This document shows positions 1-57,958 of a DNA stretch of 57,958 nucleotides, piece after piece. Origin of the DNA: Solirubrobacteraceae bacterium (GTDB lineage Bacteria; Actinomycetota; Thermoleophilia; Solirubrobacterales; Solirubrobacteraceae); contig JANJTP010000061.1 in assembly GCA_024711025.1 (NCBI GenBank), forward strand, positions 1 to 57,958, written 5' to 3'. The notes under the pieces were generated by a model. It saw nothing but the letters and a program-made list of their open reading frames with translations. It was not told where the DNA came from and did no database searches. The position numbers were made by a program, and so were the translations under genes. The stretch's first letter is position 1; every line of letters starts with the position of its first letter.

Positions 1-20
1 CCGGGCAGACCACCCGGACG

Positions 21-386
21 ATGGGCAACGACGGCTTGTCGCTCGACGTCAGCGAGCTCGGCGAGGCCGGAGCGCTCGTCCGACCTCGCGGCGACCTGTC
101 GATCGTGACGGCGCCGAAGCTCGCCGCTCGGGTCGGTCAGCTCGTCGGACGTGGGCGCACGCGGATCGCGATCGACCTGCGAGAGGTCGTCTTCCTCGAC
201 TCGAGCGGACTGGGCTTCCTGCTCAACAGCCGGCGCCGCGCGACGCAGGCCGGCGGGACGATGGTGCTCGTCGTGCCGGTGGATGGACAGGTTCGGCGGG
301 TCTTCGAGCTGACCCGACTAGAGCGGGCGTTCGACCTGGCCCCCGACGTCGACGAGGCGCTGCGAGCGCTCGGTGTCGCCGACTAG
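21..386 (+). CDS. STAS-domain anti-anti-sigma factor
   Basis: A 121-residue single-domain protein. It has the anti-sigma-factor-antagonist (SpoIIAA/RsbV) layout: an N-terminal strand region, then IDLREVVFLDSSGLGFLL around residues 50-67, where the DSSGL serine is the usual phosphorylation site of the family. Members bind and titrate an anti-sigma kinase when unphosphorylated. No partner kinase or phosphatase is visible nearby, though upstream sequence is missing. The gene converges on serS and the two stop codons share one CTAG at 383-386. The ATG at 21 gives the normal family length. The exact partner and pathway cannot be told from this window. Confidence 0.85.
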   Translation: MGNDGLSLDVSELGEAGALVRPRGDLSIVTAPKLAARVGQLVGRGRTRIAIDLREVVFLDSSGLGFLLNSRRRATQAGGTMVLVVPVDGQVRRVFELTRLERAFDLAPDVDEALRALGVAD

Positions 387-1639
387 GAGCCGGCCGCTCG
401 AGGCAGCGTCGACGGGACGCCGTACGGCGCCAGCGTCTGCGGCAGCACGATCGAGCCGTCCTCGCGCTGGCCGTTCTCGAGCAGCGCGATGATCGTCCGG
501 CCGACCGCGACGGCCGTGCCGTTGAGCGTGTGGAGCACCTCGGGCCGCCCGCCCTCGGGGCGCATGCGCACCTCCAGACGGCGCGCCTGGTAGTCGGTCG
601 TGTTCGAGCAGGAGGTCAGCTCGCGGTAGCGCGCCTGGCTCGGCAGCCACGCCTCGCAGTCGAACTTGCGGGCCGCCGACGAGCCGAGATCGCCGACGGC
701 GATGTCGACGACGCGGTAGGGCAGCTCGAGCGCCTGGAGGATCTCCTCCTCGATCGCCAGCAGGCGCAGGTGCTCGTCGGCGGAGGCGCTCGGCTCGACG
801 AAGCAGAACATCTCGACCTTGTCGAACTGGTGCACGCGGAAGATCCCGCGCGTGTCCTTCCCCGCCGCACCGGCCTCGCGCCGGAAGCAGGGGGAGAAGC
901 CGGCGTAGCGGCGAGGCAGCTCGTCGGAGGCGAGGATCTCGTCCGCGTGCAGCGATGCGAGCGCGACCTCGCTCGTCCCGACGAGATACAGGTCGTCGTC
1001 CGGCAGGCGGTAGATCTGCTGCTCGGTGTCGGGCAGGAAGCCCGTGCCGAAGAGCGCCTTCTCGCGCACGAGCACGGGCGGCACGACCGGCTCGAAGCCG
1101 TGGCCGCGCAGCAGCTCCAGGACCCAGCGCACGAGCGCCAGCTCGAGCAGCACGAGGTCGCCGCGCAGGTAGGCGAAGCGCGCTCCGGAGAGCTGGGCGG
1201 CGTGCTCCATGTCGATCCGCGAACCGGCGAGCTCCAGGTGGTCCCGCGGCTCGGCGACCGGCAGGTGAGGCTCCCCGACCTCACGCACGGTCGTGTCCTG
1301 CTCGGGGGCCTGGGGGTCAGGCAGGTTGGGCAGCCGGGCGAGCCCCGTCCGGAGCTCCTCGTCGACCGCCTGCAGCTCGTCGGCGAGCGCCTTCGCACGC
1401 TCGGACACGGCGCGCATCCGGGCGATCTCGGCGCTCGCGTCGGCGCGCTCGCGCTTGGCGGCGGCGATCGCGTCGCCGGCCGCGTTCTGCTCGGCGCGCA
1501 GCCCCTCCAGCTCAGGCAGCAGCTCGCGTCGGCGGACGTCCAGCGCGAGCACCCGGTCGAGGCCGGCTTCGTCGCCGCGGCGGGCGAGGGCGGCGCGCGC
1601 CCCTTCCGGATCGCGCCGCAGCAGCCTCAGCTCGAGCAC
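383..1639 (-). CDS. serS: Seryl-tRNA synthetase
   Basis: Charges tRNA-Ser (and tRNA-Sec where present) with serine in the cytoplasm. The 418-residue length is typical. The first ~100 residues form the helical arm (MLELRLLRRDPEGARAAL onward, rich in E/R/A heptads). The class II catalytic core follows with VGTSEVAL, motif 2 (CFRREAGAAGKDTRGIFRVH) and the tRNA-Ser-specific ELTSCSNTTDYQARR stretch, and motif 3 near the C-terminus (LNGTAVAVGRTI). The start is a GTG at 1639. The gene lies just downstream of the cytochrome c gene on the same strand and converges with the STAS gene, sharing a CTAG at the stops. Confidence 0.97.
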   Translation of the reverse strand: MLELRLLRRDPEGARAALARRGDEAGLDRVLALDVRRRELLPELEGLRAEQNAAGDAIAAAKRERADASAEIARMRAVSERAKALADELQAVDEELRTGLARLPNLPDPQAPEQDTTVREVGEPHLPVAEPRDHLELAGSRIDMEHAAQLSGARFAYLRGDLVLLELALVRWVLELLRGHGFEPVVPPVLVREKALFGTGFLPDTEQQIYRLPDDDLYLVGTSEVALASLHADEILASDELPRRYAGFSPCFRREAGAAGKDTRGIFRVHQFDKVEMFCFVEPSASADEHLRLLAIEEEILQALELPYRVVDIAVGDLGSSAARKFDCEAWLPSQARYRELTSCSNTTDYQARRLEVRMRPEGGRPEVLHTLNGTAVAVGRTIIALLENGQREDGSIVLPQTLAPYGVPSTLPRAAGS

Positions 1640-1652
1640 GGCGCCGGCGCCG

Positions 1653-2090
1653 CTAGCCGGCGGGCGGCGGCTGGCACTTCACCGTCGGCCCGCTCGGCGA
1701 CTTCGGCTCCTCGGCCTTGCGACCCGAGTACTCGGCGACGAACCGCGCCACGTCCTCGGCCTCCTTGCCGACGACGATGTTCGCCGGCATGATCGCCCCC
1801 GAGTAGCCGCCGTTTCGCAGCGCGTAGATCGCGCTGTCGTAGCAGACCCTGCGCACGTCGAAGTTCGGGCCGTCGGTGCGCTCGCGGTCGGAGACCATCG
1901 TCGCCGAGCCCTGCGTGCCGGCGGCCTTCAGGGTGTGGCAGCCGGCGCAGCGCTCGGCGAAGAGCTGTGCGCCCTGGGCGACCGACGCCGACGCGCCCGG
2001 CACGTTGACGGTCTCGCTGCCGCAGGCGGACAGAAGTACGGACGCGGCGACGGCCACGAGCGCTGGCGGGAGCAGGCGGCGAAGCTTCAT
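1653..2090 (-). CDS. Lipoprotein cytochrome c
   Basis: A 145-residue class I c-type cytochrome. The N-terminus MKLRRLLPP plus a hydrophobic stretch ends in a lipobox (LLSAC, Cys23), so it should be a membrane-anchored lipoprotein. The haem motif CAGCH lies at residues 48-52, and the Met of GAIMPANIV is the likely sixth iron ligand. Two further cysteines (in VRRVCYDS and near the C-terminus) may form a disulfide. An in-frame start five codons upstream exists (2105), but a TATGAT hexamer at 2106-2101 sits 10 bases before the ATG at 2090, and the shorter form gives a cleaner signal peptide. It may carry electrons in the respiratory chain; its partner is unknown. Confidence 0.85.
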   Translation of the reverse strand: MKLRRLLPPALVAVAASVLLSACGSETVNVPGASASVAQGAQLFAERCAGCHTLKAAGTQGSATMVSDRERTDGPNFDVRRVCYDSAIYALRNGGYSGAIMPANIVVGKEAEDVARFVAEYSGRKAEEPKSPSGPTVKCQPPPAG

Positions 2091-2100
2091 GTCGGCGCGG

Positions 2101-2106
2101 ATCATA
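2101..2106 (-). promoter_or_regulatory. Putative -10 box of the cytochrome c gene
   Basis: On the minus strand TATGAT matches the -10 consensus in 5 of 6 bases and lies 10 bases before the ATG at 2090, which predicts a leaderless or near-leaderless mRNA. No convincing -35 is seen 17 bases upstream. Confidence 0.45.
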
Positions 2107-2184
2107 CGAGAAGCCCTGGCCGGTGGCGGCTCAGCCCCGGTCGCGGGTCGTCGCGACCGGGGCCGAGGGGTGCGCCGCAGGCGC

Positions 2185-2190
2185 TAGCGT
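2185..2190 (+). promoter_or_regulatory. Putative -10 box of the flavin reductase gene
   Basis: TAGCGT lies 8 bases before the ATG at 2199 and there is no Shine-Dalgarno sequence. The spacing fits a leaderless transcript, a pattern repeated at many genes of this window. Confidence 0.4.
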
Positions 2191-2198
2191 GGCGGCCG

Positions 2199-2681
2199 AT
2201 GCCCGCCGAGCCGCATCGCTTCCGCGAGGTCATGGGGCACTTCGCCACCGGCGTCGCGGTCGTCACGTGCGACGGCAGCGACGGGCCCTCCGGCCTCACG
2301 ACGAGCGCCGTCTGCTCGCTGTCCCTCGATCCGGTGCTGCTGCTCGTGTGCCTCGACGAGACCTCGCGGACGCTCCCCGCGCTCGCCGCCGCCGGGCGCT
2401 TTGCCGTCAACCTGCTGCGCGAGGGCCAGGAGCCGCTTGCCGCGACGTTCGCATCGAAGGTCCTGATGCGCGAGAAGTTCGAGGCGGTGACCCACACCGT
2501 CGCCGACGGCGTTCCGGTGCTGGACGACGCGCTGGCCTGGCTCGCCTGCGAGCTGCGCGAGCTGCTTCCCCGCGGCGACCACACGATCGCGATCGGCGAG
2601 GTCACCGCGCTCGACGCCGACCCCGGTGGGCGGCCTCTGCTCTACCACCGCGGCTCGTTTACGGGCCTCCACTACGGCTAG
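2199..2681 (+). CDS. Flavin reductase-like FMN-binding split-barrel protein
   Basis: A 160-residue protein of the flavin reductase (DIM6/NTAB, HpaC-like) family, which reduces or binds FMN and usually supplies reduced flavin to a monooxygenase. Visible hallmarks are FREVMGHFATGVAVVT at the N-terminus, GLTTSAVCSLSLDPVLLLVC around residues 32-51, and the C-terminal PLLYHRGSFTGL. The ATG at 2199 was chosen from much longer in-frame readings because it gives the family length and follows a TAGCGT hexamer. No partner oxygenase is adjacent, so the substrate cannot be assigned. A structured repeat begins directly after the stop. Confidence 0.85.
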   Translation: MPAEPHRFREVMGHFATGVAVVTCDGSDGPSGLTTSAVCSLSLDPVLLLVCLDETSRTLPALAAAGRFAVNLLREGQEPLAATFASKVLMREKFEAVTHTVADGVPVLDDALAWLACELRELLPRGDHTIAIGEVTALDADPGGRPLLYHRGSFTGLHYG

Positions 2682-2689
2682 CTCCCGTC

Positions 2690-2845
2690 GGCTGCTGCGG
2701 ACGCCTCGCGCCACCCGTGGCCGGGCCACCGTGCTAGCGCACTATCGGCCGGCCACGGTCGTCGCGATTCCATCCCGCAGCCGCTCGCCAGGTCGTTCGC
2801 GGCTGCTGCGGGCGCCTCGCGCCACCCGTGGCCGGGCCACCGTGC
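2690..2845. repeat. Structured ~111-bp repeat, about 1.4 copies (family also at 31981-32392)
   Basis: A 111-bp unit starts at 2690 and again at 2801. Each start has a near-identical ~45-bp stretch (GGCTGCTGCGG, then GCCACCCGTGGCCGGGCCACC). The full unit holds two hairpins. Hairpin A pairs CGTGGCCGG (2716-2724) with CCGGCCACG (2749-2757) and has an inner GTGC/GCAC pair (2731-2734, 2739-2742). Hairpin B pairs CCCGCAGCCGC (2774-2784) with GCGGCTG plus CGGG (2799-2812). The core bases ACCGTGC, GCACTATC and ATCCCGCAGCCGCTCG are shared with the array near 32 kb. The repeat sits between two convergent genes. Confidence 0.8.
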
Positions 2846-2849
2846 CGCT

Positions 2850-3293
2850 CTACGTCGTCCCGAGAATCCGCAGCGCGAGGAACGCGATCACGAGCGCCGC
2901 GATCGCGGCGACGGCCGTCTCGCGCCGCATGATCGCGGCGACGACCCAGCGCTGCTCGGCCTCGGGCAGCCGGCCGACCGCCTGGGCGTCCTCGAGGCCG
3001 TGCTGGTCGAGCACGAGCTGCGCGGAGGCGAGCCGCAGCTGCTCGGCGATGATCGAGATCGCGATCGGCAGCAGCAGGTAGAGCCAGAACAGCCCTTCGG
3101 CCGGATCGAATCCGCTCACGAACGCGGCGATCGCGACGGCCGCAAGCGCCGTGGCGCCGAGCTGCACGGCTCGCCAGGCCAGCCAGAAGGCCCGCGCCGC
3201 GCCGTCGCGCCGCCACGCCCACACGCCGGCCAGGGCGCAGCCGACGCCGAGCACAACCTCGAGAATCGCAGTGATATCGGCGAATTGCGCCAT
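2850..3293 (-). CDS. Small integral membrane protein, function unknown
   Basis: A 147-residue protein with about four hydrophobic segments: near residues 8-25, 37-60, 66-85, and the C-terminal VAAIAALVIAFLALRIL. A soluble helical stretch (LRLASAQLVLDQHGLEDAQAVGRLPEAEQRW) precedes the last segment. I do not recognise the family. It is divergent from nuoA with 46 bases between the start codons, so it may share control with complex I, but nothing in the sequence shows it is a subunit. Its 3' end faces the structured repeat at 2690-2845. Confidence 0.65.
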   Translation of the reverse strand: MAQFADITAILEVVLGVGCALAGVWAWRRDGAARAFWLAWRAVQLGATALAAVAIAAFVSGFDPAEGLFWLYLLLPIAISIIAEQLRLASAQLVLDQHGLEDAQAVGRLPEAEQRWVVAAIMRRETAVAAIAALVIAFLALRILGTT

Positions 3294-3304
3294 CTGACAC
3301 TAAG

Positions 3305-3332
3305 TCGACAGACGATTCGTAGGTGATACAAC
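3305..3332 (+). promoter_or_regulatory. Putative nuo operon promoter
   Basis: A -35-like TCGACA (3305-3310) and a -10-like TACAAC (3327-3332) are 16 bases apart. The predicted transcription start would fall at about 3339-3340, on the GTG start of nuoA, which would make the operon mRNA leaderless. No ribosome binding site precedes nuoA. Confidence 0.45.
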
Positions 3333-3339
3333 CCGGTCC

Positions 3340-3696
3340 GTGCTCAGCACCTACGCACCCGCGATCGTCTTCGTCGTCCTTGGCACCGGCATCGGTCTCC
3401 TCTTCGGTTGGCTCAACTTCGCGCTCGGGCCCAAGCGGGCCATCGCGCACAAGTTCGACCCCTACGAGTCGGGCATGCCCTCCGAGATCAAGCAGGGCTT
3501 CCGCTTCGGGATCAGCTTCTACCTGATCGCGATCCTCTTCCTCCTGTTCGACATCGAGGTGCTGTTCCTCTACCCGATCGCCGTCGAGCTGCGCGCCTTC
3601 GGCACGTTCGCGCTGATCGAGACGACGGTCTTCATCGGTCTGCTGCTGGTGGCGTTCGGCTACGTCTGGCGCCGGGGAGCGTTGACATGGAAGTGA
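3340..3696 (+). CDS. nuoA: NADH-quinone oxidoreductase subunit A
   Basis: A membrane subunit of respiratory complex I at the junction with the peripheral arm. It has 118 residues and three transmembrane helices (about 5-25, 58-80 and 88-110). The family signature is present: [42 protein letters not shown], including the conserved FD.E acidic residues. The start is a GTG at 3340 without a Shine-Dalgarno. It is the first of 14 genes in nuoA-N order, and its 3' end overlaps nuoB by 10 bases. Confidence 0.96.
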
Positions 3697-4361
3697 TCCG
3701 CGAGAGCGTCGGCGGGCCGGAGAGCCTGCGCGCACGCCAGCTGAAGGCCCGCGACATGCTGCGCGGCGACCTCGACGGCCAGGAGCTCGAGCGCTACGTC
3801 GAGGAGCGCGTCATGACGACGACGCTCGAGCGCGCTTTCGACTGGGCGCGCGGCAACTCGATGTTCCCGATGACCTTCGGACTGGCCTGCTGCGCGATCG
3901 AGATGATGTCGGTCGTCGGCGCGCGGCTCGACATCGCGCGCTTCGGCTTCGAGGCGTTCCGCGCCTCTCCGCGCCAGGCCGACCTGCTGATCCTCTCGGG
4001 CCGGGTGTCGATCAAGATGGCGCCGGTCGTGCGGCGCATCTACGACCAGATGCTCGAGCCGAAGTACACGATCGCGATGGGCGCCTGCTGCTCCTCGATG
4101 GGCGTCTTCAACAACTACGCGATCGTCCCGGCGGACAAGTTCATGCCGGTCGACATCCACGTCCCGGGCTGTCCGCCGCGGCCGGAGGCGCTGATGCACG
4201 GGATCATCAAGCTGCGCTCGATGGTCCACGACGATCCGTCGCTCGGCTGGCGCAGTCGCTACGGCGCGCACGGCACCGAGGAGGTCGTCCCGCCCGCGGA
4301 GCCCGACGCGACCGGCGAGAACGTCTTCGGGTCCGGCGGCACGGAGAGCAGCGGTGCCTGA
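3687..4361 (+). CDS. nuoB: NADH-quinone oxidoreductase subunit B
   Basis: The peripheral-arm subunit that carries Fe-S cluster N2, the last electron donor to quinone. Cluster ligands are seen in [10 protein letters not shown] (tandem Cys), [10 protein letters not shown] and [11 protein letters not shown]. At 224 residues it is longer than the minimal family at both ends: an N-terminal [12 protein letters not shown] region and an acidic, probably disordered C-terminus ending in GTESSGA. The ATG at 3687 lies inside the nuoA end and the 3' end overlaps nuoC by 8 bases, indicating translational coupling. Confidence 0.97.
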
Positions 4362-4863
4362 CGCGACCGGGATGGAGCTGCTCGCCCGGGAACTGGGCGA
4401 GCGTGTCGAGGGCTGCGTGCTCGCGACCCGCCACTTTCGCGGGAAGGGCGCCATCGACGTGCGGCCGTCGAGCGTCGTCGAGGTACTGCGCGCGCTGCGC
4501 GAGCGTGGCTTCGACTTCCTGACGAGCGTCCACGGGCTCGACTACTTCCCCGAGGAGCCGAGGCTGGGCGTGCAGTACGAGCTGCTCGACATGAGCGCGC
4601 TGGACCGGCTGACCGTCGCGCTGCGCGTTCCGCTCGAGGACCCACGCGTGCCGTCGGTGACGCCCGACTGGCCGACCGCGAACCACCAGGAGCGCGAGGT
4701 CTTCGACATGTTCGGCGTCATCTTCGACGGCCACCCCGACCTGCGCCGCATCCTGATGCCCGAGGACTACGAGGGCCATCCGCAGCGCCGTGACTTCCCC
4801 GTCGGCGGCGAACCGATCCTCTTCACCCACAACGAGACCAGCAGCCCCCGGTGGTTCGCGTGA
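4354..4863 (+). CDS. nuoC: NADH-quinone oxidoreductase subunit C
   Basis: The 30-kDa-type peripheral-arm subunit of complex I (169 residues), separate from NuoD rather than fused as in enterobacteria. The family signature is clear near the C-terminus: [48 protein letters not shown]. The start is a GTG at 4354 that overlaps the end of nuoB. The stop overlaps the nuoD start in a GTGA. Confidence 0.96.
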
Positions 4864-6119
4864 GCACCGCCCAGCCGCAGGCCGCGAGCACCTCCGCCTA
4901 CCGGCGGATGGAGGAGAGCATCACGCTCTCCGAGGAGAAGGTCGTCGAGGGCAGCCGCGAGCTGCTGACGCTGAACATCGGGCCGCACCACCCCGCCACG
5001 CACGGCGTGCTGCGCCTGCTGGTCACGCTCGACGGCGAGGTCGTGCGCGACGTCAAGCCGATCATCGGCTACGTCCACACCGGCATCGAGAAGACCGCCG
5101 AGCAGAAGAGCTACTGGAAGGTCATCCCCGTCGTCGAGCGGATGGACTACCTCTCCTACTTCTTCAACGCGATGGCCTACTGCGGCGCGGTCGAGACGCT
5201 GCTGGAGGTCGAGGTGCCGCGCCGCGCGCAGTATCTGCGGGTGATCCACCTCGAGCTGAACCGGATCATGAGCCACCTCGTCTGGCTCGGCACGAGCGCC
5301 CTGGACCTCGGTGCGATCTCGGTCTGGTGGTACTGCTTCCGCGAGCGCGAGATGCTGCTCGACCTCTTCGAGATGTCGACCGGCCAGCGCATGCACACGC
5401 GCTACATCCAGGTCGGCGGCGTCGCCGAGGACGTGCCGTCCGGCTGGATCGAGCGGGTCCGCGCCTTCACGAAGGTCATGCCCGAGCGCGCCGAGGTCTA
5501 CGGCGACCTGCTCAACAAGAACGAGATCCTGCTCCAGCGCCTGCGCGGCGTCTGCGCGGTCTCGCAGGAGGAGCTGCTCGCGCTCGGCGTGACCGGGCCG
5601 CTGCTGCGCGCCACCGGCAACCCGTGGGACCTGCGCAAGGCGATGCCGTACAGCTCCTACGACGACTTCGACTTCAAGATCCCGGTCGGCACCCAGGGCG
5701 ACAACTACGACCGCTACGCAGTCCGCCTGGCGGAGATCCACGAGTCCTGCAAGATCATCGACCAGGCGCTCGACGGCCTTCCCGAGGGTCCCTGGATCAC
5801 CGAGGATCGCAAGGTCGCGCTTCCCCCGCGCCACGAGCTGGCGACCTCGATGGAGGCGCTGATCCATCACTTCAAGCTCGTCACGGAGGGCTTCCGCGTA
5901 CCCCCGGGCGAGGTCTACTACCCGATCGAGTCGCCGCGCGGCGAGCTCGCCTGCTTCGTGCGCTCCGACGGCTCGAGCAAGCCGGCCCGGGTGCACATGC
6001 GCGATCCCAGCTTCGTGAACCTCCAGGCGACGATGCCGATGGTCGAGGGCTCCCTGCTCGCAGACATGGTCGCGGCGCTGGCGATGCTCGATCCCGTCCT
6101 CGGAGGGGTGGACCGCTGA
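4860..6119 (+). CDS. nuoD: NADH-quinone oxidoreductase subunit D
   Basis: The 49-kDa-type subunit, which together with NuoB forms the quinone-binding pocket. It has 419 residues, with the family blocks NIGPHHPATHGVLRL near residue 40, GYVHTGIEK, the ...LELNRIMSHLVWLG stretch and a C-terminal RDPSFVNLQ. I chose the GTG at 4860, which overlaps the nuoC stop as GTGA. A GTG three codons upstream (4851) is also open. The first ~35 residues are a poorly conserved extension. The stop overlaps nuoE as TGATG. Confidence 0.97.
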   Translation: MSTAQPQAASTSAYRRMEESITLSEEKVVEGSRELLTLNIGPHHPATHGVLRLLVTLDGEVVRDVKPIIGYVHTGIEKTAEQKSYWKVIPVVERMDYLSYFFNAMAYCGAVETLLEVEVPRRAQYLRVIHLELNRIMSHLVWLGTSALDLGAISVWWYCFREREMLLDLFEMSTGQRMHTRYIQVGGVAEDVPSGWIERVRAFTKVMPERAEVYGDLLNKNEILLQRLRGVCAVSQEELLALGVTGPLLRATGNPWDLRKAMPYSSYDDFDFKIPVGTQGDNYDRYAVRLAEIHESCKIIDQALDGLPEGPWITEDRKVALPPRHELATSMEALIHHFKLVTEGFRVPPGEVYYPIESPRGELACFVRSDGSSKPARVHMRDPSFVNLQATMPMVEGSLLADMVAALAMLDPVLGGVDR

Positions 6120-6759
6120 TGGCGATCGATCCGACAGACGTACCGCGCTTCGCCCACGGCTCGCGGATCCCCGGCTGGGACGAGTCCGCGGACCTCGAGA
6201 AGAGCCCGCTGGAGGTCCCCGACCCCGCGACGACCCACGTGCCCGACGACCTGCGCGCGGAGATCGAGGCGCACGTCGCCAAGTACCCGCCGGACCACTC
6301 GCGCTCGGCGACGATCCCGGCGCTGTGGGCGATCCAGCGCCGCTACGGCTGGTGCACGCCGGAGGGGATCGAGCAGGCGGCCTGCGTGCTGCGCCTGACG
6401 CCCGCCGAGCTGAGCGCCGTCGCGACCTTCTACGACATGCTCGACACGAGCCCGACCGAGCGCAACCGGGTCTACGTCTGCACGAACATCTCGTGCTCGC
6501 TGCGCGGCGCCGACGAGCTGCTCGAGACCTTCCGCGAGCACGCCGAGGGCGAGCCGGACGTCCATGTGCGGGGCTTCGAGTGCCTCGGCGCGTGCGACAT
6601 CGCGCCGATGGCCTCGGTGAACGGCACGTACGTCGGCCCGCTCGACGCCGATGACGTTCCGACGCTGCTGCGCCAGCTCCGCGACGGCGAGGAGCCGCTG
6701 CCGGAGAAGCAGCTCGCGAGGCGTCCGAGCGCCGATCCCAAGGCACGGGAGCCCCAGTC

Positions 6760-6763
<4 letters not shown>
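6119..6763 (+). CDS. nuoE: NADH-quinone oxidoreductase subunit E
   Basis: The 24-kDa-type subunit of the NADH dehydrogenase module, binding 2Fe-2S cluster N1a in a thioredoxin-like fold. The four ligands are Cys121, Cys126 (CTNISC), Cys155 and Cys159 (CLGAC). At 214 residues it is longer than many homologues because of an N-terminal extension of ~45 residues and a ~30-residue tail. The helical region with ALWAIQRRYGWCTPEGI is typical. The start overlaps the nuoD stop as TGATG and the stop overlaps nuoF as ATGA. Confidence 0.97.
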
Positions 6764-8045
<1,282 letters not shown>

Positions 8046-8046
<1 letters not shown>

Positions 8047-10520
8047 TGCCCCGCCCGATCCGTGAGATGGTGACGTTCACGCTCGACGGGCGCGAGGTCA
8101 CGGCCCCCGAGAGCACGATGCTCGTCGACGCCGCGCTGGAGTACGGCGACGTCGAGATCCCGGTCTTCTGCTACGAGCCGAAGATCGGCCCGCCGGTCGG
8201 CGCCTGCCGCATGTGCCTCGTCGAGATCGAGGGCGTGCCGAAGCTGCAGGCCGGCTGCTCGGTGCCGGTCAAGGACGGGATGATCGTCCACACGAACACC
8301 CCCCGGGTCAAGGAGGCCCAGGAGGGCGTCGTCGAGTTCCTGCTGATCAACCACCCGCTCGACTGCCCGGTCTGCGACAAGGGCGGGGAGTGCCCGCTGC
8401 AGGACAAGTCGTTCGGCTGGGGCTCGGGCATCTCGCGCACCGTCGAGCCCAAGCGCCACTTCGAGAAGCCGCTGGCCCTGAGCCCGCTGATCGCGATCGA
8501 TCGCGAGCGCTGCATCATGTGCTACCGCTGCGTGCGCTTCAGCCAGGAGGTCTCCGAGGACCACCAGCTCGTCCTGCAGGAGCGCGGCGCGGACACGTTC
8601 GTCACGACGTTCGACGGGCACCCGTACGTCGCGCCGTTCAGCGGCAACATCATCGAGCTCTGCCCGGTCGGCGCGCTGACCTCGCGCCCCTATCGCTTCC
8701 GGGCGCGCCCGTGGGACATCGAGCAGGCCGGCTCGATCTGCATGCTCTGCCCGGCGCAGTGCAACGTCAGCTTCACCGTCCGCGACGAGCGCGTCCTGCG
8801 GGTCCTGCAGCGCGACCACGAGGGCGTCGACAACGGCTGGCTCTGCGACAAGGGCCGCTTCGCCTACCAGGCGATCCACGTCGACGAGCGCGTGACCGAG
8901 CCGCTGATCCGCGACGGCGGCACGTTGCGCGCCGTCCCCTGGGAGCTCGCGCTCGAGACCGCCGCCGCCGCGCTGCGCCGCGCGGGCGGTCGTGTCGCGG
9001 CGCTCGCCGGGGGCGAGACGACCAACGAGGAAGGCTTCCTGCTGCAGTCGCTCGTGCGCGACGCGCTCGGCTCGCCCGACGTCGACTCGCGCCGCGGCGG
9101 GACGCTGCCGCTGGAGCTTCACCGCGCCCTCGTCGCGCCGGCGCTGCAGGCATCGGTGCCCGATCTGCAGTACGCGCACGCGGTGCTGGTGCTCGACACC
9201 GAGCCGGTCGACGACATCCCGATCCTCGACCTGCGGATCCGCCGCGGCGTGCGCCACCAAGGCGTACGGCTGTTCGTCGCCACGAGCCGGCCGTCGTCGC
9301 TCGACGACCGCGCCCGCGGCATCGTCCGCTACGCGCCCGGCGCCGGCGAGGCGTTCCTCGCCGCGCTCGACGCCGCGCTCACGGGCGAGGGCGACGTCGA
9401 CGCGCTGGCCGGCGCCGCCGGCGCCGACGCGGACGCCGTCCGCCGACTGGCCGACGGCCTGAGGGACGCCGGCGAGGAGGTCGTCGTCCTCTGGGGCGAG
9501 CGCCTGACCGCCGGCCCGCGCGGCGCCGACGCCGCTCGCGCGCTGCTCAACGTCGCCGCGCGTCTCGGCCTTGCCGGCCGCGACGGCGCGGGCCTGCTCG
9601 AGGTGCCCTCCGCCGCGAACGGCCGCGGCCTGCGCGAGGTCGGCGTGCTGCCGAACGCGGGACCGGGTCTCTGCGAGCCCTCCGCCGAGGGTCGCGACGC
9701 GGACGGCATCGCCGCTGCTGCCGCGGCGGGGGAGATCGCCGCGCTCTACCTACTGCACACCGATCCGCTGCTCGACCAGCCGAGCCGCCGGGCCTGGGGC
9801 GCGGCGCTCGAGAAGGCCTCGACGGTCATCGCCCACGCGGCGTTCCTCACCGAGGGGATCGCCGAGCACGCGACCGTCGTCTTCCCGGCCGAGTCGCATG
9901 CCGAGAAGGAGGGCACCGTCGTCCATCCCGACGGGCGCGTCCAGCGCCTGCGCCGGGCGATCGGCCGCCAGGGCGACGTGCGCGGCGAGTGGCAGGTGCT
10001 GGCCGAGCTCGCCGCGCGGCTCGGCGCGGACCCGCGCGTCCTCACCGCCTCGATGGTCTCCCAGCGCCTGTTCGACGCGGTCCCGTTCTACGCCGGCCTG
10101 ACGCTCGACGAGATCGGCGGGCGCGGCGTGCGCTGGCCGGAGCGCGAGCAGGCGGGCGCGCTGCCCACCGCCGCGCTGGGGCCGTTCGCCCTGGAGGCGC
10201 CGCCTGCCGCCGCGACCGCCAACGGGCGCCTGCGGCTCGGCGCGTTCCGCTCGATCTGGGCCGCGCCCGAGGTCGCCGCCTCGCCGGCGCTGAGCTTCCT
10301 GCGGCCGCTCCAGCGTGCCGAGCTCTCGCCGGCCGACGCCGAGCGGCTCGGCCTGCGACACGGCGAGCGAGTCGTCGTCGCCTCGAACGGGCACAGCGTC
10401 AGCGCGCTCGTGCATCTGCGCCAGGCGGCCCCCGAGGGCAGCGTGTTCCTGGAGAGCGGCATCGCCGAGCACAGCGCGGCCAACCTCGACGGCCCGCTCG
10501 TGGAGGTGCGCCGGGCGTGA
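8046..10520 (+). CDS. nuoG: NADH-quinone oxidoreductase subunit G
   Basis: The 75-kDa-type subunit carrying the Fe-S chain of the peripheral arm (824 residues). The N-terminal 2Fe-2S ferredoxin domain has Cys42, 54, 57 and 71. Next come the His/Cys N5 motif ([18 protein letters not shown]), a 4Fe-4S set beginning CIMCYRC and ending in CPVGAL, and an extra cluster set CMLCPAQCN with a distal Cys in NGWLCDKG, equivalent to cluster N7. The remaining two thirds is a molybdopterin-oxidoreductase-like domain with degraded sequence, as usual for NuoG. The GTG at 8046 abuts nuoF; an ATG at 8067 is the alternative start. Confidence 0.96.
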
Positions 10521-11560
10521 CCCATCTCGTGGAAGTCCTTGCCACCCCTCTCGCGGTGGTCGGCTACGCCGAGCCCTGGTGGATGGCGATCGCCAAGTCG
10601 CTCGTGATCTTCGCCGTCGGGCTGCAGCTCGTGCCGCTCGTGCTGCTCATGGAGCGCAAGCTGCTCGGGCGCTTCCAGAACCGCTTCGGCCCCAACCGCG
10701 TCGGCCCGTTCGGCCTGCTCACGCCGATCGCCGACATCGTGAAGCTGTTGACGAAGGAGGGCTTCCGCCCCCGCACGTCGATCGGCTGGCTGTTCGCGCT
10801 CGCGCCGGTCCTGTCGATCATGAGCGCCGTCGCGGTGCTGGCGATCCTCCCGTTCGGCAACGTGCAGGACATCTTCGGCACCCCGACCGGGCTCTACGGC
10901 ATCGACGTGAGCATCGGCCCGCTGTTCGTCTTCGCCTTCGGCGCGATCGCCTTCTACGGGATCATGCTCGGCGGCTGGTCGTCGGGCTCGAAGTACTCGT
11001 TCCTCGGCTCGATGCGCGCCGCCGCGCAGCTCATCTCCTACGAGGCCGCGCAGGGCATGGCGCTGATCGGCGTGATCATCACGGCGCAGTCGATGTCGCT
11101 GACGGAGATCGTCGAGGCGCAGGCGGGCATGTGGTACGTCGTCCCGCAGATCTTCGCGTTCCTGATCTTCATGGTCGCGAGCTTCGCCGAGACCAACCGT
11201 CCGCCGTTCGACCTCGTCGAGGCGGACGCCGAGCTCGTCGGCGGCTACATGACCGAGTACGGCGGCGGGCGCTTCGCGACCTACTTCTTCGCCGAGTACC
11301 TCAACATCATCGTGATCTCCGGCCTCACCGTCACGTTCTTCCTCGGCGGCTGGATGCTTCCGTTCGGGATCGACGCGCCGGGCTGGGTCGACCCCCTGGT
11401 GGTCATCGGCAAGCTGATGGTCTTCGTGTTCTTCTTCATCTGGATCCGGGCGACGCTGCCGCGCCTGCGCTACGACCAGCTCATGAGCTTCGGGTGGAAG
11501 GTGCTGCTCCCGCTCGCCACGCTCAACACCCTCGTCACCGCGATCGTGGTCACCGTCTGA
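10517..11560 (+). CDS. nuoH: NADH-quinone oxidoreductase subunit H
   Basis: A membrane subunit at the quinone site (347 residues, about eight transmembrane helices). Signatures are [37 protein letters not shown] near residues 38-75 and the acidic loop [28 protein letters not shown]. The start is GTG 10517, overlapping the nuoG stop as GTGA. The stop overlaps nuoI as TGATG. Confidence 0.97.
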
Positions 11561-12099
11561 TGCCCTGGAATCCTGAAGCCGACGTCGTCGAGGTCGTCCG
11601 CGGGCCGCGCAAGGCCGGCGGCGCCGGTGGCCTCTACCGCGCCTTCGGCGAGACGCTGCGCGGCCTGAAGACGACGTTCAACCAGCTCGCCCGGGTCGGC
11701 GTGACGACGGTCCAGTACCCCGAGGAGAAGATCCCCGTCTTCCCGCGCTTCCGCGGGCGCCACCGGCTGCACCGCTTCGAGGACACCGGCCTCGAGAAGT
11801 GCGTCGGCTGCTCGCTGTGCGCCGCGGCCTGCCCGGCCGACTGCATCCGCGTCGTCGCCGCGGAGAACACGCCCGAGAATCGCGTCTCGGCCGGCGAGCG
11901 CTACGCGGCCGTCTACGAGATCAACCTCTCGCGCTGCATCTTCTGCGGCTACTGCGAGATCGCCTGCCCGTTCGACGCCATCACGATGGGCCACGACTTC
12001 GAGCTGTCCGACTACAACCGCTCGGACCTCATCTTCACCAAGGAGATGCTCCTCGCCGAGCCCGCGGAGCGCACACCGCTGCGCACCGAGGACGAGTAG
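11560..12099 (+). CDS. nuoI: NADH-quinone oxidoreductase subunit I
   Basis: The TYKY-type ferredoxin subunit that carries 4Fe-4S clusters N6a and N6b. It has 179 residues with two complete Cys motifs, [15 protein letters not shown] and [15 protein letters not shown]. The N-terminal part contains [22 protein letters not shown], the amphipathic membrane-contact region. The C-terminal tail after FTKEMLL is short and acidic. The ATG overlaps the nuoH stop. An 18-base gap, the only real gap in the operon, separates it from nuoJ. Confidence 0.97.
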
Positions 12100-12117
12100 C
12101 CTGCGAGCGCGCCAAGC

Positions 12118-12807
12118 ATGGGATTCTTCTTCTTCCTCTTCGCGATCGTCGCGGTCGCCGGCGCGGTGGGCGTCGTGGCGCTGCGCAACCCGTTCTACTG
12201 CGCGTTGTCGCTCGCCGTCCACCTGATCGCGCTCGCCCTCCTGTTCCTGCTGCTCGAGGCGCAGTTCGTGGCCGCGGCGCAGGTCGTCGTCTACGCCGGC
12301 GCGGTCGTCGTCCTCTACGTCTTCGTCGTCGTCTACGTGGGCGGGGGCAGCAAGCCGGAGCCGCTGTGGCGCGCGAGCGCACGTCAGCGCGGGCTCGCCG
12401 GGCTGTTCGGCGCGGCGATCTTCATCGAGCTGTCGATCGCGATCCTGGGTACCGGCCTGAAGGCGCTCGACGGCGACGGCGCCAAGCTCGGCGCCGGCTA
12501 CGGGTCGCCCGGCCAGATCGGCGAGCTGCTGCTCATCAAGCACCTGTTGGCGTTCGAGCTCGCCTCGTTCCTCCTGCTGATCGCCGCGGTCGCCGCAGTC
12601 GCCCTCGCCGGGCGCCGCCAGGGGCTCGAGGACGACGTCTTCCCGGACATGGAGATCGTCGACGTGCGGCGGCCGGCGGCCACGGGGACGATGGGCGAGG
12701 CCGTCGGCGGCTACGGGCTGCTCGTGCCGCCCACCGGTAGCGAGCCCGCGCCCGAGCCGGCGGAGCCGGACACCGCCGGCGGCGCACCGGTGGGGGAGGC
12801 GCGCTGA
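12118..12807 (+). CDS. nuoJ: NADH-quinone oxidoreductase subunit J
   Basis: A membrane subunit (229 residues) with five hydrophobic segments, starting MGFFFFLFAIVAVAGAVGVV. The family signature AAAQVVVYAGAVVVLYVFVV near residues 52-71 forms the pi-bulge helix implicated in coupling. A non-conserved cytoplasmic tail of ~50 residues (EDDVFPDMEIVDVRR onward, proline- and glutamate-rich) extends beyond the last helix. The stop overlaps nuoK as TGATG. Confidence 0.95.
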   Translation: MGFFFFLFAIVAVAGAVGVVALRNPFYCALSLAVHLIALALLFLLLEAQFVAAAQVVVYAGAVVVLYVFVVVYVGGGSKPEPLWRASARQRGLAGLFGAAIFIELSIAILGTGLKALDGDGAKLGAGYGSPGQIGELLLIKHLLAFELASFLLLIAAVAAVALAGRRQGLEDDVFPDMEIVDVRRPAATGTMGEAVGGYGLLVPPTGSEPAPEPAEPDTAGGAPVGEAR

Positions 12808-13106
12808 TGGCCGTCAACTGGTACCTGGTGGTCTCGGCGCTCGTCTTCAGCCTCGGCGCGGTGGGCGTGCTCGTGCGGCGCAACCCGCTCGTCGTCCTGC
12901 TGTGCCTGGAGCTGATGCTGAACGCGGGCAACCTCGCGCTGCTCGGCTTCGCCCGGATGTGGGGCGACGGAAGCGGCCAGATCTTCGCGGTCGTCGTGAT
13001 GGTCATCGCCGCGTGCGAGGTCGCCATCGGGCTCGGCCTGATCGTCGCCCTCTACCGCCGTCGCCTGCCGATCGACGTCGATGAGCTACGGGAGCTGCAC
13101 GGCTGA
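12807..13106 (+). CDS. nuoK: NADH-quinone oxidoreductase subunit K
   Basis: A small antiporter-like membrane subunit (99 residues, three helices). Conserved glutamates lie in helices 2 and 3: LLCLELMLNAGNLALL and VVMVIAACEVAIGLGLIVALYRR. These are proton-channel residues in the family. It overlaps nuoJ and nuoL by TGATG at both ends. Confidence 0.97.
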   Translation: MAVNWYLVVSALVFSLGAVGVLVRRNPLVVLLCLELMLNAGNLALLGFARMWGDGSGQIFAVVVMVIAACEVAIGLGLIVALYRRRLPIDVDELRELHG

Positions 13107-15118
13107 TGAGCATCCAGACCGCCGCCTGGCTTGTCCTCGCATGCCCGCTCGCGGGCATGCTCCTCGTCGCCCTCGGTGGCCGACGCTGGCGCGGCACCTC
13201 CGCCGGCTGGCTCGGGACGGCCGCGATCGCCGCCGCCTTCGCCTTCGCGGTGGTGACGCTCGTGAAGCTGCAGGACCTGCCGGCCGACGAGCGTCACGTC
13301 GCGTCTTCGCTGTGGGACCTCGCGAACGTCGCCGGCGTGACGATCAAGCTCGGCATCTACGTCGACCCGCTGTCGGTCTTCATGGCGCTGGTCGTCACCG
13401 GGGTCTCGGCGCTGATCCACCTGTACTCGGTCGGCTACATGGCCTCCGATCGCGGCTACGTGCGGTTCTTCGCCTACCTGAACCTGTTCGTCTTCTCGAT
13501 GCTGCTGCTCGTCCTGGCGGGCAACCTCGTCCTGCTGATCGTCGGCTGGGCGTTCGTCGGAGCCGCGAGCTACATGCTGATCTCGTTCTGGTACCGGCGC
13601 GCGACCGCGACGGCCGCGGGCATCAAGGCGTTCGTGATCAACGTCGTCGGCGACATCGGCCTGGTGCTCGGCTCGCTCTTCCTCATCCGCGAGATGGGCG
13701 TGCTCGACTACGGCTCGCTCTTCGCGGGCGTCCAGGACGCATTCCCGAAGAACGACGCGACCCTGGTCGCCGCGCTCTGCCTGATCCTCGTCGGCGCGTT
13801 CGCGAAGTCCGCCCAGGTGCCGCTGCACACCTGGCTCCCGGACGCGATGGAGGGCCCCACGCCGGTCTCGGCGCTGATCCACGCGGCCACCATGGTCACG
13901 GCGGGCGTCTACCTGATCGGCCGTATGCACCCGCTCTTCGAGTGGGCGCCGACGGCGGCCGACATCGCGGCGATCGTCGGCGCGCTCACGCTGCTGATCG
14001 CCGGCACGATCGGCCTGGTCGTCACCGATCTGAAGCGGATCATCGCCTACTCGACGATGTCCCAGATCGGCTACATGATCATGGGCGTCTCGGCCGCGGC
14101 CTACGTCGGCGGCTTCTTCCACCTGATGACGCACGCCTTCTTCAAGGCGCTGCTGTTCATGGCCGCCGGCTCGCTGATCGCGGCGATGGCCGGGGAGCAG
14201 TCGATCGACCGGATGCGCGGCTTCCGCAAGGCGATGCCGTTCACGTTCGGCTGCTTCATCGTCGGCGGCCTGGCGCTCGCGGCCTTCCCGCTGATGTCGG
14301 GCTTCTTCTCCAAGGACGCGCTGCTGTTCGAGATCGGCCAGCGCGGCGGCTGGTACTGGGGGCTGTACGCGGCCGGCTACCTCGGCGCGATCCTCACCGT
14401 CGTCTACACCTGGCGCATGATCTACCGCGCCTTCTGGGGTGAGGCGGTCGAGCAGGCCGAGGAGCTCGAGCACGGCCATCTCTGGCACGCCCCGCACCCG
14501 ACGAACCCCGCGACCGGCGAGGTCGAGGACACCGAGGTCGGCTTCCCGGGGCCCGAGCACCACGTCGCCGAGCAGACCTGGCAGATGAAGCTCGCGATGG
14601 GCGCGCTCGCGGTGCTCTCGGTCCTCGGCGGCCTGCTGTTCCTGCCCTTCGAGACCCTCGAGCCGCTCAAGAGCTTCCTCGACCCGACCTTCGAGGACTC
14701 GCTCGTCCAGCACCCCGCCAACGACACGCTCGAGGTGCTCGGCATCGTCGCCACCTCCGTCATCGCCGTCGCCGGCATGGCGTTCGCCTACCGCATCTGG
14801 GCGCTCGGCGAGGGTCGTGCGGGCGCCTGGCAGCGGCGCCTGCCGGCGCTGCACCGCCTGTTCGCCGCGAAGTGGTGGTTCGACGAGCTGATCGGCATCC
14901 TCGTCGTCCGTCCCGCGGCCTGGTTCGGCCGCTGGGCGCGCGACACGTTCGAGCGCCTGTTCGTCGACGGCGCGCTCGTCGGCGGAGCCAGCGGGCTCGT
15001 ACGGGCCGGCTCCGCGGCCGTTCGGGCGCTCCAGACGGGGCTGCTGCGCAGCTACGCGGCGCTTCTCGTCCTCGGCCTCACCATCGTCCTCCTCTACTTC
15101 CTGATCCGCAGCGCATGA
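13106..15118 (+). CDS. nuoL: NADH-quinone oxidoreductase subunit L
   Basis: The largest antiporter-type proton-pumping subunit (670 residues, about 16 helices, including the long lateral helix near the C-terminus). The core signature is KSAQVPLHTWLPDAMEGPTPVSALIHAATMVTAGVYLI. A further conserved stretch is DLKRIIAYSTMSQIGYMI, and later GGFFHLMTHAFFKALLF carries the conserved His and Lys. An inserted hydrophilic loop with HGHLWHAPHPTNPATGEVEDTE (about residues 455-480) is histidine-rich. It overlaps nuoM by ATGA. Confidence 0.97.
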   Translation: MSIQTAAWLVLACPLAGMLLVALGGRRWRGTSAGWLGTAAIAAAFAFAVVTLVKLQDLPADERHVASSLWDLANVAGVTIKLGIYVDPLSVFMALVVTGVSALIHLYSVGYMASDRGYVRFFAYLNLFVFSMLLLVLAGNLVLLIVGWAFVGAASYMLISFWYRRATATAAGIKAFVINVVGDIGLVLGSLFLIREMGVLDYGSLFAGVQDAFPKNDATLVAALCLILVGAFAKSAQVPLHTWLPDAMEGPTPVSALIHAATMVTAGVYLIGRMHPLFEWAPTAADIAAIVGALTLLIAGTIGLVVTDLKRIIAYSTMSQIGYMIMGVSAAAYVGGFFHLMTHAFFKALLFMAAGSLIAAMAGEQSIDRMRGFRKAMPFTFGCFIVGGLALAAFPLMSGFFSKDALLFEIGQRGGWYWGLYAAGYLGAILTVVYTWRMIYRAFWGEAVEQAEELEHGHLWHAPHPTNPATGEVEDTEVGFPGPEHHVAEQTWQMKLAMGALAVLSVLGGLLFLPFETLEPLKSFLDPTFEDSLVQHPANDTLEVLGIVATSVIAVAGMAFAYRIWALGEGRAGAWQRRLPALHRLFAAKWWFDELIGILVVRPAAWFGRWARDTFERLFVDGALVGGASGLVRAGSAAVRALQTGLLRSYAALLVLGLTIVLLYFLIRSA

Positions 15119-16638
15119 CGATCCACCTCAGCATCGTTCTCTGGCTCCCGCTTGCCGCGGGCGTCCTGGCGCTGCTCGTCCGCGGCTCGCTCGCACGCTG
15201 GATCAGCGTGCTGGGCGCGCTCGCGACGCTCGCTTACGCCATCGTGATCGTCGCCGACTACGACGTCGGCGGCGGCTTGCAGCACGTCACCGACGAGATG
15301 TGGATCGGCGCGCTCGGGATCCACTACAAGCTGGCCGTCAGCGGACTCAGCGTCGTGCTGATCCTGACGACCGCGGTCGTCTTCCTCGGCGCCGCGCTCT
15401 GGTCGGCGCTGCGCGGCGAGCCGGGGTCGCGGCCGGGGCTCTACGCGGTCCTCATGGGCCTCGCGCAGAGCGGCGTGCTCGGCGCCTTCATGGCGCAGGA
15501 CATCGTCCTGTTCGTCGCGTTCTTCGACCTGATGCTGGTGCCGTACTACTTCCTGACGATCGTCTGGGGCGGCCCACGGCGTGGGCCGGCGGTGCTCAAG
15601 CTGTTCGTCTACACGCTCGTCGGCTCGCTGCTGATGCTCGTCGGCGCCGTCGCGACCGGCGTCCTGGCCAAGGCCGGCGACGGCGGCGCGACCAGCTTCG
15701 CGATCAGCGACCTGCAGCAGAGCCTCGTCTCGAGCGGCTCGCAGAAGTGGATCTTCCTGACGTTCGCGATCGCCTTCCTGGTCAAGATGCCGGCGTTCCC
15801 GTTCCACGGCTGGATGCCCGACGGGTACACGCAGATGCCGCTCGCGCCGCTGGCGACCTTCACGGCGCTGCTCAGCAAGGTCGCCGCCTACGGGTTCCTC
15901 GTGATCGCGCTTCCGCTCTACCCGCAGGGCGCGATCGAGTTCCAGATGCTGATGCTCACCGTCGCGCTGGCGTCGATCCTCTACGGCTCGGCGATGGCGT
16001 TCACCGCGACCAACACCCGGCTCGTGCTCGGCTACTCGTCGGTCGCCCAGCTCGGCTTCATCATCGTCGGCATCTTCGCGCTCAACGAGCGCGGCGGCGA
16101 CGGCGCGCTGCTCCAGTCGGTCAACCACGCGCTCGTCGCGGCGCCGCTGATGCTCGTCGTCGCGATGCTCGCCGCACGCGCCGGCGGCAGCGAGGACCTC
16201 CGCGACATGGGCGGCATCGCGACGCGCGCCCCGGCCTTCGCCGCCGTCTTCCTCGTGCTGACGTACGCGCTGCTGGCGATGCCGGGCTCGACCAACTTCA
16301 TCGGCGAGTACCTGATCCTGCTCGGCGTGTTCACGTCGAAGATCGTCGTCGCGTTCGTCGCCGCCGTGGGTGTCGCCGGCGCCGCCGTCTACGGGCTGCG
16401 GCTGTACATCCGCGCGATGCACAACCGCACCGGACCGGCGGTCGGCGCGCGCGAGATGACCGCGCGCGAGGCGCTCGTCATCGTCCCGCTGATGCTCGTC
16501 GTGCTTGCGCTGTCGCTCTACCCGCAGTTCGGCCTGCAGCGCACCGAGCACGCCGTCAAGACCTCGCTCGTCGCCGTCCAGGATGCGGCGCACGATCGCG
16601 GCGAGACGCTCGCCGCGATCGGGAAGGAGGAGCGCTGA
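15115..16638 (+). CDS. nuoM: NADH-quinone oxidoreductase subunit M
   Basis: The second antiporter-type proton-pumping subunit (507 residues, about 14 helices). Markers are the conserved helix-5 glutamate region replaced here by FVAFFDLMLVPYYFL, followed by KMPAFPFHGWMPDGYTQMPLAPLATFTALLSKVAAYGF and NTRLVLGYSSVAQLGFI. The position normally Glu in the FFE.mLiP motif of NuoM reads D (FFDLMLVP), a conservative change. It overlaps both neighbours (ATGA with nuoL, TGATG with nuoN). Confidence 0.95.
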   Translation: MTIHLSIVLWLPLAAGVLALLVRGSLARWISVLGALATLAYAIVIVADYDVGGGLQHVTDEMWIGALGIHYKLAVSGLSVVLILTTAVVFLGAALWSALRGEPGSRPGLYAVLMGLAQSGVLGAFMAQDIVLFVAFFDLMLVPYYFLTIVWGGPRRGPAVLKLFVYTLVGSLLMLVGAVATGVLAKAGDGGATSFAISDLQQSLVSSGSQKWIFLTFAIAFLVKMPAFPFHGWMPDGYTQMPLAPLATFTALLSKVAAYGFLVIALPLYPQGAIEFQMLMLTVALASILYGSAMAFTATNTRLVLGYSSVAQLGFIIVGIFALNERGGDGALLQSVNHALVAAPLMLVVAMLAARAGGSEDLRDMGGIATRAPAFAAVFLVLTYALLAMPGSTNFIGEYLILLGVFTSKIVVAFVAAVGVAGAAVYGLRLYIRAMHNRTGPAVGAREMTAREALVIVPLMLVVLALSLYPQFGLQRTEHAVKTSLVAVQDAAHDRGETLAAIGKEER

Positions 16639-18182
16639 TGCTCGCTGCCGTCAAGGCGCCGGTGATCGACTGGGCCGGCCTGTCGCCGCTGATCGCGCTG
16701 CTGGGCGGGGCGGTCCTCGTCCTCGTGCTGGGTCTGGCCGGATTCCGCGTCGTTCGCACGCAGTGGGTCCCGACGTTGACGCTCGCCGCGTTCGGCGCCG
16801 CCATCGGGCTGTTGCTGTGGCAGTGGGACAGCGACCTGTCGCTGATCGAGGGCACCCTGCGGCTCGACCGGCTGACCATCCTCGTGACGCTGATCGTATG
16901 CGCCACCGCGATCCTGGCGACGCTCCTCGCATGGCGTGATCAGGCCGCCCGCGAGATCGCCCATGGCGAGTTCTTCTGCCTGCTGCTGACCGCGTCCGCG
17001 GGGATGATGGTGCTCGTCGCCGCGCAGGACCTCCTCGCCGCGTTCGTCGGGCTCGAGCTGCTGTCGATGCCGCTGTACGTGCTGTGCGCCTCCCGCCTGC
17101 GGGCGGCGCGCTCGCTCGAGTCGGGCCTCAAGTACCTGATCGTCGGCTCGGTCGGCTCGGCGACGCTGCTCTACGGCTTCGCGCTGCTCTACGGCGCGAG
17201 CGGCACCACGAGCTACGCCGGGATCGCCAAGGCGATCGAGACGGGCGGCCTCGCCGGGGATCCGCTGGTGCTCACCGGCGCCGCGCTCGCGGTCGTCGGC
17301 CTGGCGTTCAAGGCCTCGCTGGCGCCGTTCCACCAGTGGACGCCCGATGTCTACGAGGGCGCTCCGACCCCAGTCACGGCGTTCATGTCCGTGGCGACGA
17401 AGATCGCGGCCTTCGGCGTGATCGTGCGCCTCTTCGACGTCGCGCTGGCACCGGCGGTCGACGACTGGAAGCCGATCTGGATCGCGATCGCCGTGATCTC
17501 GATCGTCGTCGGCAACGTCGGCGCGCTCGGCCAGTCGTCGCTCAAGCGCCTGCTCGCCTACTCGTCGATCGCGCAAGCCGGCTACATCCTCGTCGGCGTC
17601 GTCGTCTTCACCGACCTCGGCGTCCAGGCCGTCCTGCTCTACATCGTCGTCTACCTGTTCGCGAACATCGCCGCGTTCGCGGTGGTCACGCTGCGCGAGC
17701 GCGAGACCGACCTCGGTGACGACATCGGCGCGCTGCGCGGGCTCGGCGCCAAGCGCCCGCTGATGGCGCTGAGCATGACGCTCGCGATGCTCAGCCTCGC
17801 CGGCCTGCCGGCGACGGCCGGCTTCGTCGGCAAGCTGCGGCTGATCGAGGCCGCCGCCGACGGCGGTCTGACGTGGCTCGGCGTGATGATCGTCATCGGC
17901 TCGATGATCTCGCTGGCCTACTACCTGCCGGTCGCGGCGGCGATGTGGCGCGAGGAGGCCGCAGCGACCCCCGAGCCCGGCATCGACCCGCGCACGGGAC
18001 GGCCGGCGCTCGCCGGCGGAGCGCCCGGCGCCGCGGACGCGGCGGCGGCCGATGGGCGCGGCGGATGGGAGGTCACGCTCGTGGCGTTCGTCTGCGGTGC
18101 CGCGTCGCTCGTCTTCGGCATCGTGCCCCAGCCGCTGTTCGACCTGGTCGAGCAGGCCGCGCGCGGCCTCGGGCTGAGCTGA
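16638..18182 (+). CDS. nuoN: NADH-quinone oxidoreductase subunit N
   Basis: The third antiporter-type subunit and the last gene of the operon (514 residues). Markers are AAFVGLELLSMPLYVLCA with the conserved Glu, KASLAPFHQWTPDVYEGAPTPVTAFMSVATKIAAF and SLKRLLAYSSIAQAGYILVG. A hydrophilic loop of ~40 residues rich in Ala, Gly and Pro (TPEPGIDPRTGRPALAGG onward) precedes the final helix. The C-terminus GLGLS lies inside a 27-bp tandem repeat, so three further in-frame copies of the GLS-stop sequence follow the real stop. Confidence 0.96.
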   Translation: MLAAVKAPVIDWAGLSPLIALLGGAVLVLVLGLAGFRVVRTQWVPTLTLAAFGAAIGLLLWQWDSDLSLIEGTLRLDRLTILVTLIVCATAILATLLAWRDQAAREIAHGEFFCLLLTASAGMMVLVAAQDLLAAFVGLELLSMPLYVLCASRLRAARSLESGLKYLIVGSVGSATLLYGFALLYGASGTTSYAGIAKAIETGGLAGDPLVLTGAALAVVGLAFKASLAPFHQWTPDVYEGAPTPVTAFMSVATKIAAFGVIVRLFDVALAPAVDDWKPIWIAIAVISIVVGNVGALGQSSLKRLLAYSSIAQAGYILVGVVVFTDLGVQAVLLYIVVYLFANIAAFAVVTLRERETDLGDDIGALRGLGAKRPLMALSMTLAMLSLAGLPATAGFVGKLRLIEAAADGGLTWLGVMIVIGSMISLAYYLPVAAAMWREEAAATPEPGIDPRTGRPALAGGAPGAADAAAADGRGGWEVTLVAFVCGAASLVFGIVPQPLFDLVEQAARGLGLS

Positions 18183-18275
18183 CGGCAGGCTGCTCTCGGG
18201 CTGAGTTGACGGCGGGCTGCTCTCGGGCTGAGCTGAAGGCGGGCTGCCCTCGGGCTGAGCCGACGGCGGGCGCCC
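18168..18275. repeat. 27-bp tandem repeat, about 4 copies, starting inside the nuoN end
   Basis: Units start at 18168, 18195, 18222 and 18249, each beginning CTCGGGCTGAG. The first unit includes the last codons and TGA stop of nuoN. In the nuoN frame, copies 2 and 3 also read GLS-stop or an equivalent. The fourth copy degenerates into a GC-rich hairpin. The period is a multiple of three. It looks like replication slippage copying the gene end. Confidence 0.85.
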
Positions 18276-18280
18276 CGCCG
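18264..18280. terminator. GC-rich hairpin between nuoN and the toxin gene
   Basis: CGGCGGG (18264-18270) pairs perfectly with CCCGCCG (18274-18280) around a 3-base loop. It lies between convergent genes, so it may terminate transcription from both sides. There is no U-tract on either strand. Confidence 0.4.
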
Positions 18281-18282
18281 GG

Positions 18283-18684
18283 TCAGCTCGGCGACTCCAC
18301 GCGCAGGCGGTGAGCCCGGGCGGCGGCCGCCTGACGCTCGTCGTACGTCACGACCGCGTCCAGGCGCGCTCCGAGCGCGAGGGCGGCCGCGACGTGGATC
18401 GCATCGAGCGAACGCAGCGCGGGCGGCTGGAGCGCTCCGGCGCGCTCGAGGATCGGCCGCGTCAGCGGCAGCATGACCACATCCCGCAGCAGTTCCCGTG
18501 CCAGCCTCGGACCCTGTCCGCCGAGCCGCGCGCCGACCCGCAGCAGCTCGACGACCAGGAGCTCGCTCGACACCAGCGCCTCGGCCGTCGCCAGGCGCAC
18601 CATCAGCGGTGGGCGCTCGGGCTCCGCGACGAGCAGCTTGGCGGCGGCCGACGTGTCGAGGTAGAGCAGCGCCCCGCGGGTCAC
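18283..18684 (-). CDS. PIN-domain ribonuclease toxin (VapC type)
   Basis: A 133-residue PIN-domain protein, the toxin of a VapBC-type module. Such toxins are Mg-dependent endoribonucleases, often cleaving tRNA or rRNA. The acidic active-site residues are present: Asp10 (YLDTSAAAKLL), Glu41 (SSELLVVELLR), Asp94 (SLDAIHVAAALAL) and Asp115 (VVTYDERQ). The start is a GTG at 18684 that overlaps the stop of the antitoxin gene as GTGA, the usual coupling. The GTG was chosen over long in-frame readings upstream for that reason. The RNA target cannot be predicted. Confidence 0.9.
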   Translation of the reverse strand: MTRGALLYLDTSAAAKLLVAEPERPPLMVRLATAEALVSSELLVVELLRVGARLGGQGPRLARELLRDVVMLPLTRPILERAGALQPPALRSLDAIHVAAALALGARLDAVVTYDERQAAAARAHRLRVESPS

Positions 18685-18956
18685 TCGCCGCGCAGCTCGT
18701 CGAGGATCTCCGCCACCGGCCGGGAACCCGGGGCGCGTGGGATCGGCTCCCCGAGGTGCTCCAGCGGCCTGCCCTCGGCGGGCGTGGCGCCGAGGTCCTC
18801 GACGAGGAAGCGCAGCGTGTCGCCGGCCGCCGCGCTGGGAGTCAGGCGAGCCACCTCGCGCCCGCGCTCGGTCACGATGAACGCCTCGCCGCTCTTCACC
18901 CGCTCGAGGTAGCGACTGAGGTTCTGGCGAAGCTCGCGGACGCCGACCGACGTCAT
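18681..18956 (-). CDS. Phd/YefM-type antitoxin (VapB)
   Basis: A small antitoxin of 91 residues from the ATG at 18956. The N-terminal MTSVGVRELRQNLSRYLERVKSGEAFIVTERGREVARL is the Phd/YefM DNA-binding fold. The proline-rich C-terminus (PLEHLGEPIPRAPGSRP onward) should wrap the PIN toxin. An in-frame GTG lies three codons upstream at 18965. The ATG is preferred because a TACCGT hexamer at 18969-18964 ends 7 bases before it. Modules of this type repress their own promoter, which here faces the ThyX-like gene. Confidence 0.85.
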   Translation of the reverse strand: MTSVGVRELRQNLSRYLERVKSGEAFIVTERGREVARLTPSAAAGDTLRFLVEDLGATPAEGRPLEHLGEPIPRAPGSRPVAEILDELRGE

Positions 18957-18963
18957 GTGCGTC

Positions 18964-18969
18964 ACGGTA
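18964..18969 (-). promoter_or_regulatory. Putative -10 box of the vapBC module
   Basis: Minus-strand TACCGT, 7 bases before the ATG at 18956. It fits the TANNNT pattern seen before many starts here. No -35 is evident. Confidence 0.35.
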
Positions 18970-19020
18970 GCACAATGCGTCGCGGCGCTCTGTGGCCGGC
19001 CTCTTCGCCGCTCGGGGCGC

Positions 19021-19026
19021 TACGGT
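19021..19026 (+). promoter_or_regulatory. Putative -10 box of the ThyX-like gene
   Basis: TACGGT, 9 bases before the GTG at 19036; this position supports the chosen start and a leaderless mRNA. Confidence 0.4.
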
Positions 19027-19035
19027 GGGCCGCTC

Positions 19036-20643
19036 GTGGCGCACCCCGTCGAGAGCTTCACCGAGGATGAGGCGGCGCTGCTGGCGCCGCACGTGACGAG
19101 CCTCGACCGGCCGGTCTTCGCGCTCGTCAACCTGCCGGAGACCGTCAAGGGCGCTCTGTTCGCGCGCTACTCGCGCTACCAGGGAACGCTCCGCCGGCTG
19201 TTCCTCGACGAGTTCGCGGGCTCGCTGCCCGAGTGGGCGCGCACGGCACGGCCGTTCGACGATGCGGAGGGGGAGCGGGCGGCGGAGCTCTACGAGCGGA
19301 TCTTCCTCGGCTTCGGCGACGACTCCGTGGCCCAGCTCGGCGGCGCGCACATCGCCTGCGAGTGGGTCTCGAACGTCCTCACCAAGGTTCTCCAGCGACC
19401 GCGGATCGCGGCCTATCTGGAGCAGTCGACGCGGTACATCGCCTATGACGCGCCGCTGCCCGCCGGCGGCTACCGCTACCACCGCGATCCCGAGCTCGGA
19501 CCGGCCTACGAGCGTGCGATGGACGAGCTGTTCGCGATCTACTCGGCGTCGCTGCCGCGGGTCGCTGCGTGGGCCGAGTCGCGCTTCCCGCGTCCCGGCG
19601 ACACGTCCGAGGCGGCGCACCGCCGGGCGGTCCAGGCCAAGGCGCTCGACCTGCTGCGCGGGGTCCTGCCCGCGGCCTCCCTTTCGCACATGGGCATCTA
19701 CGCGAGCGGCCAGACGTACGAGCAGCTCGTGCTGCACCTCCTCGCCCACCCGCTGCCGGAGGCCCGCGAATACGGTCGCATGCTTCTCGAGACGCTCGAG
19801 CAGGTCGTCCCGAGCTTCGTCACGCGCGTCAGGCGCCCCGATCGTGGCGGGCGCTGGATTGCCTACCTGGAGCAGCGCGAGGCGGCGGGCCGACGGTGGG
19901 CTGCGCGGCTCGGGCTCGACCGCGAGCCGGGGGACGACGGCCACGGTGGCCCTTCGGTACGCCTGCTCCACGTCGACGGCGACGAGGACCGGCTGCTCGC
20001 CGCGTTGCTGTTCGAGGCGGCCGGCCAGCCCGAGGAGCGGCTGACCGCGGCGCTGCGGACGCTGCCCGCCGATCGCCGCGCCGCTCTGCTGGGCGATCTC
20101 GTCGGGGAGCGCGAGAATCGCCGGCACCGTCCGGGCCGCGGCTTCGAGGCGCTGCGCTACCGGTTCGAGATCGTCAGCGACTACGGCGCCTTCCGCGACC
20201 TCCAGCGCCACCGGATGCTGACCGTCCAGTGGCAGCGCCTCGGCCCTCACCTCGGCGCCGACGTGCCCGACGAGCTCGAGCAGGCGGGTGTCGCCGACGA
20301 CTATCGTCGCGCGATCGAGCTCTCGGGCGCCGAGTGGCAGCGGCTCGTCGACGCGGGTCACGTCGAGCGGGCGCCGTACGCGCTGTGCCTGGGCTACCGG
20401 ATCCGCTTCGTGCTCGACTGCAACGCCCGCGAGGCGATGCAGCTGATCGAGCTGCGCTCCGGTCGCGAGGGCCATCCCAGCTACCGCGCGGTCGCCCACG
20501 AGATGCACCGGCTGATCGCCGGCGTGCACCCGGCGGTTGCCGCCGCGATGAGCCACGTCGACCGTGAGGCCGAGCCGCGGCTCGAGCGCGTCCTCAGCGA
20601 GATGCGCGCCCAGACGCGGCTCGACGCGCGCATCTCCCGCTGA
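19036..20643 (+). CDS. Double-domain ThyX-like protein (FAD-dependent thymidylate synthase family)
   Basis: A 535-residue protein, more than twice the usual ThyX length of 220-250. ThyX makes dTMP from dUMP with FAD, NADPH and methylene-tetrahydrofolate. The first half has GDDSVAQLGGAHIACEW and a degenerate signature RPRIAAYLEQSTRYI (Arg121, Arg123, Ser131). The second half has FRDLQRHRMLTVQWQR (RHR at 391-393). The canonical motif is RHR followed by seven residues and Ser. Half one lost the His; half two lost the Ser. The GTG at 19036 follows a TACGGT box; 27 codons of open frame exist upstream. Whether it is an active synthase is uncertain. Confidence 0.75.
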   Translation: MAHPVESFTEDEAALLAPHVTSLDRPVFALVNLPETVKGALFARYSRYQGTLRRLFLDEFAGSLPEWARTARPFDDAEGERAAELYERIFLGFGDDSVAQLGGAHIACEWVSNVLTKVLQRPRIAAYLEQSTRYIAYDAPLPAGGYRYHRDPELGPAYERAMDELFAIYSASLPRVAAWAESRFPRPGDTSEAAHRRAVQAKALDLLRGVLPAASLSHMGIYASGQTYEQLVLHLLAHPLPEAREYGRMLLETLEQVVPSFVTRVRRPDRGGRWIAYLEQREAAGRRWAARLGLDREPGDDGHGGPSVRLLHVDGDEDRLLAALLFEAAGQPEERLTAALRTLPADRRAALLGDLVGERENRRHRPGRGFEALRYRFEIVSDYGAFRDLQRHRMLTVQWQRLGPHLGADVPDELEQAGVADDYRRAIELSGAEWQRLVDAGHVERAPYALCLGYRIRFVLDCNAREAMQLIELRSGREGHPSYRAVAHEMHRLIAGVHPAVAAAMSHVDREAEPRLERVLSEMRAQTRLDARISR

Positions 20644-20720
20644 CGGCCGTCGTCGTAAGCGAAGCGCCTCTGTCCTCAGCGGCCGACGCCGCGATGCGCG
20701 GTTGTCCGACGAGGCGCGAT

Positions 20721-20761
20721 CATTGCCTTGACATAGGCATCGAATGCAATGTATTGATTGC
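20721..20761 (+). promoter_or_regulatory. Promoter and operator candidate of the pot operon
   Basis: A perfect -35 (TTGACA, 20728-20733) is followed by weak -10 candidates (TGTATT at 20750 or TATTGA at 20752). Overlapping them is an inverted repeat GCAAT-N6-ATTGC (20746-20761). A third half-site CATTGC lies at 20721-20726, on the other side of the -35. This AT-rich patch stands out in the GC-rich surroundings. It suggests a dedicated repressor or activator, whose gene is not visible in the window. Confidence 0.5.
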
Positions 20762-20832
20762 GCACGCCGAGTGCACCGGTCGACCCGACGGCCGACCGGG
20801 CGGACAGCCGCCGTAGGGAAGAGAAGCCACCG

Positions 20833-21639
20833 ATGACCGTTCGCGACCGCCTGAGCAGCCCGTCGAGCACGACCTGGGGTCTGGGCGTCTACACCGCCCT
20901 GCTCTTCGGGTTCCTCTACCTGCCGCTGGCGGTCCTCGCGCTCTTCTCGATCGTCGACAACACGGTCGCCGCACTGCCGCTCGGCTCCGTGACTACCCAT
21001 TGGTACGAGACCGTGCTGGCAAACGGCGAGGTCTGGGTCGCCGTCCGCAACTCGGTCTTCGTGGCGATCGGTGCCGTCGTGATCGCCGTCGCCATCGGCG
21101 TCCCAGGGGCGCTGCTCGTCGATCGCCACGCCTTCCCCGGCAAGCACGTCTTCCAGAAGTTCGTCCTGCTGCCGCTGATCCTGCCGGGCGTGATCACCGG
21201 TGTCGCCTTCCAGACCTTCTTCCAGACCATCGACATGCGTCGCTCGCTGGCGACCGTGACCCTCGCCCACGGCACGGCGCTGGTCTCGACTGTCCTGACG
21301 ACCGTCTACGCGCGGCTCCTGCGGGTCGATCGCTCGCCCGAGCATGCCTCGGCCGATCTCGGCGTCTCGCCGATCCGCACGTTCCTCTTCGTGACGCTGC
21401 CCTCGATCCGTACGGCGATCCTCGCGAGCGGCCTGCTCGCGTTCACGCTGTCGTTCGACGAGATCCCCGTCACGACGTTCACGATCGGCGCCGAGACCAC
21501 GCTGCCGATGTACATCTGGTCGGCCCTCCGGAGTGGCAACCAGCTCCCGGGCCTCAACGCACTGGCGACGATGGTCGCCCTCGCCGGCGGCCTGCTGGTG
21601 ATCGTCTTCGCGCTGCTTTCAAGGGAGGACACACGATGA
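20833..21639 (+). CDS. potC: Polyamine-type ABC transporter permease (PotC-like)
   Basis: An inner-membrane permease of 268 residues with six predicted helices. The EAA loop that docks on the ATPase is EHASADLGVSPIRTFLFVTLPSIRTAIL. The next stretch, FTLSFDEIPVTTF, is typical of PotC/PotI permeases. The ATG at 20833 follows a GGAAGAG ribosome binding site. It heads a four-gene operon (permease, binding protein, ATPase, second permease) expected to import spermidine, putrescine or a related cation. Confidence 0.88.
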   Translation: MTVRDRLSSPSSTTWGLGVYTALLFGFLYLPLAVLALFSIVDNTVAALPLGSVTTHWYETVLANGEVWVAVRNSVFVAIGAVVIAVAIGVPGALLVDRHAFPGKHVFQKFVLLPLILPGVITGVAFQTFFQTIDMRRSLATVTLAHGTALVSTVLTTVYARLLRVDRSPEHASADLGVSPIRTFLFVTLPSIRTAILASGLLAFTLSFDEIPVTTFTIGAETTLPMYIWSALRSGNQLPGLNALATMVALAGGLLVIVFALLSREDTR

Positions 21640-21654
21640 GGGAGGAGCAGGCCG

Positions 21655-22803
21655 ATGCCTGAGATGGACTTGGCAGGGACTTACGGGGGCGCCGGGGGGA
21701 CCACGCGGCGAACCGTCCTGAAGCGTGCCGCGGGCGGCGTCGCCGGCCTGATGGGCATGGGCGCGATCGCCGGCTGCGGTGGGGATTCGACCACGTCCGC
21801 GACGACCGGAGCCGCGCAGTCCGAGCAGCTCGCGGACTCGCTCAACGTGCTCTGCTGGGAGGGCTATACCGACCCCTCGTTCACCCAGCCGTTCACCGAC
21901 AAGACCGGCGTCAAGGTCAGCTCGACGTTCATCGGCTCAAACGACGAGCTGATCACCAAGCTCCGCGGTGCCCCCGACCAGTACGACCTCATCAGCCCCT
22001 CCTCGGACACGACGAACCTGCTGATCGAGAACGACCAGGTCCAGCCGATCGATCTCGAGAAGGTCCCGAACGCCAAGACGACGTTCGAGTTCTTCCGCAC
22101 GGCGCCGAACGTCAACGTCGACGGCAAGCTCTATGGCGTCCCGATGTCGTGGGGCTTCATCCCGATCATCTACGACACCGAGAGGATCTCGACGCCGCCG
22201 GACTCGTGGGAGGCCCTGTGGGATCCCCGCTATAGCGACAAGGTCTCCGTCTGGCAGGACATCGCGCTCGTCTACACGGGAGCTCTGCTGCTCGGCTACG
22301 ACGATCCCTACACGCTCAGCGACGACCGGCTCAAGGCCGTCAAGGAGAAGCTCGTCGCGCAGAAGCCGCAGATCCGCAAGTACTGGACGACGGCCGGCGA
22401 GCTCACCAACCTGTTCGCAAACCGCGAGGTCGTCATCGGCATGTCGTTCGGCGGCCTGACGGCGGCTCAGCTCCGCGCACAAGGGCGCAAGGTCGAGGAG
22501 GTGATCCCCAAGGAAGGCGCCACCTCGTGGTTCGACAACTGGATGATCACCAAGGGCTCGACGAAGAAGGCGACCGCCGAGGCCTTCCTGAACCACATCC
22601 AGTCGGCCGAGTCGCAGAAGGCGATCGCCAAGGCCACCGGCTACGGCATCACCAACCAGAACGCCGTCGAGCTGGTTCCCGCCGACTACCGCGAGGCCTA
22701 CCACCTGGACGACCCGAGCTTCATCGAGCAGCTCAGCTACTGGAAGCCGGTGCCCGAGCGCCAGAAGTACCTCGACGTCCTCAACGCGGTGGTCGCGGCA
22801 TGA
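21655..22803 (+). CDS. potD: Polyamine-type substrate-binding lipoprotein (PotD-like)
   Basis: The 382-residue extracellular receptor of the pot transporter. The N-terminus has a twin-arginine motif (TTRRTVLKRAAGG, about 17-29) and a lipobox ending in IAGC, so it is probably Tat-exported and lipidated. The mature part has the PotD/PotF fold markers LNVLCWEGYTDPSF, YDLISPSSDTTNLLIE and GVPMSWGFIPIIYD. The start follows a GGGAGGAG site. Its stop overlaps the ATPase gene as ATGA. Substrate (spermidine or putrescine) cannot be decided by eye. Confidence 0.88.
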   Translation: MPEMDLAGTYGGAGGTTRRTVLKRAAGGVAGLMGMGAIAGCGGDSTTSATTGAAQSEQLADSLNVLCWEGYTDPSFTQPFTDKTGVKVSSTFIGSNDELITKLRGAPDQYDLISPSSDTTNLLIENDQVQPIDLEKVPNAKTTFEFFRTAPNVNVDGKLYGVPMSWGFIPIIYDTERISTPPDSWEALWDPRYSDKVSVWQDIALVYTGALLLGYDDPYTLSDDRLKAVKEKLVAQKPQIRKYWTTAGELTNLFANREVVIGMSFGGLTAAQLRAQGRKVEEVIPKEGATSWFDNWMITKGSTKKATAEAFLNHIQSAESQKAIAKATGYGITNQNAVELVPADYREAYHLDDPSFIEQLSYWKPVPERQKYLDVLNAVVAA

Positions 22804-23915
22804 CGTCGTCGGACGCCCCCGTGCTGCCGGTCGCCGACGGCGGGAGGGCTGCCGTCGGCGACACGGCGGTGACCCTCGAGGGCGTCCGCAAGCGCTACGG
22901 CGACGTCCTCGCCGTCGACGACGTGAGCCTGGATGTCCGAGCAGGGGAGTTCCTCACCCTGCTCGGACCGTCCGGGTGCGGCAAGACGACGACCCTGCGC
23001 CTGATCGGGGGCTTCGAGCAGCCCGATCGGGGGGCGATCAGGATCGATGCGCGCGACGTCGCCGGCGAGCCGCCCTACCGGCGGCCGGTCAACACCGTCT
23101 TCCAGCAGTACGCGCTCTTCCCGCATCTCGACGTCCGTCGGAACATCGGCTACGGGCTCAGGCACGCCGGCGTCGACGGTCGCGAGATCGCTCGGCGGGT
23201 CTCGGACATCATGGAGCTGATGCAGATCCCCGAGGTCGGGGACCGCCGCCCGCGCCAGCTCTCCGGTGGGCAGCAGCAGCGGGTCGCGCTCGCGCGGGCG
23301 CTCGTGATGGAGCCTCGCGTGCTGCTGCTCGACGAGCCGCTCGGGTCGCTCGACTACAAGCTGCGCAAGGACATGCAGTTCGAGCTCAAGCGGATCCACC
23401 GCGAGGTCGGGGTGACGTTCATCTACGTCACCCACGATCAGGAGGAGGCGATGACGATGAGCGACCGTATCGTCGTCATGAACCGTGGTCGGATCGAGCA
23501 GCAGGGCGGCCCGGAGGAGATCTTCGACCGGCCGAGGACCGCGTTCGTCGCCGACTTCATCGGCGACACGAACGTCGTCGACGGGGTCGTGACGAGCGTC
23601 GAGGGCGACCACGCGACGGTCGACCTGGGGGCGCTCGGCACCGTAGGCGGCTCACTCGCGACGTCGCTCGGCGTCGGCGACACCGCGCAAGTGAGCATCC
23701 GGCCGAACGACGTTCGTGTCGAGGTCGATGCCGCCGCCGCGGCGATCGTGGAGGAGACGGTGCTCGTCGGTGGCCACGTCGCGATGAAGATCGCCTGCGG
23801 CGAGACCAGCGTGACGGCGAACGTCCCGCGCGGGAAGGGTCTGGAGCCGGGGACCGCCGTCCGCCTGGACGTCGACTCGGAGCGGATCCGGATCTTCGCC
23901 CGGGAGCGCGCGTGA
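22800..23915 (+). CDS. potA: Polyamine-type ABC transporter ATP-binding protein (PotA-like)
   Basis: A 371-residue cytoplasmic ATPase energising the pot transporter. It has Walker A (GPSGCGKTT), Q-loop (FQQYALFPHL), signature LSGGQQQRVALARAL, Walker B (VLLLDEPLGSLD) and the H-loop THDQEEAM. The C-terminal ~100 residues form the TOBE regulatory domain. Start and stop overlap the neighbours as ATGA and GTGA. Confidence 0.93.
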   Translation: MTSSDAPVLPVADGGRAAVGDTAVTLEGVRKRYGDVLAVDDVSLDVRAGEFLTLLGPSGCGKTTTLRLIGGFEQPDRGAIRIDARDVAGEPPYRRPVNTVFQQYALFPHLDVRRNIGYGLRHAGVDGREIARRVSDIMELMQIPEVGDRRPRQLSGGQQQRVALARALVMEPRVLLLDEPLGSLDYKLRKDMQFELKRIHREVGVTFIYVTHDQEEAMTMSDRIVVMNRGRIEQQGGPEEIFDRPRTAFVADFIGDTNVVDGVVTSVEGDHATVDLGALGTVGGSLATSLGVGDTAQVSIRPNDVRVEVDAAAAAIVEETVLVGGHVAMKIACGETSVTANVPRGKGLEPGTAVRLDVDSERIRIFARERA

Positions 23916-24832
23916 GCACGGGGATGGCGCCGGCGGCGCCGATCGACGTCCTCGAGCGGCCGCGTGGGCGGCGCGCGGGGCGGGGCGGGTGGCTGCTCGG
24001 GATCCCCGTCGTCGGCTGGATGACGCTGCTCTTCGCCGTTCCCTACCTACTGCTGTTCCTGCAGAGCTTCTGGCGGGCCGGCGCGTTCGGCACAGTCACG
24101 GACTGGAACCTCGACAACTACCGCGCCGTCTTCCTCGGCGACTCCTTCGCCGGCAACATCTACCTGCCGACCCTGCTGAAGTCGCTGAAGATCGGCGCGC
24201 TGGTCACGCTCTGCTCGACCGTCCTGGCGTTTCCGGTCGCGTACCTGCTCGCGTTCAAGGTGCGCGTGTCGCGCCTGCGGATGCTCATCTACACGATGGT
24301 CATCGTCCCGCTCTGGGCGAGCTACCTGCTGCGCGCCTACGCCTGGAAGGTGATCCTCGGCCAGGACGGTCTGCTTGGGTCGGTCCTCGACCGCGTCGGG
24401 CTGGGGGGAACCTTCCTCAACGACCTCCTTTACTCGGAGGCGGCCGTCATCATCGCGATGACCCACATCTTCACGCCGTTCATGATCCTTACGATCTACG
24501 CGGTTCTCGAGCGGCTGCCGGGCAGCCTCATCGAGGCCTCGAAGGACCTGGGGGTCGGCCGGCTCAAGACGTTCCGCTCTGTCGTGCTGCCGCTCGCGGC
24601 GCCGGGCATCGTCGCCGGAGGCACGTTCACGATGGGCCTGTCGTCCGGCGACTTCGTGGCGCCGATGCTCGTCGGCGGCAAGGACGACGTCATGGTCGCC
24701 AACCAGATCTACAGTCAGTTCGGCGCCACCAACAACTGGCCGCTCGGATCGGCGTTGGCGTTCGTGCTGCTGGGCATCGTGCTGATCCTCGTCGCGGTAT
24801 CGACGAGCGCGGAGAAGCGCGAGCGGATCTGA
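23912..24832 (+). CDS. potB: Polyamine-type ABC transporter permease (PotB-like)
   Basis: The second permease of the transporter (306 residues, six helices). The EAA loop is EASKDLGVGRLKTFRSVVLPLAAPGIVAG. The segment TFTMGLSSGDFVAPMLVGG is characteristic of PotB/PotH. The GTG start overlaps the potA stop. The last codons, AEKRERI-stop, are copied again 69 bases downstream in the intergenic region. Confidence 0.9.
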   Translation: MSTGMAPAAPIDVLERPRGRRAGRGGWLLGIPVVGWMTLLFAVPYLLLFLQSFWRAGAFGTVTDWNLDNYRAVFLGDSFAGNIYLPTLLKSLKIGALVTLCSTVLAFPVAYLLAFKVRVSRLRMLIYTMVIVPLWASYLLRAYAWKVILGQDGLLGSVLDRVGLGGTFLNDLLYSEAAVIIAMTHIFTPFMILTIYAVLERLPGSLIEASKDLGVGRLKTFRSVVLPLAAPGIVAGGTFTMGLSSGDFVAPMLVGGKDDVMVANQIYSQFGATNNWPLGSALAFVLLGIVLILVAVSTSAEKRERI

Positions 24833-24903
24833 CGCGCGGGTTTCCCCGTTCAACCCGACCGCGGGTATCACGCTCGCCCGGAGAAGCGCGAGCGGATCTG
24901 ACG
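24811..24903. repeat. Direct repeat of the potB 3' end
   Basis: A ~24-bp stretch beginning GGAGAAGCGCGAGCGG and including the TGA stop occurs at 24811 (potB end) and again at 24880. The period is 69 bp, a multiple of three. Between the copies is a small hairpin, ACCCG/CGGGT. The rest of the convergent potB-acs gap (to 24929) shows nothing else. Confidence 0.8.
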
Positions 24904-24929
24904 GGCGAGCAGGGCCGGCGAGGACGGCG

Positions 24930-26897
24930 CTACTCGTCCTCGTCGCCCATGCTCGCGGCGATCTCGTGCACGACGCCAGGGTCGCGCAGCGTCGTCACGT
25001 CGCCGAGCTGACGGCCCTCGGCGATGTCCTTGAGCAGGCGGCGCATGATCTTGCCGGAGCGGGTCTTCGGCAGGTCGCCGGTCCAGATGACGCGTCGCGG
25101 GCGGGCCAGCTTGCCGATCCGCTGCCCGACGTGCTCGCGGATCTCGTCGGTCAGCGAGTCGTCGCCGTCGAGCTCCCCGCGGAGCGTCACGAACGCGCAG
25201 ATCGCCTGGCCGGTGTCCTCGTCGCTCTGACCGATCACGGCGGCCTCGGCGACCTTCGGGTGGCTGACGATCGCCGACTCGACCTCGGCGGTGCTCATGC
25301 GGTGGCCCGAGACGTTGATGACGTCGTCGACGCGGCCGATGACCCAGAAGTAGCCGTCGCGGTCCTCACGGGCGGCGTCGCCGACGAAGTAGTTGGGCGC
25401 GCCGAAGCGCTCCCAGTATCCGGAGAGGTAGCGATCGGGCTCCCTGTAGAGACCGCGCAGCATCCCCGGCCACGGCTGGCGCAGCGTCAGCAGGCCCTGG
25501 ACGTCGCGCTGCACCTCGCGGCCCTCGCCGTCGACCACCTTCGCCGCGATCCCCGGCAGCGGCGTCCCGGCGGCCCCGGGCTTCATCCGCTGGGCACCGG
25601 GCAGCGTCGTGATCATGATCTGCGCGGTCTCGGTCTGCCACCAGGTGTCGACGACGGGGCAGCGACCCTCGCCGACGACGTGCCAGTACCAGGCCCAGGC
25701 CTTCGGGTTGATCGGCTCGCCGACCGTGCCCAGCAGCCGCAGCGCGGAGCGGTCGAAGCCCCGCACGTGCTCGACTCCCCACTTCATGCACGTGCGGATC
25801 GCCGTCGGCGCGGTGTAGAGGATCGTCACGCCGTAGCGCTCGCACAGCTCCCACCAGATCCCCTTGTGGGGATAGTCGGGCGCCCCCTCGAACATCACCG
25901 ACGTCGCGGCGTTCGCGAGCGCTCCGTAGACGATGTAGCTGTGCCCGGTGATCCAGCCGACGTCGGCGGTGCACCAGAAGACGTCCTCGTCGGCCCGCAG
26001 GTCGAAGACGTTCCTGAACGTCCACGTCACGCCGGTCAGGTAGCCGCCGGTGGTGTGCTGGATGCCCTTCGGCTTCGCCGTCGAGCCGGACGAGTAGAGG
26101 ATGAAGAGCGGATGCTCGCTGTCGAGCGACTCGGCCGGGCACTCGGGGTCCGCGGCCGCGAGCGCCTCGTCCCACCACAGGTCCCGGCCGTCGCGCATCG
26201 GGCAATCGACGCCCGTGTGGCGCACGACGAGGATCGTCTCGAGGTGCGTGAGGTCGTCCATCGTGCGGTCGACCTCGGCCTTGACCGCGACGGTGCGGCC
26301 CTTGCGTCGCCCGCCGTCGGACGTGATCAGGCAGCTCGCGTTGCTGAACGCCATGCGCTCGTGCACCGACTCCGCGCTGAAGCCGCCGAACACGACGTTG
26401 TGCGGCGCGCCGATCCGCGCGCATGCGAGCATCGCGACGACGACCTCGGGGATCATCGGCAGGTAGATGCCGACGACGTCGCCGGGGCCGATGCCGCGCG
26501 CCTTGAGCGCGTTGGCGCAGCGCTGGACGTCGGCGAGCAGCTGCGCGTAGGTGATCCGGCGCTGCTCGCCCTCCTCGCCGTGCCAGTGGAAGGCGACGCG
26601 CTCACCCAGCCCTGCCTGCACATGACGGTCCAGGCAGTTGTGCGAGACGTTCAGCCTGCCGCCGGCGAACCAGCGGTAGAACGGCGCGTCCTCGTCCTCC
26701 AGCGCGTGCTGCCAGGGCTCGAACCAGTCGAGCGCCGAAGCCTGCTCCTCCCACCAGCCGACCGGGTCGTGCGCGGCTCGCTCGTGCTCGCTCAGGTCGG
26801 AGATCAGCGCCCGCTCGCGGAACTCCTCGGGAACGTCGAACCACTCGCGCTCGAGGAGCGCCTCGAGCTCGTGCTCCAGAACCGGGTCGTCGGCCAT
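24930..26897 (-). CDS. acs: Acetyl-CoA synthetase
   Basis: Activates acetate to acetyl-CoA through acetyl-AMP in the cytoplasm. The 655-residue length is normal. Visible are YSSGSTAKPKGIQHTTGGYL (ATP/P-loop), VDTWWQTETAQIMIT, YFVGDAAREDRDGYFWVIGRVDDVINVSGHRM, and the C-terminal catalytic lysine in PKTRSGKIMRRLL, which is a reversible acetylation site in the family. The ATG at 26897 follows a GGGGAG ribosome binding site and removes a long spurious upstream extension. No pat/cobB-type regulator is adjacent. It converges with potB. Confidence 0.96.
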   Translation of the reverse strand: MADDPVLEHELEALLEREWFDVPEEFRERALISDLSEHERAAHDPVGWWEEQASALDWFEPWQHALEDEDAPFYRWFAGGRLNVSHNCLDRHVQAGLGERVAFHWHGEEGEQRRITYAQLLADVQRCANALKARGIGPGDVVGIYLPMIPEVVVAMLACARIGAPHNVVFGGFSAESVHERMAFSNASCLITSDGGRRKGRTVAVKAEVDRTMDDLTHLETILVVRHTGVDCPMRDGRDLWWDEALAAADPECPAESLDSEHPLFILYSSGSTAKPKGIQHTTGGYLTGVTWTFRNVFDLRADEDVFWCTADVGWITGHSYIVYGALANAATSVMFEGAPDYPHKGIWWELCERYGVTILYTAPTAIRTCMKWGVEHVRGFDRSALRLLGTVGEPINPKAWAWYWHVVGEGRCPVVDTWWQTETAQIMITTLPGAQRMKPGAAGTPLPGIAAKVVDGEGREVQRDVQGLLTLRQPWPGMLRGLYREPDRYLSGYWERFGAPNYFVGDAAREDRDGYFWVIGRVDDVINVSGHRMSTAEVESAIVSHPKVAEAAVIGQSDEDTGQAICAFVTLRGELDGDDSLTDEIREHVGQRIGKLARPRRVIWTGDLPKTRSGKIMRRLLKDIAEGRQLGDVTTLRDPGVVHEIAASMGDEDE

Positions 26898-27186
26898 CTC
26901 CGTGCTCCCCTCGTCGCGGGCGTTCGGGCGCTCAGCCGCGCCCCCGGAATCCCTATCACGTGGACGGACGGTCCCGTCGCCGCCCGCGCTCAAGGGAGAC
27001 GCGCAGTCGACGTGCAACCGCTCGCCATGAACGCCCGTCGTCGCCCGCGCGCCCGCGCGCCCGCGCGCAAGGGAGACGCGAGCCCTCGTCGCCGGCGCTC
27101 GGGGCGGACGGGTCGGTTGGCGTGCCCATGGCGTCCGGAGAGGGCGTCGTCGGCGTCGGGAGAGGGCGTCGTCGGCGCCGGGGGCG
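26898..27186. other. Gene-free gap with short direct repeats
   Basis: This 289-base stretch holds the acs ribosome binding site, the motif CAAGGGAGACGCG twice (about 26991 and 27069), a run of CCCGCGCG units near 27045-27070, and a 22-bp tandem pair starting GGAGAGGGCGTCGTC at 27137 and 27159 next to the 3' end of the following gene. I see no gene or recognised RNA in it. Confidence 0.6.
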
Positions 27187-27837
27187 TCAGAGCCAGCCGA
27201 GCAGCACGCCGAAGACGAGCGCCAGCGCGACGTCGATCGCGGCCAGGCCGCCGACCCGTCGCCAGCGGGTCGCCTGGTCGGGCGCGTCGAAGACCCAGGC
27301 TGCGAACAGGAAGAACCACAGGTAGCCGAAGACGACGATGACCGGGAACGTCGCGACGTTCCACCACCAGTACTCCCAGTGGAAGGTCCCGGTCTCGTGC
27401 AGGAAGAGCTCGACGGCGACCGCGAGCGCCGCCAGGGCGACCGCGACGGCGAGGCGATCGGGCACCCCGAAGATCCGCGCACCGCGCTCGCGCCGCACGA
27501 GCTTCGCGAAGATGATCCCGCCGAGCGCGAACATAAGGGAGATCTCGACGTTGAGGCCGATCAGGAGCTGGTAGGCGGTCGGCCCGGTCGTCGTCCACAG
27601 CGCCGCGCGGTCGGTCGCGTGCAGGACGATCCCGTTCACGATCTCGTTCAGCCAGTCGGCGGCCCAGACCGCGAGCCCGGCCGCGACGATGTCGAGTCGG
27701 CCGCGCTCGACCTCGTTCGCGTAGGCGAGCAGCACGAGCACCAGCAACGTGACCGCGTACCACTTGAACTGCGAGGGATCGCGGAGGAGGTGCTCCGCTT
27801 CGAGTGTGAAGTCGGTCCGAGTCGCGAGCGTCGTCAT
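27187..27837 (-). CDS. Conserved-looking integral membrane protein, function unknown
   Basis: A 216-residue protein with six or seven hydrophobic segments from about residue 26. Polar and acidic residues sit within or near the helices: ANEVERGRLD, DWLNEIVNGIVLHATDRAAL, LNVEISLMFALGG, ELFLHETGTFHWEYWWWN. The aromatic/acidic loop FHWEYWWWN and the buried Glu/Asn/His residues suggest a metal- or lipid-active membrane enzyme, but I do not recognise the family. The ATG is supported by TAGCGT 9 bases upstream. Confidence 0.75.
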   Translation of the reverse strand: MTTLATRTDFTLEAEHLLRDPSQFKWYAVTLLVLVLLAYANEVERGRLDIVAAGLAVWAADWLNEIVNGIVLHATDRAALWTTTGPTAYQLLIGLNVEISLMFALGGIIFAKLVRRERGARIFGVPDRLAVAVALAALAVAVELFLHETGTFHWEYWWWNVATFPVIVVFGYLWFFLFAAWVFDAPDQATRWRRVGGLAAIDVALALVFGVLLGWL

Positions 27838-27846
27838 CGCGCGCCG

Positions 27847-27852
27847 ACGCTA
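27847..27852 (-). promoter_or_regulatory. Putative -10 box of the membrane-protein gene
   Basis: Minus-strand TAGCGT ends 9 bases before the ATG at 27837, fitting the leaderless pattern of this genome. Confidence 0.4.
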
Positions 27853-27993
27853 CCTGTACGGTCGAGGGCGTTGCATCGCGGGAAACCCGTGATGTGGGGC
27901 CGGCCTGCGGACCCTGATCGGCGGGTCGACTCCGACGGGCACGTGCACGCTCCCGCCGTCGGTGCCGCGACTCGCGGTCGCCGAGGTGGGCGC

Positions 27994-28929
27994 CTACCGG
28001 CGCTTGCGGCGCTTGCGGCGCCGGCCCTGCGAGAGGCTGTCGTCGGGCGGCGGTGCGGGCGCCGGAGTGCGGGGCAGCTCTCGGCTCGCCTCGCCGCGCG
28101 GACGACGCTGCTGCTGCAGGTCCCGCGCGCTCGGCCAAGGCTCGGCCCGGCCGCTGAGCCAGGCCGGCGGCACCCCGTTCGGCCAGCGGCCGGCGATCAG
28201 CGCGCCGACCGCGACCAGCCAGAACGAGCGGATGATCCCCTGCTGGTCGAGCGGCAGCACGAACGTCGCCCCGACGATGATCCCCAGCACGCCCATGAAG
28301 CGGGTCAGCAGCCCGGCCCGCATGGCTCCGAGGCCGATCAGGACGAAGGCGAACCCGAGCGCGAAGCCGCCGAGGAACTGGGCGAAGGTGCCCACGAGCA
28401 GCGGTCCGCCGCTCAGTGCGTCGACGGCGTCGGAGTTCGTCGCGTCCGCGGGGAGCCCCGTCGCCTCGAGGACGCGGAACAAGCCGACGACGAGACTGCC
28501 GACGCCGTACGCGACCGCCCCGATCGCCGCCGCGACGATCGCCGCCTGGCTCATCTGGGTGCTGCGTGCTCGCGTGGCGCGATAGAGGAACGCCAGCACG
28601 CCGTACAAGGCGAACCCGCCAAGCCCCGTCAGCACGGGGCCGATCGCGAACTGCAGCCCGTGATCGCCGATGTAGCGCAGCTGCTCGACGGCGCGGCCCG
28701 GCGGGATCGGCGTGCCGGCGGCGAGATGGCCGAGCGCGTCGGTGATGCTGACGACCGTCGCGTCCCCCTTCGGCAGCGAGCCGAACGCGAGAGCGGTGAG
28801 AATCGCGCCCGCGAGCGTCAGCGCGGCGGCCGCCCATGCGGCGAGCGCGGCGTTGCGCCGGTTGGCGGACTCCCAGGCGAGGGCGTCGGACGGGGTCTGC
28901 GGTGGCGGAGGGGCGGTTGGAGTGACCAT
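27994..28929 (-). CDS. Membrane protein with basic C-terminal tail, function unknown
   Basis: A 311-residue protein from the ATG at 28929 (an in-frame start exists 19 codons upstream). It has a proline-rich N-terminus, then about five or six hydrophobic segments (near 30-50, 95-118, 130-155, 175-200 and 208-245). The last ~65 residues are hydrophilic and end in a run of Arg/Lys (GRRRKRRKRR) that could touch nucleic acid or phospholipid head groups. TATCAT on the minus strand 13 bases before the ATG is a good -10. Family not recognised. Confidence 0.7.
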   Translation of the reverse strand: MVTPTAPPPPQTPSDALAWESANRRNAALAAWAAAALTLAGAILTALAFGSLPKGDATVVSITDALGHLAAGTPIPPGRAVEQLRYIGDHGLQFAIGPVLTGLGGFALYGVLAFLYRATRARSTQMSQAAIVAAAIGAVAYGVGSLVVGLFRVLEATGLPADATNSDAVDALSGGPLLVGTFAQFLGGFALGFAFVLIGLGAMRAGLLTRFMGVLGIIVGATFVLPLDQQGIIRSFWLVAVGALIAGRWPNGVPPAWLSGRAEPWPSARDLQQQRRPRGEASRELPRTPAPAPPPDDSLSQGRRRKRRKRR

Positions 28930-28973
28930 CGGCGAACGGCGGATGATACGGGGGAGCCGCCCCGGATAGCCGG

Positions 28974-28979
28974 TAGCAT
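28974..28979 (+). promoter_or_regulatory. Putative -10 box of the CBS-domain gene
   Basis: TAGCAT ends 9 bases before the GTG at 28989, with no Shine-Dalgarno; consistent with a leaderless mRNA. Confidence 0.45.
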
Positions 28980-28988
28980 CGGCCAACC

Positions 28989-29441
28989 GTGATCGTTCGC
29001 GAGATCATGACCGAGACCGTCGTGACCGCGCCGCACGCCGCATCGGTGCGCGAGGTCGCCGAGATCATGCGCGAACGCAACGTCGGGGCCGTGCTGCTGA
29101 CGTCCGACCGGGGCGGGCTCGTCGGCTGCCTGACCGACCGCGACGTAGCCGTCGGCGTCGTCGCCGACGGCGGCTCCGGTGAGGCTCCCGCGGAGGCGCA
29201 CGCCTCGTCGCCGGTCGTCACCGGACGGCCCGAGATGCCGCTCGAGGAGGCCGCCGAGCTGATGGCCCGCTTCGGGATTCGCCGCCTGCCGCTGCTCGAC
29301 GACGGCGGCAGGCTGGTCGGCATCGTCACGCTCGACGACATCGCCGTGCGCACCAGCGACCCGACGCTGCGCGCCGCGCTCGCACAGGCGATCACCCGCA
29401 GCTCGCTGCCCGAGTTCTACTTCCACCACCGCGGCGGCTGA
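28989..29441 (+). CDS. Two-CBS-domain protein
   Basis: A 150-residue protein made only of a CBS pair (Bateman module), which in other proteins binds AMP, ATP or SAM. Repeat one is MIVREIMTETVVTAPHAASV through GLVGCLTDRDVAVGVVADG; repeat two is SSPVVTGRPEMPLEEAAELMARFGIRRLPLLDDGGRLVGIVTLDDIAV. Both LTDRD and VTLDD ends carry the ligand-contact Asp. The last ~20 residues (ITRSSLPEFYFHHRGG) are unusual. The GTG at 28989 follows a TAGCAT box. No partner enzyme is evident. Confidence 0.9.
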   Translation: MIVREIMTETVVTAPHAASVREVAEIMRERNVGAVLLTSDRGGLVGCLTDRDVAVGVVADGGSGEAPAEAHASSPVVTGRPEMPLEEAAELMARFGIRRLPLLDDGGRLVGIVTLDDIAVRTSDPTLRAALAQAITRSSLPEFYFHHRGG

Positions 29442-29507
29442 GCGCCGCTCGGGCCGGGACGAGGCGGCGCCGCCAGAGCCGGCAGCCGCCGGCCGGGCTT
29501 CGGCGGC

Positions 29508-30911
29508 GTGCAGGAACCGCTCCGCGCCGAATATGTTCGCGCGGTGCGCGCGCGAGCGGTGACGACCGCCGAGCAGGCTGCGGAGCTCGTCAGGGCGAGC
29601 GGCTCGACGCACGTCGCCGTCGGCTACGTCGACGTTGACGGCGTCATCCGCGGGAAGCTGCTGGCCCGCGCGAAGCTCCTCGGGGCGCTCGACCACGGGC
29701 TCAACTACTGCAACGTCGTCGTGGGGTGGGACAGCGCCGACGACGTGTACGACAACGTCACCGCGAGCGGGTACCACACCGGCTTCCCGGATACCGAGGT
29801 GCGCGTAGTGCCAGAGAGCTGTCGCCTGCTGCCGCTCGACGGCGACCGACCCTTCTTCCTCGTCGAGATGAGCGGTCCCGAGGCCCGGGTCTGCCCGCGG
29901 GCGACGCTCGGCCGCGTGATCGAGCGCGCGAGATCACTCGGCTTCGAGGTCTCCGCGGCGTTCGAGTACGAGCTCTTCCTGTTCGACGAGACACCGCGCA
30001 GCGTGCGCGAGAAGGGCTACCGGGATCTACGGCCGCTCGCTCCGGGGCCGTTCGGCTACTCCGTGCTGCGCGGCTCGGCGTCCGCCGAGCTGTACGAGGC
30101 GGTGCTCGACCTCTGCGAGCGCATGGGGATGCCGTTGGAGGGGCTGCACGAGGAGAGCGGACCGGGCGTGATGGAGGCCGCGATCGCCGTCGACGACGGG
30201 ATGCCCGCCGCCGACAAGGCGGCCCTCTTCAAGACGTTCATGAAGGTCCTCGCCCAGCGGTGTGGCGCGATGGCGACGTTCATGAGCCGCTGGTCGACGC
30301 AGTGGCCGGGCAACGGCGGCCACATCCACCTGTCGCTGCGCGACAGCCGGGGTCGCCACGCGTTCCACGACGCCGGTCGCCCCCACGCGATGAGCGACCT
30401 CATGCGCCGGTTCCTCGCCGGCCAGCAGGCCCTGATGCCGGAGCTGCTGGCGATGGTCGCGCCGACCGTCAACTCCTACACGCGGCTCGTGCCCGGCCAC
30501 TGGGCGCCGACGAGCTCGAGCTGGGGCGTCGAGAACCGCACCTGTGCCCTGCGGGCGATTCCGGGATCTCCTGCAGCGCAGCGGATCGAGTACCGGATCG
30601 CCGGGGCCGACGCCAACCCGTACCTCGCCCTCGCCGCGGCGCTCGGCTCCGGGCTGTGGGGCATCGAGCGCGGGCTCGAGCCGAGCGAGCCGGTCGTCGG
30701 CAGCGCCTACGAGGCCCCCCGCGCGGTCGGTGAGCCGCTGCCCGCCACCCTCTGGGACGCCGCGCAGGCGCTGCGCGGCTCGCCGGCCGCCCGCGACCTC
30801 TTCGGCGAGCCCTTCGTCGACCACTTCGCCGCGACGCGGGAGTGGGAGGAGCACGCCTACCGGCGAGCCGTCACGAGCTGGGAGCTCGAGCGCTACTTCG
30901 AGATCATCTGA
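29508..30911 (+). CDS. Glutamine synthetase family protein (possible gamma-glutamylpolyamine synthetase)
   Basis: A 467-residue type I glutamine-synthetase-like ligase. It has an N-terminal beta-grasp region (VGYVDVDGVIRGKLLAR), the catalytic EYE-type motif (AAFEYELFLF), HEESGPGVMEAAI, the NGGHIHLSL ATP-site motif and NRTCALRAIPGSPAAQRIEYRIAGADANPYLALAA. The divergent sequence and nearby pot transporter favour an amine-glutamylating enzyme such as PuuA/GlnA3 over housekeeping GlnA. That is inference. The GTG at 29508 is weakly supported. The 3' end overlaps the convergent hydrolase gene by 19 bases. Confidence 0.8.
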   Translation: MQEPLRAEYVRAVRARAVTTAEQAAELVRASGSTHVAVGYVDVDGVIRGKLLARAKLLGALDHGLNYCNVVVGWDSADDVYDNVTASGYHTGFPDTEVRVVPESCRLLPLDGDRPFFLVEMSGPEARVCPRATLGRVIERARSLGFEVSAAFEYELFLFDETPRSVREKGYRDLRPLAPGPFGYSVLRGSASAELYEAVLDLCERMGMPLEGLHEESGPGVMEAAIAVDDGMPAADKAALFKTFMKVLAQRCGAMATFMSRWSTQWPGNGGHIHLSLRDSRGRHAFHDAGRPHAMSDLMRRFLAGQQALMPELLAMVAPTVNSYTRLVPGHWAPTSSSWGVENRTCALRAIPGSPAAQRIEYRIAGADANPYLALAAALGSGLWGIERGLEPSEPVVGSAYEAPRAVGEPLPATLWDAAQALRGSPAARDLFGEPFVDHFAATREWEEHAYRRAVTSWELERYFEII

Positions 30912-31660
30912 GGCTCGCCGCCGCGGCGCAGCAGCGACCGGGCGGCCGCGCCGAGATCGCCGTCGGTCGTCCGCTCGGCATCGCTGACGAGACCCGCCAG
31001 CACGTCCGCCGCGGCCACGACCGGCGGCGGCGAATCGGTCCCGGTGACGACGACGACCGGGATATCGATCGCGCGCAGCGTCCCGCGCGTCAGCGGGAGC
31101 GAGGCCAGCCCCGCCCAGTCCGCGAAGAACGCGCGATGCGCCGCCCGGGCGCGCGCGAGATCCGCCGGCGCCGCCCGGCCCGCGAGCCAGAGCTCGACCG
31201 CGGCGGCCGGGCCGCCTGCCGCGACCGCCTCGCGCAGCTCCTCGTGCCACGTCGCCAGCGCAAGCGCCCCGCCCTCGACGAATGCGAGCAGCGGTGGATC
31301 CGCCAGCACCGCTGCTCGTGCGATCCCCGGGTGGCGGACCAGCAGGTCCAGCACCACCAGCGCGCCGAAGCCGTCTCCCACCACGACGGCGTTCCGGACC
31401 CCTACCGCCGCCGCCAGCGCCGCCGCGTCCTCGGCCTGCTCCTGGACGGTCGTGCCCACATACGGCTCCGGCGTCCCGCTGCTCGCGTAGCCCCGCCGCG
31501 AGTAGCTGACGACCCGTGCACCGCGACCCGCCAACTCCTCGGCGAGCGGCTCGAGCGCCAGATGGTCGCTCGCGATGCCGTGCACGAGCAGCACCGCAGG
31601 CCCGCTCCCGCGCTCCTCGACCTCGAGCTCGACGCCGATGGCGGACACCATTCGCGACAC
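30893..31660 (-). CDS. Alpha/beta hydrolase-fold protein lacking the nucleophilic serine
   Basis: A 255-residue alpha/beta hydrolase. HG oxyanion motif (VLLVHGIASDHLAL), a conserved SYSRRGYASSG loop and IDIPVVVVTGTDSPPPVV (acid-residue region) are in order. The nucleophile elbow that should read G-x-S-x-G reads VVGDGFGALVV: the Ser position is Gly (codon GGC, one base from AGC). No catalytic His is found in the short C-terminus (LRRGGEPQMISK). So it is probably not a classical hydrolase; a binding role or decay is possible. The start codon is GTG; an ATG lies three codons in. It is divergent from 31676 with 15 bases between starts. Confidence 0.75.
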   Translation of the reverse strand: MSRMVSAIGVELEVEERGSGPAVLLVHGIASDHLALEPLAEELAGRGARVVSYSRRGYASSGTPEPYVGTTVQEQAEDAAALAAAVGVRNAVVVGDGFGALVVLDLLVRHPGIARAAVLADPPLLAFVEGGALALATWHEELREAVAAGGPAAAVELWLAGRAAPADLARARAAHRAFFADWAGLASLPLTRGTLRAIDIPVVVVTGTDSPPPVVAAADVLAGLVSDAERTTDGDLGAAARSLLRRGGEPQMISK

Positions 31661-31663
31661 GGC

Positions 31664-31669
31664 TACGAT
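31664..31669 (+). promoter_or_regulatory. Putative -10 box of the small orphan gene
   Basis: TACGAT ends 6 bases before the ATG at 31676 and overlaps the start region of the divergent hydrolase gene, so both promoters are packed into a few bases. Confidence 0.35.
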
Positions 31670-31675
31670 TCAACC

Positions 31676-31951
31676 ATGGAAGGCATGGGTGGTTTGGGCG
31701 ACCTGTTCGGCGACCCCGAGGAGCTGCAGCGCCGTATGGCGCAGTTCGCCGAGCAGATGGCGAGCCAGCAGCAGCTCGCCTGGGCCGACAACGCGATCAA
31801 GCTCGCCGTCGATCTCACCGTCGCGGCGATCAACCGCGTCAACATCCAGGGCACTACCCACGAGCAGGCGGAGCAGGTCCGCTCGGTCATGGCGACGGTG
31901 TTCCCGGAGGCTGTGACGTTGGTCCGCGAGGCCCGCGCCGGCCTTCGCTGA
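31676..31951 (+). CDS. Small helical protein, function unknown
   Basis: A 91-residue protein. The N-terminus is glycine- and Met-rich (MEGMGGLGDLFGDPEELQRRMAQFAEQMASQQQ), followed by predicted helices (ADNAIKLAVDLTVAAINRVNI and THEQAEQVRSVMATVFPEAVTLVREA). The start resembles YbaB/EbfC-like or chaperone-like small proteins only superficially. I do not assign a family. TACGAT 6 bases upstream supports the start. Its end runs into the structured repeat array. Confidence 0.55.
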   Translation: MEGMGGLGDLFGDPEELQRRMAQFAEQMASQQQLAWADNAIKLAVDLTVAAINRVNIQGTTHEQAEQVRSVMATVFPEAVTLVREARAGLR

Positions 31952-31980
31952 CGCGCTGACGGCGTCTGCGGGCGTCTGAC

Positions 31981-32392
31981 GCCCCCGCCAGCGACCCACC
32001 GTGCGTTCGCACTATCGGGTCGCCGTCGTAGGCGTCATCCATCCCGCAGCCGCTCGTCAGCGAGGCGTCGTCGGCGGGATGGCTGGCGCCCCCGCCGGCG
32101 ACCCACCGTGCTTTCGCACTATCGGGTCGCCGTCGCAGGCGTCATCCATCCCGCAGCCGCTCGTCAGCGAGGCGTTGTCGGCGGGATGGCTGGCGCCCCC
32201 GCCGGCGACCCACCGTGCTTTCGCTGACGCTTCGTGGACGCGGCTGCAGTTTCACCGTCCATACCTGAGCTTCTGCAGCCGCGATCGTCGGCGGGATGGC
32301 TGGCGCCCCCGCCGGCGACCCACCGTGCTTTCGCGCTATCGGGTCGCCGTCGCAGGCGTCATCCATCCCGCAGCCGCTCGTCAGCGCCGTGC
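31981..32392. repeat. Tandem array of ~107-bp structured repeats (four units)
   Basis: Units start at 31981, 32088, 32195 and 32305 with GCCCCCGCC. Each typical unit has hairpin A, CGGCGACCC (32096-32104 in unit 2) pairing with GGGTCGCCG (32124-32132) and an inner GTGC/GCAC, and hairpin B, CCATCCCGC (32146-32154) pairing with GCGGGATGG (32181-32189). Unit 3 has its middle replaced by another hairpin. Unit 4 has GCGC for GCAC, keeping a G-U pair. The last unit supplies the TGA stop of the convergent gene at 32381. No transposase is present and no other gene lies in this 429-base gap. Confidence 0.85.
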
Positions 32393-33412
32393 GATCGGCG
32401 GCTCGCCCCGCGCCGGCGCCATCGCCGGCGACGCGCCGCCGTTGCGCTCGGCCTCGCGGTGCTCGCGGCCGGCCCGCACGACGTCCTTGAACGAGCGGAA
32501 GCCGAAGATCGTGACGAGGGCGGTGAAGCCGACCGTGATCGACACCGCGGCGATCGCGATCTGCTGGCCGACCGAGTAGGCCGCGACCGTGGCGGCGCCG
32601 GCGGCGCCGGCGAAGACCTTCAGCAGCAGGGCCTGCTGGACCCCCGCTCCGCCCGGTGTGAACGGGACGAGCGCCGCGATGGCGTTCACGCCCAGCACCA
32701 GCAGCACGTTGCGCACCGAGCCGCCGACGCCGAACGCCTCGAGGAAGAGCCAGAACGCCGCGCAGCGCAGCAGCCAGCCCCCGAACTGGACGAGCCACAC
32801 CTCGCGCAGGTAGCGGCGGCGGTCGAACAGGATCGTGAAGCCCTGGCGAACCGTGCGCCAGAAGGCCACGACGCGCCGCGAGAGCAGCGCGAACGCGACC
32901 AGCAGGAGGATCGCCGTCGCCGTTAGCAGGAAGATCGTGCGCTGGACGTCCTGCGCCAGCCACGAGAGGTCGAAGGCATCGAGCTGCGAGAAGTCGGGCG
33001 GCTTGGGGAAGACACCCTGGGTGAACGCGAACAGCAGCACCGGAACCGCCATCGTCGCGTCGAAGATCTGCTCGACCGCGAACGTCGCCGCGATCGCCGG
33101 GTAGCGGGACCTGCTCACCGAGGTCTTGACGAGGAACAGCTTGATGACGTCGCCGCCCCGTGCGGGCACGATGTTGTTGAACCCGTACGCCGCTATGTAC
33201 GCGCCCCAGATCCGCCGGTAGGGAACCTGCTCGTCCGGGTAGGCGGCCTTCAACGTGTTCTGGAGCGCCTTCGCGCGCATCGACAGGTAGGCGACGAAGA
33301 CCGCCATGCCGGCGACCAGCGTGAGGAGGTCGACCTGCGCGAGGCTGTCGAAGAAGCTCTGGACCGCGTCGAGGAAGCTCCCCGCGCCGTCGAGGATGGA
33401 CGCCCGCGGCAC
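32381..33412 (-). CDS. LPG_synthase_TM (UPF0104) membrane protein
   Basis: A 343-residue membrane protein of the lysylphosphatidylglycerol-synthase transmembrane family, without the soluble aminoacyl-transferase domain; such proteins are thought to be lipid flippases or glycolipid-pathway factors. About eight helices are visible. Family motifs are GAYIAAYGFNNIVPARGGDVIKLFLVK and ALVPFTPGGAGVQQALLL. The C-terminal ~35 residues are hydrophilic. The GTG at 33412 was chosen because TACCCT ends 7 bases upstream. A paralogue is encoded divergently 87 bases away. Confidence 0.85.
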   Translation of the reverse strand: MPRASILDGAGSFLDAVQSFFDSLAQVDLLTLVAGMAVFVAYLSMRAKALQNTLKAAYPDEQVPYRRIWGAYIAAYGFNNIVPARGGDVIKLFLVKTSVSRSRYPAIAATFAVEQIFDATMAVPVLLFAFTQGVFPKPPDFSQLDAFDLSWLAQDVQRTIFLLTATAILLLVAFALLSRRVVAFWRTVRQGFTILFDRRRYLREVWLVQFGGWLLRCAAFWLFLEAFGVGGSVRNVLLVLGVNAIAALVPFTPGGAGVQQALLLKVFAGAAGAATVAAYSVGQQIAIAAVSITVGFTALVTIFGFRSFKDVVRAGREHREAERNGGASPAMAPARGEPPIARR

Positions 33413-33419
33413 GCTCGCA

Positions 33420-33425
33420 AGGGTA
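33420..33425 (-). promoter_or_regulatory. Putative -10 box of the minus-strand LPG_synthase_TM gene
   Basis: Minus-strand TACCCT ends 7 bases before the GTG at 33412; it fixes the start of that gene. Confidence 0.4.
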
Positions 33426-33486
33426 CGGGCGTCGGCGGTGCACCGCCGTGCCCGCCGCGGTGCGCGGTCGGATCCGCGATCTGGTC

Positions 33487-33492
33487 TACGGT
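33487..33492 (+). promoter_or_regulatory. Putative -10 box of the plus-strand LPG_synthase_TM gene
   Basis: TACGGT ends 7 bases before the GTG at 33500, the same geometry as the divergent paralogue. Confidence 0.4.
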
Positions 33493-33499
33493 TCGGCGA

Positions 33500-34633
33500 G
33501 TGCCCCGCCCGGCCGACGTCCATGACCGACTTCGGAAGCCTCCCGCGGTCGACGAGGAGCGGGCCGTCGAGCGGCGCTTCGAGGACGAGGAGCAGCGCGG
33601 GACCGGTAGGAGCACGCGCCGTCAGATCATCCGCGGGGTGCTGCTGCTGACCCTGGCGGCGATCACGCTCTACGTGCTCGGCCCGGGGCTCGTCGAGGTG
33701 CTCTCCTCCGCGCCGCGCCTGGGCGAGATCGGCTGGTGGTGGTTCCCCGTGATGCTCGCGCTCGAGGTCGGCGCCTTCTGGTGCCTGTGGGCGGTCGAGT
33801 GGATCTCGATCCGCGGTGCCGGCTGGTGGGAGATCTCCACGACGCAGCTCGTCGGCAACGCGCTCGGCCGGATCCTGCCTGGTGGCGGCGCCGTCGCCGG
33901 CGCCGTCCAGTACCGCATGCTCGTCGACACCGGGGTCCCGCGCGGCACGGTCGCGACCGGGCTCACCGCCACGAACTTCCTGACGTTCGGAGTGCTGCTC
34001 GGCCTGCCCGTGCTCGCGATCCCGGCGATCCTCGACGGCGCCGTAGCCCAGTCGATCCGCTCGCTGCTCGCGTGGGGGCTGATGCTGCTGGTCGCGATCG
34101 TCGTCGGAGCGGTGGTGCTGATCGTCACCGATCGTCCGCTGCGCTGGACGGGTGCGCACGTCCAGGCGCTGCGCAACCGCCTGCGCCGCCAGGGCTCACC
34201 GCTCTCCGGGCTGCCCGAGCGGCTGGTGAGCGAGCGCGACCTGATCGTCAGCGTCGTCGGCGAGCGCTGGAAGCGGGCGCTGCTGGCGTCGATCGGCCGC
34301 TGGATGCTCGACCTCGCCGTGCTGATCGTCGCGCTCGAGGCGATCGGCGCCAGGCCGGCGATGTCGCTCGTCCTGCTCTCCTACTTCGCCAGCCAGCTGC
34401 TCGCCCAGATCCCGATCACCCCGGGTGGGCTCGGGTTCGTCGAGGCCGGCCTGACGGCGACGCTCGCGCTCGCCGGCGTCAACGGGGGCGACGCCGTGTT
34501 GGCGACGCTGGCCTACCGGCTCATCTCCTACTGGTTGCCGATACCCGCGGGCGGCGTCGCCTGGCTGATGTTCAGGCGCCGCTACCCGGGCAGCGAGGAA
34601 CGGGTCACGCTGTCGATGACGTCGTCCGGCTGA
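33500..34633 (+). CDS. LPG_synthase_TM (UPF0104) membrane protein, paralogue
   Basis: A 377-residue member of the same family as the divergent gene. A charged cytoplasmic N-terminus of ~45 residues (DEERAVERRFEDEEQRG) precedes about eight helices. Motifs are GNALGRILPGGGAVAGAVQYRML and QIPITPGGLGFVEAGLTATL, matching the PGG blocks of the neighbour. The head-to-head arrangement of two distant paralogues suggests they work on related lipids, but the substrate is unknown. The 3' end overlaps the convergent HAD gene by 52 bases. Confidence 0.85.
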   Translation: MPRPADVHDRLRKPPAVDEERAVERRFEDEEQRGTGRSTRRQIIRGVLLLTLAAITLYVLGPGLVEVLSSAPRLGEIGWWWFPVMLALEVGAFWCLWAVEWISIRGAGWWEISTTQLVGNALGRILPGGGAVAGAVQYRMLVDTGVPRGTVATGLTATNFLTFGVLLGLPVLAIPAILDGAVAQSIRSLLAWGLMLLVAIVVGAVVLIVTDRPLRWTGAHVQALRNRLRRQGSPLSGLPERLVSERDLIVSVVGERWKRALLASIGRWMLDLAVLIVALEAIGARPAMSLVLLSYFASQLLAQIPITPGGLGFVEAGLTATLALAGVNGGDAVLATLAYRLISYWLPIPAGGVAWLMFRRRYPGSEERVTLSMTSSG

Positions 34634-35388
34634 CCGGGGTGCCGCCGGCCGTCGCCGGCTGGGCTCTCGCCCGAGCCCTCGTCCTCCCCGAGCCCGATCC
34701 GGGGGCCGGGGGTCGTCGCGCCGTCGAACGCCGTCGCGATGCCGAGCGCCGCGCGCAGGGCATCTTCGGCCAGCGACTCGAACAGCCCGTCGACGGCGTC
34801 GCGCAGGTCGACCCCGGGAACCGACGGGATCCCCAGGACCCGCATCCCGGCGGACCGCGCGCTCGCCGCGCCGACCGGCGAGTCCTCGAGCGCGACGCAG
34901 GCCGCCGGCGGCACGCCGAGCTTCGCCGCGGCGGCGAGGTACGGATCCGGCGCCGGCTTCCCCCGTGGAACCTCGTCGCCGGCGATGCTGTGGGGAAACA
35001 CGTCCGCCATCCCGGCACCGTCGAGCGCCAGGTCGACGAAGCGCCGCGGCGAGTTGGAGCACAAGGCGACCGGCACTCCCGCGCGTGCCAGCTCGGCGAG
35101 CAGCTCGCGGGCGCCGGGCATCGGCGAGCAGCCACGGGCGAGCTCGTCGGCGAGCAGCGAGTGCAGCTCGCGCAGGAGGCCGGGACCCTCGTGGTCCGCG
35201 CGCTCGAGCATCGCGGCCAGCTTCGCCTCCGCGACCGGGCCGGCGCAGCCGACCAGCGCGAGCTTGTGCTCGTGCGTGAACTCGCGCCCGTGCCCGGCGA
35301 ACAGCGCGACCTCGGCGCGCGTCCAGACCGATTCGGTGTCGAGCGTGAGGCCGTCGTTGTCGAAGATCACCGCGGCGGGAGGGCTCAT
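34582..35388 (-). CDS. HAD-superfamily phosphatase / phosphoglucomutase-like hydrolase
   Basis: A 268-residue HAD subfamily IA protein. Motif I is FDNDGLTLDTE (nucleophile Asp, then DxD), motif II is VALCSNSPRRF, motif III Lys is in RGKPAPDPYLAAA, and motif IV is LEDSPVGAASARSAGM. This is the beta-phosphoglucomutase/GPH-like group; the substrate is a small phosphorylated metabolite I cannot specify. The start at 35388 is chosen over one 15 codons upstream because it begins just before motif I. The last ~45 residues are low-complexity and lie largely in the overlap with the convergent gene, beyond the normal fold. Confidence 0.88.
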   Translation of the reverse strand: MSPPAAVIFDNDGLTLDTESVWTRAEVALFAGHGREFTHEHKLALVGCAGPVAEAKLAAMLERADHEGPGLLRELHSLLADELARGCSPMPGARELLAELARAGVPVALCSNSPRRFVDLALDGAGMADVFPHSIAGDEVPRGKPAPDPYLAAAAKLGVPPAACVALEDSPVGAASARSAGMRVLGIPSVPGVDLRDAVDGLFESLAEDALRAALGIATAFDGATTPGPRIGLGEDEGSGESPAGDGRRHPGQPDDVIDSVTRSSLPG

Positions 35389-35443
35389 GCGAGCAGATCC
35401 TTCGGATGGCATGCGAGCCAGGGTCGCGCGCACAAGGGTGGGT

Positions 35444-35929
35444 CTAGGCCGCCAGCTCGTCCAGCGCCGCCAGCTCGTCCAGCGCCGCCAGCACCTGCTC
35501 GTCGTGCGTCTTCGGCGAGACCTTCGGGATCACGTGGCGTACCGTGCCCTCGCCGTCGATCACGAACGTCGCGCGCTGGGCGCCCCAGTAGGTCCTGCCG
35601 TAGTTGGTCTTCTCGACCCAGACGCCGTAGGCGTCGCACACGGCGTGGTCGGCGTCTGCGAGCAGGCGGAAGTTGAGGTCCTGCTCGCCGTGGAAGCTCT
35701 TGACCTTGTCGACCGGGTCGGGGGAGACGCCGAGCACGGTGGCGGCGGCGCGGTCGTAGTCGGGCAGGTGGTCGCGCACGCCGCAGGCCTGCGTCGTGCA
35801 CCCGGGGGTCGAGGCCTTGGGGTAGAAGTAGACGACGACGGTTCGTCCGCGCAGGTCGCGCAGCGACACCGGCTCGCCGTCCTGGTCGGGAAGGGTGAAG
35901 TCGGGTGCCTGCTGGCCGATCGCGATCAT
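35444..35929 (-). CDS. bcp: Thiol peroxidase of the Bcp/PrxQ family
   Basis: A 161-residue peroxiredoxin that reduces hydrogen and alkyl peroxides in the cytoplasm. The peroxidatic Cys44 and resolving Cys49 are in STPGCTTQACG, preceded by VVYFYPKA. The later KTNYGRTYWGAQRATFVID is typical of the family. A GAGGAG ribosome binding site precedes the ATG. The C-terminus ends LAALDELAALDELAA, encoded by an 18-bp tandem duplication at 35448-35483. Confidence 0.94.
   Translation of the reverse strand: MIAIGQQAPDFTLPDQDGEPVSLRDLRGRTVVVYFYPKASTPGCTTQACGVRDHLPDYDRAAATVLGVSPDPVDKVKSFHGEQDLNFRLLADADHAVCDAYGVWVEKTNYGRTYWGAQRATFVIDGEGTVRHVIPKVSPKTHDEQVLAALDELAALDELAA
35448..35483. repeat. 18-bp tandem duplication in the bcp 3' end
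   Basis: GCCGCCAGCTCGTCCAGC occurs twice in a row and a third partial copy follows (GCCGCCAGC). It is in frame and adds six residues per copy to the C-terminus of Bcp. Confidence 0.9.
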
Positions 35930-36001
35930 CGCTTGCTCCTCTGGGCTTAAGTCTGCCTCGACCGGCGGGTCAGGTCTTGACGGTCCGGCCGACGTTCTCG
36001 G

Positions 36002-36850
36002 TCACTTCAGCAGCCGCGACAGCCGCCGATCCTTCAGCACGCGCCCGCCGGTCTGCTCGGGCGGGCAGTAGCAGAGCACGTAGTCCTCGTAGTGCACCGC
36101 CTCGATCCGCGCGCCGCAGCGTGGGCACGGCTCACCGGCGCGCCGGTGCACCTCGAGCGCCATCGGGAGCTTGTCGGGGATCGGCAGCGCGAGCTCTCGC
36201 TCGTAGCGCTCGATTGCGGCTTCCAGGCGCTCGACGGTCGCGGCGCGCAGCGCAGAAGCCTGCTCGTCGGAGAGCTCGCCGGCGCGCTGGAAGGGGGAGA
36301 GGCGGGCACTCCAGAGGATCTCGTCGACCCACGAGCGCCCGATCCCGGCGATCACGTGCTGATCGCGCAGCACGGAGTGCAGCGGCCGGGCGCCCTGCGG
36401 CCGCAGCAGCGCCCCGAGCTCCGGCGGCTCCGGCCATGCCTCGGGCCCGAGTGTCGCGAGCGCCTCGTCGCGGTCCAGCTCGTCGGCCGCCAGCAGCTTC
36501 GCCCACGCCCGCTGCTTCGTGCCGAACTCGCGCAGGCGCAGCTCGCGCCCATCGTCCAGGCCCACGAGCAGCCGCGAGCTGCGATCGCGCGGCGAGGCGG
36601 GGGCGTCGTAGAGCTGGAGCCGTCCGGCCGACATCAGGTGGATGAGCAGCGCGAGCGCGCCCGCGTCGACGATCAGCTGCTTGCCGTACCGGCGCACGCC
36701 CTCGACTTGCCGCCCGACGAGCTCCTCGAGCGGCGGCGCGAACGTCTTGAGAACGTTGATGCCCGGAGCGTGAGCCGAGGCGACGCGGGCGCCCCGCAGC
36801 GCCTCGTCCAGCAGCCGAGCGGTGATCTCGACCTCGGGCAGCTCGGGCAT
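36002..36850 (-). CDS. Fpg/Nei-family DNA glycosylase with altered zinc finger
   Basis: A 282-residue base-excision-repair glycosylase/AP lyase. The catalytic N-terminus is PELPEVE (Pro1 after Met removal, Glu2), and Lys57 is in RRYGKQLIV. The helix-two-turn-helix region is GIGRSWVDEILWSARLSP. The C-terminal finger starts CPRCG but its second half reads CYCPPEQTGG: the fourth ligand Cys is Glu, a Cys appears two residues before the third ligand, and the usual finger Arg is Tyr. Substrate preference (oxidised purine or pyrimidine) is therefore open. It lies downstream of the sigma factor behind a strong hairpin. Confidence 0.88.
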   Translation of the reverse strand: MPELPEVEITARLLDEALRGARVASAHAPGINVLKTFAPPLEELVGRQVEGVRRYGKQLIVDAGALALLIHLMSAGRLQLYDAPASPRDRSSRLLVGLDDGRELRLREFGTKQRAWAKLLAADELDRDEALATLGPEAWPEPPELGALLRPQGARPLHSVLRDQHVIAGIGRSWVDEILWSARLSPFQRAGELSDEQASALRAATVERLEAAIERYERELALPIPDKLPMALEVHRRAGEPCPRCGARIEAVHYEDYVLCYCPPEQTGGRVLKDRRLSRLLK

Positions 36851-36860
36851 CGGACGAGCG

Positions 36861-36886
36861 CGGCCGGCGCCGGGTGGCGCCGGCCG
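36861..36886 (-). terminator. Hairpin terminator after the sigma factor gene
   Basis: CGGCCGGCGCC (36861-36871) and GGCGCCGGCCG (36876-36886) form a perfect 11-bp stem with a GGGT loop, 7 bases after the sigma factor stop. There is no U-tract, as common for high-GC terminators. It separates the sigma gene from fpg. Confidence 0.65.
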
Positions 36887-36892
36887 GATCGG

Positions 36893-37771
36893 TCAGGCGG
36901 CTTCGCGGAGCGCGACGATGTTGTCGAGCCGGGCGAGCCGGCTCAGCGCACGCTGCTCGAGGCGCTGCGCCTCCGCGGTGCTGACGCCGAGCTTGCGACC
37001 TGCCTGCGCGACCGTGTGAGGCTCCTCGCCGCGGCGTCCGAAGCGCAGCTCGATGACCTGGCGCTCCTCGGCCGGCAGCTCCTCGAGCGCCCGGTCGAGC
37101 TGGTGGGCCACGTCGTCCTGGCCGACCTCCTCCTCGGGCGTCAGCGCCTCGCTGTCGAGCAGCTCGCCGAGCGTCGCCGAGTCGCCGTCGCCGACTCGCG
37201 CGTCGAGGCTCGCGGGCTTCGCGTCGAGCTTGCGCAGCCGCTCGACCTCCTCGGGCTCGAAGCCGGTCTCGGCCGCGATCTCCTCGGGAGTGGGGTCACG
37301 CTCGAGCTTGGCGGCGAGGTCGGCCGCGATGCGGTCGACCTTGCGCGTCTGCTGGGCGACGTTCGCAGGAAGGCGCACGGTCCGCGCGGTGTTGTCCAGC
37401 CCGCGCTGGATCGCCTGGCGGATCCACAGCGTCGCGTACGTCGAGAAGCGAAAGCCCTTGCGGTAGTCGAACTTCTCCGCAGCGCGGATGAGGCCGATCA
37501 TGCCCTCCTGGACAAGATCGGACATGCCGAGGCCGAGCCCCTGGTAGCGCCGCGCGATCGACACGACGAGCCGCAGGTTCGAGTTGATCAGCAGCTCCTT
37601 GGCCCGCAGGTCGCCGCGCTCGATCCGCTTGGCGAGCTCGAGCTCCTCGTGTGGGCGTAGGAGGCGGTATTGCGACGCGCGGCGTAGCAGCTGATCGACG
37701 GGATCCGCGACCGTGACCGGCTCGCGCAGCTCGTCGGGAAGGTTCTTCGTGATGTTCAGGGTCATTTCCAT
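36893..37771 (-). CDS. RNA polymerase sigma-70 family factor (group 2-like)
   Basis: A 292-residue sigma factor with regions 1.2 to 4 and no long N-terminal region 1.1. Region 2 reads [59 protein letters not shown]. Region 3 ([24 protein letters not shown]) and region 4 ([17 protein letters not shown], then the [19 protein letters not shown] helix-turn-helix) follow. The size suggests an alternative primary-like factor rather than the housekeeping RpoD. GAGG precedes the ATG at 37771; an ATG two codons in is possible. It has its own strong promoter. Confidence 0.93.
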
Positions 37772-37790
37772 ATCCGATCCTCAGCGTCGG

Positions 37791-37819
37791 ATTTTATCGC
37801 AATCTCATTGCACGTGCAA
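37791..37819 (-). promoter_or_regulatory. Promoter of the sigma factor gene with palindromic -35 region
   Basis: On the minus strand TTGCAC (37819-37814), a 17-base spacer and TAAAAT (37796-37791) make a near-consensus sigma-70 promoter. The -35 lies in a perfect 12-bp palindrome TTGCACGTGCAA (37808-37819), a candidate operator. The predicted 5' leader is about 13 bases. Confidence 0.65.
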
Positions 37820-38084
37820 CATCCTGTCCCGGCCGTCCACGGGCCGAGCGACAGCGGAATTCCACGGGCTCGGTGGCGGGCGGCGAGGGGAGGACGACAC
37901 GCAGTCGTCTCCAGCAGGCTTTCGCACGGTCGTTAAGCCCAGCTCAACGCTGACGGCTCGGCGTGCAAGAGCCCTACACCGCCGATTCGACAAGGATACG
38001 CGTCTTCCTCGCTTCGCGCCACCCAAAACCTCATATTGGCCTGGCGGGGCGCCCATTTCCGGTGGGGGCCGGCGTTGGGGAGCG
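37820..38084. other. Gap without a recognisable gene
   Basis: Beyond the sigma promoter this stretch contains only weak open frames with atypical composition. It is relatively AT-richer than its neighbours (TCGTTAAGCCC, CCAAAACCTCATATTGG) and might hold a small RNA or degraded sequence, but I see no convincing structure. Confidence 0.4.
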
Positions 38085-39188
38085 TCAGGAGTGCGTAGGC
38101 TTGGCCGGGACGACCGTCACCGGCCCGGCGAGCCGCACGCGCAATCGATCGCCGGGGTGCCAGGAGGGAAAGCCGACGCTGCGGCTGCGCAGGCGCGGCC
38201 CGCCGCGCAGCTCCAGGGTGACGAGCTGATCGTGGCCGTAGAACGTGCGCTCGACGACGATCGCCTCGTGCTCGCCGTCGTCGCCGAGCATCCCGACCGC
38301 GATCGACTCCGGCCGGATGAGGACCTCGACGGGGCCCGTCAGGTCTCGCGGCGCCGGCACGCGGCCGAGCGCGCAGGAGGCGACGCCGGCGCCGGCCTCG
38401 CCGGGAAGCACGTCGATCTCGCCGAGGAACTCGCCGACCCAGCGGTTCGCCGGCGAGCCGTAGACCTCCTCGGGCGTGCCGGCCTGCTCGATCCGCCCGG
38501 CCCGCATGACCGCCACCGTGTCGGCAAGGCTCAGGGCCTCCTCCTGGTCGTGCGTGACGAGCAGCGCCGTCACCCGCGCCGCCCGCAGGATCGAGCGCAC
38601 CTCGCCGCGGACGCGGTCGCGCAGCGCGGCGTCCAGGTTGGAGAACGGCTCGTCGAGCAGGATCAGGGCGGGCGTCGGCGCGAGCGCGCGGGCGAGGGCG
38701 ACGCGCTGCTGCTGGCCGCCGGACAGCTCGTGCGGTCGGCGCGCGCCGAGCCCTTCGAGCCCGACCAGCGCCAGGACCTCGCGTACACGCGCTGCATCGG
38801 GCCGGCGTCCCAGGGCGTAGCCGACGTTGCCGGCGACGTCGAGGTGCGGGAAGAGCGCGTAGTCCTGGAACACCATTCCCGTGCGTCGTCGCTCGGGCGG
38901 CACGAAGCGGCTCCCGTCGGAGACCGTCGCGTCGCCGATCGCGATGCTTCCCTCGTCGGGTCGCTCGAAGCCCGCGATCAGCCGCAGCAGCGTGGTCTTA
39001 CCGCAGCCGCTCGGCCCCAGTAGCGCTCCGATCGCGCCGGACGGGAGCTCGAGGTCGAGGCCGTCGACGGCGCGCACGTCGCCGAAGCTCTTGTACAGCC
39101 CGCGGCAGGAGACGACGATCGGGGCTTCGCCCTCGGCCGAGATCGGGCACGCCGCCACGTGTGCCGCAACCGCATCCATCCCCCGCAT
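38085..39188 (-). CDS. fbpC: Iron-type ABC transporter ATP-binding protein (FbpC-like)
   Basis: A 367-residue ATPase with Walker A (GPSGCGKTT), FQDYALFPHL, signature ELSGGQQQRVALARAL, Walker B (LILLDEPFSNLD) and THDQEEAL. The C-terminal half is a TOBE-like domain (VEVLIRPESIAVG). It is third in the order binding protein, permease, ATPase, which with the receptor type indicates ferric-iron import. An alternative start lies three codons in (MDAVAAH). A 25-base gap separates it from the permease. Confidence 0.88.
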   Translation of the reverse strand: MRGMDAVAAHVAACPISAEGEAPIVVSCRGLYKSFGDVRAVDGLDLELPSGAIGALLGPSGCGKTTLLRLIAGFERPDEGSIAIGDATVSDGSRFVPPERRRTGMVFQDYALFPHLDVAGNVGYALGRRPDAARVREVLALVGLEGLGARRPHELSGGQQQRVALARALAPTPALILLDEPFSNLDAALRDRVRGEVRSILRAARVTALLVTHDQEEALSLADTVAVMRAGRIEQAGTPEEVYGSPANRWVGEFLGEIDVLPGEAGAGVASCALGRVPAPRDLTGPVEVLIRPESIAVGMLGDDGEHEAIVVERTFYGHDQLVTLELRGGPRLRSRSVGFPSWHPGDRLRVRLAGPVTVVPAKPTHS

Positions 39189-39213
39189 GGTCGCAGCTAT
39201 CGGCTGGGCCGGG

Positions 39214-40824
39214 TCACCGGGCTCGCCCGACGAGCAGCCAGAGCGGCAGTGCGGAGACCGCCAGCAGCACCAGCGAGGGGGCGGCCCCGCTCTCGAAGAA
39301 CGAGCGCGTCGTCTCCCGCCAGATCAGCGCCGGCAGCGTGTCGAAGCCGATCGGCGACAGCAGCAGCACGGCGGGCAGCTCCTTGATCGCGGCGAGGAAG
39401 ACGAGGGCGGCCCCGGCCAGCACGCCGCCCCGCGCGAGCGGCAGCGTGATGCTCAGCGCCGCCCCGAGCGGCGAGCGCCCGATGCCGCGGGCGGCCTCCT
39501 CGAGGCGCGGCGGCACCTGCAGCAGCGCAGCGCGCGTCGAGCCGGCGGCGAGCGGCAGGAACAGCACGACCATCGCCAGCACGAGCATCGCCAGCGTCTG
39601 ATAGAGCGCCGGCGCGGCGCGGATGCCGAAGAAGACCAGCGCCAGCGCGACGACGATCCCGGGCAGCGCATAGCCCGAGGTGCTCGCGGCCTCGACGAGC
39701 CGGGTGCGGCGTCCCGGGTGGCGTGCGCCGAGCCAGGCGACGGGCAGGGCTGCGAGCGTCGTCGCCAGCGCGGCAAGCGCCGCGATCAGCAGCGATCCGC
39801 GGGCGGCGGACAGCGTCGCGCTCCAGTCGGTGGCGCCCGCGACGCTGCGCGTCGTCCAGTAGACCAGCATCCCGACCGGGAGCAGGAAGGCGATCCCGCC
39901 GACGAGCGCGCAGAAGGCGAGCGCCGGCCAGCGCCAACGCCCGAGCGGCACGATCGCGGCGCGGCGCGCGGTCCCCGGCGCGCTGCGGAAGTAGGCGCGC
40001 CGGTGCCGCGCGCGCGCCTCCAGAGCCAGGAGCGCGGCCATGACGAGCACGAGCAGCGCCGCGAGCGCCGCCGCGCCGGTGCGGTCGAAGCTCGCGCGGT
40101 AGGACTGGTAGATCACGCGCGTGAACGAGTCGAAGCGCAGGATCGAGACGGCGCCGAAGTCGGACAGCGCGTAGAGCGCCGCGAGCAGCGCACCCGCGCC
40201 GGCCGCCGGTGCGAGCTGTGGCGCGATCACCGTGCGGGCGAGCCGCAGGCGCCTGGCGCCCATGCCGCGCGCCGCGTCCTCCAGCGCCGGGTCCATCCGC
40301 GCGAGCGCCGCGCGCATCGGCAGCAGCACCAGCGGGTACGTCACGACGACGAGCACCAGCCAGGCGCCGACGAAGCCGTAGATGCTAGGCAGCCGTTCGA
40401 TGCCGAGCGGCTCGAGCAGCCCCTGCAGCTCGCCACGGGGGCCGAGCGCAGAGACCAGGAGGTAGGCGGCGATGTAGCTCGGCAGCACCAGCGGCAGCGT
40501 CACGAGCACCGTCCAGGTGCGCCGGCCGGGCAGGTCGCTGCGCACGGTCAGCCAGGCGAGCGGAGCGGCAAGCGCCGTGGCGCCGAAGCCGACCGCGAGC
40601 GCGAGCCCGAGGCTGCGGGCCAGCAGCGCCAGCGTCTCGGGCTCCCACACCGCCTCGAAGGCCGCGCGCGGCTCGCCGGCGACGACGACGGCGAGGTAGC
40701 CGACCGGCAGCGCGCAGGCAGCGGCGACGACCGCGCTCGCGACGAGCAACGGCGACGAGGCGGGCCTTCCGGCCCGCCTCCGTCTCGCCATCCGCTCTCG
40801 CGGTCGGACCGCGATCGTCGCCAT
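39214..40824 (-). CDS. fbpB: Iron-type ABC transporter permease (FbpB-like, fused)
   Basis: A 536-residue permease with about 12 helices, the internally duplicated form typical of FbpB/SfuB, so no second permease is needed. Two EAA-like loops are visible: EDAARGMGARRLRLARTVIAPQLAPAAG in the first half and EEAARGIGRSPLGAALSITLPLARGG in the second. The N-terminus is strongly basic (RPRERMARRRRAGRP). Nine bases separate its start from the receptor gene stop. Confidence 0.92.
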   Translation of the reverse strand: MATIAVRPRERMARRRRAGRPASSPLLVASAVVAAACALPVGYLAVVVAGEPRAAFEAVWEPETLALLARSLGLALAVGFGATALAAPLAWLTVRSDLPGRRTWTVLVTLPLVLPSYIAAYLLVSALGPRGELQGLLEPLGIERLPSIYGFVGAWLVLVVVTYPLVLLPMRAALARMDPALEDAARGMGARRLRLARTVIAPQLAPAAGAGALLAALYALSDFGAVSILRFDSFTRVIYQSYRASFDRTGAAALAALLVLVMAALLALEARARHRRAYFRSAPGTARRAAIVPLGRWRWPALAFCALVGGIAFLLPVGMLVYWTTRSVAGATDWSATLSAARGSLLIAALAALATTLAALPVAWLGARHPGRRTRLVEAASTSGYALPGIVVALALVFFGIRAAPALYQTLAMLVLAMVVLFLPLAAGSTRAALLQVPPRLEEAARGIGRSPLGAALSITLPLARGGVLAGAALVFLAAIKELPAVLLLSPIGFDTLPALIWRETTRSFFESGAAPSLVLLAVSALPLWLLVGRAR

Positions 40825-40833
40825 CGCCGTTGC

Positions 40834-41886
40834 TTACAGCACCCCGGCGTCCTGGAGCAGCGCGAGCGTGCCCTTCAGGTCCGCCAGATCGGCAAGGTCG
40901 ACGTCCGGCTGCTGGATGTCGCCGAGCGCCGGCAGCGAGGGATCCTGGGGGACCGCGTCGGCGAGCGGGTACTCGCTGGTCTCGTCGGCGAAGTATTTCT
41001 GCTGGGGCGTCGCGAGGAGGAAGTCGGCGAAGCGCTGCGCGAGATCGCCGTGCTTCGCGCTCTTCAGGATGCCGACTCCGGCGACGTTGACGAGCGAGCC
41101 GATGTCGCCGCCCGGAAAGAAGTGCAGCTTCACCGGGTACGTCTCGCCGTCGGCCTCGCCCTCCTTGATCGCCTCGAGGACGTAGTAGTGGTTGATCAGC
41201 CCGACCTCGATCTCGCCCGAGGCGATCGCGTCGCGGATCACGCCGTTCTTCTCGTAGGACTTGGTCGCGTTGGCCTGCATGCCCTCGAGCCAGGAGCGGG
41301 TCTTGTCCTCGCCCTCGGTCTTGCGCATCGCGGTGACGAACGACTGGAACGAGGCGTTCGTGGGCGCCCAGCCGACCTTCCCCTTCCACTCGGGCTTCGT
41401 TAGGTCGAAGACGGAGGCGGGGAGGTCGCTCGCCGTCAGCTTGCGATGGTCGTAGGCGAGGACCCGTACGCGGCCGCTCGTGCCGACCCAGTCGCCGGCG
41501 GTCGAGCGGTAGGCCTTGTCGACCTTGCCGAGCGTCGCGTCAGGCAGCTTCGCGAGGAGCCCCTCGGCCTGCAGCGCGCCGAGCGCGCCGGCGTCCTGGC
41601 TGAAGAAGACGTCCGCCGGGCTGCGATCGCCCTCCTCGCGGATCGTCGCGGCCAGCTCGGCGCTGTCGCCGTAGCGGACCTTGATCTCCGTGTCGGGGCT
41701 CTCCTTCTCGAACGCATCGACGAGCGGGCCGACGAAGGCCTCGTCGCGTCCCGAGTAGATGGTCAGCGTCGACTTGTCGCCGCCCGCCCCGGCGCTCTCG
41801 CCGGCGTCGTCTCCGCCGCAGGCGGCCAGGCCGACGGCGATGGTCGCCGCAGCGACCATCGGAAGGATGGAACGGGCCAGTCTCAT
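40834..41886 (-). CDS. fbpA: Iron-type substrate-binding lipoprotein (FbpA-like)
   Basis: A 350-residue extracellular receptor. The signal peptide ends in a lipobox LAAC. The mature part has LTIYSGRDEAFVGPLVDAFEK, VRYGDSAELAATI, DVFFSQDAGALGALQ and the characteristic GLINHYYVLEAI with two adjacent tyrosines, which bind Fe(III) in FbpA proteins. RBS GAGGGG precedes the ATG. A possible iron-box inverted repeat lies upstream. Confidence 0.92.
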   Translation of the reverse strand: MRLARSILPMVAAATIAVGLAACGGDDAGESAGAGGDKSTLTIYSGRDEAFVGPLVDAFEKESPDTEIKVRYGDSAELAATIREEGDRSPADVFFSQDAGALGALQAEGLLAKLPDATLGKVDKAYRSTAGDWVGTSGRVRVLAYDHRKLTASDLPASVFDLTKPEWKGKVGWAPTNASFQSFVTAMRKTEGEDKTRSWLEGMQANATKSYEKNGVIRDAIASGEIEVGLINHYYVLEAIKEGEADGETYPVKLHFFPGGDIGSLVNVAGVGILKSAKHGDLAQRFADFLLATPQQKYFADETSEYPLADAVPQDPSLPALGDIQQPDVDLADLADLKGTLALLQDAGVL

Positions 41887-41973
41887 GTCGTGGGTCCCCT
41901 CGAGAAGCGGTGATGATCTGCGCGCCGCGGTGATGGCCGTGTCCCAGCGCCCGGAAGCGAACGCCCGGACGGT

Positions 41974-42010
41974 GTTAGGTGGCCCTAACGGCGCGTGGCC
42001 GAGAGTGATA
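41974..42010 (-). promoter_or_regulatory. Candidate iron-regulated promoter of the fbp operon
   Basis: A -10-like TATCAC lies at 42010-42005 on the minus strand. A perfect inverted repeat GTTAGG-TGGC-CCTAAC (41974-41989) falls just downstream of the predicted start. TTAGG...CCTAA arms are the hallmark of DtxR/IdeR boxes, though the spacer here is shorter than the classical 19-bp box. Confidence 0.45.
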
Positions 42011-42061
42011 GCACATGTCCAACCGATCAGGTCGGAATGCTCGTCCGGCGGGTCGTGGGCG

Positions 42062-42403
42062 TCAGCCGAGCAGCCCGGCCAGCACGGACGCGTTGCTGCG
42101 CTCGACGTCGTGGGCCGTCGTGAGCAGCGTCACCGTCTGGGATCGGGCCAGTGCGCGAAGCTCCGTGAGCTCCTCGTCGCGGCCGTCGAGCTCGGCACGG
42201 TAGCGCTCGGCGAACTCCTCGAACGGGCGCTCCCGCGCGTGGTACCAGCGACGTAGCTCGTGGCTCGGGGCGATCTCCTTCGCCCAGCCGTCGAGTGCCG
42301 CCCGCTCCTTCGAGACGCCTCGCGGCCACAGGCGGTCGACCAGCACGCGATGGCCGTCGCCTGGGCCCGGTGGGTCGTAGATCCGCTTGATGCGGATGGG
42401 CAT
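42062..42403 (-). CDS. DUF488 family protein
   Basis: A 113-residue protein of the DUF488/YeaO family. Markers are IKRIYDPPGPGDGHRVLVDRLWPRGVSKERAALDGWAKEIAPSHELRRWYH and the C-terminal TLLTTAHDVERSNASVLAGLL. The biochemical function of the family is not established. It lies 175 bases upstream of fbpA on the same strand, but the fbp promoter between them suggests separate expression. A 22-bp tandem pair (42441-42484) lies upstream of its start. Confidence 0.88.
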   Translation of the reverse strand: MPIRIKRIYDPPGPGDGHRVLVDRLWPRGVSKERAALDGWAKEIAPSHELRRWYHARERPFEEFAERYRAELDGRDEELTELRALARSQTVTLLTTAHDVERSNASVLAGLLG

Positions 42404-42440
42404 AGGGCGAGTGTGGCAGGGGCGCCCCCGGTCCGCGTGG

Positions 42441-42484
42441 GCGCTTCCGGCCAGCGGGGTGAGCGCTTCCGGCCAGCGGGGTGA
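42441..42484. repeat. 22-bp tandem direct repeat
   Basis: GCGCTTCCGGCCAGCGGGGT plus GA occurs twice in a row (42441 and 42463). It lies about 38 bases before the DUF488 start on the opposite strand; no known motif is recognised. The rest of the 42404-42621 gap shows nothing. Confidence 0.8.
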
Positions 42485-42621
42485 AGCGTCTCCCCGCGGC
42501 GGTCCGCGCGGGGTCGCGCAGGGCAGGGCGGCGTGCAGCCGTGAGGAGGCGCCTCAAGTCGGCTCGTCGGCTGCCGATTGCCCGTCCGCCGGTGCCCGAT
42601 CACCTGCGCCCTCGAGCACCC

Positions 42622-43005
42622 ATGCGCTCCCAGACCGCAATCCGCGAGGCCGAGTCCGCGTTCGGCATCCACGAGCTCTTCTTCTCGCGTACCGACCCCA
42701 AGGGCCACATCCGCCACCTCGCGGCCATCCTTCGCCACGTCGGTGGGCTCTCGAGCAGCCTCGAGACCATGCGCGCCCTCGAGGTCAACGGGCGGATCGA
42801 GGCCGCCCGCGCGAGCGACGCCAAGGACGTCCGGTCCCTTTTCGTGACGATCGGCGAGCAGATCCGGAGCGCCCGCGCCCAGATCGGCGACCTGGCCACC
42901 GTGCGCCGGATCGCGCACAGCCGCGACGACGGCGCCGAGCGCCAGGTCCTCACCCACGTCCGAACGGTGAGCGAGCGGGTCCGTGCCCTCGCGGTGGCTG
43001 CCTGA
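42622..43005 (+). CDS. PAS/chemoreceptor-like fragment
   Basis: A 127-residue protein. Residues ~14-29 (FGIHELFFSRTDPKGH) match the start of PAS domains of the aerotaxis type, which usually read ELFFS-T-D-G-I. The PAS fold then breaks off and the remainder (SSSLETMRALEVNGRIEAARASDAKDVRSLFVTIGEQI) looks like the helical hairpin of methyl-accepting chemotaxis proteins. So about 80 residues of PAS appear missing, as by an internal deletion. It may be a remnant or a small functional helical protein. An in-frame start at 42481 adds a basic, poorly coding leader and was not used. Confidence 0.55.
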   Translation: MRSQTAIREAESAFGIHELFFSRTDPKGHIRHLAAILRHVGGLSSSLETMRALEVNGRIEAARASDAKDVRSLFVTIGEQIRSARAQIGDLATVRRIAHSRDDGAERQVLTHVRTVSERVRALAVAA

Positions 43006-43049
43006 GGGCCCGCGCGCGCGAGGCGAGGGTGAGCGTCGCCGCGGCGTGC

Positions 43050-43364
43050 TCAGCAGTCCGCGAGGGCGGCGAGGGCGCGGCACACCGCGTCGTGCCGGGT
43101 CGAGGAGAGTCCGCCCACGCGCTCGGTCAGCAGGTGGCGGTTCAGCGGCTGCAGGTTGTCGAACGAAGCCGCGCACGGTGTCGGGAGGCCCTCGGCCTCA
43201 CCGAGCGCGACCTCGGTCGGGATCCCGCGAACGGTCCGCGTCACCGGAGCGACGACGAGGCGTCGCAGGACGGGGATGGCGTCGTTGCGGGTGACGACCA
43301 GCACGGGGCGGCGCTTGTCCTCGGCCTCGGCCCACCACACCTCGCCCTGGCGAGGCTCGCTCAC
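43050..43364 (-). CDS. MazF/PemK-family endoribonuclease toxin
   Basis: A 104-residue MazF-fold protein. The beta-barrel markers are RQGEVWWAEAEDKRRPVLVVTRND, VVAPVTRTVRGIPTEVALGEAEGLPTPCAASFDNLQPLNR. The conserved Arg/Thr (PVTRT) and the D-N-Q loop fit mRNA interferases that cut at short sequence motifs. The GTG at 43364 overlaps the antitoxin stop as GTGA, supporting this start. The cleavage motif is unknown. Confidence 0.88.
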   Translation of the reverse strand: MSEPRQGEVWWAEAEDKRRPVLVVTRNDAIPVLRRLVVAPVTRTVRGIPTEVALGEAEGLPTPCAASFDNLQPLNRHLLTERVGGLSSTRHDAVCRALAALADC

Positions 43365-43612
43365 CAGGGCTCCTCGGCGATCATCGCCGCGGTCGCCGCG
43401 TCCGACCACGTCAGGTCGTCGGCGTCCTGCGGGATCCGCCGGTAGCCGTCGACGATCGCGCGTGCGATCGCATCGCGCCGTTCCCGCTCGACCACTGTCT
43501 CGAGGCCCGCTCTGACCGCATCCGAGCGCGACGCGAACACCCCTGCCCGCACGAGGTCGTCAACCGCCTCCACGATCGAGTCCGGGACGCGGGTGACGAG
43601 CTGGACTGTCAT
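43361..43612 (-). CDS. Ribbon-helix-helix antitoxin (MazE-like)
   Basis: An 83-residue antitoxin. The N-terminal MTVQLVTRVPDSIVEAVDDLVRAGVFASRSDAVRAGLETVVERE is a ribbon-helix-helix DNA-binding domain. The acidic C-terminus (PQDADDLTWSDAATAAMIAEEPW) should neutralise MazF. It is the first gene of the pair and probably autoregulates it. Confidence 0.88.
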   Translation of the reverse strand: MTVQLVTRVPDSIVEAVDDLVRAGVFASRSDAVRAGLETVVERERRDAIARAIVDGYRRIPQDADDLTWSDAATAAMIAEEPW

Positions 43613-43685
43613 GCGATGAGCATAGCGTTGCGCATAGCACTTCCTGCTGCTTCCTGCCCGACCCGTGGACCGAAGACCTAGTGGA

Positions 43686-43757
43686 TGGGCGCGGCTGGGA
43701 TCGAACCAGCGACCTCTCGCGTGTGAAGCGAGCGCTCTCCCGCTGAGCTACGCGCCC
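43686..43757 (-). tRNA. tRNA-Val (anticodon CAC)
   Basis: A 72-base cloverleaf on the minus strand. Acceptor GGGCGCG pairs with CGCGCCC and the discriminator is A. The D arm is GCTC/GAGC, the anticodon stem CTCGC/GCGAG encloses TTCACAC (anticodon CAC, reads GTG), and the T arm GCTGG/CCAGC encloses TTCGATC. CCA is not encoded. It lies between the mazEF-like pair and the glycan cluster. Confidence 0.96.
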
Positions 43758-43768
43758 GGGAGTCCGGG

Positions 43769-43774
43769 ACTTTA
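43769..43774 (-). promoter_or_regulatory. Putative -10 box of tRNA-Val
   Basis: Minus-strand TAAAGT ends 11 bases before the mature 5' end, predicting a short precursor leader. No clear -35. Confidence 0.45.
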
Positions 43775-43880
43775 GCGAGGCCGGGTGGCCTGCGAGGTGC
43801 CCGGCGCTCACGGGAACCGCTCGCGCGATCGACGCGATCGACCGGCTGACGGGAGGGGACGCCGCCGTCGATCCACGCAC

Positions 43881-43886
43881 TACGCT
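43881..43886 (+). promoter_or_regulatory. Putative -10 box of the glycan cluster
   Basis: TACGCT ends 7 bases before the GTG at 43894. It is the only promoter-like element I see before the six tightly packed genes that follow. Confidence 0.4.
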
Positions 43887-43893
43887 CGCCCCC

Positions 43894-45291
43894 GTGGCGC
43901 CCGACCACACCCACCGTGCCGGTGCCTCGCAGGAGGACCTCGACGATCTCCGCGACGGGATCGAGGCTGCGAGCGTCGCCCGTGGCAGCGCGTGGGGGAC
44001 GATCGCGATGGTCGTCACGATCGTCTCGGGCCTCGCGCTCGCGGTCATCATCGCTCGCTATCTCGGCCCGTCGAGCCGGGGCATCTACTTCCTGACCACG
44101 TTCGTCGCAGGCCTGATCGTGCTCGTCGGCGATCTCGGCCTCTCCACGAGCGGCCTGGTCTTCGCGACGAAGGACCGGGTTCCGCGGGCCCGGCTCCACG
44201 GCTCCGTGCTCGGACTGAGCCTCGCGATCACGGCGGTCACCGCCGTCGCCGTTCCGGTGTTCTACCCCCTGCTCCGGGACAACGTCCTGGACGGCATGAC
44301 GATGACCGACGCCTGGTTCGTGGTCGGGGGTGTCGGACTCGCTCTCTACGCGCGGCTCGCGGGCGCCCTGCTCACGGGCATCGGACGCATCCCCGAGCTG
44401 TCCGCCATCGGCATCGTCGCCGGCGTGGCGGCAGTGCCGGTCACGATCCTCGCGCTCGAGCTCGGCGGCCGTACCGTCGTGTGGGCGCTGACCGCCTGGC
44501 TCGTGGTTGCGGCGATGACGGCGGTCGGCATCGGCTTCGAGGCCGCCCGCAGGATGGGAGGGGTGCGCGCGCCTACGCGCTCCGACCTGCGCGAGCTCTT
44601 CGGGTTCGGCCTGCGCTCGCACATCGGGACGATCTCCCACCAGGGGTTCCTCCGCGCGGACGTGCTGTTCATCAGCGCCCGGTCCGGCCCGGCGGCGGTC
44701 GGCTTCTACTCGCTCGCGTCGACGCTCGCCGAGCGCCTCTCGAGCCTCGGCGCGGTCGTCTACACCGCGGGCGCGAGCCACGTCGGCAGCCGCTCGCACG
44801 CGGACGCGGGGGAGCTCATGGCCCGCATGGTGCGGATCGTGCTGCTCGTCGTCCTGCCCGTCGCGGTGCTGCTGGCGGCGGTCTCCGATCCGCTGGTCAG
44901 GCTGCTCTTCGGCGCCGACTTCGAGCCGACCGCGACGCCGTTCGTGCTCCTGCTCCCGGGAGCGGTCGCGCTGACGGTCTGGTACCTGCTCAGCCTGTAC
45001 ATCATCGCGGCGCTCGAGCGCCCGACCGTGACGACCGTCATCCAGCTCACCGGGATGCTCGCCAGCCTGCCGCTGTACTGGGCCGCCGTCGGCGAGTGGG
45101 GGATGTCCGGTGCGGCGATCGTCTCATCGCTCGTCTACATCGGCGTCATGGTCGCGGGCCTCGTGATCTTCGTCCGCGCGTCGGGGATCGGCCCGCGGGC
45201 ACTGCTTCCCGGGGTCGCGGACATCGTCACCCTGTGCGATCTCGGGCAGCAGGGCGTGCGGGCGGCGCGGGCCGGGCGACGAGCCGCGTGA
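43894..45291 (+). CDS. Polysaccharide flippase (Wzx/MATE-type)
   Basis: A 465-residue membrane protein with about 12-14 helices, of the oligosaccharide-flippase (Polysacc_synt) superfamily. A cytoplasmic N-terminus of ~35 residues precedes GTIAMVVTIVSGLALAVIIARYLGPSSRGIYFL, the classic start of Wzx-like proteins. The FGLRSHIGTISHQGFLRADVLFIS stretch is the second-half repeat. It would move lipid-linked sugar units across the membrane. The GTG start follows a TACGCT box; the stop overlaps the glycosyltransferase gene. Confidence 0.87.
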   Translation: MAPDHTHRAGASQEDLDDLRDGIEAASVARGSAWGTIAMVVTIVSGLALAVIIARYLGPSSRGIYFLTTFVAGLIVLVGDLGLSTSGLVFATKDRVPRARLHGSVLGLSLAITAVTAVAVPVFYPLLRDNVLDGMTMTDAWFVVGGVGLALYARLAGALLTGIGRIPELSAIGIVAGVAAVPVTILALELGGRTVVWALTAWLVVAAMTAVGIGFEAARRMGGVRAPTRSDLRELFGFGLRSHIGTISHQGFLRADVLFISARSGPAAVGFYSLASTLAERLSSLGAVVYTAGASHVGSRSHADAGELMARMVRIVLLVVLPVAVLLAAVSDPLVRLLFGADFEPTATPFVLLLPGAVALTVWYLLSLYIIAALERPTVTTVIQLTGMLASLPLYWAAVGEWGMSGAAIVSSLVYIGVMVAGLVIFVRASGIGPRALLPGVADIVTLCDLGQQGVRAARAGRRAA

Positions 45292-46463
45292 GCATGCCGA
45301 CCTTGCTCTACCTCCACGCGCTCGCGCCGCCGAAGAGCGGTGGCTCGACGGTCGTGCTGCGGCGCGTGCTCTCCGGGCTCGACCCCATCGAGGTCGTGAC
45401 GCTGACCGACCGCCACTTCCGCCGCCAGGTCAAGGCCGGCGGCCCCACCATCCCGGGGGACTACCGGTGGTTCCTGCGCACCCCCGGCTGGTTCACGGGA
45501 AGCCTCGTCGGCCGAGCCGTCACTGCGGCGCTCGACCTCGTGCTCGCGGTGCTCGCCGGTGTCATCGGCGCGGCCATCATCCGTCGGCGCCGGGCGTCCT
45601 GGGTGCTCAGCGTGGCCGACAACGGGTTCTCCGTCGTCGCGGGCACCGTCGCCGCGCGGCTGGCGGGGGTCCCGCATCTGATCTGGGTCTTCGACCTCTG
45701 GGAGGAGAACGCGTACGCGGAGGTGGACCGCTGGGTCGCCGCCCGGCTCGAGGGACCCCTCTGGCGGTCCGCCGACGCGCTCATCTGCCATGCGCAGGAG
45801 ATGTCCGACCACTACGAGCGCAAGTACGGCGCCCCCGCCTTCGTGCTCCCGACGCCCGTCGACGCCGGCCTCGAGCCGGCGGCGGGACCCGCTGGAGCCG
45901 GCGCTCCCGGCGCCGAGCGGGAGGTGCTCTACGCGGGCGCGATGTACTGGGCGCAGGAGGAGGCGCTGCGCCGGCTGGCGCGGGTCTGCGCTCGGACGGA
46001 CGGGGTGCGCCTGACGGTCGTCGGCGACGCGGAGGAGCTGCGCGCCGCGGGCATCGAGGCCGACCGTGTCGAGCCGCGGACCTCGCCCGAGGATTTCCAG
46101 CAGCGCGTGCGCCGCGCGGACGTCGCCTTCCTCGGCCTGAGCTTCGGCACGGCCCACCCGGAGCTCATCGCGACGGCCACGCCCGCCCGGCTGCCGGAGT
46201 ACATGGCCGCCGGCGTGCCGCTGCTCATCCACGCCCCGGCGGGGTCCCACATCACCGAGTACGCGCGACGAGAGGACTTCGCCGAGGTCGTGGACACGGC
46301 GGACGACGATGCGCTGGCGCGCGGCTTGCGGCGCGTTCTGGACAACCCGGCCACCGGTACCATCCGCGCTCGTCGCGCACGGGAGCTCGCAGTCGAGCGC
46401 CATGACGCGGTGCGCGTCCGCGCCGCCGCCCGCGAACTCCTGATGAGCCTGAGGGACCGATGA
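45288..46463 (+). CDS. Glycosyltransferase (GT-B, family 4-like)
   Basis: A 391-residue GT-B glycosyltransferase. The N-terminal acceptor domain begins LLYLHALAPPKSGGSTVVLRRVL. The C-terminal donor domain has VLYAGAMYWAQEEALRRLARV, LTVVGDAEEL, and RLPEYMAAGVPLLIHAPAGSHITEYARRED, the region that contacts the nucleotide sugar. A possible membrane-associating stretch lies near residues 80-105. The GTG at 45288 overlaps the flippase stop as GTGA; an ATG two codons in is the alternative. Donor and acceptor sugars are unknown. Confidence 0.85.
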   Translation: MSMPTLLYLHALAPPKSGGSTVVLRRVLSGLDPIEVVTLTDRHFRRQVKAGGPTIPGDYRWFLRTPGWFTGSLVGRAVTAALDLVLAVLAGVIGAAIIRRRRASWVLSVADNGFSVVAGTVAARLAGVPHLIWVFDLWEENAYAEVDRWVAARLEGPLWRSADALICHAQEMSDHYERKYGAPAFVLPTPVDAGLEPAAGPAGAGAPGAEREVLYAGAMYWAQEEALRRLARVCARTDGVRLTVVGDAEELRAAGIEADRVEPRTSPEDFQQRVRRADVAFLGLSFGTAHPELIATATPARLPEYMAAGVPLLIHAPAGSHITEYARREDFAEVVDTADDDALARGLRRVLDNPATGTIRARRARELAVERHDAVRVRAAARELLMSLRDR

Positions 46464-47344
46464 CAGACCAGCCGAGCGCCGCGCCTCCCACCCTCGTCCT
46501 GGTGCTCGGTGCCACCGGGATGCTCGGCCACGTCATCTGCGACGAGCTGGCGTCCGCCTTCGAGGTCCATGGCGGCGTCCGCGACGCGGCGCGCGCGCAG
46601 CGGCTCGGCCTCGCGGTACCGCTCCACGAGATGGACGCGCTCGATCCCGACGGCATCGACGCGCTGATCGGCCGGCTGCGCCCCGCGGTGGTCATCAACG
46701 CGGTCGGCCTCGTGAAGCAGCTCGACGAGGCGAGCCGCCCGGTGCCGGCGATCGCGATCAACGCGCTGCTCCCGCACCGGCTCAACGAGTCCTGCGCCGC
46801 GCGCGGCGCCCGGCTCATCCACGTCAGCACCGACTGCGTCTTCTCGGGCGAGCTCCCGGCACCGGCCGCCTACAAGCAGGACGACCGCCCGGACGCGCGC
46901 GACCTCTACGGCCTCTCGAAGCTCCTCGGCGAGGTGACGGCGGCGCCCGGGCTGACGCTGCGCACCTCGATCATCGGCTGGGAGCTCGAGCGCGCGAGCG
47001 GCCTGCTCGAGTGGTTCGCGTCCCAGGACGGGCGCGAGGTCTCGGGGTACACGAACGCGGTGTTCTCCGGTTTCACGACCCGTGCTCTCGCACGGATCGT
47101 CGGACGGCTGATCGTGGAGCACCCGGACATGACCGGTCTCTGGCAGGTCTCCGCGGACCCGATCGCGAAGTTCGATCTTCTGGTGGCACTACGCGATGTG
47201 CTCGGGATGACCTGCGAGATTCGGCCGGTGGACGAGCCACACGTCAACCGCGCCCTCGACTCGTCGCCGTTTCGCGCTGCCACGGGCATCGAGGCTCCGT
47301 CGTGGGACCAGATGCTCTCCGAGCTCGAGGAAGGCAGACGATGA
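46460..47344 (+). CDS. NAD(P)-dependent sugar-nucleotide reductase (RmlD-like SDR)
   Basis: A 294-residue extended SDR. The Rossmann glycine motif is LVLGATGMLGH, then STDCVFSG and the catalytic Tyr150/Lys154 in LYGLSK. The protein ends without the cupin domain of CapF/WbjC. Next to a 4,6-dehydratase and a 2-epimerase, it should reduce the 4-keto group of the UDP-2-acetamido-2,6-dideoxy sugar, as WbvR does in the UDP-L-rhamnosamine/quinovosamine route. L-fucosamine is the alternative end product. ATGA overlaps on both sides. Confidence 0.85.
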   Translation: MTDQPSAAPPTLVLVLGATGMLGHVICDELASAFEVHGGVRDAARAQRLGLAVPLHEMDALDPDGIDALIGRLRPAVVINAVGLVKQLDEASRPVPAIAINALLPHRLNESCAARGARLIHVSTDCVFSGELPAPAAYKQDDRPDARDLYGLSKLLGEVTAAPGLTLRTSIIGWELERASGLLEWFASQDGREVSGYTNAVFSGFTTRALARIVGRLIVEHPDMTGLWQVSADPIAKFDLLVALRDVLGMTCEIRPVDEPHVNRALDSSPFRAATGIEAPSWDQMLSELEEGRR

Positions 47345-48396
47345 CCGAAGATCTCGATGGCGCCGTGGTCCTCATCACCGGCGGAACCGGCTCGCTCGGG
47401 CAGACGCTCGTGCGCCGGCTGCTCGCCGGTGAGCTGGGCCGCCCGGAGCGCCTGATCATCCTGTCGCGGGACGAGGCGAAGCAGTATGCGATGAAGACGC
47501 GCTGGAAGAACGCGGAGGCTGCGTCCGACGACATCGTCTACCACAACTTCGACCAGTTGATCGAGTTCCGGATCGGCGATGTGCGCGACTACGCGAGCGT
47601 GGTCGACGCCGTCTCGCGCTCGGACGTCATCTTCCACGCCGCGGCGATGAAGCAGGTCCCGACCTGCGAGTACTTCCCCGCCCAGGCGACGGCCACGAAC
47701 GTCATGGGGACGGAGAACGTCGTCCGTGCCGTGCGGCAGTCCGGGCGCCCGAAGGTCGTCATGGGCATCTCGACGGACAAGGCCTGCAAGCCCGTGAACG
47801 TGATGGGCATGACGAAGGCGATCCAGGAGCGGCTCATCGTCGAGGGCAACCTCGACAACGACGACTGCCGGCTCGTCGCCGTCCGGTACGGGAACGTCCT
47901 CGAGTCGCGCGGCTCGGTGATCCCGCTGTTCAAGCACCAGATCGCCACCGGTGGTCCGGTGACGATCACCACGCCGGACATGACCCGCTTCCTCATGACC
48001 CTCGAGGCGGCGGTCGACACGGTGTTCACCGCGTTCCGCGAGGCGCGCAGGGGTGAGATCTACATCCCGAAGATGCCCTCGGCGCGGGTGACCGACATCG
48101 CCGAGATCCTCATCGGCGACAGTGGCGTCGAGACCGTCATCACCGGGATCCGGCCCGGGGAGAAGATCCACGAGCTGCTGATCTCCGAGGAGGAGGCATA
48201 CCGCACGGTCGATCGCGGCGACTACTTTGCCATGCGACCGATGCTCCCCGACTTCGGCGAAGACGACTCGCCCCGCCCGCTCACCGGCGACTACTCGTCG
48301 GCCGACGCGATCGTCACCGGGGAGCGGCTTGCCGCACTGGTGGCCATCGGTGCCTTCACGGACCTGGCGGTCGACGAGCCCGGGCTGGTTGGATGA
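47341..48396 (+). CDS. UDP-GlcNAc 4,6-dehydratase/5-epimerase (CapE/WbjB/WbvB-like)
   Basis: A 351-residue short-form Polysacc_synt_2 SDR that starts the L-sugar pathway. The Rossmann motif is LITGGTGSLGQTLV. The conserved SRDEAKQYAMK, FHAAAMKQVPTCEYFP and GISTDKACKPVNVMGMTK follow. The catalytic Tyr of the usual YxxxK is Met155 with Lys159, exactly the MxxxK form of CapE and FlaA1-type dehydratases. RYGNVLESRGSVIPLFK is also diagnostic. The expected product is a UDP-2-acetamido-2,6-dideoxy-L-4-hexulose. Confidence 0.92.
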   Translation: MTEDLDGAVVLITGGTGSLGQTLVRRLLAGELGRPERLIILSRDEAKQYAMKTRWKNAEAASDDIVYHNFDQLIEFRIGDVRDYASVVDAVSRSDVIFHAAAMKQVPTCEYFPAQATATNVMGTENVVRAVRQSGRPKVVMGISTDKACKPVNVMGMTKAIQERLIVEGNLDNDDCRLVAVRYGNVLESRGSVIPLFKHQIATGGPVTITTPDMTRFLMTLEAAVDTVFTAFREARRGEIYIPKMPSARVTDIAEILIGDSGVETVITGIRPGEKIHELLISEEEAYRTVDRGDYFAMRPMLPDFGEDDSPRPLTGDYSSADAIVTGERLAALVAIGAFTDLAVDEPGLVG

Positions 48397-49481
48397 AGGT
48401 CCTGACGGTCGCCGGCACCCGGCCGGAGCTCATCCGCCTTGCGCTGGTGTTCCGCCGGCTCGCGGAGGTCGGGATCGAGCACCACCTGGTGCACACGGGG
48501 CAGAACTTCGACACCCGGCTCTCCGACATCTTCTTCGACGAGCTCGAGATCGCCGCGCCCGACACGTACCTCGGCATCCGCGCCGAGCGGGCCGGCGAGC
48601 AGATCGGGGAGATCATCTCCCGCAGCGAGGCGGTGATGATCGAGGAGCGGCCCGACGCGCTGCTGATCCTCGGGGACACGAACAGCGGCCTTGCCGCGAT
48701 CCCCGCGGCGCGCCTGAACATCCCGATCTTCCACATGGAGGCCGGGAACCGGTGCTTCGACTGGTCGGTGCCGGAGGAGAAGAACCGCCGGCTCATCGAC
48801 CACATCAGCACCTGGCTGCTGCCCTACACGATGCGCTCGCGCGAGTACCTCCTGCAAGAGGGCATCGGCGCGGACCGGATCCTCGTCTCCGGGAACCCGA
48901 TCACCGACATCCTCGAGCACTTCCGCCCGCTCTGGGAGGCATCCGACGTGCTCGAGCGCCTCGGCCTCGAAGAGCGCGGGTACGTGCTCGTGACGGCGCA
49001 CCGGCAGGAGTCGGTGGACGTCCCCGAACGCCTGCGGATCATCTGCGACGGCCTCGAGGCGGTCGCACGCGAGCTCGACCTGCCGGTCGTCTGGAGCGTG
49101 CATCCGCGCACCCGCGGGAAGCTCGAGCAGCAGGGTGTGCGCCTCGATCCCCGCGTCCGGCTCCACGAGCCGTTCGGCTTCCCCGACTTCGTCCGCCTCG
49201 AGGCGGACGCGCGCTGCGTCATCAGCGACTCGGGGACGGTCCAGGAGGAGTGCAGCCTGCTCAAGGTCCCGACCGTCACCTGCCGCGATACGACGGAGCG
49301 GCCCGAGACCGTCGAGTGCGGCTCGAACCTCCTCTCCGGCGTCGTGAGCGGTGAGCGCATCCTCGAGTGCGTGCAGGTCATGCTCGCCACCGAGCCCGAC
49401 TGGGAGTCGCCCTACGAGGGCGCGCTCCACCGGAACGTCGCCGAGCGGGTCGTGAAGTTCCTCGTCGGGAGCACGCGCTGA
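48393..49481 (+). CDS. UDP-N-acetylglucosamine 2-epimerase-type enzyme (CapG/WbjD/WbvD-like)
   Basis: A 362-residue WecB-family epimerase. Markers are VAGTRPELIRLA, HTGQNFD, ILGDTNSGLAAI, FHMEAGNRCFDWSVPEEKNRRLIDHIS, VTAHRQESVD, HPRTR and ISDSGTVQEECSLL. The DWSVPEEKNRRLIDH variant is typical of the enzymes that act at the end of the L-FucNAc/L-QuiNAc pathways rather than of WecB itself, which reads R..PEE.NR....H. It completes the three-enzyme set in this cluster. Confidence 0.9.
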   Translation: MKVLTVAGTRPELIRLALVFRRLAEVGIEHHLVHTGQNFDTRLSDIFFDELEIAAPDTYLGIRAERAGEQIGEIISRSEAVMIEERPDALLILGDTNSGLAAIPAARLNIPIFHMEAGNRCFDWSVPEEKNRRLIDHISTWLLPYTMRSREYLLQEGIGADRILVSGNPITDILEHFRPLWEASDVLERLGLEERGYVLVTAHRQESVDVPERLRIICDGLEAVARELDLPVVWSVHPRTRGKLEQQGVRLDPRVRLHEPFGFPDFVRLEADARCVISDSGTVQEECSLLKVPTVTCRDTTERPETVECGSNLLSGVVSGERILECVQVMLATEPDWESPYEGALHRNVAERVVKFLVGSTR

Positions 49482-49482
49482 C

Positions 49483-50151
49483 GTGTCCGGCCCGGTGCGG
49501 TCGCTCCGCTCGTGTGCCGGCCGGCTGCTGAAAGACGCGCCGCGGGCCCGTGCGGCCTGTGCCGAGGCACGTGCCACCGGTGAGTCCTCCACCACCCGCC
49601 CGGCCTACCGCGAGTGCCTGCGCATCCTCACCGCCGACTGCCGCAGCGTGCTCGACGTCGGGACCGGCGTCATGCGGTCCCTGGCCGGGATGAAGTGCGC
49701 GGTCCGGGTCGGCCTCGATGCCCACCGCCCTTACCTCGAGCACCGCGAGGTGGCGGACGCGGTCCCGGTCAACGCCTCGGCGCTCGATCTCGAGCGGCTC
49801 TTCGTCCCCGGCGCGGTCGAGCTCGTCACGGCGATCGACGTCCTCGAGCACCTCCCGCCGGACGATGCGCGCGAGATGCTGCGCCAGGCGACCGGGGTGG
49901 CCGCGAAGCGCGTGGTCCTCTTCACGCCGCGCGGCGAGTTCCCGCAGGACGACCACGATGCGTTCGGGCTCGGCGGCGAGGAGCTCCAACGGCATCGATC
50001 CGCGTGGGAGCCCGAGGATCTCCGGGCGCTGGGGTTCAGCGTGATCGTGTTCGAGGGGTACCACGACCACACGAACGCGTCGTTCGTCGAGGCGTTCGGC
50101 GCGGACCATCCCCCCGTGGACGCGCTGCTCGCGTTCCGGGACGCCGGCTGA
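49483..50151 (+). CDS. SAM-dependent methyltransferase
   Basis: A 222-residue class I methyltransferase. Motif I is SVLDVGTGVMRSLAG, the acidic second motif is VGLDAHRPYLEHRE, and the post-motif AIDVLEHLPPDDAREMLRQA is typical of Methyltransf_11/23 enzymes. An N-terminal ~45-residue extension is basic. Last in the glycan cluster and one base after the epimerase stop, it may methylate a sugar, but the acceptor is unknown. The start is GTG at 49483. Confidence 0.82.
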   Translation: MSGPVRSLRSCAGRLLKDAPRARAACAEARATGESSTTRPAYRECLRILTADCRSVLDVGTGVMRSLAGMKCAVRVGLDAHRPYLEHREVADAVPVNASALDLERLFVPGAVELVTAIDVLEHLPPDDAREMLRQATGVAAKRVVLFTPRGEFPQDDHDAFGLGGEELQRHRSAWEPEDLRALGFSVIVFEGYHDHTNASFVEAFGADHPPVDALLAFRDAG

Positions 50152-50198
50152 GGGTCGGCAGCGGCGGGCGCCGAGCCGTGCCTGTGCGCCCCGGTCGA

Positions 50199-50204
50199 TA
50201 CACT
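50199..50204 (+). promoter_or_regulatory. Putative -10 box of the SRP RNA
   Basis: TACACT is followed by six bases and then the first base of the SRP RNA terminal helix at 50211, ideal spacing for transcription start. Confidence 0.5.
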
Positions 50205-50210
50205 CCCTCT

Positions 50211-50488
50211 CGGACCGTGCTAGGCGGGGAGGTAGCGGTGCCCTGTACTCGCAATCCGCTCTAGCGAGGCTGAATCCCCTTCCGAGGGGCGCAGGCCTGC
50301 GGTGTCGCCGCGCCGAACGTGGTGTCGATGGCCCGGGTCCCGTGCGACGTCGGTCCGTGAACCAGGTCAGGTCCGGAAGGAAGCAGCCTTAAGCGGTGTC
50401 CGGCGGGCGTGGCGGGGTCCCCCGAGCCGGAGCCACGGCCTCGACGCCGGTGCCCGCAGACCGGCCACGACGGAGGGTGCACGGTCCG
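50211..50488 (+). ncRNA. ffs: Signal recognition particle RNA (large, Alu-containing type)
   Basis: About 278 bases. The 5' Alu domain starts with GTGCTAGGCGGGGAGGTAGC and contains GGTGCCCTGTA and GCAATCCGCT. The conserved apical helix 8 hairpin lies at about 50368-50396 (CAGGTCAGGTCCGGAAGGAAGCAG, given here as the segment around GGTCAGGTCCGGAAGG). The ends are closed by CGGACCGTGC (50211-50220) pairing with GCACGGTCCG (50479-50488). Internal pairing GGTGTCGA/TCGACGCC supports the rod. It binds Ffh for co-translational targeting. The Alu type is like that of Bacillus rather than short enterobacterial 4.5S. Confidence 0.93.
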
Positions 50489-50503
50489 CTTCGCGCCCCG
50501 CTC

Positions 50504-51976
50504 TCACTCCACCTCCGAGCCGACCTCCACAGGCGGCGCGCAGCGCATGTAGACGCGCCAGCTCCGGTTGCCGCCGGCCGCCGTGAAGCCCGGCGGCGGC
50601 GGGGGGATCGCGCGGTCGAGGTCGCGGCGGTCGAGCACGTAGTCGCGGGCGACGGCGGGCGTCGCGGGGCGCACGTACTCGCCGAGGCCGATCGTGCGCC
50701 CCTGCAGGCTGACGATCTGCTCGGCCGGCAGGTCGAGCCACAGCGCCAGCAGCGGCACCGGACGATGGTTCGGCACGCCGACCGGCGCGCAGGAGCCCCG
50801 CACCAGCGCCGGGGGGTCGCGCACGAGCGCGCGCAGGTCGTCCTGGATCTGGTCCTGTCGCGCGAGCGCGGCGCGCAGGTCGGAGATGCGCCCCGCCTGG
50901 GCCGGGGCGAAGACGACGAACAGCACGAGCACGAACGCGCCGAACCACGCCCAGAGCCGCCGGCGCGGGTGGCCCGCCGGCAGCAGCCGCCAGCCGAAGA
51001 CGCCGGCCCCGCAGAGGATCGCGCCGAGTGCCGCCGGCAGCAGCAGGTAGCGCCCGAGGATCGGCAGCCCGGCGGCGGCAAGGACGCAGAAGGCCGCTAG
51101 CGCGACGGCGCCGGCCACGACGGCGAGCCGGATCCGCGTACGCAGCCACAGCCAGCCGAGGACCAGGCCCCCCACCGCACCGACGAGCGCCGGCTCGCGC
51201 AGGATCTCGCCGATCCGCCGCGGAGCGGTGGTCGCCGCCGCGCCGAGCCCCGTGATCCGGCCGAGCGTGCGGGCCGACTCGCGAGTCCCGGTGAGGGAGT
51301 GCAGCGGGCTTCCCGCGAGCGCCCAGTCGACGAGCATCCAGGCCGCCGGTCCCGACGCCGCGACGGCGCACAGCAGCGCAAGCCGTCGGGCATCTCGCTC
51401 GCCGCGCCACAGCAGGTAGGCGACGTACGCCGCCGAGAAGAGCCACGCCTCCGGGCGGATCAGCCCGGCGACGGCGAGCAGCGCGAGCACCGGCAGCCCC
51501 GCTCGCGGGCGGCGCGTCTCGACGAGCAGGGCGCCGAGCACGAGCGTCAGGTAGGGAATGTCGATGTAGGCGCGGGCGCCGAAGTCGAGCACCGGGCGGC
51601 TCGTCAGGAGGATCGCCGCCGCGAGCGCGCCCGCCCACGGGTCGAGCCATGCCGAGCCGAGCGCGAAGACGACCCAGCCGAGCGCCGCGAGCGCCAGGAA
51701 CGCGAGCACGAGCGTCGCCGTCTGCGCCGCCTGGCCATGGACCGCCGCCTCGCCGGTCAGGCTCAACGGCGCGGCGAGCACGCCGAGGAGCGTGCCGAGC
51801 GGGTGGGGGGTCGGCGCCAGCGGCACGTCGAAGCCGGGGAGCGCGCCCTGCGCCAGCTCGCGGCCCCAGACCAGCGAGTACAGCGTGTCGTAGTTGACGA
51901 GCCCGCGGCCCGTCAGCAGCCAGAGCAGGGCGGCCAGCGCGCCGACGCCGGCGGCGAGCCGCGCGGACCGCGTCAT
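50504..51976 (-). CDS. Membrane glycosyltransferase-like protein (GT-C/ArnT-like fold)
   Basis: A 490-residue protein with about 11 helices. The N-terminal half resembles GT-C (PMT/ArnT/GT39-83) transferases: a first periplasmic loop with acidic residues (RGLVNYDTLYSLVWGRELAQGALPGFDVPLAPTPHPLG) followed by many helices and DFGARAYIDIPYLTLVLGALL. The C-terminal ~130 residues are soluble and extracytoplasmic. Such enzymes use polyprenyl-phosphate sugars. The stop lies 15 bases from the end of the SRP RNA on the other strand. The start overlaps the M20 peptidase stop as ATGA. Confidence 0.75.
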   Translation of the reverse strand: MTRSARLAAGVGALAALLWLLTGRGLVNYDTLYSLVWGRELAQGALPGFDVPLAPTPHPLGTLLGVLAAPLSLTGEAAVHGQAAQTATLVLAFLALAALGWVVFALGSAWLDPWAGALAAAILLTSRPVLDFGARAYIDIPYLTLVLGALLVETRRPRAGLPVLALLAVAGLIRPEAWLFSAAYVAYLLWRGERDARRLALLCAVAASGPAAWMLVDWALAGSPLHSLTGTRESARTLGRITGLGAAATTAPRRIGEILREPALVGAVGGLVLGWLWLRTRIRLAVVAGAVALAAFCVLAAAGLPILGRYLLLPAALGAILCGAGVFGWRLLPAGHPRRRLWAWFGAFVLVLFVVFAPAQAGRISDLRAALARQDQIQDDLRALVRDPPALVRGSCAPVGVPNHRPVPLLALWLDLPAEQIVSLQGRTIGLGEYVRPATPAVARDYVLDRRDLDRAIPPPPPGFTAAGGNRSWRVYMRCAPPVEVGSEVE

Positions 51977-53298
51977 GCGCCGGCGCGCGGCAGCGCGGCG
52001 AGCGCGCGCAGCAGCTCACGCCCGGCGCGGTCGCCGAGCTCCAGCGACTCCAGCCGGTAGGACTCGTTCGGGGCGTGGATCTCGTCCTCCGCCGTCCCGA
52101 AGCCGCTGACGATCACCGGCATGCCCTTGCGCGCGAGCGCCGCGACGATCGGGATCGAGCCGCCGGTGCGCACGAGCGCACAGCGCATCCCGGTCGCTCG
52201 CTCGATCGCCCTCTGCGCCAGCCGGATCGCCGGCAGGCCGTTGTCGAACAGCGCCGGCTCGGCGGTCACCGACTCGATCTCGAGCTCCGCGCCGGGCGGC
52301 AGCGCCTCGCGCAGCAGCCGCTCGAGCGTCGCGCGCAGGCGCTCGGGCTCCTGGCGCGGCGCGAGTCGCAGCGTGAGGAACGCCCGCGCCTGCGCGGGGA
52401 CGACCGTGCGCTGCGCGCCGGCCTCGATCCAGTTGACGTCGAGCGAGGCGTCGGCGCCGGTCCGCTCGCGCCAGGTGTCGGCGGCACCGGGCGCGACCTC
52501 GCGCGCGGCCACCTCCTCCAGCGCCTCGCGGGCCGGGCGCAGCTCCGTCCAGGAGTCGAGCTCCGCCTGCGACGGCGGCTCGACCCCCTCGCGGAGCTCG
52601 TCGCGCAGCACGCCGCTTGGGCCCGGCAGCACCTCCGCGAGCAGCCGGTGCAGCACGTGGACGGCGTTGAGCGTGACGCCGCCGTAGAGCCCCGAGTGCA
52701 GGTCGCGCGGCTGGGCGCGCACCGTCAGCCACAGCCCGACCATGCCCCGCAGCCCGATCGTGATCGCCGGGGTGTGGACGTCCTCCATCGCCGCGTCGAA
52801 GACGATCGCGCAGTCGGCGCCGCGCGTGTCGCGCTCGAGCCAGCGCTCGACCGCGGCACCGCCGACCTCCTCCTCGCCTTCGACGACCACCCGCACGTGG
52901 ACGGCCAGCTCGCCCGCGGCCGCCAGCGCGCAGGCGGCGTGCAGCAGCGGCAGGAAGTTCCCCTTGTCGTCGGCGGCGCCCCGGGCGTAGATGCGTCCGC
53001 CGCGCAGGTCGGGCTCGAACGGCGGCGTGATCCAGGCGTCCGGGTCGCCGACGCCCTGCACGTCGTAATGGCCGTAGATCAGGACCGTCGGCGCCTTCGG
53101 GTCGGCCGCGCGCAGCTCACCGACCGCGATCGGGCTGCCGCCGAGGTCGTCGACGATGCCCGCGCTGCCGCCGGCGGCGCGCACGCGAGCGCAGACGAGC
53201 TCGGCGGCCCGGTGCATGTCGGCCGGATCGCCGCCGCCGGTCGAGATCGACGGGATCCGCAGCCAGTCCAGCAGGTTGTCGAGCAGCATCTCGTCCAC
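51973..53298 (-). CDS. M20-family metallopeptidase (dipeptidase/ArgE-DapE group)
   Basis: A 441-residue zinc peptidase. Metal ligands are His77 (YGHYDVQ, with catalytic Asp79), the Asp of GAADDKGNFLP, Glu-Glu of VVVEGEEEVGG and the C-terminal His of DEIHAPNESYR. A lid/dimerisation domain inserts around residues 190-310 (DLHSGLYGGVTLNAVHVL). The closest broad type is M20 dipeptidase (PepV/CNDP-like) acting on peptides. The GTG at 53298 follows TAGCCT by 8 bases; an ATG three codons in is possible. Divergent from dnaX. Confidence 0.9.
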   Translation of the reverse strand: MDEMLLDNLLDWLRIPSISTGGGDPADMHRAAELVCARVRAAGGSAGIVDDLGGSPIAVGELRAADPKAPTVLIYGHYDVQGVGDPDAWITPPFEPDLRGGRIYARGAADDKGNFLPLLHAACALAAAGELAVHVRVVVEGEEEVGGAAVERWLERDTRGADCAIVFDAAMEDVHTPAITIGLRGMVGLWLTVRAQPRDLHSGLYGGVTLNAVHVLHRLLAEVLPGPSGVLRDELREGVEPPSQAELDSWTELRPAREALEEVAAREVAPGAADTWRERTGADASLDVNWIEAGAQRTVVPAQARAFLTLRLAPRQEPERLRATLERLLREALPPGAELEIESVTAEPALFDNGLPAIRLAQRAIERATGMRCALVRTGGSIPIVAALARKGMPVIVSGFGTAEDEIHAPNESYRLESLELGDRAGRELLRALAALPRAGA

Positions 53299-53306
53299 GC
53301 CGGCGC

Positions 53307-53351
53307 AGGCTACCCGGGGCGCGCCGCCCGCGCCGGACCGTGGAGTACCCT
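53307..53351. promoter_or_regulatory. Divergent -10 boxes of the M20 peptidase and dnaX
   Basis: Minus-strand TAGCCT (53312-53307) lies 8 bases before the peptidase GTG, and plus-strand TACCCT (53346-53351) lies 8 bases before the dnaX GTG at 53360. Both starts lack a Shine-Dalgarno. Confidence 0.45.
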
Positions 53352-53359
53352 CGGCCTTC

Positions 53360-55234
53360 GTGTCCGCCGGCCCGTCGCTCTACCGTCGCCACCGTCCGCG
53401 CACCTTCGCGGACGTCGTCGGGCAGGAGCACGTCGTTCGCACGCTGCGCAACGCGATCGAGCAGGACAAGGTGCATCACGCGTACCTGTTCGTCGGCTCT
53501 CGCGGCACCGGCAAGACTTCGATGGCGAAGATCCTCGCCGCCTGCCTGAACTGCGAGCACGGGCCCACGAGCGAGCCCTGCGGCAAGTGCGCGTCGTGCC
53601 TGGCGATCCAGAGCGCCGGCTCGCTTGACGTGATCGAGATGGACGCCGCGTCGCACAACTCGGTCGACGACATCCGCGAGCTGCGTGAAAGCGTCGCCTT
53701 CGCGCCGGTCTCCGGTCGGGCGAAGGTCTACATCCTCGACGAGGCGCACATGCTGACGCCCCAGGCGTGGAACGCGTTCCTCAAGACGCTCGAGGAGCCG
53801 CCGCCCAGCACGATCTTCGTCCTGGCGACGACGGAGGCGCAGAAGGTGCTGCCGACGGTCGTCGACCGCTGCCATCGCTTCGACTTCACGAGGCCGACCG
53901 TCGAGCAGCTCGGCGCGGTGCTGCGCCGGGTCGCCGAGCGGGAGGACATCGAGATCGCGCCGGACGCGCTCGCGCTGCTCGCGCGCCACGCCACCGGCTC
54001 GTTCCGCGACGCGCTCGGCACGCTCGAGCAGCTCGTGACGTACACCGGCACGAGCATCGCCGCGCCCGACGTGCTCGCGGTGCTGGGCGCCGTCGACGAC
54101 GACCTGCTGTTCGGCGGGCTCGACGCGATCGCCGCCCACGACGCGGCGGCGGCGCTGCGGGCCGCCGCCGGGCTCGCCGCGACCGGACGCGACCTCGGCG
54201 CCGCGATCCGCGACCTCGAGGCACACGCCCGCGAGCTGCTCGTCGCGCGGACGCTCGGACGGGTCCCCGTCGAGCTGCGCGTCACGCCTGACCGCGATGC
54301 GCGGCTGCTCGAGCAGGCCGAGCGCATGACCCAGCTGGACGCCGTACGGCTGCTCGACCTGCTGGCCGACGCGCTGCGCGCGATCAAGGACGGCGCCGAT
54401 CCGCGCACGCAGCTCGAGCTGGCACTCGTGAAGGCCGCAGCACCGAGGGTGGACCCGTCGACGAAGGCGCTGCTCGCGCGGATCGGGCGGCTCGAGGCGG
54501 CGCTCGCGGGCGAAGGCGTTCCGCCGGCCCAGGCGCCGCCGGAACGGCCGGCGCCCGTCATCGGGCTCGACTCCCCGGCGTCGACGGAGACGGAGACCGC
54601 TGGCGCGGCCGGGCCGCCCGCTGCTCCGACCGATGCTGCTGCGGCGCCGATCTTCGCTCCGCCCCCTGTCGCGCCCGCCTCGGAGGAGACGGACGCGGTG
54701 GCGCCCGCCTCGGAGGAGACGGACGCGGTGGCGCCCACGGCCGCCACCGTCACACCCGTCACCGCGCCACCCCTCACACCCGCGCCACCCCTCACACCCG
54801 CGCCATCCCTCACACCCGCGCCACCGGCCCGCCCGACGGTCGCGCCGAGCCGGCCGGCCCTCACGCTCGTCGAGCTCGAGGAGCTCTGGCCGGTCGCGGT
54901 CGAGACGATCTCCGCCGAGCAGCCGCTGCTCGCCGCGGCGCTCGCCCGGGCGCAGCCGGTCGAGCTCGACGGACGGACGCTGACGATCGCCTTCGATCCC
55001 GGCGACACGTTCAACCGCCGGCTCGCCGCGGAGAACCCCGACCATCGCCAGGCGCTGACGGAGGCGTTGACGCAGCTGACCGGGGTCGAGTTGCGTCTCG
55101 CCTACGAGTTGCGCGAGCTCGGTGCCTCGACGGAGCCCGAGGAGCTCGCCGGTGAGGCGCTCGTCGCGCGCCTCGTGCGAGAGTTCGAGGCCGAGGAGAT
55201 CGTTCCCGAACCCGACGAGGAAGGACCGGCCTGA
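53360..55234 (+). CDS. dnaX: DNA polymerase III subunit gamma/tau
   Basis: The clamp-loader ATPase and organiser of the replicase (624 residues). Walker A is GSRGTGKTS (46-54), the zinc cysteines are 65, 74, 77 and 80, Walker B is VYILDEAHML, and the SRC-like VDRCHRFDF follows. Residues ~390-510 form a Pro/Ala/Thr-rich linker containing two 10-residue repeats (APASEETDAV) and three LTPAPP-type 6-residue repeats. The C-terminal tau domain is ALTLVELEELWPVAVETI onward. No A-rich frameshift site is visible. The GTG at 53360 follows TACCCT. TGATG overlap with ybaB. Confidence 0.96.
   Translation: MSAGPSLYRRHRPRTFADVVGQEHVVRTLRNAIEQDKVHHAYLFVGSRGTGKTSMAKILAACLNCEHGPTSEPCGKCASCLAIQSAGSLDVIEMDAASHNSVDDIRELRESVAFAPVSGRAKVYILDEAHMLTPQAWNAFLKTLEEPPPSTIFVLATTEAQKVLPTVVDRCHRFDFTRPTVEQLGAVLRRVAEREDIEIAPDALALLARHATGSFRDALGTLEQLVTYTGTSIAAPDVLAVLGAVDDDLLFGGLDAIAAHDAAAALRAAAGLAATGRDLGAAIRDLEAHARELLVARTLGRVPVELRVTPDRDARLLEQAERMTQLDAVRLLDLLADALRAIKDGADPRTQLELALVKAAAPRVDPSTKALLARIGRLEAALAGEGVPPAQAPPERPAPVIGLDSPASTETETAGAAGPPAAPTDAAAAPIFAPPPVAPASEETDAVAPASEETDAVAPTAATVTPVTAPPLTPAPPLTPAPSLTPAPPARPTVAPSRPALTLVELEELWPVAVETISAEQPLLAAALARAQPVELDGRTLTIAFDPGDTFNRRLAAENPDHRQALTEALTQLTGVELRLAYELRELGASTEPEELAGEALVARLVREFEAEEIVPEPDEEGPA
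54673..54830. repeat. In-frame tandem repeats in the dnaX linker
   Basis: A 30-bp unit encoding APASEETDAV occurs twice (about 54671-54730), and an 18-bp unit around CCACCCCTCACACCCGCG occurs about three times (about 54769-54825). They lengthen the disordered linker of DnaX. Confidence 0.8.
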
Positions 55235-55575
55235 TGCCCCAGCCGAACATGCAGCAGATGCTCAAGCAGGTCCAGAAGATGCAGCAGGACATGCTCGCGG
55301 CGCAGGAGAAGCTCAAGACCGAGGAGGTCGATGCCTCCGCCGGCGGCGGCATGGTGACGGTCAAGGTCAGCGGCGATCTCGTCGTCAAGGCGGTCACGAT
55401 CGACCCCGAGGCGATCGACCCCGAGGATCCCGAGCTGCTCCAGGACCTGGTCCTCGCGGCGGTCAACGAGGGGATCCGCGCGGCGCAGGGCCTGGCCGAG
55501 AAGCGGCTCGGCGGGATCGCCGGCGGGCTCGGCGGCCCAGGCGGCCTGGGCGGCCTGGGCATCCCCGGGCTGTAG
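55234..55575 (+). CDS. ybaB: YbaB/EbfC nucleoid-associated protein
   Basis: A 113-residue DNA-binding protein. The N-terminal coiled coil is [24 protein letters not shown], then [25 protein letters not shown] and [17 protein letters not shown]. The tail is a Gly/Leu repeat ([17 protein letters not shown]). The dnaX-ybaB-recR order is widely conserved. The ATG overlaps the dnaX stop. Confidence 0.96.
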
Positions 55576-55588
55576 GTCGCGCGCCGCG

Positions 55589-56203
55589 GTGCACGCAGCC
55601 CCGGTCCAGCGACTGATCACGGAGCTCGGGAAGCTTCCCGGGATCGGCCCCCGCACCGCGCAGCGCCTCGCGTTCCACATCCTGCGCAGCGAGCCGGCCG
55701 ATGCGGCGGCGCTCGCCGACGCGATCCGCGAGGTCAAGGAGCGGATCGGCTTCTGCGAGGTCTGCTTCAACCTCGCTGAGGGCCCTCGCTGCGAGATCTG
55801 CCTCGACGAGCGCCGCGACACGTCGCTGATCTGCGTCGTCGAGGTGCCCGGCGACGTGATCCCGATCGAGCGCACGCACGAGTTCCGTGGGCGCTACCAC
55901 GTCCTGGGCGGGGCGCTTTCGCCGATCGACGGCGTCGACCCCGACGATCTGCGGATCGCCGAGCTCTACGCGCGCGTCGCCGGCCCGCCGCCGCCCAGCC
56001 CGGCGGTCCGCGAGGTCGTGCTCGCGACGAACCCGACGACGACCGGGGAGGCGACGGCGCTCCACATCGCCCGCGGCCTGCACGAGCGCGCCTCGGAGGT
56101 CGTCGTGACGCGCCTCGCGAGCGGCCTGCCGGTCGGCGCCGACCTCGAGTACGCCGACGAGGTCACGCTCGGCAAGGCGCTGATGGGGAGGCGCGCGCTG
56201 TGA
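55589..56203 (+). CDS. recR: Recombination protein RecR
   Basis: A 204-residue protein acting with RecO/RecF in gap repair. It has the N-terminal helix-hairpin-helix ([17 protein letters not shown]), the zinc finger [16 protein letters not shown] and the Toprim domain ([29 protein letters not shown], then [14 protein letters not shown]). The C-terminus has the Walker-like [19 protein letters not shown]. The start is GTG 55589, 13 bases after ybaB. Confidence 0.97.
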
Positions 56204-56242
56204 GCCCGGTCGGCGTGGCCGGGTGCCGCGCGGCGCCCTTCG

Positions 56243-56248
56243 TATCCT
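56243..56248 (+). promoter_or_regulatory. Putative -10 box of lysC-asd
   Basis: TATCCT ends 10 bases before the ATG at 56259, implying a leaderless or very short leader mRNA for the lysC-asd operon. Confidence 0.45.
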
Positions 56249-56258
56249 TCAACGCGCA

Positions 56259-57530
56259 ATGAGCGGCGGCACCATCGTGATGAAGTTCGGCGGCACCTCG
56301 GTCGCCGACGCGACGCGCCTCAAGGGGGCCGCCAAGCGGATCGTCGAGAAGTTCGAGGCCGGTCACCGGGTGGTCGCAGTGCTCAGCGCGCGAGGCAAGG
56401 AGACCGACCGTCTGATCTCCGACGCCTACGAGATCTCCGACGCGCCCGAGCCGCGCGAGATGGACATGCTGCTGTCGACCGGCGAGCGCGTCTCGTGCGC
56501 GCTGTGCGCGATGGCGATCAGCGACCTCGGGCACGAGGCGATCTCGCTCACGGGCTCGCAGGCCGGCATCGTCACCGACACCTCGCACACCAAGGCCCGC
56601 ATCCTCGACGTGCGCGCCGATCGGATCACGTCGGCGCTCGACGAGGGCAAGATCGTGCTCGTCGCGGGCTTCCAGGGGGTCTCGACGTCGAAGGACGTCA
56701 CGACGCTCGGACGGGGCGGCTCGGACACGACCGCGGTCGCGCTCGCCGCCGCCGTCGGCGCCGAGGAGTGCGAGATCTACACCGACGTGCCCGGCGTCTT
56801 CTCCGCCGATCCGCGGATCGTGCCCGAGGCGCGCAAGCTCGACATCGTCTCGTTCGAGGAGATGCTCGAGATGTCGTCCTCCGGTGCCGGCGTGCTGCAG
56901 CTTCGCAGCGTCGAGTACGCCCGCAACCACGGAGTGCGTATCCACTGCCGGTCGAGCTTCGACCACTCGCCCGGAACCGTCGTCGTCTCGGAGCAGGAGA
57001 CCATGGAGAACCCCCTCGTCACCGCAGTGACCCACTCGACCGGGGAGGCGCGGGTCACGCTGACCGGCGTGCCGGACACGCCGGGAGTCGCCGGGCGCAT
57101 CGCCACCGCGCTCGCGGAAGCCAACGTCAACGTCGACATGATCATCCAGAACGATCCGGTCAGCGCCGACGCGCCGGCCGAGATGTCGTTCACCGTCCCG
57201 CGGGACGACCTGCGGACCGCCAAGGGCGCACTGGCGCCGGTCGTCGCCGAGCTCGGCATCGGGGGCATCGCGACCGACGAGTCGATGGGCAAGGTCTCGA
57301 TCGTCGGGGCGGGGATGAAGTCCCATCCCGGCGTCGCCGCGAAGGTCTTCACGACGCTCGGCGAGCACCAGATCAACATCCAGATGATCTCCACCTCGCC
57401 GATCAAGATCTCCTGCGTGATCGAGAGCGATCGCGTGCCGGACGCCGTACGAGCGCTGCACAGCGCCTTCGAGCTGCAGGGCGAGGGCACGATCCGCCCC
57501 GAGCAGCCGTTCGGGGAGTTCGCGTCATGA
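56259..57530 (+). CDS. lysC: Aspartate kinase
   Basis: The first step of the aspartate family (lysine, methionine, threonine, DAP). It has 423 residues: an N-terminal kinase domain (IVMKFGGTSVADATR, then TLGRGGSDTTAVALAAA and EIYTDVPGVFSADPRIV) and two C-terminal ACT domains (VTLTGVPDTPGVAGRIATAL and VSIVGAGMKSHPGVAAKVFTTL). ACT domains normally give feedback inhibition by lysine and/or threonine. The ATG at 56259 follows TATCCT; a start 12 codons upstream is unlikely. ATGA overlap with asd. Confidence 0.97.
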   Translation: MSGGTIVMKFGGTSVADATRLKGAAKRIVEKFEAGHRVVAVLSARGKETDRLISDAYEISDAPEPREMDMLLSTGERVSCALCAMAISDLGHEAISLTGSQAGIVTDTSHTKARILDVRADRITSALDEGKIVLVAGFQGVSTSKDVTTLGRGGSDTTAVALAAAVGAEECEIYTDVPGVFSADPRIVPEARKLDIVSFEEMLEMSSSGAGVLQLRSVEYARNHGVRIHCRSSFDHSPGTVVVSEQETMENPLVTAVTHSTGEARVTLTGVPDTPGVAGRIATALAEANVNVDMIIQNDPVSADAPAEMSFTVPRDDLRTAKGALAPVVAELGIGGIATDESMGKVSIVGAGMKSHPGVAAKVFTTLGEHQINIQMISTSPIKISCVIESDRVPDAVRALHSAFELQGEGTIRPEQPFGEFAS

Positions 57531-57958
57531 GGGTCGCCGTCGTCGGCGCCACCGGTGCGGTGGGGCAGATCATGCTCGCGACGCTGCGGCGTCGCGGCTT
57601 CGAGGCCGACGCGATCGTGCCGTTCGCCAGCGAGCGCTCGGCGGGCCGCGAGCTGCCCGGCTACGGCACGATCCAGCCGCTTGCCGAGGAGACCGTGCGA
57701 GGCTTCGACCTGGCGCTCTTCTCCGCCGGCGGCTCGACGTCGAGGGCGTGGGCGGAGCGCTTCGTCGCCGGCGGCGCGGTCGTCGTCGACAACTCCTCCG
57801 CCTGGCGGATGGACCCCGACGTCCCGCTCGTCGTCAGCGAGGTCAACCCGGAGGCGATGGACGGGGCGCGCAAGGGGATCGTCGCCAACCCCAACTGCAC
57901 GACGATGGTCGTGATGCTGCCGGCCAAGGCGCTGCACGACGCGTTCGGCATGACGGCG
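57527..57958 (+). CDS. asd: Aspartate-semialdehyde dehydrogenase (3' end cut by the window)
   Basis: Makes aspartate semialdehyde from aspartyl phosphate, following LysC. Only the first 144 residues are present. The NADP-binding motif is VAVVGATGAVGQIM, SAGGSTS follows, and the active-site Cys124 is in NPNCTTM. The ATG overlaps the lysC stop as ATGA, indicating a lysC-asd operon. Confidence 0.96.
   Translation, partial: MRVAVVGATGAVGQIMLATLRRRGFEADAIVPFASERSAGRELPGYGTIQPLAEETVRGFDLALFSAGGSTSRAWAERFVAGGAVVVDNSSAWRMDPDVPLVVSEVNPEAMDGARKGIVANPNCTTMVVMLPAKALHDAFGMTA

What the first reader, a model, noticed from the sequence alone, without database searches (positions are those of the whole stretch)
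19036..20643. Double-domain ThyX-like protein with complementary degenerate motifs
ThyX normally is a ~230-residue homotetramer whose signature is RHR, seven residues, Ser. This 535-residue protein has two ThyX-like halves. Half one reads RPRIAAYLEQS (His lost, Ser kept). Half two reads RHRMLTVQWQR (RHR kept, Ser lost). Active sites in ThyX form between subunits, so the fusion could make an asymmetric pseudo-dimer with one functional site per pair, or a non-catalytic flavoprotein.
Basis: partly seen in the sequence, partly recalled or inferred. Interest (0 to 1): 0.6.

Follow-up and report, generated by a model that had tools for sequence, protein, structure and literature searches.

The report
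Two-domain ThyX with split active site
This gene encodes a double-length DNA-building-block enzyme (thymidylate synthase ThyX) in which one half keeps only the flavin-holding residues and the other only the substrate-holding residues; it appears to be the sole source of thymidylate in a large share of actinobacteria and also occurs in big phages, yet I found no description of it.

Summary
Window 19036-20643 (+) encodes a 535-aa protein made of two ThyX (Pfam Thy1) domains; AlphaFold models of both halves match ThyX crystal structures. The losses are complementary and ancient: in 76 of 76 homologues examined, from Actinomycetota and Dormibacterota to a Parabacteroides plasmid, Bacillus plasmids and large-phage contigs (down to ~21% identity), half 1 keeps S and R of E-x-S-x-R-Y but not RHR, and half 2 keeps RHR and the dUMP arginine but not S/R. 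In solved ThyX these two sets come from different subunits of one shared active site, so the split matches the subunit roles. A tree puts all half 1 domains on one branch and all half 2 domains on another, which suggests one old duplication. The window's genome (97% complete) has no thyA, no other thyX and no folA. In 296 genomes of the phylum the double form and ordinary ThyX never co-occur (0 of 88), and 85 of 88 carriers have no other recognised synthase. In relatives an ordinary thyX occupies the same nuoN-acs slot. Best reading: a working flavin-dependent thymidylate synthase with division of labour between domains, probably two live and two dead sites per two-chain pseudo-tetramer. Activity is untested.

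The parts
19036..20643 (+). double-domain ThyX gene, 535 aa, GTG start
19036..19875 (+). half 1 (residues 1-280): ThyX-fold domain keeping the substrate-side residues
   Evidence: AlphaFold pLDDT 80.6 alone; VIA-align Z 11.3, rmsd 4.5 A, 193 residues to Mtb ThyX 2gq2
19162..19173 (+). ARYS (43-46), counterpart of the canonical ARxS motif; kept in half 1, absent in half 2
19315..19326 (+). GDDS (94-97); S97 aligns with FAD-binding Ser71 of Mtb ThyX
19396..19404 (+). RPR (121-123): degenerate RHR position of half 1
19420..19437 (+). EQSTRY (129-134): counterparts of Mtb Gln103, Ser105, Arg107, Tyr108 (dUMP site and lid); invariant in the 73-row alignment
19657..19671 (+). RGVLP (208-212), canonical RxVLP motif, kept in half 1 only
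19945..20574 (+). half 2 (residues 304-513): ThyX-fold domain keeping the flavin-side residues
   Evidence: VIA-align Z 16.1, rmsd 2.3 A, 193 residues to T. maritima ThyX 3g4a
20116..20139 (+). NRRHRPGR (361-368): basic loop at the canonical GHxS position of half 2; Ser replaced by invariant Arg368
20206..20214 (+). RHR (391-393): flavin-binding motif, invariant in half 2
20422..20430 (+). NAR (463-465): counterpart of Mtb Arg190 (FAD)
20452..20457 (+). LR (473-474): counterpart of Mtb Arg199 (dUMP); Arg474 present in all homologues but one truncated row
16923..18170 (+). nuoN, conserved upstream flank of the thyX slot
24948..26840 (-). acetyl-CoA-synthetase-like gene (acs), conserved downstream flank of the slot
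   Evidence: gene name from sequence and my knowledge

Best explanation
A flavin-dependent thymidylate synthase and probably the organism's only one. The ancestral ThyX gene duplicated head to tail and the copies specialised. Half 2 took the role of the subunit that grips the flavin (RHR) and reaches over dUMP (Arg474); half 1 took the role of the neighbouring subunits that hold dUMP and close the lid (Ser131, Arg133, Tyr134) and help clamp the FAD (Ser97). Two chains would form a pseudo-tetramer with ThyX-like symmetry in which two of four sites are complete, each built from one half 2 and both half 1 domains, and two are dead. Chemistry is inferred to be the ThyX reaction (one-carbon unit from methylene-THF via FAD N5 to dUMP C5, NADPH as reductant). 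Shown: two ThyX folds (predicted), residue partition, exclusivity, shared chromosomal slot. Inferred: oligomer, live/dead sites, activity.
For: (1) Residue roles: in Mtb ThyX FAD(A) is held by RHR of subunit A plus Ser71 and Arg190 of B; dUMP(C) by Arg95 and Arg199 of A and Arg87, Ser105, Arg107 of C, with Tyr108(C) as lid (PMC6514825). RHR is in half 2 only and Arg199 is kept in half 2, Ser105/Arg107 are in half 1 only, and Tyr108 is in half 1 of 73 of 76; the S/R-against-RHR pattern holds in 76 of 76, and in nearly all of the 28 distant homologues Ser71 and Arg190 are in half 1. (2) Both halves fold like ThyX. (3) No thyA, other thyX, TK1-type thymidine kinase or folA in the genome. (4) 45 genomes (own plus relatives) with the complete double have no thyA, no other ThyX hit and no folA; phylum-wide double and ordinary ThyX overlap 0 of 88 (36 expected), and 85 of 88 have no other recognised synthase. 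(5) Same slot: nuoM-nuoN-[double]-acs in the window and nuoM-nuoN-[ordinary thyX]-acs in relatives, clearest in L216. (6) Half 1 and half 2 domains separate in the tree (SH-aLRT 100 and 98).
Against: No activity, FAD binding or oligomer was measured; no multimer prediction was available. NCBI's thyX equivalog cut-off is not reached. In the 48 nearer homologues the Arg190 counterpart is Gln226 in half 1 and Arg465 in half 2, so the B role is not fully assigned there. Mtb Arg87 is Asn113 in half 1 (alignment). Half 1 of the phage homologue L181 lacks the lid Tyr. 19 of 296 genomes have no detected synthase at all, so absence in a search is not proof. The tree is a quick search with long branches.
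Confidence: 0.82

Rival explanations
1. Active ThyX-type enzyme of a different arrangement: all four sites work with half-sites adapted in other ways, or the chain works as a monomer with a single composite site.
For: No multimer model was made; Arg123 is kept in half 1 of the nearer homologues; in those the Arg190 counterpart sits in half 2.
Against: Half 1 lacks RHR in all 76 and half 2 lacks the Ser/Arg pair in all 76, so the two reverse sites would miss both flavin and dUMP residues.
Confidence: 0.1
2. Flavin-dependent methylase of another pyrimidine nucleotide (PolB-like UMP methylase) or another one-carbon reaction; thymidylate comes from an unrecognised source.
For: ThyX relatives with altered substrate exist (PolB, PMC5003785 as listed; structures 4p5a/4p5b match).
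Against: Exclusive with ordinary ThyX and in its slot; carriers lack thyA and TK1-type kinase; distant homologues are carried by large-phage contigs, where PMC7824862 infers own dTMP synthesis from ThyA or ThyX.
Confidence: 0.05
3. Non-catalytic flavoprotein or decaying pseudo-enzyme.
For: Each half alone has lost part of the motif; low score to the thyX equivalog model.
Against: Losses are never overlapping in 76 homologues and the remaining motif residues are invariant; no other synthase in 85 of 88 carrier genomes.
Confidence: 0.03

Closest known systems
ThyX / flavin-dependent thymidylate synthase (Pfam PF02511, TIGR02170; T. maritima TM0449, M. tuberculosis ThyX)
   Same: Fold of both domains, the main active-site residues if the two halves are added, genomic role, chromosomal slot in relatives.
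   Different: Two domains in one chain instead of a ~230-aa homotetramer subunit; residues split between halves; Mtb Arg87 not kept; below the NCBI equivalog cut-off.
Large-phage two-domain ThyX-like proteins (phrog_36506 with 491 positions; Microcystis phage LMM01 protein A0A7D4, 491 aa)
   Same: Full-length structural match (TM 0.55-0.60); phage-contig homologues show the same half 1 / half 2 split.
   Different: About 20% identity; the Arg190 counterpart is in half 1 in phages but in half 2 in actinobacteria. A0A7D4 itself was not read residue by residue here.
PolB UMP/dUMP methylase (Streptomyces cacaoi, 4p5a/4p5b)
   Same: ThyX fold.
   Different: Single-domain antibiotic-pathway enzyme; matched less well than ThyX.
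Thermus thermophilus Thy1 with an extra C-terminal domain (6j61)
   Same: A ThyX with added sequence.
   Different: From its title it carries an extra C-terminal domain; that domain was not examined here.

Membership tests
ThyX (flavin-dependent thymidylate synthase) | Thy1 domain fold | tested here: met
   Pfam x2; Z 16.1 for half 2 and 11.3 for half 1 against ThyX structures
ThyX (flavin-dependent thymidylate synthase) | RHR(X)7-8S motif intact in one domain | tested here: not met
   RHR only in half 2, Ser only in half 1 with its Arg, in 76 of 76
ThyX (flavin-dependent thymidylate synthase) | FAD- and dUMP-contact residues present in the chain as a whole | tested here: met
   counterparts of Arg95, His96, Arg97, Arg199, Ser71, Ser105, Arg107, Tyr108 and an Arg190 counterpart in one half; Arg87 not kept
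ThyX (flavin-dependent thymidylate synthase) | NCBIfam TIGR02170 equivalog cut-off | tested here: not met
   43.8 bits against 87.9
ThyX (flavin-dependent thymidylate synthase) | homotetramer with sites shared by three subunits | not testable with these tools
   no multimer prediction offered; a two-chain equivalent is proposed
ThyX (flavin-dependent thymidylate synthase) | dUMP to dTMP activity with FAD and CH2-THF | not testable with these tools
   indirect only: exclusivity, slot and absence of other synthases
ThyA (Pfam PF00303) | ThyA domain | tested here: not met
   no Pfam match to it; none in the genome

The most novel reading that the evidence does not exclude
An ancient, widespread form of thymidylate synthase: a ThyX whose internal duplicates have subfunctionalised into a flavin half and a substrate half, giving a natural half-of-sites enzyme that serves as sole dTMP source in a large part of Actinomycetota (about 30% of sampled genomes) and occurs in phages.
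Probability: 0.75. Interest if true: 0.68.

Novelty: new variant of a known kind. Interest (0 to 1): 0.62.

Why it matters
Thymidylate synthase is essential and a drug target, and ThyX mechanism studies are complicated by four identical sites, each built from three subunits. A natural version in which each main site residue exists in only one domain would allow one-site mutants, stoichiometry and half-of-sites questions to be tested directly. It also explains how many actinobacteria make thymidylate: they would otherwise look as if they had no proper synthase. Public annotation calls such proteins simply FAD-dependent thymidylate synthase, hiding the split.

Tried and rejected
phmmer of the single sequence against PDB found no ThyX; family profiles of each half were needed. 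Chance or mis-assembly was rejected: the form recurs in dozens of independent assemblies, including complete genomes. In-phage origin for the window gene was not pursued: the nearest homologues are chromosomal and syntenic. Neighbour-gene analysis gave flanks (nuo, acs) but no thymidylate operon in Solirubrobacterales; in Euzebya a dcd gene lies about 0.7 kb upstream and in Parabacteroides a dihydrofolate reductase about 3 kb downstream, weak support only. G056, which also gives two Thy1 hits, is not a double: it is an ordinary ThyX split by an intein-like insert. The Foldseek full-length match to phage models has rmsd 13-14 A, so domain arrangement is not confirmed by it. Literature searches for a described double ThyX found none in the open-access library; subscription journals were not covered.

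Full report
Observation. The ORF at 19036-20643 (+) encodes 535 aa from a GTG start that fits homologous N-termini. Pfam Thy1 matches twice, in both halves.

Fold. An AlphaFold model from 73 homologues has mean pLDDT 87.9 and pTM 0.86. Half 2 (304-513) superposes on T. maritima ThyX with Z 16.1, 2.3 A over 193 residues. Half 1 modelled alone (pLDDT 80.6) gives Z 11.3, 4.5 A over 193 residues to M. tuberculosis ThyX; the 47 best entries are of the ThyX family and the next unrelated one has Z about 4. Both halves are therefore predicted ThyX domains.

Conservation. 72 homologues were collected from named genomes and relatives. Across 73 sequences Y127-LEQSTR-Y134, R44-YSR-47, G94-DDS-97 and R208, G209, L211, P212 of half 1, and R391-H-R393, R387, R465 and R474 of half 2 are invariant. 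More distant relatives come from a Parabacteroides plasmid (40% identity), Bacillus and Paenibacillus plasmids (about 21%) and 29 viral contigs, mostly of large phages. In all 76 sequences of the combined set half 1 keeps S and R of E-x-S-x-R-Y and lacks RHR, and half 2 keeps RHR (RHNR in the Bacillus type) and lacks the S/R pair.

Mechanism inferred from role assignment. In M. tuberculosis ThyX one active site uses RHR and Arg199 of subunit A, Ser71 and Arg190 of B, and Arg87, Ser105, Arg107 and lid Tyr108 of C (PMC6514825). Mapping by profile alignment to 3n3y, 1kq4 and 3gwc: the A-role residues are in half 2 (RHR nowhere else), the C-role Ser105 and Arg107 are in half 1 only and Tyr108 is in half 1 of 73 of 76, and in nearly all distant homologues the B-role Ser71 and Arg190 are also in half 1. 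This is what a two-chain pseudo-tetramer needs to have two complete sites (each from one half 2 and both half 1) and two dead ones. In the window's own group Ser71 is in half 1 but the Arg190 counterpart is in half 2 (Gln226 in half 1), and Arg87 is replaced by Asn113, so the B role there is less certain. That the oligomer forms is inference.

Is it the cell's synthase? The own genome has no ThyA, no other ThyX, no TK1-type thymidine kinase and no FolA. Of 60 relatives plus own, 45 have the complete double; none has ThyA, another ThyX hit or FolA, whereas FolA occurs only in three genomes that carry a full-length ThyA. ThyA chemistry needs a dihydrofolate reductase and ThyX does not (established knowledge), so this fits ThyX chemistry. 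In 296 genomes spread over the phylum, 88 carry the double, 120 an ordinary ThyX, none both (36 expected; Fisher 7e-26, but genomes are related, so the p-value is only a guide); two of the 88 carry strong ThyA matches (in G186 a match to only the first 74 of 266 profile positions) and one a weak match.

Slot replacement. In the window the order is nuoM, nuoN, double, acs (reverse). In relatives with ordinary ThyX the gene lies between the same nuoN and acs genes (L212, L214, L215, L216, L217; in L216 it follows nuoN by about 0.4 kb as the double does by 0.9 kb). One synthase has evidently replaced the other at the same place; direction was not determined.

Origin. A tree of 35 half 1, 35 half 2 and 18 ordinary domains puts all half 1 on one branch (SH-aLRT 100) and all half 2 on another (98), with ordinary ThyX between. 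This suggests one duplication and one specialisation older than the split of bacterial, Bacillus-type and phage forms. It was a quick tree with long branches.

What is known. NCBI names these proteins FAD-dependent thymidylate synthase, and the Microcystis phage LMM01 protein (491 aa) and phrog_36506 (491 positions) look like the same architecture. I found no paper describing the double architecture or the split in the open-access library. Class: new variant of a known kind.

Noticed in passing
L218 (G056), ThyX ORF on the minus strand around 8021-9750: A relative's ordinary ThyX is interrupted just before THELVRHR by a long in-frame insert beginning CYDADTEVLTSDGW and ending VSGN, i.e. an intein-like element at the active-site motif.
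   Followed up: partly
window 18283-18669 (-): PIN-domain protein (VapC-like) lies on the opposite strand between nuoN and the double ThyX gene.
   Followed up: partly
296-genome sample, e.g. G075, G080, G090, G103: About 45 genomes have only a weak ThyA-like match (E about 1e-8 to 1e-12, mostly 220-320 aa), most with no ThyX: possibly a divergent ThyA class.
   Followed up: no
G069, G111, G134, G099, G218: Single weak Thy1 match (E about 1e-9 to 1e-11) not matched by the double profile: perhaps a further ThyX variant.
   Followed up: no
L175-L177 (Bacillus/Paenibacillus plasmids): Distant double ThyX of a separate branch with RHNR in place of RHR in half 2, near AAA ATPase, UvrD-type helicase or toprim genes that suggest phage-plasmids.
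   Followed up: partly
G100: One genome carries two full-length double ThyX genes.
   Followed up: no
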